Positions 1 to 64,000 of a stretch of 64,000 nucleotides of DNA are shown here, piece by piece. The stretch lies in the NCBI RefSeq assembly GCF_008831285.2, contig NC_045145.1, positions 16,552,802-16,616,801 of the forward strand. Direction: 5' to 3'. The stretch comes from Nymphaea colorata (lineage: Eukaryota; Streptophyta; Magnoliopsida; Nymphaeales; Nymphaeaceae). Positions within the stretch are counted from its first letter, which is position 1; each line of letters starts with the position of its first letter. Under the pieces are notes generated by a model. It saw only the letters and a list, made by a program, of their open reading frames with translations, was not told the DNA's origin and searched no databases. The position numbers and the translations under genes were made by a program.

Positions 1-3000
1 TCTAGACCTACACAAGGCATTTCGTTTTTAGATCACAGAGATCGAGACAAATAAAAGAATCACTATCATTCTTCACCATGCTTACCTGGGTGAGCGAGAG
101 CGTGAATAGCGTCTCCTGGGGCTTCGGCTCCTGCTCCCACTACTGCTTCTGCTTCTGCTTCTGCTTCTGCTTCTGCTGTGGCGGTATCTGTTGCTTCAGT
201 TGTTTCAAAAAATTTAGAAGCTCAACCATAAAAACATGCAGTTAAAATACTACATTCAATTATGTCATCTACGATGGATTGTGGCATGGACAAGCCAACG
301 ATCTGTCATTGATTAATCCAATAAAAGACATGTAAACGATGGGAATATATAGGTAAGCATAGTCCAGCACGTTATACAGAAATAAGCCAAGATGCAACAA
401 AAGTCAGAAGAGTCCTACAGATCAACATGCAAAGCAGGAAAAGGAAACCCAACCAGGCAACCACTATTTGCTACTGCCTGGTATTATCAGATTTTGCAGT
501 TTGCTTAACAAGTCAACTTCTGCTTCTCCATCGACTGTTTCCTAAAGCTAATATTTGGCAGTTCATACTGTTCAATCAAGCAACAGTCAACAGCTGTTGT
601 CACTTCCGCAAATTGCTGTTCCAAAAGTCACATGTTACATGCTCCCCTGAGAAACCGGTTTGCTCAGACGGCCGACCAAAATTAAAATGTCAGCACCCCA
701 AGTAACTCTTTCAATCAGATTACTAACTGCCATATACAAAGAAGGAACTGAAACAGACTGGAATCTACAGGTGTCCAGACAAAAAAATTATTTCCATCTT
801 TTGTATTAGCTTAGCATTTGATCGGTTAAACAGGCGAATGCAACCTGGGTAGAGAGACTTGGCTGCTTGCCCAGGGACACAAAACCCCATGGCTAATACT
901 CCTGCCTCCAGGTTTAAATTTAGTTAAAATATAATTATTCTGAAGCCCCTGATTGGTCATGGTATTAGCGGTCGGTGTCCTTTGCAGACACTCATTAGAA
1001 AGAGTTGCAGCTGAAGGATGGTCAATGTATAATGGGGAACAGCCATATGATAGAAATGGCAAGACGCCCAACCACAGAATTTTTAAGACCCCAAGAATGT
1101 TCAGTTAATTCAGTTTTCTACAATTTCTTTAGTTAAATCTTCAAGGAATACTAGCAAGCCAAATTATAAAATAAAAGCACTTCATAAACTTCAGACTGCA
1201 TGACAAGACCGTGGGAATTGACAAGACAGACCAGGCTTCATAAGTACCTTGGGGGGGAGCGGCTATAACTACGACTACGACTTCTCCTCCTGCGATGGCC
1301 TAATCTGCTTGTTTCAGCAAGTTTTTCTAGCCTTTGTCTTTCCTGTTCCCGTTTTCTTGCCATCTCAGCTGCTGAATCCTTTTTAACTGTCAAAATAGAA
1401 AGCAACATCAACTGCGGAACACGTACAAAATAAGCTCCTGGCTAATTTAATCGCTTCAGAACAACCATCAACTTAGCATGTTCCACAAAAAACAAGCGTA
1501 AGCAGCATAACTTACTTTGTTTGTTCAGCTGCTTGCTCATGATTCTTTTAAGACGTTCCTGAGGTGTCTCCTTTTTCTCATTTGACTGTGCCTTCAAAGC
1601 TACCCCAGCAGTAGCAGGCTTGCTTAATTTTGCCAATGCAGATGATGTGCTGTTGACAGCTTTTTCAGGTGAGATGGAAGAAAATATATGTAAATCTGAT
1701 GCCAGGAAATGCATACAAAACAGAACTGCTAATGGCAGTGTACCTAACAGGAGGCTTGGACATTTTCATATTCTTTTCCACATCTGTAGAAACAGATGAT
1801 GCGGGATCAATATGCAGTGCCTCCAGTATACGACCAGAAGAAGGCCTGTAAAAGTATAAGAATATCAAAAGTTGGCCCACTGCAGTAGCAAAGTACCTTT
1901 TAAGGTGCACACTTTGGAATCAGTCATCAAAACATGTACTTAATGACAAAGAAAAAGAAACTCATATATGTGCTTTCGCAGGAAGAACACCATATTCTTC
2001 CAATTAAAGGTTCTCTTGCCAGCTCCCATTTCAAGGTGTTCCCCTTGATATCAATTTAACACCTACATGTGGTCTAACCCAAAACCCAAAGTGTCTTCCT
2101 TAGATAACCACTTGAAGCATCAGAATAAGCTGCAGGAGAGAAAACATTGCCCAAGTTATCGATGCAGGACTTAAAGGTCGAGTGCTCCGACCGGTTAAGT
2201 GTATCAACTTGAGGAGGAGATTGTGGTGGGGAGATTCCTTCCAGCCTCTGATCATCCACATCTGCTGTACCCCCAAACTCTGTAATGTACTCTATTTTTG
2301 GAGCCTTGGATTTGCTCCGATGCCCACCATCATTATGAGAACTGCGTTCATGGCGCCTGGAATATGAAGGTGAATGTGATTGTGACCTGGATCTTGATCT
2401 GTTGCAAATAAACCAATTAACTATCAATGGCAGCACATAAGACAAAGGCATGAATCCAGTGAAGTAATCAGAAAATACAGTAAAAAAATGAAGATTGTAA
2501 TGTGCTACATACTTCCTGGATCGAGAATATGCTTCATAAGTAGGACTTCGCCGAGACTCCCTGACAAACTCATAACACAAAAACAATAAGATATTATCGG
2601 AGACTTAGAAAGTGACAGGGGATAGAAAAGGCAAGCTACCATCTGTCTACCTGTAGGGGTCATTATGAAACAATCGACTTCCTGAGATACGTGCAGCTTC
2701 TCTGTCTCTTTCTCTTTCAATCTGAGAAGCCTTTCTCCTCTCCTTTCGACTAAGCTTTCTCTGTTATTTTTCCCCGTTTGAGTTGCAGGACATAAGGGAG
2801 TGAAACAACAACAGAAATATTAGTGACCAACTAACCCTACCATTGCGGGGTCCCCTTTCACAGCTTCTTTTTGTCGTTTCTCTTCTTCCTTAGCCCTTTT
2901 ATCCATACGCACAAGCCAATTAAATCTTTTTATTCCAAATTCTCTAGCAATCGCCTCCATCCCTTCATCATTGCTATCGTCACTGCTGTTTTCTTTTTCA

Positions 3001-6000
3001 TCATCATCTTCCTCATCATCTTCGTCGTCTTCATCGCTTTCCAGAATCTGAGACTCGTCCTTTCCATCACTTTCATAAGAGAATCCCACCTGTGAATATG
3101 AGCCTTTGTTCACCTGTGGCTGCTGAGGAGGATGGGACCTGTTCAATATACGGCAAATTAGACATCAAATAGTTGATAACACTCCTACAAGCTCAAGCAT
3201 TATCTGCTACTCAACGTTGAACAACTACTACATAGAACATGACAACACGATCCACTTAAAAGATAAGGAAAAAAGAAAGGTTTTTCTTGTTCAGGTCAAT
3301 CATAATAATTGAACTGTGACAGCAATAAATTAAGGTTGCTTTCTAAAGCAGCATTTAGTGTCCCTTTTCCATTTGGAACTTTAAGATTGTGAGGTATGGG
3401 ATAAAAGACTCGAAGAATATGGGCATAATACGCAACGTTATTTCCTACCAAACTGCTAGAGTTTGGCATGGTAAACACCAAACAATAAATACACTAGAAA
3501 AATGGTATTATGTTAAAACTTCAAATCAATCTATGCAAAATCTTGAAAAAATGAAAAAAAATCATAAAGAACAATGATGCAAAAGGTTATGAACTAAGAG
3601 AAGGAAGCAATAAGCTTTTTGCAGAAGTCAAGACCAACAACCTGAGATCGTATATGCCAACTGAACCCTAAAAGTTAATTTGTCTGGCTACTCAGTTAAC
3701 AATTCTGGCTTGTGGTCAAGGCCATAGAACGGAACCACTAGATTTCTTGAAAAAGTGAACCAACTTCTTAAGAAAACTTTTGTCAAGCAAACACAACATG
3801 ATCAAGAAACCAAAAAGACAGTATTGCAGATAGAAGCACTAAAATCAAACCTTCAATAGATTAAGCATGTGAATTACCAACTAATCAACAGAAGGACCAC
3901 ACCAACACAGAAAATCCAAAAGTGGAAAGAGGACCTGTGTGACATATAAATAGCTGTAGCTCTTGCCTCCATGTCTTGATTAACATGCTGTAAGCCCTCT
4001 TCATCAGTAACTGTTTGAGCAAACAAAACATAGGATGTGATGGGTATAGTAACAGATAAACATGTAAGAATAGCATGAAATGAGAGAGAAACAAGGACTT
4101 GATGTTCCTTAACATTGATAATGCTGGAATCAATTATCAAACACATGCTCAAGAGGATAATGCATAAGCACAAATTTCAAGAAGTACCGACATCCTTTTC
4201 GTCGATGCTTAATTAAATCCCGGTAACGCTCAAAATTAACAAACTCTTCAAGTTCTTCTTCTTCTTCAGATTTTTCTTGAGCTCGAATGCGTCTAGAATC
4301 AGCATCTCGAATGAAGTCAAGAAGAGCACGGCCATCAAATCTGGTAATAGATAGAAAAGATGCTCGGAGAATATGAAATTTCACCATTTTAAGTTAAACA
4401 CCTAAAATAATGAATATAAAAATCAGAGTTACCTGTCAATTAAAATATTTTGCTTCCCATTCCAAGGTATTCTACAATAAAACATCAAGAATTAAACTGA
4501 GTAGAGTAGGAAGGTGATTTCAGACATACTATAGCTCAATAAACATGCAGGCCAGCAACAATTTGGTTGCAAAGGGAAACAAGAACATTATGAAGGAACG
4601 TAATGGAAGATTCTCAAGAGGACTAGGATCACATATTATTTGTCCTGGAACTTGTCATGGCAGGAACACGCCTATGTTTAAGGTCAGGGAATCTAAACTT
4701 ACAAATGTTTATTTTACTAATGGACAAATCTCCATCAGCATGTACCACTGTATATATTTCCATTAATCACCGAAATTTCAAATAGGTTGTGCACTGCCAG
4801 CGTTGACCACTAATCATCAGTTTTCCTTCTACTAGACCTTCAAGTAGACCTCAGATTCATGCCCACCCATAATGAACCACACGGAAATATCCCTTTTTCT
4901 TGAACAAAAGTGAACCTTTATCAGTATTCACATATATTGAACCATAGATGTTTACATGTTAACATGTTTAATTGTTCCCAAACATAATATGGACCCCAAA
5001 CATAATATAAAACAAAACTTTTCAGATAATGGAAAATCAAGTGGTTGCACCAAGGATGGTTTTAAACTTTTTCCAAACATCATTTTTAGCTTCACTTTAA
5101 CACATAAACATGAAAATAGATCATCCCAAACATGACATAATTGTAATTTTCGAGTCTTTGGAGATTACAGCTATGCATCATTTGCAAAGCATTACCTAAA
5201 AATAATTGACATTTGAAAGAAATGGTGATTGTGTTACTAAGGATAACCACTGGAGAATTTTCAGCTTATAAAAATCCAAGATATATATTATCATTCATGC
5301 ATTCATGTATTACATATGTATGCTCTGCTATATATGCTCTGCTATACATGCATAGATAAATATATATTACATGCATAGATATATATGCTCTGCTATATAT
5401 GCATAGATAAATATATATTACATGTGTATGCACACAAATACATAACTTTTCAACCTATTGATGTTTTCTTTCAAAGACCTACCAAAATCTACAATTTTAT
5501 AGTTTATCGTGACAAAATTCTGTTTGTTTGCAATAAAGCATTGTCACGATTGGGCAACTAGTAGTCCTCCTATCTATCTGCCTCCCTAGACACAGTATCT
5601 TGAGTACCAACGATGGTTACCACAGCTGCTGGCATGTGATGTTTGGACGTAGATCTTTATGAATGGCCAGAACTTTATACTAACACCCATATCTTACTAA
5701 GTCTTTTCAAAGCCCTTTTCGACCTTAACAAGCAGATGCAGAAAACCAAAATTTGTAGCTATGATTCAAATCAAAGGTGCACCACCGTCAGTCATGTTAG
5801 TCTTTTACTACGATTGTCAAATTTTATATGCCAACGTCCTGGCACACCAGTAAACAGATTATGAAGTCCAAGTCATCCATCAGACACTTATTGACAATGA
5901 TTTTAACATAGGGATTCCACATAGCGACGAGAAGGAAAGGTTCTACACTTGCTAGTACACAATATCTAAGAGAAACGACTTGTTTTCCAACATCTTCTTG

Positions 6001-6651
6001 GGCATTAAGTAGACCAAACCATATGAATATCAGCTATATGGATTATTAGACGGGGTGAGGAGGAAGAGAAACAAGTTCCAACTTGTTCTGTTGTGATGCG
6101 TCAGCAATCTTAACAGAACAAAAAAGGTTAGCCCACAATGCACCAAACCAGAACGAATGCAAACAAAGAAGCAACAATGACAATGCAATTAGCAAGCCTC
6201 CTCATTATCGAGCAAATGTTTGAAATGGACAAGAAATAAAGAGAAACTAACCAGTGACAAGCATATTAGTTACACAGGAATTACGTGCCCACATGTTAGG
6301 TTAACGATCATAGACGAACCCAAACACCAGTGCTAAAAAAGGAAAAATCAACCCCACACATAAAAGGGAAAACGATAACCTAAACACCAATACCGTAAAA
6401 AACAACAAGAAAAAAATGAGAAGGACACAAAGGATCGGACAGAAAGAGACTCACAGTCCCTGTTGATCCTGGGTAGCCTGGTAGAGCCCGTCGTCACGGT
6501 ACACGCGGCACCGGGATCCGGCTGCCTGAATCAACTGTTGGGGGTCGACGCGACGCTTAGCGAGGAAGACCGCCCGGCGCTGCGCCCGCTTCCGAGCGGC
6601 GTCCATCAGGTCATGGACCTTCTTCTCCGACCGCCGAGCTTCGTGCCACAT
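1..6651 (-). CDS. CLASRP/SWAP-type arginine/serine-rich splicing protein (partial, continues left of window)
   Basis: This is a likely nuclear pre-mRNA splicing regulator homologous to CLK4-associating SR-rich protein (SFRS16). Exons on the minus strand, by phase, are 6651-6455 (ATG at 6651), 4471-4433, 4340-4192, 4010-3935, 3138-2841, 2760-2651, 2560-2513, 2398 to about 2192 or 2109, 1845-1744, 1649-1516, 1386-1248 and 175-86. The N terminus starts MWHEARRSEKKVHDLM and is followed by a PWNGKQNILIDRFDGRALLD block, the SWAP N-terminal domain signature. An acidic stretch (DEDDEDDEEDDDEKE) comes next, then REFGIKRFNWLVRMDKRAKEE, RKLSRKERRKA, SR-rich repeats and the TPQERLKRIMSKQLNKQ motif. The last visible exon encodes an RS domain of alternating Arg-Ser. 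Phases join cleanly at all junctions except the donor near 2100-2200, where a donor at 2192 restores frame but is weak. The start codon fits the conserved MWHEAR start of the family. The C terminus lies outside the window. Confidence 0.86.
5331..5424. repeat. Tandem duplication in intron 1 of the CLASRP-like gene
   Basis: Two AT-rich copies with a period of 51 bp, each containing TGCATAGATAAATATATATT, lie in the 1,983-bp first intron. One copy reads TATAC and the other TATAT near the middle. The rest of the intron shows no coding potential. Confidence 0.75.
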
Positions 6652-8199
6652 CCTCTCTCGCTCTCTCTCTCTCTGCCAAAGCCGAACTATTCGATGGAGA
6701 GACAGAGATGTCTCTGATCGTCGATCTTCGCTGAAGAACGCCTAAAAAAGATCAGGATTTCGCGGGAAGAAGAAGACCAAACCCTAACCTCCTCTCGGAC
6801 AGAGCTCTCCCGCTCTCTTTCACTGCCCAAGTCAGGGATGTGGTGGTGGTGGTCCGCAGGTCGGGGTGACAACGGGTCGGACCTGCTAAAACTGGGTACT
6901 TCGAACTTGTGGATCCAACTATGAGACCGCAGTGTCCGGTTCGAACTAAAGTTGGATCTGTCTCGCTGGTTCAAGTCGCTTACAGGACTGTTCACAGTTG
7001 CCTGGAAATCCACTTCCATTTTCAGAGTTCAGAGTTGTTCCAGAATGTCCATTTGGACTGAAATCTGAAAGGTTGAACTAAGCTCGATCGATGACGAAGA
7101 AACTGTGATCTCACCACCTTAAGGTCGGAATCCCTCTCATCTTCAATCTATTTCGAATCGAATCTCTCAAAACACACCTTTTTATGCAATTTTGATTTTA
7201 TGATTCTATGGTAAGAAACTATCAAACGTAACCTGATAGTTTATTGTTGTCTAAATTGTCAGCTAGAAATCTTCAATCTATTTCTAGTGTTTTATGAGTC
7301 TTGCTTCAAACTTGAGTGAGGTACGTTCATGGAACACTTATATAGTGTTTTATTCAACAAATGACCTCTTATGATCTGACTAAACGTGCTTTATGTTATG
7401 GTTTTCTTCTTGAGAATAAGAGTTTGAGTTTTCCTGGACATTTTCTAAATTGATGATTTGCCAAGGTTTTCATATTTATCGTTTTCTTTTTCTCCTTTCC
7501 TGCAGGCAATTTGGAACCTGATACCCTTTTGTAATCACAGGCGGTAGAATTGCTACTATGCATGACAGCTAGAGATGACACAGTTAATCACTGGCCTTCG
7601 GATTCATCTTCTATAATAGAGATGAAGTTCGTCTTCTGTAGAAAGGCCTTTAGCAGTTGGAGAAGCTCTCTGTGATGAGCTGCCTAATGGTGGTATACGT
7701 TATCGTTCAATCTAACCTTGTGAAGAGGAAGATCAGAAAATCTTTTCAGGCCTACCTCTCCCCTTGCTTGTTTTGTTGATCGAAGAATGTTGTGGACGAT
7801 ATTACTGATACATGGTGTATGGAATAATATATCCGATATCGCATTATCTAATATATATTTAGAAAATTGTCAGATTTTTATTCCGTAAATCTTGTCATTT
7901 CATTTAGTTGTTGTGTTTTTATTTTCTACAACGTATCCATGTTTATATGTTCCAAAATGTTCAAAAACACGGATATATATATTCGTAGGATCTATCCATG
8001 TCATTTTTTTTTTCACAATGAGATTTTCTAAAAATAATACTCTTACGAATATAAAGCAATGGTTTATCCATTCAAAAAAAAAAAAATGTTTCTTTGGCTT
8101 TCCAAGACAACTAAAATAAAGACAATGATAACTATTTGTGCATTTGTCAAGGTAAAACGATAACTTCTCAAAGGGAAAAAAAAACGCTGTGGTCTACTA
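6652..8199. other. 5' flank of the CLASRP-like gene; no gene seen
   Basis: Just upstream of the CLASRP-like ATG is a CT-rich run (6655-6676; GA-rich in the transcript sense), typical of plant leaders. The 110-codon minus-strand frame reaching 7019 looks like leader or promoter sequence, with no recognisable domain. From about 7100 to 8200 the DNA is AT-rich and I see no gene. Confidence 0.5.
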
Positions 8200-8653
8200 T
8201 TTCCATCCGTTTACCCAAAAGTGATGAGACCAATCTTGTCATCTAACAGACGGGCTCAGATCTTTTAGTGAGACCGATTCAAACGGATTCCAACTCGCTT
8301 TTTAGCATTTCCAAAATGCAACTTTCTTTTTACTATTTTCACTTGAACATCTCTCATAATCTTCACTACGAGGCTAAATTTTTAAGGTGTTACAATCCAC
8401 CTCCTTAAAGCACATGCGTCCGCACGCATGGGACCTTAAGTCTCAGTATTGAACTGGCTCTAATACTACGCTTTTGGACTTAAACCCTTAGTCTGACGGA
8501 CCCCAGCCCACTCCATAACTGTTTCGACTCTAATCCCCAAAAAGCTAAGAATCATTACAACCATCTATTTATAAGTCCTTCAAGACCACTCACAACCTTT
8601 AGTACGAATCACTCACAATATTTAATACGAAATTAAATTTTTAGGGTATCACA
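8200..8653 (-). mobile_element. TRIM/LARD-like LTR retrotransposon relic
   Basis: Read on the minus strand, an LTR-like start TGTGATACCCTAAAAATTTA at 8653 is repeated as TGTAACACCTTAAAAATTTA at 8394. Between them, at 8468-8455, is a sequence close to the plant initiator-Met tRNA primer-binding site (TAGTATTAGAGCC against the usual TGGTATCAGAGC). A purine tract, AAGGAGGTGGAT, sits directly before the second copy, where a polypurine tract belongs. A TATAAATAG motif lies inside the first LTR-like part. No coding sequence is present and the two ends are clearly diverged, so this is an old miniature LTR element. The far edge near 8200 is approximate. Confidence 0.5.
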
Positions 8654-9520
8654 TGCTTCGTTCCGTTCCATCAAAACAACATTTTGTTTTTTAAAAGGTT
8701 CATGAAACGTGCAGTTATTATGTGAAGCGTTTGGTTGTTAGATTATTGATAGTACCCACAATCATACCATCTTTCTAAACAAAGACATTGTACTTTTAGA
8801 TCATGTATATGGAGAGTTTTTGTCTTTTGATTGCTTGTTTATGATGCGACAAGAAATTCACATTAAATATAAGTTTCATCAAACAGAAGATAGAAAGCAA
8901 ACAGCAGAGGAAAGCAAACAGCAGTCGACTCGGTCGGTCAGTGTGGGTTCGTGGGCAATTGCCTACACAGACCCACAAAATATACTTATTTATATATTGG
9001 TGCCCTTCAACAAAAAATCTACGCCACTACCGCTAAATCGCCGGCCTGAATAGTTTTCCGGCATGGATGCCCGTCGGTCGTTGAAAAGGATATCAATATG
9101 GCGAACAAACATAATGACGATGCGTTCATAAAAGTTGGGCCCCATTATTTGTTGGTTCCGCCCATTGTTCATGATGTGATCCGCTAGTTTATTGTGACCA
9201 CGGAACCTTTTTTCCCCACATATTCAATGCTACTTGGATTTGGCGGAAGCTTTCAAAGCTTGGGATCGTAAGCTTTACTTTTGCAATGCGTTAGCTTGGC
9301 AAACGGCAGGGTCCATCTGAACCGGTGCAACTAATGCGTGGTCATTTTCCGGCAAACTTTCAAGCTGGAGATGGTGCTCGATGGCAACATGCTTGAGCTT
9401 ACTTTGCCTTGTTCCGTTCTTTTAATCACAATTCACAACCCCAAATTTAAGAACCTTCAACACTTTGCCTAGCCTCTTATTATTTTGAGTTGGTAGTGTC
9501 TCCTAACTAAGTAGTGTGTT
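8654..9520. other. Intergenic stretch, nothing recognised
   Basis: Mixed-composition DNA with only short open frames, none showing a domain or codon pattern that I recognise. Confidence 0.5.
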
Positions 9521-9996
9521 ATTATCGATTAGGGATGCCAATATATCTCATTATTGATTAGGGATGCCAATATATCCAATTTGAATCGGATATCTGACCG
9601 ATTCAAATTGAAAAAATCGAACATGGAAAAGAATTTAATATTTAATTAAAAAATCAGATCGAATTCAGATTTAATAAATGACATCCGATTGGATTCAGAT
9701 ATACATAAATAGTATATCTGATCAGATTCATTTTTAGACAAATATCTTGTATCTAATACTATTAAATTTTGAAAATTAGCAAAATGAGGTTCAGAATTTG
9801 GATTCGGATATAAATATAAAAATTAAATTTGGATCAGATTTGGATTGTAAAATCAAATTTCAGATTCGGACTCAGGTATGACTTTTCTTTATTCGAGTTC
9901 GAATTCAAATTTGAATGTGTGGATATCTAAAAACGTGGATATAATTAAGAATATATCTGATCTGAATCCAATCCGTTGACATCCCTATTATCGATT
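9521..9996. mobile_element. MITE with perfect 10-bp target site duplication
   Basis: The element at 9531-9986 begins AGGGATGCCAA and ends TTGACATCCCT, an inverted pair with one mismatch. It is flanked by identical direct repeats ATTATCGATT at 9521-9530 and 9987-9996. The interior is AT-rich with many GGATATC and GATTCGGAT words. The left end is partly duplicated, because a second near-copy of the terminus begins around 9551. It has no coding capacity. A 10-bp duplication suggests mobilisation by a Mutator-type transposase; the superfamily is not certain. Confidence 0.75.
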
Positions 9997-10217
9997 CAAC
10001 AACAATCAAACCATTAGACATAGCAGAGCATCACCACAAAGGCAATGAAAGTAGTCCTGAATAATAGAAGAATAAGGAGAAGGGGGAGGCTTCGGCCTTC
10101 GTTCAGATGGTGGGATCAGCCTCACGCTCACTCTCAACGCTAGACATAATTTACATTTTTAAATAACAAATTTACATTTTTAAATAACAAATATACAAAA
10201 TGATGTAACAACTAATG

Positions 10218-10504
10218 GGGTGTTTGGATGACACCCCAAAATCAGATTTTGGAGGTAAAACACGATTTTGCTTCAAAAAACAAGTTCTTGAAACGTTTGG
10301 GTGCTATCAAAATTGGGTTTAAGGAAAACCAAGATTTGTGAGGATATAGTTTTATAAAAAAAAAAAGTTATTCATGAAAAACTAGGTTTTGCGTGCGCCG
10401 TTCGAAGAAATGAACCAAATTTTAGAATTCATTAAAGAACTCCATTTTCATCAACACTAAGTTTTCACAAAACTGTTTTAGACGCAGGTGTCATCCAAAC
10501 GCCC
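10218..10504. mobile_element. MITE with GGGTGTTTGGATGACACC inverted termini
   Basis: The left terminus GGGTGTTTGGATGACACC (10218-10235) and the inverted complement of the right terminus match over 18 bp with one mismatch (T/C). The interior is AT-rich, non-coding and about 290 bp long. I could not find a convincing target duplication. The GGGTGTTTGG start is common among plant MITEs; a related end occurs at 26111. Confidence 0.65.
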
Positions 10505-11285
10505 TCCAATTAATAATCCAAGTTTCATTATTTATATGATTATTATTGCTCCCTAAATAACAATCCAAAATTCATTAATGCTATTATTTTTATAGTTGCC
10601 TTTAAAGTGTAAGAACGGAATATACAATTCTTCAAAGAATACGTTCTAATTTCTATTCTATGAAACAATTCATTAGCAAGTAAGAATCGATGCGTGGTAG
10701 AGATTTATTTGCGTGCGTTACGTGGATTCGAAACAATGCCGTGGGCAAGGAAGGCAAGGTATTATTTTGGTTCCTTGCGCATCAAGCAAAGCTTAGCTCG
10801 AAAGAACCGTGTAAAGGAGGGTGACCCATCAAGAAATGCAACCGATTATTCTATTGAAATCAATATCGAACCTCGCCTTTCTGTTGGGTTAAATTCCGTG
10901 TCCTCCCTTTTTGATTATCAAACTTTGACCACTAGCGTTTTTGACACATTGCTTTGGAAACACGTCTAATCATGAACAGATATGAAAATAATCAAATCAG
11001 ACACTATTGTGATCTGAAAACAGTTAACAAATCATAGTGATTAATTAAATAACTGTAACGGTCCCATGGCAAAAGGTGTCTTAAATGAGATATTGTTGGC
11101 CGGTGGTTATGTGCTCATTTGGCAGCCTAACTTTTAAAAAAAGTTGGACGATGCTGGAGTTTGACTTATATAAATCTTAACACCCTGTTTATTTATTTTC
11201 TTTACTTTTCTCTTCATTAAATATGCAACGCCCAAAGTTTATTGAAAACAAAAGCAAATTAAAATAAAGAAGAGGTTCCTCCCTC

Positions 11286-11321
<36 letters not shown>

Positions 11322-11439
11322 TCTTAACCTAACCCTACCAATTTAGTCCAACCCATTTGATGTGACATTGTAAGGATGCTTGCAAATTATTATTTGAGCA
11401 AAAGTCAACCGTAGGGATTATCTCTCATCTATTTTTGAC
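10505..11439. other. AT-rich intergenic DNA with a TA microsatellite
   Basis: A (TA)n run occupies about 11290-11317. No gene or clear element is seen here. The open frame at 10694-10969 has no recognisable family. Confidence 0.5.
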
Positions 11440-11757
11440 ATAGGATTTAACAAGAATTTGAGATGTATGGATTCAAGAGGGGTTTCACTGGCTTGATTTA
11501 AAATCTTGGGGATTTGAGAACTATCAATTTAATATTAGACTCTTCTCTCCATTCTGATTTTAAATAAGATATTTTCTCGGTGCGAAAAAATAAAATAAGG
11601 ATTTCGAGTGTGAATCTCATGTCAGACATAAGATACTTTATTTGATCAACCATGAATTTTATTGTGGATGTTTTTGTTGTATCGACAAAAACATGCTACA
11701 TCAGATACATATTAGATTCATGGATTTCAAATATGAAGTGATCAAATGCTCCCTAAG
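11440..11757. repeat. Dispersed AT-rich element, copy 1
   Basis: This stretch aligns by eye with 26455-26770. Shared blocks, in order, include GGATTTGAGAACTAT/CATA, TCTGATTTTAAAT, GTGTGAATCTNANGTC, AACCATGAATTTTA, a TTTTTGN(N)GTATCGACAAAAA-like hairpin and ATTCATGGATTTCAAA. The two copies are diverged but colinear, which marks a dispersed non-coding repeat. Confidence 0.6.
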
Positions 11758-11942
11758 ATCATAAACTCCATCATTAAATAATTGTAAAATTGTTGTGATT
11801 CGTCCTAATTTGGTAGTTCATGGATGATATGCCAACACGGTGTTTAAAGTCGGTCAGATAATTGGCGTCCGAATGTTCCAATCCTATGCGCGTGTACGTA
11901 GCAGAGGAGCAACCAAGTGAAGATCGACAATACCATAACAGG

Positions 11943-12153
11943 CAGTGGCGGAGCTAGAAAATTTTGGTTGTGAGACACCAATTGATCTTTCGCTTAAGAA
12001 AATGAGTGATTGCAGGGCACTGACTCAGGTCTTGTGTGGGCACGACATGCGGCTGGATCTAGCTGACCTGTTCCTGCTTAATCACAATGCAAGATTTCAA
12101 GGACTGGGATGGGCAGTGGCCCATGCCAATCGCACAGTAGCTCCGCTACTAGC
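11943..12153. mobile_element. Small hAT-like MITE with GTGGCGGAGCTAG ends
   Basis: The left end CAGTGGCGGAGCTAG at 11943 is mirrored by GTAGCTCCGCTACT ending near 12153. The element is about 210 bp. It shares the GGCGGAGC core with copies at 28613, 47420, 48377 and 62835. No exact target duplication was found. The 90-codon open frame over it is probably not a gene. Confidence 0.55.
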
Positions 12154-14420
12154 AGCAGGTCCAAGATCCATTAAGAAATTTCAAGTTTCTTTCCCTTCCA
12201 CAAGCAACATAACCTGATAAGTTCCGCAGGAGTTTTCATTCAGAAATCTTTGTGCTCATATGAGACATAAAAACCTCATGTGCTACTTTTAGACCACAGT
12301 CGTGTTTGCTTGTGTTCGTGAAAGAATCGTTATAACAGTGTTTGCCACTGTTCAAAGAAATAAGGACGAGAAGTAATTCAACGTACAAGAAGCGGTACAG
12401 ATTCTTTATTGAATGCCATTTGTAACATGTCTATATTAAATATTTAATAGGTACTTCTTACATCAACTGTAATTATTCCTTCATTTATATATATACATAT
12501 ATATGTATATGTTTCCCCTAGTTACAAGTAATTTTTTTCTGTTTGCGTTGGTTTTTGATAGTGAATGGCAGATGTTGTGGACTCGTATTAATACTAGCTT
12601 CCATGTGACAGTGCGTATAAATTATTGAGTTCGTGTATTTGTTGATTAGAGTATAAAATTAGTTAGATAATGCATGACACCTATGGATTACGAGAGGTTG
12701 AACTGGCTGGGAATCAGGGAAGGCGATTCCTTGGCATCTTTCCAGTTTGACAGTTGTGCCCCTTCAATTATTTAATTGCGAGCAATTATTGCCGTGCTTC
12801 CGTCCCAACAGTTATCGCAGCGTTTACTTGGATCAAGTCTCGGTGTCGTCATTTCTAGTGGGCGGCAACGACAAGAGTCATCCAAGGAGAGAGAGGGAAT
12901 TTTGGAAAAGGAAGGAAAACGTAATTGCTTGCTTTCGGTGATGGGAGCGAAGACGAGAGATGCCAAAAGGGCGGGGCGAGATTGGTGGGGGGACCCTCGA
13001 TCACCGTCGCCACGTCAGACGGCGGTGGGCTCTCGTCGATTAGCTGGCAAGTGGGTCCCCCGATGCCGACGCGTAATGTCCACGCGCATTGACGCCTTTT
13101 ATTCTCAATTCCCACCTCCACTTCCGTCTTATTCCTTTCGGAGTCCCACCGCGCCATTTTTCACTGATCACGTCATAAGTCACGATCTTCTGTTTCACCT
13201 AAACCAAACGCGTCCCTAACCTCCCCCTCCAAATCCACCACACCTTTATATCTTGAAAAAAAATAATATTTATAGAAGTCAACAATTCATGAAGCTTCGG
13301 CTCCTTGAACAATAATATAATGAGAGATAATTTATCTTTTAAGTTTGGAGATGATAATTACTTTAAGAACACTTGTACAGCCAAGTGTACGTTTTTGGCA
13401 CATTAAGAAAATCAATGAATGGGGCGAATGAAGGGCGGAGCATAGAAGATCACCAAAGGAAGGCGCTTTCAGAAATATCAGAAATAGAAGGGGGTGAAGA
13501 CGAAAAACACTGAGATGCACAGTGAAATGGGAGGACGGAAGGGAACCGCTTCCCAGCGGCGGCGTCCAACCGGGCCCCTTCTTCTCCCTCTTCCCACCGG
13601 CTGTCCCTAACTTCTTTTTATATTATATATGTATATATATATATAACATTAAAGTCTACCAATAATTGACCATTGAATTTTTATTTATTTTTCGTTACTA
13701 AAAACCACCATAAAATCTATATTAAGCATGTCTTTCATTTGGACTTTGTTTTTAATGTCGATATTTGGCAATTATGTTTGATGTCCTTTGTAAAAGAAAA
13801 TTAAATAAAAATAATCAACTGACATACATATATGAAAAGTGAAATTCTACAACTATTCAACCCTCTATCGAATCACAACCATCCTATATATGATGTGAAA
13901 GGTTATAAGAAATTCAAAAATGTCACACACACACTCATACATAAAGTTAATGGATTTAGTTATCCATCCATCCAAACGATAAAGGGTACGAGTTTGAGAC
14001 ATGTAAAATGGATAGATAGATAAATGATTTCAATATATATATATATATATGTTAAAACTAAGCTTAGATTTAGTAAATAAAATATTTATAAAGACATCGC
14101 AACGAAAACAAAAAATAAAATCTGATATGTAACATAAGTTTTATGAGCTGAGAACGCGAAGATATATATAGAGAGAAAGGGAAAAAAGAGGAGAGGTTCC
14201 CCACTATTTGAAGGTCCATGGGCGTACCAAGAGAAGGCGAGAAGGGAGAGCGCGAAACGTCTGTACAGGGAGAGAGAGCCATCTCCCGCCCCATCGCTAG
14301 CCCCGCAGGGGCGAGGGGCTTTTTCTAATTCTCCACCGCCACGGCACCACCCACCACCAGAGGCAGCCGCCATCCCCAAAAGGAAAAAAAAGGAGAAAAG
14401 GAAGAGAAGCAAGATCTACA
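12154..14420. other. Upstream region of the DUF1685 gene
   Basis: A GC-richer block at about 12830-13230 contains several ACGT-type motifs (for example CCACGTCA near 13010) but no recognisable protein in either strand. TA-rich runs lie at 12488-12510, 13620-13645 and 14033-14050. A GA-rich stretch at 14165-14290 precedes the ATG at 14421 and probably belongs to the promoter and leader. Confidence 0.45.
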
Positions 14421-17400
14421 ATGGTTGGAAGAGACAAGGGCATGAGCTACACAAAGGAAGAAGAAGAAGGCGAAGAACTAGTTAATGAGTCGGAGTTGAT
14501 GGTGGGATCGACAGGTTTGATGACGATCGAATCGGCTCCGGAGACGGCCGAAGGCGTCCCCGGGTTCCATCATGCGCCCAACAAGAAGGTCGAGTTCGAA
14601 ATGGATGAGGAGGAGGAGGAAGAGGAAGAGGAGTTCTGGGATGACCACGACTCGTTCCCGGAGTTCCCACCCGGCGAGGTGCCCGACTTTCTGGCAGGCG
14701 GCAAGGATAGCAAGCCGATCCTACGGAAAGCCGACGGGCAACCGCCGCTTTACAAGCACAGATCGTGGTCTAACGACTCGTATCGTGAGGAGGCGTGGCT
14801 GAGGCGCAAAGGTAGCATGGGCGGCGGCCCGAGGCGGAGCAAGAGCGTCACCGATGAGGATCTCGACGAGCTCCGCGGGTGTATCGATCTGGGATTCCGG
14901 TTTGACGGCCAGGAGGATCGGAGCCTCTCCGACACGATCCCCGCCCTCGACCTATATTACGCTGTGAACCGGCAGTACGCAGACTGTGTCTCGAAGTCGT
15001 CGGCCTCGGATTGCTCCGGATCGCCCGGCGGCAGCCCCCACAACTTCTTCGAACCAGGTACCGATCCCCTTCTTCTCCTCCTAGTTTCCTACCAAAATTC
15101 AGAACCGGTTATCTTTATCCGACTCGGTCCTCGGCATCGCTGTTATGTCACTGTATTAAATACGATTTCTTCGCCGCCCGATCCGATGGCGGGAGGAGTC
15201 AGCGATTCACAGAAGGAAGTCTCCCTCCGGTCGAACCGCCGACCAGATCCGCCCGGAAAGGGTTAAAGAGAATCCTCCTGAAATAATGACTGTTTTACAT
15301 TTATTAGTCAACGTGATTGCTCGTATACAATCTTAGGATCTTATCAAGGCTTGGCTCGTGTATCCCTATATTTTCGAAGTATGAATTTGCTTTTAGGCTT
15401 AAGATTTCGACAACCCATGGCAGTGAATTTGCTGATACAACTACTTATTGGCTGATATATTAGTACGTATATCAGTACATATTTGCTGCTGATACAAGTT
15501 CGTATTGGTTGACATATTAGCAAAAAAATGTTTGTTTTATTTTTTATTGAATTTTAATTGGCCGATAGGGCTGGACATAGAACTACTTATATTTTGAGGA
15601 TTTTGGTATGATTCAGGATACATTGTTTACAACATTGAACAGTAGTAGAAAATTTGTGTGCACAATAATGGCTATTTTTTGGTGGCTTTGAACCATTGTA
15701 ACGGAAAATGCGTCTTATTCGAAGAACGGATAAAAATGTTAAGAACATTTAAAACGATAAAAGCCCGTCATTTCCCCTTTTTTTGAGAAGAAAAACTCTG
15801 AAATGAATTATTTCTGTTCTTTTTGTGTTTTTATCACGTTTTCCTCATTATTCTTACGTTACTTTTGCTTTAAATTTGAAACTTAAGTTAAAATTATTTG
15901 CTTTCATTTCTATTATTACTAAAACATCAGTTTTTATCATTTTATCGAATCATTTTTAATGTTTTCTTGTTGTTTTTTCATTATTTTAATTTTTCCTGTT
16001 TTTAGTTTTTTTTTTCTTTTCTAAAGAATTTTAAAAATTTTTCACTAAGATTTTCAGCTTTGTAGAGAAATATCCCCAGAAAAAATCTAACTGTTTGAAA
16101 ACCTGTTAGCCATATTTGTAACTACGCTTTAAAATTTAAACTATGCCCAGACATTCCAACTTCAACTTGTCGTGGATTTTACCGCAAAGTAGAGGTCATG
16201 AGAATGATTTGTAACTATTCACTTGGAAGTAATTCAATGGTTTGGAGAATTAAGCGCAACCTCTGTGGAAGGCTGGTATTTATCGTTTAATCGGGTAGCG
16301 AGCGAATTGTCTTTTATGGTTTGGTGTTCTTCTTTGTTTTTTTCCTTTCTGGTAGGGCATTAATTGCTTGTATTAAAAAAGGATGCACCTCGAGCTTTGG
16401 ATTCGCTGCCTTGCATTTTACTTTTAGGTTTTTTATTTTAAAAAAATTGCCAAGATTTTCTATTCCCAAGAAAAACCTTACTGATATTTATTATTATGAT
16501 GATATGATCAGAAGCCATTTACAGCCAACTTCGAGGGAATTTAGAGTTTTATTTTGAATCCATTAAGGGAAACAAAAACTGAACATTTTTAGAAAGATAC
16601 GGTTATTGACCACCCATCTTGCAACGATAGCCCCGTGCCAGTTATGTGAGCCAGCTTGAGCTGGGCCTTGCCTCGTTATGGTTGAGCTCTAATGGTGGCC
16701 CTAGCCATGGCTGGAAGAAAGTCCAAAAGGTGGGCGCTTTTCCCTATGAAAGTTGGACTCCTGTTTCCTTCTCCTCCGAATTGGCAGCGACTTTCAGGCC
16801 TTTAATTTCTACCAACACATCAGAATTCTTACGTTGAGATGGAAACCATAATAAGTGCCCAGAATTTCGTGCAACACGGGTGTGATTTATTGCTAAATTC
16901 TAGTCAGCCAGGATGACTGGGAAAAATTTAACATTCGAAAATTGTATTGCATATTATATTATCTTGTTGTTAATCTTGAGAACACTTTTAGAGTCTGGAC
17001 GTTTTCGAAATTTTGTCAGTACTCTCCCGTGGTCTAATTTCCAAAAGTCCCACAATGGTAAAACAAGAACAAGCGACATGCTCAAGTTTCAAAAATTATC
17101 CTTTCACCGACTATTCATTGTAATTGCTTCGCAATTCAAGCAGACGAATAGAGAATTTTGATACTTGGGCATGCTTTTTCTCATAAGAAGTTTTTTCTTC
17201 ATGGTTTGCAATACATGTTCGAATTATCGCATATCTTTCATGGCAGACCTCTTGGTGTAAATGTGCGTCCAGTATTTCTGAGCCATTTTCCCACGATGAA
17301 TAGCATTTTGAAATGTTTGGAGACAAGTGACTGTAAGGAAGCTTATGCTCACTCTTAAGTTTTCAAATCCATTTGATCTAGCTCGACTATCCTTTTAGCC

Positions 17401-17909
17401 AATAAGCAAGTAGACACACATTACAGACTCATGCTGGTGCAAATAGACACATTTCCTTAGGTTCTCTATAAGCGCAGAAGGATAATAGTTGTCAATGCCT
17501 ATTCATGTATTCATGAGCGTATGCACACACACATATACATATACGTACATACTTCATCTGCAAGTAAACACTCGAATTTATTTGTTTAAGACTGTGGTTG
17601 AGAATTAAATTGTACTACTCGTTTCACTTTACTAAGTTGCACAACTACAGATGCCTTTCTTTTGATTGTCAGTAGATCCTCATCGATAGACACTTTCCCA
17701 ATTTGTGCAATGCCAGGGAAAATAAATTAGATGCAGCGGTCTTTATGATTGAGGAAAATAAAGTATGGACATTGGTTCTTTTTTTGTTTTTTGGTGTCAA
17801 AATGAAATAAGCCATTGATGGTTGTGCAGGTGATAGCCCTCAGCTGGTGAAGGCGAGATTGAAGCAATGGGCGCAGGTGGTTGCGTGTTCTGTGAGGCAC
17901 TGTCGCTAG
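14421..17909 (+). CDS. DUF1685 family protein
   Basis: The coding sequence is 14421-15057 joined to 17830-17909, encoding 238 residues. Exon 1 ends in phase 1 at a CCAG/GTACCG donor. The last exon supplies only 26 residues, GDSPQLVKARLKQWAQVVAC and six more, which match the conserved DUF1685 C-terminal block (LKQWAQ-VACSVR). The core signature SKSVTDEDLDELRGCIDLGF (residues 140-159) and LSDTIPALDLYYAV (169-182) are the other family hallmarks. The protein has an acidic run at 62-71 and no membrane segment or signal peptide. Function of the family is not established. The 2.77-kb intron makes the final exon easy to miss: an ORF-only call would read through the donor and invent about 70 wrong residues. 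The start is the first ATG of the open frame. Confidence 0.87.
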
Positions 17910-18918
17910 CGATCAATGAAGCATTTCGTTGTGCCGTTGCAGGGGAGCCTTTCGTCATCCGAGCTATATATTTACCTGGCACCATTCCCTCTCCTCTCTT
18001 TCCTTCCTCTTCCAAGCTATGCATGTTTGAGTGACCATCTCTCATCACAGGTCTGATATATGCGGAGGAAATGACCGAAAACTATGAAGTTAAAAAACAT
18101 ATATATAATGTTAATAGATTTTGAAGAGTTAATCGTGGTCTTTCCGTTCTACATCCTCTTTTGAATTCTCCCTTATTTTGGATTTTTGAAGAATCGCCGT
18201 CGGTTTGTGCTGTCCTGCAGAGTGTTAGCTAATGTTGTAAAAATCGGAAGACGTTGCATATTGGAAGCCTAAACTATACTGTGTATCGGCCAATCATTTT
18301 TTATTTACTTTCTTTTACTAAATTCATTGAAAATTTTAAGGAGACCGCTATATATATATATATATATGTAGTATCTTGGTGAGAGAGAGTGAGAGAGCGT
18401 GCCTGTTGCTTATTTCTTGGCCAAAGAGGGATGGGGTAATCTTACTCATCTTAAAGAGATAACGACGAAGCTTCGTAACTTCCCTCGGTTTTCTGTCAAG
18501 TTCACCTTCGGACAGACTGACATTTTCAGAAATGAAGTGTTGTAACGGTGAATGTCTCGTGTTTGTAGTTGTGGGATTGTTGGCGCTGGTACTGGAACAC
18601 AAGCACACGCGGGACCGATTGTGCGATCAACGTAAAAGAAGCTGAAAATAGAAAACATGTTGATGGGAGGGGAGCATTGAACCGGTGTCATGTGATGTTT
18701 GGAAGTCTCCATGGACTCAAAAGCGCCCAAACTGCCAATTCGGCGAATGAATAATCTCAATTGGTTTTAAATCAATTGAAAAACATTAGAAATTTAGATA
18801 AAGTAATCAAGATTATAAATTGGTCATAAACCGATCGGTTACCCGCCCATTCTCATAACATTGGCAACAGGCATGCCTTCTTTGCATACACTCTCCACCA
18901 TTTCTAACAATAATTAAT
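17910..18918. other. Intergenic stretch downstream of the DUF1685 gene
   Basis: This holds the DUF1685 3' UTR and AT-rich DNA with a TA run at 18349-18367. Short frames on both strands show no family. Confidence 0.5.
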
Positions 18919-19248
18919 CACTAGGTCTGCGCGAGTGGATTATTTGAGACTCGACTCAAAAAACTCAAGCTTTATAAACACGCTCAAGCTCTTCACTTAA
19001 CTCATTTTTATCTATCTCGATCATTTTTACTCGTTTAACTCATTTAACTAATTCAATTATGAAGAACCGATCTTACATAGTTGAGCCAAGCAGATTAGTA
19101 CCTACAACTTGAGTTTGACTCGTTTGACATTTAGTTCCTACAAATCTAACTCGACTCGTTTAACATTTTGAGTATAGATTCAAACTTGAGCTCCATTCGA
19201 GTAAATTTTTTTTTTTAACGAAATTTGAGTCGAGCCCAGGTTGAATTA
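18919..19248. repeat. Dispersed CTCGA-rich repeat, copy 1
   Basis: Repeated words of the type GACTCGACTCA, ACTCGTTTAA and CTTGAGCT run through this stretch. The same vocabulary occurs at 28945-29290 and 47815-48210. This is a non-coding dispersed repeat and its boundaries are approximate. Confidence 0.55.
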
Positions 19249-20283
19249 AGGTTGGGCATCGGGCTGGCCCGGGTCAGCCCAACCCGATAAAAACGTATAT
19301 TTTAAGTCCGATTACTTTATCGAGCCAGCCCGATACCCGGCCCGTTAATAATCGGGCCGGGCCTATAGATATTCTGGCCTCAGGCTTAATCTTATGCTCG
19401 AGGCCTAGCCCGACCCGATTATTAACTGGCCGGCCGGGCCGGGCTTCTTTTGGACAGACTTCTCTTACATGGTAATATTTCTTATGAACAACCTGAGCCC
19501 TGTTGCATTCGAAGTTCTAACTTGCTACATAAACACAAATGCATGTCATACGTGGATAAACATTCTTCGTAGAACTTCTGTGAACAGTCTGCCTTATTAA
19601 ATTAAGGAAACAACTAATATCCAAGAAACAATTAGAATATCATATTGATTCATTGAACATCTTGTGTGCAAAAAGATTGTTCAACAGATAAAAATAATGT
19701 TATGAAGGTGGTTTAATTCAATGCTCTAATTATTTGACCATTTCTAGCAGAAAATGAAGAAGCATAAGAAGGGAGAACTGGGAGAAAAACGTTTCCTCTC
19801 CCGCGGGACAAGAGGCAGCCGATCGGCGACAGGGATGACCAGAGGAAACAACCAAATTGCTGATGGGTGACAGCCGACAGGGAGGACCAGAGGAAGCGGT
19901 TGATAGGCGATGGGGAGGACCGGAGGAGGCAGCGTCGTTGGTCTTGCTTGCAGAGCCGCAGAGGAGTGGAGGACTAGAGGAGAACGACAAATAACTAGAG
20001 AATGAAAGTATCGAGTATGTAATGAAAACCCTCACTTAAGCTTATTTTTCTGAAAAAATAATATATATTTTTCTGACTTAAGCTTATTTTTCTGAAAAAA
20101 TAATATATATTTTTTTAAAATTGTTGTCGAGCTTCTCGGGCCCCCGACGAACATAGTCGAGGGCCCGAGCCTGACCCTTTAATTATCGGGCCAGGCCGGG
20201 CTCGATAAAGTGAACCCGTTTAGCAGTTTTTCAAGACTCGGGCCCAAGCCCGAGTCAGGCCGGGTACCGGGTACCCAGCACTG
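19249..20283. mobile_element. GC-rich inverted-terminus element, possibly hAT-derived
   Basis: The left end GGTTGGGCATCGGGCTGG and the inverted right end CAGTGCTGGGTACCCGG are similar, and both ends are packed with CGGGCC/GGCCCG blocks. GGTTGGGCA and TGCTGGGTA resemble each other in the manner of hAT termini. The interior is AT-rich apart from imperfect GGAGGACCGGAGGAGGC-type repeats at 19810-19960. Outer 8-mers TTGAATTA (19241) and TTGAATGA (20304) are similar but lie outside the obvious termini on the right, so the target duplication is unresolved. No transposase is encoded. Confidence 0.5.
20034..20117. repeat. 42-bp tandem duplication
   Basis: Two nearly identical copies (20034-20075 and 20076-20117) start ACTTAAGCTTATTTTTCTG and lie inside the GC-rich inverted-terminus element. 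Confidence 0.85.
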
Positions 20284-21183
20284 GCCCGGCCCGGTGGCTT
20301 ACGTTGAATGAACCCATTGTAATAAGCCCAACTATGCGAGTTGGTACCTACTACATAATTTACATGTTGGGTTGGGAGGATGATGTGAAAGAGTCTTCCG
20401 CCACTCCCCGGACTCCCAATGGACCCATTATCAAAGCCTCACCCCATTATCGCCCTTCGAATATATGAACTATTTTGCTACTAATTGAGTTTATTATTTT
20501 GAACTTTAAATTGAATTGAGTATCGTATGGCATTTTTCTTCTCGCTACGAGCTTAGTTAATGTGTAAGTGATTATAAAAGGAAAGACTTTCAGCTTGAGG
20601 AAGACTCTTTAGAACAATTTTATTTTTAGTTTTTTACAATTTTTGGATTCGATAACAAATTTGATGTGACTAACTGACGTTAACTAGCATCCTCAAAATG
20701 CTCGAGTATTTATAAATCTTAAAAAATGTATTTCAACTTTTGTTAAAATTGTGAAACTATAGTTGAAGAAAAATTTACGAGCTCAACCGTTGGCTAAGTG
20801 TGACAAAACGTAGGTGTTACGAGAAACTTTGGGGACGTACGCGAAGATATCCTCTTCCATGGCGGAGAAATATCTTGTGGAAGCAAAGCGAAGGTGATGT
20901 GGCAGCTGCTGACAGAGACGACACGTGTAAAGAGAGTGCCAGCGCGGGTTCTTTTCCCCTGCTTTTTCTTTTTTCAACTCTTTTTTAATGATCGCCTTCT
21001 TGCCGAGGGTACGAATGGTTGGCTCTCGCTCTCCCTCTTGTTCTTCCTGGTGACCAAAAATCAATGTTCTCGAGGCGGAACGACGGATTTTGAGCTGAGA
21101 TTGGAGGCGTATCGGTTGCGGAAGGTGGTGGTACTATCGGGCAGCAAGCGGGGCGACCTCTTTGTGACAGTGATTCGGAGGGG
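20284..21183 (+). promoter_or_regulatory. Upstream region of the COR27/28-like gene with evening-element-like and G-box motifs
   Basis: GAAATATCT at 20867-20875 matches the evening element AAAATATCT in eight of nine positions. ACACGTGT at 20921-20928 is a palindromic G-box/ABRE core. Both lie about 255-320 bp upstream of the assigned ATG. In Arabidopsis, COR27 and COR28 are controlled by clock factors acting on evening elements and by light factors acting on G-boxes. Assigning these motifs to this gene is inference from position. Confidence 0.45.
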
Positions 21184-24100
21184 ATGGGAAAGGGTCGGAC
21201 GGATTCGTCGTCGGAGGCAGCGAAGGATCTTGGGGGAGAGCCACCACCCAGATCTGGAGTACGACCAACCATGGTATATGCGGGTGTTTCGTTTCTTCAA
21301 TTTTTTTTCTTAAGTTTCTATGGCCTTTGAAATTGAGAAATTGGAGCTTTTTACCGTTGTAGATGTTTCTTTTCTATAGGTTTTTGATGTTTATGCGATG
21401 GGGTTCTGAAGAAATGTTTGGCCAAGTTGGTTTTTTAGGATTTGATTTTTGTCTTTTTTTGTTTGTTCTCTTTGATGGGAAAATGGGATGGGTAGATACG
21501 AATGTGTGCATAATAACATAGAAGTTCGTTTCCTTTTTCCTCGATACTCTTTTGTGGTTGACAAAAAAAGTTCACGTTTCTTTTACTTCATATTTCAAAC
21601 GGACGTTGAAGCAAACCAATGTTTATCTTCGTAATTCGCCCTTTTGTTGTGGATAGTTTAGGATGAAGATGGTGGACTGTTGAACCAAATGAAATGATAT
21701 TATTCTGACCCAATATTGGAGATTCTTTCAGGACTCTGATTGCTCCTCTCTGGATTTTGAACACGTAGATAAACTCTCTCTCTCTCTCAGCCTCTTTTGC
21801 TAATCATGAAATGTAATAATCGTGATGGTGGTAATAATGTGAACGCAGACAGAAGATTCCTTGGTGACTGATTGGACAGATGAGAAACACCGGTTATATA
21901 TCAATTCCATGGAAGCTTCTTTTGTCAGCCAACTGCATAGCCAGAAGCATTTTTCTTCAAGCTTGTTAAGTTGGCTCCAGAAAAAGAGAAAGCTGCAGAA
22001 TCAGCGCCCTGAACTTATGTCGACTAGTACTTCAGGCTCCACTGGGCAGGTTGAAATTTTAACCTGCGCAATCAAAGTTGTTGGACTGCTAATTTTATTC
22101 TTGCTGATGCTTGTTCCTTTTATTCCAGTTTGAGGTTTTGCAGGAGGGTTCGTGGAAGAGGCTTAATTTCGATGATACTGAATTTCAAGCAGATGTCCTA
22201 GGCAGTCAACAAGACCTCTTGGTTAATCCTTGGATCAGGCATTTCAAATCTGGTTCGTCTAGCAAAGGACGGAGAGTAACATCAGCGAAATTGCAGGGGG
22301 AATATGATGGTCATATAGGAGAACTCCGTGAAGTGGTTCCACATTCGTCAAAGTCCCACTTCACACAAACATCCAATCATCTTTCTCACATGTCTGTGCA
22401 GAAATATTTTGGCAACAATTCTGGTACAACTTTTTCTCATTCAATCTAAAAAATCTATATCAAAATATTAATAACCTACTTTTTTTTTTGGGGGTCATTT
22501 ATCGTGTATGTGGACCATTCTGTTACAGAAAGCGAGACATCCTTTTCAGCTGAAATGGGTATGCTGCTTTCTGTTTACGAATTTTGTTATTCTTTACGAA
22601 GTTGATATGCCAAATCGAGGTGAGTTTTATTCCTAGCCATGTTGTGGTGGTGAACCTCAAGTTTGAAAATGTTTGTGAGCAACTTGACGTACATGATTCA
22701 GACAAAGGCAAACAGTGATCCTTAATAGGTTCTTACTAATGCCAAACCAGCAACATCTTAGCTCGGTTGTTGTGTTTTCATCTGGTGGCAGTTTCTTGTT
22801 TTATGCTCATTCTCTTGTCGTACTTCTTTTGCTTTTCTGTTCTCTCCAGATCGTGATTTCCAGTGCGTGGATCATTCTTGCTTGTATGCATCCCTTGCCT
22901 TATCAACTAGGTCCTTATTAAGCTTCAAGTAATCTTTTTACCAGTGACAAACCAGGTTACACAGACATGGCGACATAATGTGTAAAAGTTCAATTGATCA
23001 ACTGAACTTTTAAAGTAAGCTACCATTGCAGTGCTGAAGCCAGAAACTTAAACCACATGGGCACCAGTGATCAGCTGAAGTGACATCATAGGGCCAGATG
23101 GGGTGTTGGTATAGCATAATATTTTCTGGTTTTTGTTTTCCACAACTGCTTCAGGGAGTTGGAATCAATTCATGGGGAAGCAAAAATCAGTTGGGGTTTG
23201 GGTTTATAAACACACCAGAACAATCCGTTATGGCACACTACGTGGCTTTGTTACCGATAGCATATTTTTCACATGCTATGTCTTATGGCAGCTTTACCAA
23301 GTAGTTCTACTGCATTATTAAGCTATTAAGAAATGTGAATATGCTATTGCATACTAGAGCTTGTCACTATAAGAGTTAGGCATATTGAAGGACATTATGG
23401 GCGCCCGCGCCCACTGATTTACAATCCTGCTATGGGAATTTTTGTTGCTCCTGGAAAATGTTCAAGCATGTGGAAAAGCTGCACAAAGGCCGTCAATTAG
23501 CTATCCTCTATCGCTATTCTCTAACTTTTTGTGCCTTGCCGTAGATCATTCATCTCCATGCTTTTAGTGTGCCTTCATGAGAAGATATGATATAGCATCT
23601 TTTTCCTGTTTGTCAGATGGCCATGTATAACCATCTTTATGTTCAGTAATTCTGGATTTTCTTGTTTGCAAGACTGTTGTGCTTTATGGAATCTAAAACA
23701 TGCATCTGCTATTATGCATCTTCGTGTTTATAGACAAACAATTTAATTTTAAACAGCAGCTCAGTTGACAGTATTTTTGTTTTATTTCTATATGAAAGCT
23801 TCCAATCACCGATTTCTGTTATTGATGGCTCAATTTCAGTGAACTAACATACCCATACAACGTCTGGAAAATTTGCATGTGAGACATAAAATGAGGTTTC
23901 ATTGTTTTTCTAAAGGCTGGTTCATTTTATTGCTTTCATGTACTGTTTCCAGTTGTCATGAAAGAGACTCATGATTTTGTAGTAAAGGACTTTCTTACTG
24001 GCCATCTGACATCAGTCTTTTTTTTTATGGTGATTAATCAGAGGCTTCGGATCAAAATTTTTCAGAAGAAGAAGGTGAAGAAAATAATTTTGTCAAGGGG

Positions 24101-24647
24101 ATTCAGATGGAAGAGCCTGAGAGCAGGAATAATGAAGCTTCAGCCTTTGACCAAGTAATGGGTTCCAAAGTGTTCAATACTTTTTTGTGTCGTGTCATGT
24201 GAACATCTGTATTGTGTTGGCGCCAGGATACATGTTGCATTGCAACAGTTTTGCATAGTCTTGTGCTTGTATGAGCTGCATGCATTGTGCAGAAAAGAAA
24301 CGTAATCGTACCTTGGATCATAAACTGTGGTGCTTGATTCATGTCATGAAACCACACAAGGCTCTCCCTCCATGACAGGCTTGCGCTGAAAAATGATTTC
24401 TCAAAGCTCGTAAAAACTTGGCCTTACTGGTTATGCAATTTGGCAGTGGCAGTAGAGAGCACATGTTCATGCTGCCATGGACATTCTTAAAATTGCCTAT
24501 GGGTCCTCCTCGCTTGCAGACACGGTCTTAAGGCTAACTTGCGGTTCTGTTTTGCAGGTTGTTCCTTTCAACTGGTTGCAGAATTCTGGCAAAGGCGATG
24601 AATCTGTGGCGGCAAAAGATGGGCACACTGTTGATGCAGATTCCTGA
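21184..24647 (+). CDS. COR27/COR28-like cold-, light- and clock-regulated protein
   Basis: Exons are 21184-21273, 21849-22049, 22129-22423, a probable microexon 22529-22558, 24042-24154 and 24558-24647. All splice phases join, giving 272 residues with the microexon or 262 without. Family blocks are visible in order: TDWTDEKHRLYINSMEASFV, EVLQEGSWKRLNF, LLVNPWIRHFK, EASDQNFSEEEGEEN and FDQVVPFNWLQNS. These match Arabidopsis COLD-REGULATED GENE 27/28 blocks (TEWTNEKHSLYLKSMEASFV, SPWIKHYK, VSDQNF, DQVVPLNKLLQ). In Arabidopsis these small nuclear regulators link the clock, freezing tolerance, flowering and COP1-HY5 signalling. No DNA-binding domain is visible. The first ATG in the frame is at 21184; the frame stays open upstream to a stop at 21091. 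COR27 and COR28 cannot be separated from sequence alone. Confidence 0.88.
22529..22558 (+). other. Probable 30-nt microexon of the COR27/28-like gene
   Basis: The stretch is bounded by TTACAG and GGTATGC splice consensus sequences. It begins and ends in phase 1, so including it keeps frame and adds ESETSFSAEM before the EASDQNF block. It lies 105 nt after exon 3 in an otherwise 1.6-kb intron. Confidence 0.5.
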
Positions 24648-24821
24648 AATTGAATCATATGTTTTGCGCAACCAGGCACTAAAAACTTTAGATCTGAAGG
24701 ATCCGGAGTTTGAAATGTAGAGAAAATGTAAACTGACAGCAGGTTTTACCTGTGGAAGTTTTTATGTATATCAGAAAATTTTCCAACGGATAATTGTAGG
24801 GTAACCACTGTGACAGTCATC

Positions 24822-24827
24822 AATAAA
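24822..24827 (+). terminator. AATAAA polyadenylation signal of the COR27/28-like gene
   Basis: A canonical AATAAA lies 175 nt after the TGA at 24645-24647. The position suits a plant 3' UTR; the cleavage site is not visible. Confidence 0.45.
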
Positions 24828-25881
24828 TTCGTATGCCAGTGTCTGGGGATTACCAGTGGAGAACAGGAACTAAATGTTAAATCTTGTACATATATGAGCG
24901 GTTTGGCCCGCCAATGGACGTGTTTGACAGTGTTTTCAATTTTATTGTACTAAGTAGCTTGTAAGTGTTACACACCTCTAATTTATTGAAAAATTTACAA
25001 GAAGGCGTCTACCAAGTATGGATGTAACAGAAGAACGTTCAAGTTTTGGGGAACAACATTGTGTTTACCTGTCTTTGTTATGTATAATTCCACTTTATGT
25101 TTCACGGCACATCTCAATCTAGCTTATTGAGTTGGGCCATATGAGTTTTAGGTTTTAACTTTTTGCTAAACCATATTTAGTGTGTATCATAGAAGGGATT
25201 CCGTTTCACCTTACTAAATTGCGTAACCGCAAGAATTTTCTATGGGGTACTTAATTTTCATAAAACCACATTCATGACACAAGATCTTGGATGACACGTC
25301 TGTATTCAACTCTTATAAAAATTAGCTATATGTTTCAAGTTGTTTGATGATACAAGTAGGTGGTGATATGTGATCTCAAATTTGTTTAACAGTTTTCAAA
25401 AAGTCTTTCTCTGTACATTATTATTTTTAAAATGCGCTGATTATTTGAAAAGATCGCAGCAATTTTAAGGCTTCTTTTGTAACAGTAGTAATAAAAATAA
25501 CAACAAAATAATAATAACAACCACAACAACAACAATAATAATCATAGTGAATAATTTGCAATTAAGAATGGTTGGCAGCCTGCAAAATAGGTAGGATCTT
25601 TATGTCATCCTATTGCACACATTTCTTGTCATTTATCACTAGAGAAAGTACTTTTTCTTCCACAAATTGGACGGGACCCATTTCGAAGAAAAAAAGGAGG
25701 GGCAACTGACGCCAAAATTCTCCTCCTGTGGCAGATCTGGATCAAGCATGGATATCTTAGTCGGAAGCAACACTGTGGTTTGATCCCAAAAATTCAATGC
25801 AAGGTTAATGTTGCGTCTCTTTCAAAAACTAAATAATACTACCAATTCTAACAACTCTTTCTACAATAATAGTAGTAGTAA

Positions 25882-25912
<31 letters not shown>

Positions 25913-26110
25913 GTTAATAATAATAAGAAACCGACTATCCATGCCACAAAGGAGTCGAGTTCGCAACTTGGTACATATTTATCATTTTTATTCGAAAAAA
26001 ATTAACATAATCAATCACATAAACATAAAAGTAAGCAATCACTTGCAACACTTGCCTTGTTCCTTCTTATAAGCTAGGCAAATAAAGATTTGTGCACTTC
26101 AGACCTTAAT
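24828..26110. other. Intergenic stretch with trinucleotide microsatellites
   Basis: AAT/CAA-type runs occur at 25490-25545 and an (ATT)n run at about 25873-25925. No gene is recognised. Confidence 0.55.
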
Positions 26111-26446
26111 GGGTGTTTGGTAATAGAGACAGTGTTTTAGAATTTTATAAAGTTGTCCCAAAGATTTGAGGAATATTTCGTGAAACAATGTTTATGGGAC
26201 AGATTCATGAAACACCCGACATACTTTTTTCCTTATTTTAGATGCTTAAGACTTGAGATCCATGAATTTAAGATCAGGCTCGCCCACTTTCACATTATAC
26301 AATATATTCTATCAATATGAAAAAACAAGAACGAAAAACTCCCGTAATATAAATGTCAAGCCTGATAGAAGGCCTTTAATCTAATGAACAACTGATTTCA
26401 GTATAGATTTTTCCTTTATAACACCCGTAAAAGCAATCAAACACCC
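26111..26446. mobile_element. MITE with GGGTGTTTGG-type inverted ends, overlapping an AT-rich repeat
   Basis: GGGTGTTTGGTAAT at 26111 is mirrored by ATCAAACACCC ending at 26446. The interior at about 26230-26320 carries words of the AT-rich family seen at 11440 and 26455, such as GAGATCCATGAATTTAAGATC. This suggests a related or nested origin. No exact target duplication was found; TTA lies near both ends. Confidence 0.55.
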
Positions 26447-26454
26447 TTAGGTTA

Positions 26455-26800
26455 TGTTTGATAATCTCGGCCCCGAGATCCAGGGCAAATATAAAACCTA
26501 TAAGTGGCATCTGATAGTCTTGGATCCGACATCCCCAGGATTTGAGAACCATAGATTTAAGATCAGATTCTCCCCACTCCGATTTTAAATTGGCCTTTTA
26601 TCAATATAAAGAAATAAAATGAAAATATTAAGTGTGAATCTTAGGTCTGCCTTAAGATCCATAGTTTGGTAAACCATGAATTTTAGCATAGATCTTTTGC
26701 CGCATTGGCAAAAAGCATGTCACGTTAGATTCACATCAGTTCCATGGATTTCAAACAACAGATCTCAGCACTGTGGGTCTCAATTTGATCTGAGGCCCGA
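26455..26800. repeat. Dispersed AT-rich element, copy 2
   Basis: Colinear with 11440-11757, including GGATTTGAGAACCATA, TTCCATGGATTTCAAA and a short hairpin TTTTGCCGCATTGGCAAAAA (26695-26714). It directly follows the preceding MITE. Confidence 0.6.
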
Positions 26801-28603
26801 CCAGAGGACATCTTCCGTTAAGAATGAGGTCAAGAGTTCAATATCCAATCGAATCAGAAGAATGAGAAAAGCTTTTCATACTTAAAAAGACAACAAGAAA
26901 GAAGGAGGTTAGGTTTTAAAGCTAACTTCTCTAAGACGATGAAGAAAGTTGGAGCACTCGGCGATGACTTTTAACAATCGGTGACATTTTTTCCAAGTTG
27001 AAAATTGAAAAAGTCCACAATCTTATGAACTGCATTCGTTTATTTCTTCAAACTTTCCTACCAATATGGTCGGCTTCCAACTTCTTCTTCCTTTTCGCCA
27101 TTATTCTAAGCAGCATGAGCCTTCTTATTATTGACCCGCAAACTCCAAGAGGAAGAAGAAGAAGAATCGGTTTGCTTTTCTTTAGCTATGGACAAAGAGA
27201 TCTCTTCTTGCATCACTTAGTAGTTTATAAATTGTCAAAAAGAAAGAAGGTCATCGTGGTAGTCATTGCAAATTGCAGATTTCATTTATTATTTTATATA
27301 AACCTCATGAAATTGGGTGCATCCGAGGATTTTGATGGCCGTGTTTAACGGTGGGCACACCTAAGAGCATGAACATTGTGTTTTTGGAATTCATGTTCAT
27401 AAAATACATGATTCAGGGGGAGTTTGACGGCCTTGAGTTTTGATTTTTATAGTTAAAAGTTTAGAAACAAAATTCTATCTCAATTTGGAACCGTAATGAG
27501 AACTCAAATTCTAATTTCACTTTGTATTTGGTAGTATAGAATTTTGATATAGAATTGAAAATGATGTGTTTGATAAAAGAAATTAAACTTTTAGAATTGA
27601 TGAAATAAAAAAAAAAATCTAAAATTTTGGAATCATAATTCCACTTCCTAATGAGCCTATAATATCAGAATCAAAATTCTTTGTTTGATAACACAATTTT
27701 AATTTTTACAATTTCGCAGTTTTGGCTTCATAAAAAATCCTCCCCCCTCCTTATATGATTCTACATATTATCTACAGACCCAACAATCAAATGCAAAAAT
27801 GTAATAATATAATGTTTCTTGGAACAAGAATATATGTGTTTCCAAAACAAATGATATAGAAACATGTATTCTAAGAACACTATCCTCCTACCAAACAATC
27901 TTCAATTTTCAAGCTGATGCCTACCAAAAAGTTTTCTTTTTGACATAATTTGCCGAGGCAAAGAAATCTTTCGTTCTTTTTTTTTTTTTCTCTTTTCAAG
28001 TTCAGTTCAGGTCGGGGCCCTTTTGCAGAAAAAGGCATCATTATTGCATTATCTTCGCTGCAAAAGACAGGAAAGCAAGCACCCGAAGCTTCCATGGTGT
28101 TCCACTTTGAACTTTGAAGTCAATCCAGCAAACAAGTGGTTGATGAATAAACAAGTAACGAAATGGACTCTATAATTGCATCTACTTTGCAACAAATAGA
28201 ATCCATTCCCCAAAAACTTACAAACCCACTTCCTACTGAAAAGGCCTTCTCTAAAATATTATATTTATATTCTTATCTAAGTAGATGCCCATGATCAACG
28301 GGCCAGGCGCTAGCAACTTTCTCCTCTGGTTTACTACACCAAAAATATGGCTGGACTAACCTGCACTAGTATGAAATGGCTAACGCATTGGTTCTCCTAA
28401 CTCAACTTTCTTGCCGTATTATTGGACCAGCCGGGCCACTAGGCGCTTGGCGAGGGCCCTTGACTCGCGATCGGACCAAGGACGACTATGCTTAGCCTGC
28501 TCCGACTGACCAAGTCAAGTTTGGAAGTTAACATCCACATCACATAGGTATAGGATATTCCAGGACATAAACAACTATACCCAAATTGTAATATAATGAG
28601 GCC
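26801..28603. other. Intergenic AT-rich stretch, nothing recognised as a gene
   Basis: The 116-codon frame at 26998-27348 has no recognisable domain. The stretch 27418-27735 is rich in AGAATTTTGAT-type words and looks like decayed MITE sequence, but clean ends are not visible. Confidence 0.45.
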
Positions 28604-28893
28604 CTTCAGTTTAGGAGCGGAACTAGAAATTTTTCATGAGGGGGGAGCCTAATTAAAGTTTTTAAATTTTGACAGGGTCGAAATATAATTTTTCAAATTT
28701 TTTATATCATGAGGGGGGAGCCTAATTAAAGTTTTTAAATTTTGACAGGGTCGAAATATAATTTTTCAAATTTTTTATATAGGGCATGTAAAAATTTTTT
28801 GAATTTCACATGTAATTTTTTTTTTTTTAATTTTTTTTGGAGAGGGGACTAGGGCCATGTAGGCTCCCCTTGGCTCCGCCCCTGCTTCAGTTT
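28604..28893. mobile_element. hAT-like MITE with perfect 9-bp target site duplication
   Basis: CTTCAGTTT occurs at 28604-28612 and again at 28885-28893. Between them the element starts AGGAGCGGAACTAG and ends CTTGGCTCCGCCCCTG, imperfect inverted repeats built on GGCGGAGC. Inside is a 73-bp tandem duplication (28635-28707, 28708-28780). It is non-coding and shares its ends with several other elements in the window. Confidence 0.75.
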
Positions 28894-28944
28894 TTTCCAT
28901 TAATGGGTATATTTACATTCATTGCTTAAAATTAGTTTAGCAAA

Positions 28945-29290
28945 GAAGGGTTGCACAACTAGCTTGACCATAGAGCTCAGCTCGAGTCACCAATTGATTG
29001 GCTCAAGCTCAACTCGTTTAAGCTCATATTACTTGATTCATACATTTTTTTTTCTTTAAATGAAAACCAAAAGCACAAAAAATGGTATTAAAAAATAGTT
29101 ACTACAATACCATACCTTTGAAGATGAACAAACAGCAAAGGCACAACTCAACTAGAGTTTGTTTAACTCTACCTCGACTAGTTTATAACTCAAATTTTAA
29201 ATTGCACTCGAGTCATTTATTAAATGAGTCAAGTTCAAGCCAAGCTTATAGAGAAAGTTTGGAGTCAAGCTTGAGTTAGATCCACTAGTT
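28945..29290. repeat. Dispersed CTCGA-rich repeat, copy 2
   Basis: Words such as GCTCAAGCTCAACTCGTTTA and GAGTCAAGTTCAAGCC match the vocabulary of 18919-19248 and 47815-48210. Boundaries are approximate. Confidence 0.55.
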
Positions 29291-32200
29291 GTACATTTGT
29301 AACTAGAAGCGTGTTATTTTAAAGTCTATAAGGTGCTATAGAAACATTGCGAAATTAATGCATCGGAAATACAACGTCGTGTATGAAAATTGTGTGCATG
29401 TGTATTAAATGGAAGAAAATTGCCAACAAATAGTCAATAAACTCATAAATTATGAAAATTATTCATTTCATTGTGGTAATTATTCATCAATTAAAGAAAC
29501 ACATTAGTGCATTAAATTGAATGATGCTCTCCATTGTTCACAACTACATACACATTCACGGAGCAAAAGTTGAAGCCAAAAAGAAGTCGTGTAATAAAGA
29601 ACATTTACACTGCTAAAGCTTCAACGACCAAGAAAAAAAAAATTATATTCTCTCAACAAATCATTCAAAATGGCCTTAAAAATAAAGATTACATTCACTT
29701 TCGGGGAAAGTTATACTTGGTCATACGTGAAAAAATTAGATATGAAAAAAAAATTAATATCCGATTAAGAAATCAGATTCGAATTTAGATATATCAGACC
29801 AAACATGGCTTGAGTACAAACAACAACTATATATGTAAATTATTACTACTAATGTCATAATCCGATCTTCGGATCTAAACATGCTTGATTCAGATTGTGT
29901 GTGTGCCAGGATGCTCTATCGTACATTATCAAAGGTGAAATTAGGCGAAGGCACATAAAAGAAAAGGTCAATAAACGCAGCAATCTTCCAGTGCAGAACA
30001 AAAGTAAGGCTTCCTTTTTTTTCCGTTGTCCTTAAGGTCTATGAGTGCGTTGGCTTAAGCAAATAGTTGATGCCCATGAAAATCGAACCATGGACTAACC
30101 ACGAGAGTGGATGCCCATGAAAATCGAACCAAGGACTGACCTTATACTAGTCACGGGTCGGCATGATATTCAAAGCCCTGTGGACAATAAATGGGACAAA
30201 AGTTTAAAGTGAGGGATGACAAGAGTTGCACAAAGATAGATGAGACTTAAATGGAATCGAATTCGGTGACAAGACTATCATACCAGACTGAGGCGAGCTA
30301 GAACCCTAAAAAGAGACTACTAATTCATCAATCAAATGAGAGAGGCTATGAAGGGGAGAGGAGAAGAAAGGGCTTAGATTAGAGTTGCTTTTCGCTTTCA
30401 TTATTTGTCTAAACTTGCGGTGGAGGGGAAGTTGGCGTGGATTAGCCGCAAAGGGCGCCCTCAGCATTGCCCCCCACGCTTTTGTGCGTGTGCGTGTGCG
30501 CGCACGCGCCAGCTACGAAAATGGACCAACAACGATAAACTTCTCATCTTACACGTAAAAGGAATGGTTCAACAAATTCGGTTCTTCTTCTTCCCCCACC
30601 ATTTTGCACTTTCTTTTCATTTTTCTTTTTTAAGTTTTTTCCAAACAATTTCCAACTTTTCTCTTTCTCTCTTCTCTCTCTTGCTCGAAATATTTCTGGA
30701 GATTCGTATTTTACTAGAGTTTTGAAAAAATTAAATAGTTTTAGACCCTGAGGTTATGTATTTTCAAAAAATACAATGTTGCCTTTCAACAGACATCGCC
30801 AAGTTTAATTTCATAAGCTGGAACTTTTGATGAGGAAAATAACGTTTTGATGTTTAGAGATGTCAGATGAGATAGATTGCCATTTTAGATGCTCAAAGGG
30901 AAACAAGTCAACAACTATAAAGGAACAAATTATTTGTTGGTAAAATGACATTCTTTAAGGTGTCACACCTTAAAGGTAGTAAAAAAACACTTGTAAGTGT
31001 TCCATGAATATGTTTTAAAGATTAAGTTAGTTTATAAATACAATAGTTTTAGTGTTCTATGAGTTTATTTAAATCTTTAGGGTTAGATTCATAGGATACT
31101 CACAAAGTGTTTCTGCTGCGAAATGACTCATAAAAAGCAAATTATATCTTTCGGTTTGGGATGTTAATCAAAATTCAACCAAAGACACTTCTTTCTTTTT
31201 TTTCTTCTCGTTCTTATCATGCCGATCAAGAAGGTTTTGAAGGGCCATACATCTAAACCAAATATCCGTATCTACATTTCTGCTAAACTGCGCGTTTCTA
31301 AACAAACCATTATTCTTTGTTTCATCTTCTCCAAATTCCCGTTTATGTGGAAGGGCAGGAAATTGGTTCTAAGATGTTCAGGTTGGAGGAGAGGTTGAGA
31401 GCTCAATATCTAACTAAAGGTCTGCCTAACCCAATTTCTTTGCAAGAAGAATATTCATTCACCAAAAAAGTTACATTTCCCCTTAGAAAATACAACCCTC
31501 AAAAGAATAATGTTATGGGCAAGATAGACTTTCAAGAAAGAAAGAAAGGAGTCATAACTCATTGCTTCCAGTTTACTTTACTTCTTTTGTTAGGTCTTGA
31601 CTTCTCCACTATCACTCTCCTACTAACACTGGAAACATACAAAGGAAAAAAAAAAAAGAAAAAAAATGACTGAAAAAGGTGCAACTAGTTTGCTGGAATG
31701 CAAAAATAAAAGATGTGACGGATTCATGTCGAGATTTTTTGTCCCCTAATTATTGGGGTGAACCTCGAAATTGTGCATCTTTGGGATCTTTAGTCATCGG
31801 AAATCCAGTGGAATTTTATTCCCAAGACTATGAATAAGTTTCCTTTAAAGTTCATTGTCTTAACAAAATTTAACCATATGTAACACAAACATAACAATCC
31901 ACATGATTTAAGTGGGTGTAGAAGCCTCATTTTTCGAGCTTGAGTGGTGTTTGTGTTTTTTACAACATAAACAAGATATTCCAGTAAGGTCGAGCTGCGT
32001 TGAAACTTATGTGAACTTATGGTTACTTCTAAGAACAGCTTGAATAGTGCTCACAATTGACAACTAAGCTCCCACCAACCCACCAAGTCTCAGTTTCAAT
32101 TTAGATTCAATGGGCAATTTATGAATAAAAGCAACAAAAGAAATTTGTGAGTGGAAGTTTGAAAAAACTTTTAGCACATTTAGCGCATGGCCCATTTTGA

Positions 32201-33017
32201 CAATTTCTAATAAATAATGTCGCGTTCATGCCAATTAATTAAGTGGGGTGCGTCGGACGTTTTCTTTACGCAAAAAGGCAAAGAGAAATCGAAAGTAAAG
32301 AAAAAGCCGGTCCACCTAAACCACCACATGGATTGCAGTGAAATTTCAACCAAGACTTGTTCACACGAGCAAACACGACGAGGACTGAGTGTTTCCGGTA
32401 TATTCCAATTTAACCGGCCACTTTAATCGCCGTGAGGTTTAACTTGTCCTGGAAGAATCTTCCCTTCCGCATCCCGCAAGAGGTTGGAGTGGGAGTAATA
32501 TCATATCCTGGTGGCCGCCGACTTCACCGTCGATGGACCCAGCCGCCCCTTCTCCCGGAAAAGTAAAGGCAGGTTAGCACCGGACCAGCGCTCTCTCTAT
32601 GGACAACTAAGTAATTTTGGCGATGAAGTTGGGGAGTTAAAGGGGCGGGGGGAGAAGAAGACGATCACCGAGGCGGGGTCAAAATTTCCGGCTCTGTCTG
32701 TCTTCTTCCAGACGTTTCCACCAACTGTCGCTTTCTTTCTCCAACCGTCCCGCCGGAGTCCGACGAGTCGACGGCCGGGAGGCTCCCCCAGTTGTTAGGT
32801 GAGCGTTGGAACCGAGAGAAGAAAATATCGGACGTGAATCGGTAGATCTGAAAAAAGGACGAGTTCTCCTCTGGAAGTTGGCCAGGATCGCGCCACGTGG
32901 AGCGCTGGGGAACCGTTGGATTGACGCTGGCGCCGGGGAGAAGCTTCCACGGTTCGGGGGAAAAGTGATGCGGGAAAGGATTTCCCACCTTTCTGCCCGT
33001 TTTGTTCCATGGTTCGC
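29291..33017. other. Intergenic stretch upstream of HSFB1
   Basis: Mostly AT-rich. A 41-bp tandem duplication (ATGCCCATGAAAATCGAACC twice) starts at 30069 and 30110, and an alternating GT/GC run lies near 30482-30506. The 118-codon frame at 31317-31673 is moderately protein-like but matches no family I know. From about 32450 the sequence becomes GC-richer and probably belongs to the HSFB1 promoter. It includes GAATCTTC (32455-32462), a minimal two-unit heat shock element. Confidence 0.45.
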
Positions 33018-33096
33018 TTCTGGAAGTTTCTGGAACTGCTCTCCCTCTCCGCTTTCTAGAGTCATCTTTTTGCCCTTTCCTCTTTCCGGAAAATTC
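33018..33096 (+). promoter_or_regulatory. Two perfect heat shock elements upstream of HSFB1
   Basis: TTCTGGAAGTTTCTGGAA at 33018-33035 is four alternating units, TTC-nn-GAA-nn-TTC-nn-GAA, with exact spacing. TTCCGGAAAATTC at 33084-33096 is a further perfect three-unit element. Such arrays bind trimeric heat stress factors. They lie 840-920 nt upstream of the HSFB1 ATG, outside the presumed long leader, and a weak TATA-like GAATATAG follows near 33202. Heat-inducible, HSF-controlled transcription is inferred from these motifs. Confidence 0.75.
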
Positions 33097-33620
33097 TTCG
33101 TCGAGAGCCTTTTTTTTTTTTTTTTCTCATCCTTCGAGGCTCATCCGTCCCTTGGGCCCACCTTAATTTTTTGTTTTTCGGAAATTAACATTAAAAAGCC
33201 GAATATAGCTGGGGCTCGGGGGAGGAGGAGGAGGAGCAAAAAGCATCCGTAGGTCAAATCAGGGCTGTTCATTGGGTCGGTCTTCGGGAGCATAAAGCCG
33301 TGCATCTTCTTCTTCCATCGAGAGGATTTTTTGGGAAGGCTGGAGGAGAGGGCGAACGGCCGGAGAGGGAGAGATCTCTGAGGAATTTTGGCGCGTTTCC
33401 TCGAAGGAGGAGATCGTGCTAGTTGTTTTGGGGAATTTGCAGATCCCTGGAAATTCCTTTAAGTCTTGTTCTGTTCTGATTTTTTTTTTTCTTGGGTTGG
33501 ATTGAATTCATAGCCTTCTTCGGTTTCTTTATCCTTTTTTTCTGCCTGGATTTTAGATTCGACTGTGAATATCCCGAGATCGAACGCCTCGTTCGGTTGA
33601 TTTTCTTTGCCTTGTGGAGT

Positions 33621-33686
33621 ATGAGTTTGGGGCGTGGAGGTAGTTGGGGCGTGATCTTGGGGGGGAAGAGGAAGGGATTTTCTTGA
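33621..33686 (+). CDS. Upstream ORF 1 in the HSFB1 leader (21 aa)
   Basis: This is the first ATG in the presumed leader; I find no other between about 33240 and 33621. It has A at -3. The frame encodes MSLGRGGSWGVILGGKRKGF plus Ser and ends with TGA at 33684-33686, immediately before the ATG of uORF 2. It lies 249 nt upstream of the main HSFB1 stop-to-start gap. Arabidopsis HSFB1/TBF1 also carries two uORFs that repress translation of the main frame. Conservation of this particular peptide is unknown to me. Confidence 0.55.
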   Translation: MSLGRGGSWGVILGGKRKGFS

Positions 33687-33827
33687 ATGGAGGAGGGAGC
33701 GTCTCGCTCAGCGATACAAGGGGATTGCCGGGATCTCATGAATTGCGGCAGGGTCGCCGGTTTCTATTGCTGGGGTTGGGAATTCCTTACGGCTCTTCTC
33801 CTCTTTAGTTGTTCCTTCTCCAACTAG
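33687..33827 (+). CDS. Upstream ORF 2 in the HSFB1 leader (46 aa), probable conserved-peptide uORF
   Basis: The ATG at 33687 abuts the TGA of uORF 1 with no spacer. The 46-residue peptide ends with an aromatic and hydrophobic tail containing GFYCWGWEFLTALLLFSC. Such a tail fits a nascent-peptide uORF that stalls the ribosome, and HSFB1 (TBF1) leaders of other plants carry a conserved-peptide uORF controlling translation in heat and immunity. The stop (TAG, 33825-33827) is 107 nt before the main ATG, and a CT repeat fills part of that gap. The start context is weak (T at -3, G at +4), which would allow some leaky scanning. Confidence 0.75.
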   Translation: MEEGASRSAIQGDCRDLMNCGRVAGFYCWGWEFLTALLLFSCSFSN

Positions 33828-33832
33828 AATAA

Positions 33833-33834
<2 letters not shown>

Positions 33835-33877
<43 letters not shown>
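33835..33877. repeat. (CT)n microsatellite between uORF 2 and the HSFB1 start
   Basis: An uninterrupted 43-nt CT run lies in the transcribed leader. A second CT run, 34190-34220, begins six nucleotides inside the HSFB1 intron. Confidence 0.95.
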
Positions 33878-33880
<3 letters not shown>

Positions 33881-33934
33881 CTTCCTTTTTTCGCTTTTTT
33901 TGTCATTTGGTGGTTGAGCGGAGGAGCGAAAGGA

Positions 33935-34187
33935 ATGGCTCCTTCCTGTAAGCAGACGGCGAGGGAGTGCGGTGGTGGGGAGGCGCAGAGGTCGGCGCCC
34001 GCGCCCTTCTTGACGAAGACGTACCAGTTGGTCGAAGACCCGGAGACGGACGACGTCATCTCTTGGGGGGAAAGCGGTGCCACCTTCGTGGTGTGGAAGC
34101 CCGCGGAGTTTGCCAGGGACCTACTTCCCAACTACTTCAAGCACAATAATTTCTCTAGCTTTGTTCGGCAGCTTAACACTTACGTAT

Positions 34188-34223
<36 letters not shown>

Positions 34224-35234
34224 GCTTCTTCTCATTCATGGAGAAAGACTTAGAGATGCCATTGGTTCCTTTTGTTTTCTCAAAACTCCATTGAATTTTC
34301 CAATCATGCTAGCTTTTGAGGATGGGGATAGATCTCGAATTACTGGGGTTGATTTTCGTTTCTCAATCGTGGAGTCTAGTCGACTATGCGATTTCTCTAT
34401 GATCGATGATCTTATTTAACGGTTTATATACAAAAAAAAAATGATAGCGCAAATTGTGTCATCCTTCTATTTCCTTCTCTTTTTTTTGCGGGATGAAGAA
34501 TCATAGAGGTCTTTTCTTATTTATTGCCGGAAAAGAGATATCTAACTCTTTCTTTGGAACCCGTCGTACAGGGCTTCCGGAAGATTGTTCCTGATAGGTG
34601 GGAATTCACCAACGACAATTTCCGACGAGGAGAGAAAGCTCTCCTGGCGGAAATCCACCGGAGGAAGGCGCCCTCCGTTCAGAGCCCCGCAGCTGTTTGC
34701 GGGACACTCACCCAGCCATCGTCCTCGCCAACAAATTCCGGCGAGGACCATACTTCCTCGTCCACGTCCTCTTCTGATCCCTCTCGTAGGCAGCAGCAAT
34801 TATCCGGCGAGGCGTCCCGATTCTCCAACCTCTCGGATGAGAACGTGAAGCTGAAGAAGGAGAATCAGTTGCTCAGCTCAGAGCTCGCGCAGACTAGGAA
34901 GCAATGCGAGGAGCTCCTCAATGTCCTCTCGGGCTACATCAACGTCTCGCCGGAGCACATCAACAAGATAATGCAGGGGGAGGGCATCAGCAAGGTTCAG
35001 CCTCTCGCCAGTGAAACAAGCCCAAAAAGGATGGAAGAAAAGAAGGAAGAAGAAGAAGGGGAGAGTGTGAAGCTTTTCGGTGTCGAGGTGAAGGTGGCCG
35101 GAGAAGGGAAAAAAAGGTTCCGGGTGGATGATGTCTTGGTTCACAAGAGCCAGCCGTTCAAGGAGATGAAAATGGATCTCCAACCCCCATGGATGAAGAT
35201 ATCCTCCCCGAGAGGTAGCAAAGTTTGCAACTAA
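33935..35234 (+). CDS. HSFB1: Class B heat stress transcription factor HSFB1
   Basis: Exon 1 is 33935-34183 and exon 2 is 34572-35234, encoding 303 residues. The N-terminal DNA-binding domain (about 22-115) carries [49 protein letters not shown] and [12 protein letters not shown]. The intron falls after LNTY, the position conserved in plant HSFs. A Ser-rich linker follows, then a class-B oligomerisation coiled coil at about 168-217 ([20 protein letters not shown]). The repressor motif KLFGV is at 250-254, a basic KKRFR stretch at 263-267, and the C terminus is GSKVCN. The VCN end and overall layout match Arabidopsis HSFB1 (TBF1), not HSFB2 or HSFB4. Class B factors lack the activator AHA motif and act as repressors or coactivators in heat and immune responses. 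The ATG is in strong context (G at -3 and +4). Confidence 0.97.
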
Positions 35235-38200
35235 AACAGAGAGAATAAAGGAAACCGAAAAACGAAAGAAACAGAGATATTAGAGGTTAAAAACAAAATG
35301 GAGTTTCATGTAGCAGAACAAATGAACGCCTTCTGCTTTTCTCAATCCTCCGAAAAGAAGAAAGAAACATGAAAGGATGGCCTTGGAACGCAAGTTGGTT
35401 CTGTGGCCCCTGGATGAAAAGTGTCCGTGTTTGTATTCGAAGATGTTATGTTCATAAGATATCTAAGATCCCATTTGTAAATTTAACTCTGCTTCAAGGT
35501 ACTTTGAGCTCTCCCTTTACCCGTGGTGTGGTCTATCCATCTTCCCTTAGGATAGTTGGTACGTGGTTGCAGTCTGTCGGACAGAACTTGTCTTCAATTC
35601 TACCATTGCTGTTGTTAAAAGCTCCACAGCCACGGAGAAGGTTACTGTGTTTTTAATATCATTTTCGTAGCGCAGCGCTTCTGCGGCGGAGCAGGACGGG
35701 CAATGGGTATTTATTGCTCCGCCTCGCCCCAATCGGCGGCCGGCTCCTGTCAATTTCGTCTTCTTGCTTCAAACGTCCCACTCGGTGTTAGCCTGCGAAG
35801 ATTCTTCACTTGAATATGGAAGTAGTCAAAACTGAATTGAGTTCAATTGGAAAGCTTAAATGTTATAGTAAGCGAGTGGCATGTGAATATGTGTGCATGT
35901 GCATGTACTGAGCTGTCGGGTGCAAGCCCACTTATCCTCTTCCATGCATATCTTGGTGAGATAACTATCACGCCAAGCAAACTGTGCAAGTCCACATAGT
36001 GGGACCGAGCCAACTGCATCCAACATGAACCAGTGTCAGGGGGTGGTCCATATTCATGGGCTTGGGTAACCTTCACAAGAAGCGCCTATCAGTGAGGTTC
36101 ATGAGAGAGAGCAGATCAGGTCATATTGTATATAATCAAACAGTTGTCATGATGAATCTCAACTACCCATTCCGGCAAGCACATGTACTTGTCGGAGCAT
36201 AATAAAAAACAATTCGATATGTTCTTCACGGTGGAAAGTCGGCCGGTCAAGTTTTCTGGCGTAGATCGTTCGACCATTCCCTTGGATTTTCTAGGTCCTA
36301 GTGAATTTATGAATTATGATCATCTCTGTTAGTTGCGTCCAAATCATCCGGTCTGTAATTCGTCAACCTTTTCACGTTCAGTATGTGCTTCTTGTTTGTG
36401 GAATCTTTAGAGAACAACATTTAACACTCCTCACAAATGCTATAAGAATAAGATGTCAAATTAACGCGTTTACAAATTCAAATTGGGATGCTATGTGAGA
36501 TATATATAGCCATATAATCTTCATTCTAAAAGGTTTTATGTGACCCTTCATCTTTTTTAATACGCTTCCTAATTTCTGCAAGAAGATTATTGTGCCTTGG
36601 TTGATTTAAAAATAACGTAAATTTGATGGCAACTTCATCGTCTTTAGTTGGTCACTGATCTCGTTAATTTCCAAATGGGTCGATTTACTTAGAAAACAGG
36701 AAACCAAAGAAACTGACGTTCAACAAGACGCGTCCACCTTAATAGGGAATTGGATTTAAGACCTTCAAATTGAAGCAGGTAAGATTTTGTTCTTTGACTG
36801 CAATTTATTTTTTGTCTTATAGTCTGTTCTAGTATGCAGCTTGGTCCCAGATTCACCATCAACGAAGGGGAAATCAAAACCCTCCAAAATATAAGTCTTC
36901 GTAGAGTTGGTCTTCTATCTTAGAGCTAGAGACCTGAATGTTGATTTTAGATCAAGGCCCTTGGCTGCATGGGCAACATATATAATTTCCAAATGTGTCA
37001 CCTTTTGGGATGGAGAGTAAAGATCCAACTAAGCTCCGATGATTTGAGAAAATTATTCTCATTTCTGCCTTCTGGCAGAAGTGATCTCTTTTCTTGTTGA
37101 TTTCGACTTTTGTGTTTCTTTTGATACTCTTGTTTTACTTTCACTAAACAATTAAACTAGACCTACCACTGAGGTCTAAAATAGTGATGATGCTGAAAAG
37201 CCAGGTTTCTGATATCGCCTTATACAATCCAAAAAGGTTGTTCTAAGGAATTCCCTTCTGCCAACAAGAACTTCGGCTGCCTGCCTGGCTAGGAAGCTGG
37301 ACATTAAAAACTCAAACTGAACAAGTTCAGCAGGTGTAGCTCTCTTGGCGTAAACCGCTAGCGGACTGCCTAACCTCAACTTATTAATCTTATTAAAATT
37401 ATAAACGAACAAACTTTTGGAGAACATTCGACCTTCATAGCACGCTAATTATTACTCAAATAATTTATGAAAAGTTTGTTGTTTGATTAGGAGAGATTGT
37501 GGTTGAGCAGCTCGGAGGTCAAGCATTACAGGCTTGCTTCCATTATCTTTTTAAAAAACGTCCATTTCAATCTTATATTAGGTATCCATGTCTTTCTTCC
37601 CTTGGATTAGTCGACGCATGACGGCACCTTGTAACGTATACGTCTAATTTAACATATTATTAGTGGTAGTTGCTTAGACCTAATCCTTATTGATTAAAAT
37701 TTTTCCAAGTACTTTACCCTGCACACCGCAATCATTCTAATGCCTACAAGCGAACAATCAACAGAGACAGTCATCCACACACACACGCACACACACACAT
37801 AAGCAAATAACATAAGAGGGTAGATCCTTTTCATAATGGATTGCAGCTTAATCCAGTTCAGAACAACATGGTTGAACATGGAGATGTCGCGCAGTGACCA
37901 CACGTGAGGTGACGGTAGGTGAAGAAAGTCAAGAGAGAAAAAATTGGACGGAAGAAGAAGAAGGCGGGTGATGGAAAGTTTGAACTAACCAGTCCTGTGA
38001 AGAGAAAATCATTAGATGCTAAAGATGATGATCTCTAAAGGGAATATACATTTATCGGGAGAGGGAACTAAAAATTTTATATGGGTATGTAGATTTTGTA
38101 AGCATGTAATAGTCAGGGATGATTAAATGGCAAACACTATACACAACTACTCAAAATAAATAAATATATATATGTATGTTCACATCATCTCTGTTCAAAA

Positions 38201-39105
38201 ACATGAATATTGAGTTTCTAAGGTGGCAGATCCTATCCTGCCAGAAAGTTGCTTCCATTGCACGTTTAAAAGAAGCCAGGGTTCAGGACGCTTGGACGAT
38301 TGGTGGCCGGAAGCGTCTTGTGGTGGGCGGGCCGCTGAACGTTCTCTTCAACTCGCGGGCCCTCGCAGACGTGGGAGGAGAAAGTGGAGGCGCCCCCTCA
38401 CCAATCTCTTTTGTCTTCATCTCACAAATCCGCTTCTCTCAGCAGTCCTCCGCGGATTTTCTATGTCTCAATGAGCAACCGGGGCCCTGACTCAGGTCCT
38501 TATCACAACGGATCGATTAGTTGAAGGCCAGATGGATGTGGACTTGGAATTTGCAGCTGCATACAAGATAAGGGTCCATGGAAAATTAAATGATCTCCTT
38601 ATCACCAATATCCTTTTGAGCTCTCGACCTGTGCATTGTCTCCATCAAATAAAATAATGTTGATAGGAAGAGTTGTCAAATGATTAAATCTAAATATCCA
38701 GTTAGGTTTATTATAAATACAGAAGATATCCGATAGTTGCAATGGAGGTTTCCCAAAAGAATCTCAGGAGGTGGCACAGTTGGGGAGGTAGGTGGCCTGT
38801 AGACGGCTGTTGATGGAGTTTGAACTTTGCCTGGGCCAAAGATTTTGGGAGTTCAATTAAGCTCAGCGAGGTCTCCCAAGCTAAGAGTGTGGTTTATCTG
38901 CTGCTACAAAAAATAAGAGAGAGAAAACTTTTAAGCCCATAAGCACACGTATCTTTTGTTGGGCAGATGTAATTTGGAGGTTAATTTGAAGAAAATCAAC
39001 CATGGTGAACCTTTGTGTGCATTTCTAGTCGCTTGAAGCAATCTACAGTCATCGTTTTTTGCATTGCTAAGACCTCAAGGAAATGAAGAAGGGTATTGTC
39101 TCTCT

Positions 39106-39146
<41 letters not shown>

Positions 39147-40550
39147 AATCATCAAACCAGAAACTTGGTTGTTAATTGCCAAATTGTTCAGTGTTGAAGA
39201 TTGGTATTGCAGATGACAGCTGATGCTCCTGGAAAACCATGAATTTATCTTGTCAACCATGGGATTCACTTCCAAGCAGTCTAGATCTGTTTAAAATTAA
39301 GCATTCTAGTTAATTTGTTACATAAATATCAAGTAAATTTGATTCTGCAAATGGGCTTATCATGTTCAATTTCCTAAGGCTAGTATGCCTTTGATCAATC
39401 TATCTTTTCTTTTGTTTTTTCAGAACAAAAAAACCATGGTTTTTCATTTTAAAATTTTAAAGCAATCTACTCTTTCCAATAACAGAAACGTCCTGAATAC
39501 AGAACCGAGGTTCCAATATTCTGAACAGTTATATGTTGAATATGCATCCTTATGATGCGGTTCAATCGAAATGAAAATGTATGTGGAACTTACTGTTATG
39601 AGGGCAGAGGATGCGGGTGTCCTTTCCGAGTACAGTCGCCTGAATTTCAGGCATATATATATATAATATGCATTCGAAGTCAATGGGGATGCTATTTTCC
39701 AGCAGTTCATTAAGAGCAAGACATGTGCAAAGCTTGAACTCATGTTTGTTTGATACTCCAACTAGAAGTGAGTTCTAAAATAGTCGTGTCATTCCATGAT
39801 CTTGTTCTGTTCTTGCGCCCTCTGAAACAGACTAACCAGAAGGAGGCTCTTGTTTGTCTCGCTTCATACTAAATTCTTCTTCAAGCCATGCAGCATGAAA
39901 TTTTTCAACCTTCCTTATCAACATTCGTGTATCAGGAAAATAGTTTCTGATTAAAAGCCCTTGTCACACGCCCAGCAGGTTATATCTTTCGGCGCCACAC
40001 GTGTTCAGGGCCTGCAAAGGAATGCTGTGTCTAGCAATAGGAATCCTGTGTTCCTTGGAACGCAGCGTTCCTCCAATCACCAAGTTGGACCTAATTGGGT
40101 TTTGCTTTATTTGGATTCAGGCTTTAACTTCGTGTCTTGAATCTCGATCTTGATTGCATCGGATCCGATTTTTTCTATTTTAGGATCTTAATGTTTACTA
40201 AGGTGAAACAGTTTTTGATATAAAATTCATAAGGCAATACCTTCATACTTTTCAAGGTTCTGGCTTTCTTCATTCAGAGTATGAGTGCACCTATGGTATA
40301 TCATTCAACTTGAACGTCAAGCTTGCCACTGTTTTAAAGCTTAAACAAATAACACACCATAGCGTAACAGCCATCACATGTATTTTTTGGATCTTAAGGG
40401 TTCATGATAAGTAAAATATCTCAATAATTCAAGGCAGCTTTTAGCATCTACCAACTACTAAGTTGGTTCTTGCAAGGTTTTACCAGCTTCCAAGCCATAA
40501 GGATTCAAAACATGGGACGAATGGCCAATATTTGGATATTTTCAGTTAAG
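35235..40550. other. Intergenic stretch between HSFB1 and the MULE-like MITE
   Basis: The HSFB1 3' UTR is followed by AT-rich DNA without recognisable genes. A (CA)n run lies at 37777-37800. A short GC-richer block at about 38220-38480 keeps two frames open but matches nothing I know. A (GA)n run occupies 39107-39143. Confidence 0.5.
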
Positions 40551-40862
40551 ATCTAATCTATTCTAAGTCACACGGGTGCGCCGACTATAGTGGCGTGGCG
40601 CACCTGCATCCGCATCGGTGCAGGTGTAGGTGCTGCCCGACACGACATCAAATGAGTTAGTTTTCACTGTTTTGGAAAATGTTTTTGATTGATATATCGA
40701 TTCAAGGTACCTTTGATAAAAAAAATTAAAAATATAAACAAATAAAATTACTTATATAACAAATAACATATATACCTACATTTAATTTTTTTTTTTAATT
40801 TGCTGTATTCCGCTCCGGCACCTCTGCACCTCTGGCACTCATGTGACATAGGATCTAATCTA
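40551..40862. mobile_element. Mutator-like MITE with perfect 10-bp target site duplication
   Basis: ATCTAATCTA is repeated exactly at 40551-40560 and 40853-40862. The element between (40561-40852) starts TTCTAAGTCACACGGGTGC, and the inverted right end reads CCTATGTCACATGAGTGC. These match over about 18 bp with a few changes. The interior has a GC-rich part with GCACC/GGTGC inverted words and an AT-rich part. No coding capacity is present. Target duplications of 9-11 bp are characteristic of Mutator-type elements. Confidence 0.8.
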
Positions 40863-40905
40863 GCAAATAGTGCAAAGTCCCGTGCGGTGGTGGACTCATG
40901 AAGCG

Positions 40906-41001
40906 TGCTTTACGGAATCCAACTTGGTGAAATCTAGAGTCGGTTCCACTTCACATGCTTTACGGAATCCAACTTGGTGAAATCTAGAGTCGGTTCCACA
41001 T
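40906..41001. repeat. 50-bp tandem duplication
   Basis: Two copies starting at 40906 and 40956 share TGCTTTACGGAATCCAACTT and continue through TCGGTTCCAC almost without change, which points to a recent duplication. Confidence 0.9.
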
Positions 41002-42486
41002 CAAATCATGAGCCAAATCTGAGCCGTGACATTTGCAAGACAGATTAAGGCTTCTCGAGCATTTTTCATCAAGAATCTGGAACGGAAGGAATCCATCGTC
41101 TGCAACTTTTAAATATCAAGGTCATGCATCAACTAGAGAAAAGGGAGTTTGGTTTCTCCTATCATTCATTCCTAGAAACGAACACAGGCCTGGAGCCATC
41201 GACTACTTCAGAGTTTATCATTATATAGTTGGACCAGAATAAATGCTCATTAAAATTGGATCTTTAAGTGGACCTAGAATAAGTGGACATTAATATTGGT
41301 GCTTTTCTCATGATCAAGAAGGCAAATCAATTGAGAAAACCTGGACTCATATGGATAACAAACCATTTATCCTTCATGGGATTGGTGCAATGGCTAGAAC
41401 AGGGGCTGGTAAATGCATAATTGGTAAATCTGGGAACTGAATTCAGATCGGTACAACCGGGTCAGTAGATCAACTAGTTTACTTGGCGACCATGTCAGGT
41501 CAAGCCATGAAATTTTATGGTGTATTTTCACTGTAATTTGTTGTCTTCTCACTCAGTATAGAGCAACATGATCTTGGTTGTATTTATCTCTCTCTCTCTC
41601 TCTGTGCATCTATGGATGTTTAAAGGTTGATGGTGAAAATATATTTGCAAATCATTGAGCTAGTATTCCTTTCATGACCCTAACAAAAGCTTTCATGAAA
41701 GAGAAAAAAAAACAAGCAAAAAATGATTCAGAACTTAAGAATCAAGATGCATTTTTACATCTTAAAATAGTTAGAGCCAAACTCCAGCAATCGATTCTGA
41801 CGAAAGAGAATGAAGCCACACCCCTTGGTGTTCACGAAGGGTCGCCTCCGCCTTTCCGTCTCCATCTTTTATTCACCTTCCCTCGGTGAGCAGCCAAAGG
41901 TCAGCCTTACTCAAACGTCAAGGGGCCCAACGCTGACATTCTACCGAATATGTACTCCCAACCCTTCACTAATTGCCAACCTGCCCTTCCTTATTTTCTA
42001 TTTTATTTTCCTAATTATTTTAAAGTAGTTAAGATAACTTTTAAATTCATAAAATAAAAATCCCATAGCAATATATGTCAGCCGATTTTTATATGCCAAC
42101 ATCAGTGAGGAAGCATATCAAAATCAATATAGGCTTTGGTACCAAAAAGAAAACAAGCCATGCAATGGGATTTTCGATATTTTATCGGCAATCAGGTGCG
42201 AACATAACATCCTCAGCCATCAAAGGGACGGGTCGACCCAGAGCACAAAATGGAAGGGCCTGTAAGAAAGACTTGTGGCCGTTGGATTAAATCGGACGAC
42301 TGATAGTTAACGTTAATGGCGTCCATAGGAGGGTGGGAAGAGAAAGCGTCCCTTTGGCTTCCCAGGAGGCCTCATCAGCAACCGTTGCCCGTCTCGAATT
42401 CTTGGTGTTCTCTACTATACAATGTACCGGACGCCCGTCCCCCTCATCCACACGACACCCATCCCATCACTTGATTCCGGCCGAAC
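41002..42486 (+). promoter_or_regulatory. Upstream region of the nitrite reductase gene
   Basis: AT-rich DNA becoming GC-richer towards 42486. A CTT-N11-AAG palindrome with flanking GGTCA and GGGGCC lies at 41906-41922, one base longer than the CTT-N10-AAG core of known nitrate-responsive elements. No gene is recognised in this stretch. Confidence 0.35.
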
Positions 42487-45188
42487 ATGCTGTCCGTGCG
42501 CCTCCTCGGTGCCTCCAGACCGGCTCTCCAGCCCCGCGCCGCGCAGATTCCGGCCGCCGAGACGGCCGTGGAGGCGTCGAGGTTGGAGGCCAGAGTGGAG
42601 GAGAAGGATGGGTACTGGGTTCTGAAGGAGAAGTTCAGAGCAGGAATCAATCCCCAAGAGAAGGTAAGCAAATGCGGCCGTTTCAACAGAGACTTTGTTT
42701 AGATCGGTTCGATCGGGTATGCTGCTGAAACCATTTTAATGAATCGTTACCAAAGACAGAAGGCAAAATGGTGTTCAGAGAATTGAATGGTTTTGTGAAG
42801 TACTGCATTAGACAGATGGAATCGTGGAATTTGAAAATTCTCTGTGAAACAGGAAAAGCGGATTGTGAAAAGGAAATTGAAGGGGTTCTTTTCTTCCTGC
42901 TAACTAATTCTGTTGCTTGCAGGCGAAGCTGGAGAAGGAGCCAATGAAGCTGCTGATGGAGCGCGGGATCGACGAGCTGGCGGCGATGTCCATGGACGAG
43001 GTCGAGGCGTCGAAACTCACCAAGGACGACATAGACATGAGGCTCAAGTGGCTCGGCTTCTTCCACAGAAGGAAGCACCAATGTCAGCTCTCTCTCTCTC
43101 TCTCTCTCTTATATGGGTTGATGTTACTTGGGCATGTTCCTATCTTCCATTCTCGTTTCCATGGAATGTTTGTTCTTTGTGATGGAACACAAATCACGAT
43201 GAGATGAGAACGCAGACGTTCCAGAGACATGAACAGCTCACCGCGTTCTGGCGCCGTAATCAAACAATTGATAAGAGTATAGCAATGCGTGAAAGTCTAA
43301 TTTTGAGGCCGGAAATTGCAGATGGCCGATTCATGGTGAGGCTGAAGCTGCCGAACGGGGTCACGACCAGTGCCCAGACGCGCTACCTCGCCGGCGTCGT
43401 GGCCGGCTACGGTTCCGAAGGCTGCGCCGATGTGACGACCCGGCAGAATTGGCAGATCCGGGGCGTGACGCTTCAAGACGCTCCGGCCATCCTGGCGGGC
43501 CTGGAGGAGGTGGGCCTCAACAGCCTGCAGAGCGGCATGGATAACGTCCGGAACCCGGTCGGTAACCCGCTAGCGGGCATCGACCCGCACGAGGTAGTCG
43601 ACACCAGGGCCTACACCAACCTGCTCTCTCAATTCATAACCGCTAACGGGAAGGGCAACCCTTCCGTAACAAACTTGTAGGTCCTCTGCCACTGTTCATT
43701 CGTTTACGTTGTGTTGAGTGGATAGACTGAGGTGCTCAAGGGTTGATTGGACACAGGCCGAGGAAATGGAACGTGTGCGTGGTGGGCTCCCATGACCTCT
43801 ACGAGCATCCCCACATAAACGACCTCGCCTACGTTCCGGCCGTGAAGGACGGCCGCTTCGGCTTCAATCTCCTCGTGGGAGGCTTCTTCAGCCCCAAGCG
43901 CTGCGCCGAGGCGGTGCCGCTAGATGCTTGGGTCGCCGGAGACGACGTCATCCCGGCCTGCAGAGCTGTGCTCGAGGCATACAGGGATCTTGGCAGCAGG
44001 GGGAACCGCCAAAAAACGCGGATGATGTGGCTTATAGACGAGCTCGTAAGTTGTCGCTCAAATTTCCTCTAATTGCAGAAGAAAAATCCTTGCTGGCTTG
44101 CCAAGCATGGTTAGTGGAAAACTGTTCATGATTTGCCGTGAAATTTTCAATCTCATGACAATGAGCAACGCAACTGATCTGAAACTTTCTCGTCTTCTTC
44201 TTTTGTTACCCATTTTAGTGTTTGTAGCGGTATCGCTTTTTACGGGTTTTCTTTGTCAAGAAACTGAAAATTTTATGCACCTCTCGGTCATTGTCATTTT
44301 GAATTGAGACCGCATCACTTTGCCTCGTGAAACAGGCAGAAAACGCCTCTGTGATCTTCAAGTGAATTTCTATTAATCGCTTGATGATTTGTGCTGGCAA
44401 TGCGCTGAAACTTTGATGTGAATTAGGGAGTTGAAGGATTCAGAGCAGAGGTTGAAAAGAGAATGCCTGCCGGGGAGTTGTTAGCGAGGGCAGCCGAGGA
44501 AGACATGGTCGACAAGAACTGGGTTAGAAGAGAGTACCTGGGCGTTCACCCTCAGAAGCAAAAAGGACTGAACTTTGTTGGTCTCCATGTGCCGGTGGGC
44601 CGCCTCCAGGCCGACGACATGTTCGAGCTGGCACGCCTGGCAGACACCTACGGGACAGGGGAGCTCAGGCTCACAGTGGAGCAGAACATCATACTTCCCA
44701 ATGTCAAGGACTCTGATCTTGATTCTCTGTTGCAAGAGAGGCTCTTGAAAGAGAGGCTATCACCATTCCCTGGTTCGCTGATGCGGACGTTGGTGGCATG
44801 CACCGGAAGTCAATTCTGCGGCCAAGCCATAATCGAGACGAAGGCGCGGGCATTGAAGGTAACAGAGGAGCTGGAGAAGAGGGTAACTGTAACCCGGCCT
44901 GTGCGGATGCACTGGACCGGGTGTCCCAACAGCTGCGGACAGGTGCAAGTGGCTGACATTGGGTTCATGGGCTGCATGACAAGGGATGAAAATGGCAAGG
45001 TGTGTGAAGGTGTGGATGTCTACTTGGGTGGTAGGATAGGCTCCAATTCTCACCTTGGGGATCTTATCATGAAAGGGGTACCCTGCAAAGATTTGGTTCC
45101 CTTGGTTGAGGAAATTTTGGTGGAGCACTTGGGTGCAATCCGCAAGAAACCAGATGAAGAAGATGATATGGAGGAAGGGGAAGAATGA
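42487..45188 (+). CDS. NIR1: Ferredoxin-nitrite reductase, plastid
   Basis: Five exons, 42487-42663, 42923-43082, 43322-43676, 43757-44045 and 44427-45188, join in phase to encode 580 residues, the usual length. The enzyme reduces nitrite to ammonium with six electrons from ferredoxin in plastids. Near-invariant family blocks are YGRFMVRLKLPNGVTT, CADVTTRQNWQIRGV, SGMDNVRNPVGNPLAGIDPH, GSHDLYEHPHINDLAY and FGFNLLVGGFFS. The 4Fe-4S/siroheme ligands are C452 and C458 (CTGSQFC) and C493 and C497 (CPNSC). The first 30 or so residues, rich in Ala, Arg and Ser with few acidic residues, look like a short transit peptide before ASRLEARVEEKDGYWVLKE, where the mature family sequence begins. The C terminus ends in an acidic tail. 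All key residues are intact, so the gene appears functional. Confidence 0.98.
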
Positions 45189-47417
45189 TCGCGGCAAACT
45201 GATCACTTTATAAGCCTTCTGAATACGTTCATTTTTAGCCAAATCAGAGAGTTTTGTGCAGCACATTGCGGTAATCGCTGGTTGTGTTGGTGGTGTAACA
45301 CACCAAAGTGGGTCAAAAGGAGAAGTTTCTTGTGCTAAAGAAAGTGAGTTGATGTTGTTCAGGGCTTCAGGAATCTATCTGCGCAACATCGTGGATGTCA
45401 CTGCTTGTGTAAGTATGGGCCTAGTATTCCATTAACTTGGAAAAGGTGCAGGGTTTGCTTTAAGATGACGAGTTGTTGGCTCTTGTTGCTGTGGTTCATA
45501 TTCCCTCTTGTAAGATCGGTTCAGTAACCAAAATAATGTTTTATCAAGTTTCATCCTTCACCTTCTCTGATGCAATGGCTGAGAAACGCACCTGGCTCCT
45601 GCAAGTTCTGCAAACTTCTTTTCAAACGTTTTACCCTGAATCTTATTTTTCTTTACAGCGTGAAGAGCTCTTACGATTCGATGGTTATACCAGTTCACTT
45701 GCGGAAACAATTAAGTTGATTTCTGTCATCACCCAGTAGCTGCTTCCATGAGTAAACACCTCCTGTTTTGTCTCCAATAATTCATCCACCATCTTGCAAA
45801 ATGAAGACCAGGGGGCAAGAAGAAGTTGCCAAAATCACCAAGAAAGAAAGTGATGAACGAAAGAGCGAAGCAAATAAATGACGATCCATTCTTTGGGAAA
45901 AATAATATTTTCAAATTAAGCTGTCAATTTAAAAGCCTGATGTACCGTTACAGGTGATGTGCAGGTGGTAAGGGGGAAACCTGAAGGGTGTCAATCTTGA
46001 TTAAGTTTTTTGTATACATGTTATATATACATAATCAAGATTTTGATATTGAAGGTTGTATCTACAACAAGTTGACATCAATCTTAAGATAAGGAATATA
46101 TTATCTTCTTAAAAAATTGGAACAACAAAAGAATTGCTATCGTACTTGTCATTAATTTAAACAGGGCACAACAAAAGAATAGAAGTCGTAAATGGCTTAG
46201 GAGTGACCATAATTTAGATATGCACAGCAATCTCTTCCTATCAACGCTGCAATCTAACTGGTGATTACTAAACAGATGTTGCAGCAGAAGGCGGACATCA
46301 TCTGGTAGGTGCTTTCCTATTACCAGCTATGCCAGGTCACGCTTCACAATAGGGCTGTGGCTGGCAATTGGCCACATAAGCCCAACGTAAATTACTATCT
46401 CATAAGTATTTTGGGTGCCCTCAAGATCCAAGCCCAACGTATATCTCATAAATTACTTATTTATATATTGCTATCTCATAAGATTTAGATGCTTAAACTG
46501 TAAATATGTGTATAATTCATAAATTGTATGGATTAATTGAACGTAGAAACTATGTAAACTGATTTGTGAGTTGACTAACGGTTAACAATGTGTTGTACAT
46601 AAAGTTGTCTTTTATATTAAAGCACAAGTAGTAGTTAATATTTTTTGGAAAAGTAATTTTACCTGTTGCACCTTATAACTAACCATCAATTAAGTTGATG
46701 ATGCGATTAATAATTGGTCCGTATGGTTATTATATTTTTCTGTTTGTCAATTAGCTCGTGACTCCGTGTATCTGTACCAACTTTGACTTCTTAGTTTGTT
46801 AATTCTCTCTTTTTTTTTTCTTTTTCTAGATAGATTAAGAAGATACATTGTTAGGATTACATAGAAATTATATCCATTGAGTTAGTATTCTTTTCTTTCT
46901 TCTCATCGATATGTCAGAGATAGGCAAATGCAAGTGAGATTATACCGAAAAAGGCATCTCTTAAAATACCTTTTATGATTCTAAAAAATAACGTCGTCAG
47001 CCAAGCATTATAAGAACAACGCTACCGGAATGCTTGACATGAGGTCTTCAACTTGAAACCGTTTTCATTTCCCGGATCCTTCGTTTGTCTGTGTAGATCC
47101 ATGTCAACGGGATCTGATTTAGGGTTGGAAATCTAACTGAAATTGCATTAAAAGAATTGGATATGTAAGAAAAATCAACGTTTCATTAAAAGAACGGATT
47201 GGATTCATATTTTAAGAAATGATATCCGATCAAATTTGGATTCTGTTTTAAGTAAATATCTGATTGGATTCATGACGAAAGTCAGCCATAAATCAATGAG
47301 ATGAAAGTAGAATTCTGACTGTAAATTTTATGTTTAGTTAGAGGAACAAGTCCCCAAAGCCATAATACCCTTATGACTTTTAAGGTTTGGTTTCTTTTTG
47401 GGTGCGGGTGGATAGGA
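45189..47417. other. 3' flank of nitrite reductase and intergenic DNA
   Basis: The 88-codon frame at 45473-45739 lies in the probable 3' region and has no recognisable domain. From 45950 the sequence is AT-rich. A stretch at about 47120-47290 contains GATATCCGAT and GATTGGATTCAT words like those inside the MITE at 9531-9986, suggesting a degraded relative. Confidence 0.45.
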
Positions 47418-47613
47418 GCAAGGGCGGAGGTAGGGGTGGGCCCGCCTAGGCCATGACCCCACCCTAACTAACTTTAAAAAAAAAATTACATTAGAAAAGT
47501 AAAAAATTGTTAATTGTGCAATGTATTTTTTTTATTTAGGTTCAATTTGGCCCTATTCAGATCCGAGGTTAAGCTATTTGGCCTGCCCGGAGCAAAATCT
47601 TGGCTCTTCCCCT
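47418..47613. mobile_element. Degraded member of the GGCGGAGC-ended MITE family
   Basis: The left part GCAAGGGCGGAGGTAGGGG and the right part CTTGGCTCTTCCCCT are imperfect inverted ends like those of the element at 28613-28884. The interior contains AACTTTAAAAA and AATTTGGCCCTATT words. No target duplication is visible. Confidence 0.5.
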
Positions 47614-47814
47614 AAATAGGAGACTTCTATATATTTTTCAACTCAAGTGTCAGGCTGGCTACTTTTTTCAGCCCAAAGAGGTAATGCACTAAAGCATGAC
47701 AGCGACTACGAGATTAAAAATGTTGATCCATTTGATGTTAACCACTTTACTGCATGATTGCACTATCCCTTGAGGTAAAAAAGATTTCAATTGTAAATTT
47801 AAAAATTGAATTCT

Positions 47815-48210
47815 TAAATAGAAGTTCGTGTAGGAATGTTCAATGAATCGAGCCTGGCTCGACTCGAAATTATTAGTCAAGTTTGAGCTTAACTCGAGTT
47901 TGTAAAGTTGGATGAAGTCAACTCGATTAAGCTCGATTAGGCTAGTTTAACACTAATACTTATTTTTTGTAATTTCGAAAACTTAAAATGGCTTAAATAA
48001 AAACATGAAATTTGTAAATAAAAAAATATAAGAGACACGAGCTTAAACGAGTCGAGCTCGAACTCGGACTCGGTTAAGCGAGTTGAGATTGAACTCAAAC
48101 TTGGTTAAGCGAGTCGACCTCGAGCTTATATGTGAGTCGAGTCGAGTTCGAGCTGCTTGAGCTCGAGCTCGAGCTCGAGCTCGGCTCCCTCGTCTATCAG
48201 TACACGTCCA
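47815..48210. repeat. Dispersed CTCGA-rich repeat, copy 3, with a (GAGCTC)n run
   Basis: Dense GAGTCGAGCTCGAACTCG-type words end in a palindromic GAGCTC run near 48154-48182. Related copies lie at 18919 and 28945. Confidence 0.6.
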
Positions 48211-48376
48211 ATTCAAATACGATCCGTCAAAATACGTATTAGTTTCTTTAGCTTCCTCAAATAACTTTCATAACCATGGTAGCCAGGTCCCAAATGAGGT
48301 GGATTCACCTTGTAAGCTTTTCACAGTTTCTTATTGAGTTGCATCTAAGTTGTCTTGAACCACATTCGCCACCCCA

Positions 48377-48590
48377 TCATCAAGGGTGGAGGTAGGTGAG
48401 GTCCCTTTGGGTTGTATGTTCACAAAGCCCAGTCTTTGAAACATTAAATTTAGTGTGGAAACTTGGTGAAATTAGGTCTATTTGTATAGGGTAGCCCCAC
48501 GAGAGCTCAATGATCAATTGAAAATTTGTTAATCATATTTTTGGTTGTTCAAGAAAAAAAAATCTGACTCCGCCCTTCTCGGTCACCAAT
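48377..48590. mobile_element. Degraded member of the GGCGGAGC-ended MITE family
   Basis: Starts CAAGGGTGGAGGTAGGTGAG and ends TCTGACTCCGCCCTTCTC, an imperfect inverted pair. It lies about 0.8 kb from the copy at 47418. Confidence 0.5.
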
Positions 48591-51449
48591 CTCGGTTGGG
48601 CATTCAGAATGCTTGAGGTCCTTCTGGCACCTTCGGTCTCGCCAATCGCCAATAAAAAAAGAGGCACCATGTCCCAACCAGATCGCAGTCAACTAGCATA
48701 TGTAGACAAGGGATTCCAGTTTCAGTCGGCACATGACAAGATCCTGTCATACCAAATCTCCAGATATATTTCTCCTATCCCTGCACCCAGATGACTAGAG
48801 GGCCTCTGCTATTCAGGCCATACAATTCCTGTCACCTTTTCCTTCTTCTACCTAAAGGACAAAAAAGATAAATCTAGGGCAAAATCAGTAGGTCCTGCCC
48901 CACAATGGCGAATCAAAGTGTGGTTGGATCTGTTCACACAACAAAAAAGACAGCTCAATTGGATAACTACAGGGCACATGCATGGATCACACAGTATTGC
49001 ATAATTTTGATTGTTGATGTCAAAGATGTTGATCATTGAAAAGCAGCTGCCAGAAAGACCCAAGAGCTAGATGCATGAGCAGTGATAATCAAAGTTGTCG
49101 TTTCATATGTTGGGTAGCGTTATAAACAGTTCAAATGCGGGTTGGACGCATCATTTACAGAATTCGACCTAATTCGATGCTTTGTAATAGGATTTGCGTT
49201 CAGACTCAAATTCAGAGACCTATTTTTTTATACCAATTAATTCAATCTGACTAGAATAAGATCCGTCATCAATATGTAACTGGGTCAGATCTCTATCGTA
49301 TCCATGGCAGACTAGGACCTAACAACTGATTAGAAATCAAACACAGATTCGTTAACAGCATCCAACTAATTGGATTTGAACTTGGATGCATTTTTCATTA
49401 CTGATTTTGGGGTTGGAGTGGTAAATGTAACAAGGGACTGGACTGCTACCTCTAAGGCGTTTCTGGTCCTATACATTTCTCTTGATGAGGTTAAAAGTTT
49501 GATGCTTCGAGAACATACCCAAGTTGGCGGCATTTAGCTGAAGCAACTTGTACATATCAACAAGCTGAATCCATGTGTTGTCCATCCAATTAATATTGCT
49601 GCTACCAATCATGCAACCATTGTGATGGACTATCCCAATAAACAAAAATTGGATGCAGATTTCTTTCATCAATGTGTGTGTGTGTGTGTGTGTTGAGAGA
49701 GAGAGAGAGAGAAAAAGAGAGAGAGAGAGAGGTTAGAAAATAGGCCTCACATGCAAAAGAAAGAGCCAGCGCTATGCAATTGTATAGGTTTCTGTACCGG
49801 AAAATCTGAATAATTAGGACAATTCATTAAAGAAACCTGCTGCAAAAACATCTAGCTTCAGGCAATCATGTTTTGAATGAGGCAGTAAGGTTCAGAAAAA
49901 GATAACTTCTGCGTCACATCCGAAGGGATAGAGTAAAGAAAAGCTCCCCTTTGGTGCGAATATGGCCACGCTACAAAGATACGGATATGAACTGACTAGT
50001 GATCGGGAGCTTGACACTTGACACAGCAGTTGATATTTCTCTTTTTCTGCAAATAAATAAAAATAACATTTTCGAGGTCATAAGATGTAAAGATTCTCTT
50101 TCCCGAGACGCCACCAAGAAAATTAAAGTGACAATGTCTATACATGTGAGGTTCTTGTCAATCTACCTGACTCCAAATGGCGTGTCACTGTAACATGATT
50201 CAGTACATACAAAAGGTAATCCTCCGTAGTTTGTTAATATATAAAAAGCCAATAAAATCTGCCCCTTTAATTAAAGCTAAGCAAAACTGGCCACAGAAGC
50301 ATATTCCAATAGTAAGGGAGCTACTATATTTGAGACAAGACTGAATGCATGATTTCTGTCGATCCAGGTGCAGATCTCCTCAGCCTTTCATGGTGGCATA
50401 ACTAATGCATGCCAACATAAGCACGAGAATGAGAAAGACATGCATATGAAGTCATCACTGTAAGGCCCACTCGATCTTTTATAATGGTCAACAGCTTGAT
50501 GAGTCTAAAGGCTTGTTGTCAGGACGGTAGAATCCAAGCCCATGCATGTCTTGGGGGAAATAATTGAACCACTTTTGAGAGCCACTCAGTCTGTCTCTCT
50601 CAACTCCACATGCAATATGCATTGCATAAGTCCATTTGAATCACAAGTTTAGCAGTATCAATCCATGCTCCCCATCAGAAAGTTACGGTTTCAGCTATTC
50701 ATTTCATTCACAAATTGTATTTTCTTCTGATGAGCAAGCATTTCTTTTCTGCAGACAGCGATAATAAACTTCGAAGAAGAGTCGATAAGTTCTGTAATAT
50801 GTCATATGCATTTCTTTGGTCGATTTGATTTGTTTGAAGATATTAGTTCCCAATGTTGCATGCATCTTTCAACCAACTGAATGCAGACAAAGTCATCTGC
50901 TATATATTTTGATCTGATCGATGCACTGCGCTCGAAATATTTGCAGAAGTTAGAGGAGTTGGGTCGTGAAGTACTTTGGTTAATTGCATGAATGGTAGTC
51001 CATCAATTCATGCTGAAGCGAACACCAACATCAAAATACAGAGACTGCAAAAAGTTTGATTTTGGGTGGATGAAACTTGTGCAGAATTAGTTTTACCTAC
51101 TGCATTAGAGCCTATGTACCATCTTTTATGGAATTTGGTCACCTAAAAATGAATTTGGATTTGATTTAGCAGAAGATTCCATATTTATGCGTGACCACAG
51201 CAGACATTTATTGAACATCAATTGGATTTTCCGACTCGAATTCAGGTAATCAGAAACTGATTAGTAATTGAATCCTAGTTTCATTAACCAAATTGATTCA
51301 AAATCTAATGGATTTGGTAATCAGATGTGCCTGATAAGCTTACATTGATATCAAGTGATCATAACAATTTAGAGAGAGACGCACTACTCAGGTCCTCCAT
51401 CGAAGTATATTATTACTTGAGGGGGTGGGTCTCACCAGAACTTAAAAGG

Positions 51450-51566
51450 GTGCGTCTCATCAGCAGTAAACCACTAGTGGAGCCCAAAAACACTGTCCTT
51501 TTGTCAGGGAAGAGTGCGTCTCATCAGCAGTAAACCAAAAACACTGTCCTTTTGTCAGGGAAGAGT
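51450..51566. repeat. Tandem duplication with 64-bp period
   Basis: GTGCGTCTCATCAGCAGTAA begins at 51450 and 51514. Both copies continue to CACTGTCCTTTTGTCAGGGA. The first carries a 12-bp insertion after ACCA relative to the second. The repeat lies directly upstream of the (TC)n microsatellite. Confidence 0.9.
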
Positions 51567-51586
51567 ACAAGGCGTACTCAACCGGA

Positions 51587-51636
<50 letters not shown>

Positions 51637-52073
51637 GGAAAAGTTATAGAAATTAAGTTTGCAATAAACATTTACCTATCATTTTTTTTCTTCTCTATAG
51701 TAAAAAATGCAAAGGTTTGTCATAAAGACAACCTAACTCAGTTTGTAACTAGGCTTTCTTCATGACCAGGTTTTGTCTTGTGGCATGAAAATGAATCCAA
51801 TCTTTACAAGGAGTACTTGAGTGGAAGCTCCAATATGAATCTGAAGGGCACCCAATCTCTAACCAAATTTAAAAGATAATTGTGTCTATGTACTTCTCAT
51901 ACAAGGCCAGCTTAAGACCGGCCTGCTGTTGATCAAATGGATCAAATTCTGTTCCTGGGTTCAACTTGGATATTGTAACAACAGAATATGTACTTAATCC
52001 CAGTGCTAATTAAATCTATGATACCATCTGCCTCGTCCTGCAGAGAGTATATGAGTATACCGGTTTTGGAGTT

Positions 52074-52107
<34 letters not shown>

Positions 52108-52910
52108 CTCCTGCACTGTCTGTTGCGCCAACCCTTTTAGCGATGAAGTTTTTGTATGTTTAAGTTTATTTTGCACAGCAGCGTGGATCTAAAATCATCT
52201 CAAATATCTTCTGATTAGTTGTTTTGTTGGAAGGACGGTATACTCCTGACTCACTTTTCGAAAAAAAAAAAAGGACGAACAAACAGACATAAAATTGAGA
52301 AAAGTAAAAATAAGACAGCTTCCTTTCACGAAAATGTGAGATCTATGGAGTCCACGAAGATCTGGTAGCTTCTTCTCATTCCGGATATTCTTCTCACGTG
52401 AAATGGACAGGAAAGCGAAACTCTTCAACTACACGAAATTATCTTCCAGTTCCATGTTAGCTTACAAGCAGCTGCGCTCTTTCTATTTCACCATTAAGTG
52501 GACTGAGTTTCCCTTCACAATTTTGACTCTCTTTTTTTTTCGTATCTGTTTCTTCTCATCTCTGAAAACAGGTGTTCCAAAATAATCCACAAAGATCATT
52601 TTCCAAGTGGTTTCACCCTTACTTCCAAATTCTTCAGGTCATGATATTTTCTTCTAACCCAGTAAAGAAAATGACGATATCCAAATTGAATTTGGAAAAG
52701 TCAGACCAATTATTAATAATGCAGTATGTAATTTATCTTGTGCATATATAATTCCTTACCAAAAACTATGCACCAAAGTCCAAGGTGACCTGATTTATCA
52801 GAAGGGCATGCAAATCTCCTTAAACATGTTCTTAAGAAGTGAGATAGTGGGTCATAGAAAAGAATGATGGTTAACGGCATACACATATGATAAGGATGCC
52901 AGCATCATGA

Positions 52911-52998
52911 TAAGGATCATTTGGAAAGGATCATGGCAAAAATCAAGACTATGGTAAGGACCGTTTGGAAATGATCATGGCAAAAATCAAGACAATGA
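52911..52998. repeat. Imperfect 44-bp tandem duplication
   Basis: Copies at 52911 and 52955 share GATCATGGCAAAAATCAAGA and differ by a few substitutions. Confidence 0.75.
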
Positions 52999-53422
52999 TT
53001 ATGGAAATAGTTACAACAAAAATTAAGGAACGGTTTTGTTGATAATGAATATCTTGTAACAGCTCTTTAAAATAAAGAGTCATCTCAGCTGTAATGCGTA
53101 TATAAGAGATTGACATACTTTGTCAATTTTAAGGCCAATGTCGGTAAAGAAAATATGCTCCACGTTAATCTCCTAAGCTTTTTTTTGTTATTGCTTTAGG
53201 TTTTTCAACAGGTCACTTGTATAAATTCTTAATAAGAGCTATCGTAGATTAAGGTATCAATATAGACCGAACCATGTTAAAATATTTCTTTTTTTCCTCT
53301 GCTTTCTTTTACTAACTTGTCAAAATCAAATTACACGTTGATTGAGTTAACCATGTGCTAAACAAGAAAAGCGTACCCCAAAAGAAAGAAAAGTAAAACA
53401 GAGTCTTGTCAAATTATCTAAC

Positions 53423-53508
53423 AAAAATCCACCTCGTGAAATAAATAACTAAGAGCCAATTTGTTAAAAATCCACCTCGTGAAATAAATAACTAAGAGCC
53501 AATTTGGT
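53423..53508. repeat. 43-bp tandem duplication
   Basis: AAAAATCCACCTCGTGAAAT begins at 53423 and again at 53466, and the copies are essentially identical up to CCAATTTG. Confidence 0.9.
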
Positions 53509-54106
53509 ACCATGGAAGAAGAAAAGGGAAGGCCCAGACCATGTAAAAAGTAAAATTAGATATCCCCATTAATTTGATCCATCTTCAGTCTTGATCATGG
53601 CTAGGAATGGTATGGCCTGCCATGTGTTGGATGAGAGTGGAGCCTAATCCCAATTTAACAAGCTTTGTTTGCAAAATTTTGTGGTGGAGATAATATTTTA
53701 ATTGTTTGCAGTTGCGGCGTTGCCCTGGACAGCTGTTTCTGAAGAAGGCTAGCATCTCTTGCGTTTGTCTTTGTTCAAAGTGGCGAATGTTGATTAATGT
53801 GACTGTAGAAGACCGTCCATCTTTTCAAACCACATAAATTCTTGTGTGCATGTTTGTGTATTTTATTTTTTTTGACTTCTTTTCCATCTTGAGAGAACGA
53901 GAGAACATTGTAATTAACCCTATTCACTTCAACGATCGTAGAGGTTACACATGTATCCAAAGTACGAACAATATGGATGTTTGTTGTCCTAACCATTCTT
54001 AGTAGTCCCTATCTTGATAAGAAGAAGGTCATTTTTCTACTTGTATAAGTTTGGGTGCAATACGACAATGCAGGTACGTACAACAGTTTTAGAAAATGAG
54101 TATGGG

Positions 54107-54157
<51 letters not shown>

Positions 54158-54624
54158 TGAGAGGGAGAAGAGAAAGAGAGCATGTAAGGGCTAGGCACTT
54201 AATTGCTAGATGAATAAGAATAATCTCAGTCTTTGATTTTTTTTTTTAGATCAATAATTAAGATAAAAATAAGGAGAAAAAGAAGATTAGGCATTTTTGT
54301 TGTATAGTAGTGGTTCACACTTCTTTTTCTTTTTTTTTTCTTCTCAATCGTTAATTTGAAAAAGATTAAGGGTGGAGATTGTTTCTTAGTCATTTAGCAT
54401 GTAAGTGTCTAACATGTATACACACATTGTACATTTTTTAAAAAAGAAAAAAGGATTTAATGCATCTTAAATAGCGTCCAATATATATATACTCAAATCC
54501 CAGTATCGGTGTCAAAACATGTCCTAATGTGTCCCAATATTGTGTAGCCATGTCGGCATGTCAACACAGATTCTCTGGACCAATCCACAATGTCCATATG
54601 ACAGTTCTTAATACTATGCTACTA

Positions 54625-54740
54625 GAGTTACAAACATATATTTTTGAAAATATTGGAAAAATGCTTTATAATATTTTTGTGAGTTACAAACATATATTTA
54701 GAAAATATTGGAGAAAATAAATGCTTTATAATATTTTTGT
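54625..54740. repeat. Imperfect tandem duplication of about 56-60 bp
   Basis: GAGTTACAAACATATATTT begins at 54625 and 54681; both copies end with GCTTTATAATATTTTTGTGA. Confidence 0.85.
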
Positions 54741-56019
54741 GACGTAGGAGACCCCGACAGTCTATGAAGATCTGGCAGCTTCCCCAAATCCTGATCTTAT
54801 GAAAGCATGGAGCCTCAAGGTCTACCAACATCTCGTCGCTTCTTCCTCTTCCTGTTCATGCATTCACTGTAGACCTCATTCTCTATAAAGATTGACAACG
54901 AACGATTTCCCTGAGCCCTCCCCATACAAGCAAACAAACTCGCTTTCCCTTTTTTCTTGAAATGACACTATAAATTCTCTTAATAGATTGACCTGTCTAG
55001 TTAAAGCATAATTTGAACAAGTAATCACTAACTCATTCCGGTCAGTAGCCTTCCTTCCATCTCTTAGAGTTGATGACTGCTTTTGGTGCTTTGGGGTTGT
55101 GGCCTTTTTAAGTTTCAACTTGCACATCAGTGTCTTATTTTGCAACACGAGAATTGACGTCACGAAAGTTTAAAATGAGATTTAACCACCTACTAGCCTC
55201 TATCCTGATCGTAGCAACGACCTCCTTAGGGATGCGATCACTAACTCGTTAATCAAACTTTGTCGAAAGGAAAGAATATAACATTCTGCATACTTGGAGA
55301 ACAAGAACTAGCACCCTCTTATTGTGGAGGAGGTCAAAAGCTCATCACCCAGCTCCCACTAACATAATTCATGCAAAACTGTTGGCATAGAATACTTGTT
55401 CCTAGAAATTGCCCAATTAAAAGGACGATGAAGAATAGTGTTTTCACGAAATATGAAACCCATAAAACCAAGCAGCAGTTTGACTATCAAGACACTAGGC
55501 CCTTTTCAACCATGAATAGCAACTAACTTGGGACTGGTGCAATATGACCTAATTTCTTTTGCTATAATTCTGCAAAGTTTTCAATTTAATCAAGTTGGCA
55601 CCTGTAAAATTTCCAGTCCACTAAAAGAAATGACAACGCAACTGATATATACTTTTATTAAATATGGGGATTTATGTTATTATTTCCACATAGATCAAGT
55701 CACTATATGTGTGTGAGGCGGACAGCTTGGATCATGCATCTGGTCTGCCAAGTACACTTGTAAGCATCCAGTGATTTCAAGATTGCATGTTTCTTGGATT
55801 TTTTTGAATTAGACTCTATAACGGTATTGTTTGCTCGATAGGTGTTTGCTTTTGAATTATTCAATTAGAATATGTGAGTATGGATATCACTTACAACGTG
55901 GAGTGGAGGAAATGTTCTCTGGAGTTTTTATCCTCACACCAGTTTCCTTCAAACTCGTATCGAAGGAAAAGCGGATCGACCGTCCAACCAAAATACATCA
56001 AGCTTTTGTTTCTTGTCAA

Positions 56020-56256
56020 TTACAAAAGAGACACATTGAAAATGCAAGTGATGTTAGATTTGGATATGGCGCTTTCTAGGAGTTGACAAAGCAACAGCCC
56101 TTTGTACGATATGAATGGATACCGCCCCGAGATGATCCAAGACTTCCTAAAAGTTTGTGAAAATCCAGCAGCTTCTTCCAATTCTTTTTGAAGTTCATGT
56201 ATCTTTTCACTACCAAGTGCAAGCTTTTCATCTTTATCGAGCACCGAAATGTTCAA
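56020..56256 (-). pseudogene. Possible gene fragment, coiled-coil-like peptide
   Basis: The minus-strand frame contains DKDEKLALGSEKIHELQKEL, a heptad-like charged stretch that looks more like real protein than random AT-rich translation. It is short, isolated and has no visible neighbouring exons or family identity. It could be a decayed exon or chance. Confidence 0.2.
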
Positions 56257-56730
56257 TCACTTTCAACTTGGGAGAACTGGAGCCGACACTTTTCGTTTTA
56301 TCAATTATATTGTTCCTTTATCTGATTATTATACATTATGTTATACAAGAAATGCACTATTGTTAGCTCGACTAAACACATGACATCCACTAACGCATAT
56401 GTATTTTCTAGCACTTGTGAAGACTTCAGTGCTGGTGAGGCCTTGTCATTGGGATTAGAAACAACAAAACAAAAGAGATTAAAGAACTTAGATTTCAGAA
56501 GAGATGGAAGATTAAGTGCTTTTACCAACTTAATAAAAGAACTGATCTAAGTGATTTGCCAGATCATCGCAAAGCGGTGATCGACGCGTATCGCGAAAGA
56601 CAAATCCGAGTGGACAAATTTCCTGCGCGGTGGAAGGCAAGGATTGAGCCGCGTGGACGATGGCAGCTGTGATTTGGCAAATCGCGGACATCGCCATCGA
56701 AGCGTCCATTTTAACCTTTGGATGCTCAAC

Positions 56731-57138
56731 ACGTGGCACACTAACATGCTATTTTTCGCATGAACGAAAATTACCCAATGGCAAGGATTTGCCAAACCAA
56801 CCATAGAGCTCAAAGTTTACAGCTGGCCGATATTGCACGTCATCAGTTAGCTGTTTCGCGAGACGGAACGCTTACACGTGTCCGCAAAGGCTGACGTGAG
56901 GTGAGGTCAGTCGGTTCTTGTGGACCCGGGGCACTCAAAGTCTCTGATGCTTTCAGATCCACATACCGGGCCCGGACCCGGTGCTGGGTCCCACTATCTC
57001 TGATGACGTGGACACAGAGTGCGCTGGAATCCACGCGCTGTGGGGACCACTCAAAATCTTTTTTGAGTCACGTGAGGCCCAGGTCCTCTCGCTCGCCCCG
57101 TTTATGGAAACGTTCCTGCCAGCAAGAGCGACCGACGT
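56731..57138 (+). promoter_or_regulatory. ACGT-core (ABRE/G-box) cluster upstream of CYP707A
   Basis: Seven ACGT cores occur within 408 bp, at 56731, 56837, 56876, 56894, 57006, 57070 and 57135. They include ACGTGGC (56731), the palindromes ACACGTGT (56874-56881) and TCACGTGA (57068-57075), and three GACGTG copies. These are binding sites for bZIP factors such as ABF/AREB. The block is also GC-richer than its surroundings. It lies 1.0-1.4 kb upstream of an ABA 8'-hydroxylase start codon, so ABA feedback control of ABA breakdown is the natural inference. Confidence 0.6.
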
Positions 57139-58057
57139 GGTCCCCACCATCCGCCCAGTTACCACAATGCCCTCCAAACTTTTGGATGTTCACCATTTTG
57201 GTCGTTTCACTTATGTCCCCCCGTAAAGTTTGGAAAACGAGGGTCTATGCACTTGTGAGGCAAGTTTTTTGGTTTTGGAAGACGGATCTCAATCCGGTTG
57301 GCCCGGTTCAAAACCATGAACGACATTTCAACCTCTACTTATCAATATCAACTCGTCTCTCAATCTTATCTTCAAAAGGTACACGACCAAGATTAGCTAA
57401 TAACTAATGGAAAATTTGTTGGTATTGTTTCATGTATCTGTCTCAAATATTAGAACATGTAATACTACAACACAAACACAGCGCTCCAAATGGTTTCCAA
57501 AAGACCAATCGTCATCCAAAGGAATGGTGTTTATGTTCCTCAATGTTTCGCTAACGAATCATGGCTTTTGAGTCCTCAAATGCGCACAACAAGATCATTG
57601 TTAAGAGTTCTTAGCACCATAAGCCACAATGTTCAGTTAGGTATTGGGTATGGCTTCAAATTCAGATCGAAGGCTAAGTCTAGTCATAACTCTCAGGCGC
57701 CTTGGCCGTATCCAATTACTGGATCATGGACCCACGCAAATCTTATCCGACCCTATTTTCGACTTGGTTGCAACCTAATGAAGCCAAACCGCACCTTGTG
57801 CCCTCGAGAATTGAGCCTATGCATGCCTGGGGATCGCCAACTCCACCCTTTTTACTTCAATCATGGAGGTGGATTTTGCCCATTAGGTATGACTTTGCCC
57901 ACTGCGTAAAAAAGCGGTTCGACCCAATCCCTTTGAATGTAAACATATGAGTCATCCTCCTAAGATCACCAACTGACAAATTCAGGTCACTTTTATTCTG
58001 TCTCCCCACAAACTATTTGTTAACGCACTAACTAAAACTAAAACCCCCTCCAGCCGC
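57139..58057. other. Region between the ACGT cluster and the CYP707A TATA box
   Basis: The 139-codon frame at 57490-57909 shows no domain and is not supported as a gene. Nothing else is recognised apart from GC-richer words near 57690-57850 that may be decayed transposon sequence. Confidence 0.4.
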
Positions 58058-58065
58058 TATATAAG
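58058..58065 (+). promoter_or_regulatory. TATA box of CYP707A
   Basis: TATATAAG lies 107 nt upstream of the ATG at 58172. Transcription would start near 58090, leaving a leader of about 80 nt. An ATG at 58089 falls right at the expected start site and is out of frame with the main ATG. Confidence 0.65.
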
Positions 58066-58171
58066 CATCACTCTGGTCAGACTTCTCTATGCAATTAGGA
58101 TCTCTTTCACCATTTCCCCTTGTTTCTGCTTCTCTTTCAAACCCTGGAGGCTTGAGTAAGGGGAGGGAAAC

Positions 58172-63872
<5,701 letters not shown>

Positions 63873-64000
63873 AAGCCTAACAGCATGCTTCGATCTGTTT
63901 ATGCGGAAGTGCCTTCTTCTCTCCTTTTGTGGTGTTAAAAACAGCTCAAAAGTCGATGGAGCTGAAAATCATTCTCAATTGAATTGAAATTATGTTGCTA

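Follow-up and report, generated by a model that had tools for sequence, protein, structure and literature searches.

Two touching upstream reading frames in the presumed leader of an HSFB1-type gene of Nymphaea colorata, the second a probable conserved-peptide uORF

When two upstream open reading frames (uORFs) touch, does the contact itself control translation, or is it incidental to what the frames encode? This question is raised by a 64,000-nt stretch of Nymphaea colorata DNA (hereafter, the window), in which two such frames precede an HSFB1-type gene. An initial annotation proposed that reinitiation or stop–start coupling across their zero spacing is a specific mechanism, and it drew on the repressive two-uORF leader of Arabidopsis HSFB1/TBF1, a precedent that is indeed documented for At4g36990 (PMC6687712, PMC4746267, PMC10499604). 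Repression in Arabidopsis is reported to be lifted by heat or pathogen; one study assigns control to uORF2, not uORF1, with release by heat, and a second describes both uORFs as inhibitory, with uORF2 epistatic (both as cited in PMC4746267). HSFB1/TBF1 leaders have also been employed to make crop defense proteins inducible (PMC12857212). Owing to this use, an additional natural leader, with a spacing and an internal uORF2 start of its own, is useful for comparison. The kind of HSFB1 uORF in question is already described, and the locus is otherwise an ordinary case.

The anatomy of the leader was read directly from the plus strand. uORF1 (33621..33686) runs from ATG 33621 to TGA 33684-33686 and encodes 21 aa with one Phe, while uORF2 (33687..33827) runs from ATG 33687 to TAG 33825-33827 and encodes 46 aa with four Phe. 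The stop of the first and the start of the second together occupy 33684..33689 with zero gap; the coordinates, lengths, and spacing originally given for the pair were exact. An in-frame ATG at codon 18 of uORF2 (33738..33740) lies 5' of the conserved tail, and initiation there would yield 29 aa including the entire tail. Mutating uAUG2 alone may therefore leave a 29-aa uORF that retains the whole conserved tail. Upstream, a TATA-like box, CATAAA (33291..33296, plus strand), places the presumed transcription start approximately 30 nt 3' of it; we infer both this start and the absence of a leader intron from the sequence. Between the box and the main ATG at 33935, the only ATGs are those at 33621, 33687, and 33738, the third in frame within uORF2. 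Two further ATGs, at 32968 and 33009, lie 5' of it.

The main frame, delimited by reading frame and Pfam, comprises exon 1 (33935..34183, plus strand) and exon 2 (34572..35234, plus strand), the latter carrying a KLFGV motif. When spliced across a GT..AG intron, it remains intact at 303 aa and contains an HSF DNA-binding domain (PF00447, E 3.2e-31). The earlier HSFB1 identification is thus supported as a class-B HSF of HSFB1 type, with the choice of B1 over other class-B types resting on the KLFGV motif and the C-terminal end, features taken to mark HSFB1. Motif search of the window also identified candidate promoter heat-shock elements (HSEs). One has four alternating units (TTCnnGAAnnTTCnnGAA; 33018..33035, plus strand) and is the single match of its kind in the window; at least one such match occurred in 4 of 100 window shuffles. 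The second has three units (TTCnnGAAnnTTC; 33084..33096, plus strand). Three-unit elements matched 5 times in the window versus 1.27 expected, a count reached in none of 100 shuffles, and two of these five matches (33018 and 33023) are parts of the four-unit site at 33018-33035. Both elements are in keeping with a heat-regulated gene.

Several other features of the region were recorded. A 43-nt (CT)n run (33835..33877, plus strand) lies between uORF2 and the main ATG, and it pairs with purine-rich stretches 5' of it in the predicted whole-leader fold; a similar CT repeat lies early in the intron, from 34188. Toward the 3' end of uORF1, a stretch of 19 purines (33659..33677, plus strand) is a putative R-motif-like element. 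R-motifs, which are purine-rich and overlap the uORFs or lie 3' of them, reportedly allow cap-independent entry (PMC11062462), and the R-motif is also treated in PMC12857212. A search for known RNA families returned none at gathering score within the window. On the minus strand, a 106-aa open frame at 33419-33739 runs opposite the leader and the two uORFs, probably by chance. The neighboring genes, by Pfam, encode a DUF1685 protein (14301-15266), a nitrite/sulfite reductase (43183-45188), and a cytochrome P450 (59097-60945).

The frequency at which touching uORFs arise by chance was estimated from 5000 dinucleotide shuffles of each of two leader definitions, 33320-33934 and 33500-33934. An abutting uORF pair was present in 4.7% and 3.1% of these shuffles, respectively, and of the 2526 ATGs on the two strands of the window, 110 (4.4%) come immediately after a stop triplet. 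With an abutting pair in 3–5% of leader shuffles, the zero gap was rejected as strong evidence by itself. The length of uORF2 was likewise rejected as evidence, given that a uORF reaching at least 46 aa was common in shuffles of both definitions (52% and 36%, respectively). Moreover, the zero gap amounts to one frame with a single in-frame TGA, and that description therefore restates the observation and adds no second coincidence. It does raise the idea of a single 67-residue uORF produced by read-through of the TGA, for which the shared frame of uORF1 and uORF2 speaks; the conserved part of uORF2, however, requires no such extension, and a TGA with A after it is not known to be leaky. We regard read-through as extremely improbable. 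The abutment of uORF1 and uORF2 is most likely incidental.

The start contexts bear on whether ribosomes could pass from one frame to the other. At positions -3 and +4, in that order, the bases are A and A for uAUG1, U and G for uAUG2, C and A for the internal ATG at 33738, and G and G for the main ATG. Any stop codon in contact with the next ATG places U at -3, so that uAUG2 is bound to have an unfavorable context. After a short uORF, a ribosome can reinitiate only once its 40S subunit has reacquired initiator tRNA, and the outcome therefore depends on how far away the next start lies, with a minimum distance required (PMC5972666). No such distance separates the end of uORF1 from uAUG2, and uORF1 should therefore not feed uORF2; for ribosomes that remain on the mRNA, the main ATG lies 248 nt beyond the end of uORF1.

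Stop–start reinitiation, in which a ribosome would end uORF1 at the TGA and restart at the touching ATG so that uORF1 relays ribosomes to uORF2, nevertheless has precedents. Examples are described from viruses and a small number of cellular mRNAs, and DENR-MCT-1 has been proposed as a route that needs no minimum distance (PMC5972666); in influenza B segment 7, approximately 10% of ribosomes reinitiate in this way (PMC3035654). The zero gap resembles these cases, such as the influenza B UAAUG and those of caliciviruses, in that a stop adjoins a start. However, the codons there usually overlap, whereas here they touch, and the described cases rely on special upstream RNA sequences (PMC5972666). 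Together with the distance needed for ordinary short-uORF reinitiation, the near-chance level of the gap, and the U at -3 of uAUG2, this makes a relay improbable, and reinitiation across the zero spacing is the least favored reading, contrary to the mechanism first suggested for the pair. The arrangement also recalls GCN4/ATF4 delayed reinitiation, which likewise orders a short uORF1, an inhibitory uORF2, and the main frame, but here the inter-uORF gap is zero and uORF2 ends before the main frame begins. The GCN2 dependence of TBF1 derepression is itself disputed, being reported as needed (PMC6687712) and, in a contrary report, as not needed (PMC12857212).

The peptide encoded by uORF2 offers a more direct link to the published system. 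The conserved-peptide uORF of HSFB1 constitutes homology group 18, described from Arabidopsis, cotton, tobacco, and rice (PMC2075485). In that source, the group has a mean uORF Ka/Ks of 0.26 by yn00, the codeml value being footnoted as undeterminable, and its four members then known are 36-38 aa long with neither terminus fixed (Table 6). Homology group 18 is also listed among sequence-dependent uORFs (PMC7106846). uORF2 fits this group by gene, uORF order, four Phe, and hydrophobic tail, which is of the aromatic/hydrophobic type GFYCWxWEFLTALLLFSC; at 46 aa versus 36-38 aa, it is longer, with additional residues at both ends. As in At4g36990, it is the second of two uORFs ahead of an HSFB1-type main gene, and it has four Phe and a hydrophobic aromatic tail. 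Unlike the Arabidopsis leader, for which four Phe are reported in each uORF (PMC4746267), uORF1 has one Phe here.

The letters of the Arabidopsis uORF2 peptide were not found in the text of the literature searched, and the tail had no match in two collections of viral and genome contigs, which do not cover plants and thus say little here. The Arabidopsis uORF1 and uORF2 peptides used for comparison are presumed sequences, written down after the window had been seen. Against the presumed uORF2 peptide, the tail is identical at 17 of 20 positions, with a score of 106 compared with 47 for the best shuffle (0 of 2000 as good), a result that serves as a strong lead and not as a test given the origin of the comparison sequence. 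uORF1 did not match its presumed Arabidopsis counterpart (1308 of 2000 shuffles as good). On these grounds, conservation of uORF2 is very likely, the Arabidopsis comparison sequence being a presumed one, and uORF2 is a probable further member of homology group 18 by presumed orthology. A reading in which both are chance frames in the leader, with no regulatory role in Nymphaea colorata, could draw on the commonness of such length and abutment in shuffles and on the unmatched uORF1, but it must contend with the tail match to the presumed Arabidopsis peptide and with the same gene, order, and four Phe, and we consider it highly improbable.

Searches of the assembly (407.8 Mb, 783 contigs) placed this peptide at a single locus. 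The only match to the uORF2 peptide was uORF2 itself (1 candidate scored), a count that concerns the peptide and not paralogues of the gene. HSF domains matched 32 times, and a uORF2-like frame was found at the window's own locus only, with a score of 131 versus at most 31 elsewhere (8 of the 32 HSF loci, both strands). No known protein family matched the uORF1 or uORF2 peptide, and a solved-structure relative of uORF2 was rejected, with a best E of 0.47.

RNA structure provides a second possible route to control at uAUG2. The TBF1 leader of Arabidopsis forms a hairpin 3' of uAUG2 that boosts initiation there and is opened by helicases upon immune stimulation; such a uAUG-ds switch is described as a stable hairpin within approximately 25 nt after the uAUG, with a quoted range of -19.9 to -34.1 kcal/mol (PMC10499604). 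Here, a hairpin is predicted a few nucleotides after uAUG2 (33693..33788, plus strand; limits set from the predicted fold). For the 100 nt that follow uAUG2, the predicted energy is -38.5 kcal/mol, a value equaled or bettered by 10 of 200 shuffles; for the 100 nt preceding uAUG2, it is -19.4 kcal/mol, which 197 of 200 shuffles equal or better. The 100 nt 3' of the main ATG are predicted to fold as strongly as those after uAUG2 (-37.8 kcal/mol), and in a 20-nt fold scan the segments around uAUG2 reached z scores of only -0.6 to -1.2. In synonymous-codon controls, 112 and 56 variants per 1000 folded as well as the natural hairpin, and selection on the hairpin apart from the peptide is therefore unsupported. 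Elsewhere in the leader, the strongest local fold lies 5' of uORF1 at 33360-33479, with z scores of -3.6 and -3.8 in two overlapping segments.

The resemblance to the TBF1 uAUG2-ds lies in a strong predicted fold starting a few nucleotides after uAUG2, but the energy, which is predicted only, exceeds the published range (PMC10499604). The predicted fold is thus compatible with the published TBF1 switch, short of proof. A stricter interpretation holds that uORF2 represses by ribosome capture alone, through its start codon and hairpin, with the peptide irrelevant and stress-induced helicases opening the hairpin. Such capture is published for Arabidopsis TBF1 uAUG2 (PMC10499604) and the predicted fold is comparable; yet homology group 18 is listed as sequence-dependent (PMC7106846) with a Ka/Ks of 0.26 (PMC2075485), and the fold is not clearly beyond what the peptide constrains. 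We consider capture alone unlikely.

The explanation that we think best accommodates these observations, and in which we place fairly high confidence, is that a homology-group-18 uORF2 represses HSFB1, that ribosomes reach it by leaky scanning, and that uORF1 is accessory. In unstressed cells, scanning ribosomes would leak past uAUG1 and start at uAUG2, where the downstream hairpin would offset the weak context. Translation of the aromatic/hydrophobic uORF2 tail would then stop most ribosomes from reaching the HSFB1 start, and heat or immune signals would let more ribosomes pass to it. The sequence-dependent repression and its release are taken from the Arabidopsis literature. The suggestion of a stalling nascent peptide, made when the leader was first annotated, fits this published sequence dependence, and stalling itself is presumed for uORF2 by extension.

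In the leaky-scanning explanation, uORF1 would be a lineage-variable accessory whose stop touches uAUG2 by accident. Its translation may let a minority of ribosomes skip uORF2 and start again at the main ATG, 248 nt further 3'. If anything, uORF1 would thus carry some ribosomes past uORF2, contrary to the proposed relay, a direction of effect that we infer. The gap could alternatively be a selected device, one that weakens uAUG2 through the U at -3 and makes every ribosome translating uORF1 skip the repressive uORF2, so that uORF1 acts as a relief valve setting the HSFB1 leak; we hold this to be doubtful. Should the uORF1 and uORF2 of Arabidopsis touch in the same way, as they presumably do, the arrangement would be old and kept.

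The search for HSF domains yielded an additional observation regarding the assembly. An in-frame TAG or TAA is present in 10 of the 32 HSF-domain matches, all on contigs numbered at least 71 (C281, C767, C370, C120, C464, C71, C524, C386, and C406), including the loci L001 and L002. The second of these is less clear, whereas L001 contains a long HSF frame if TAA and TAG are read as Gln (table 6) and resembles ciliate-type contamination of a plant assembly.
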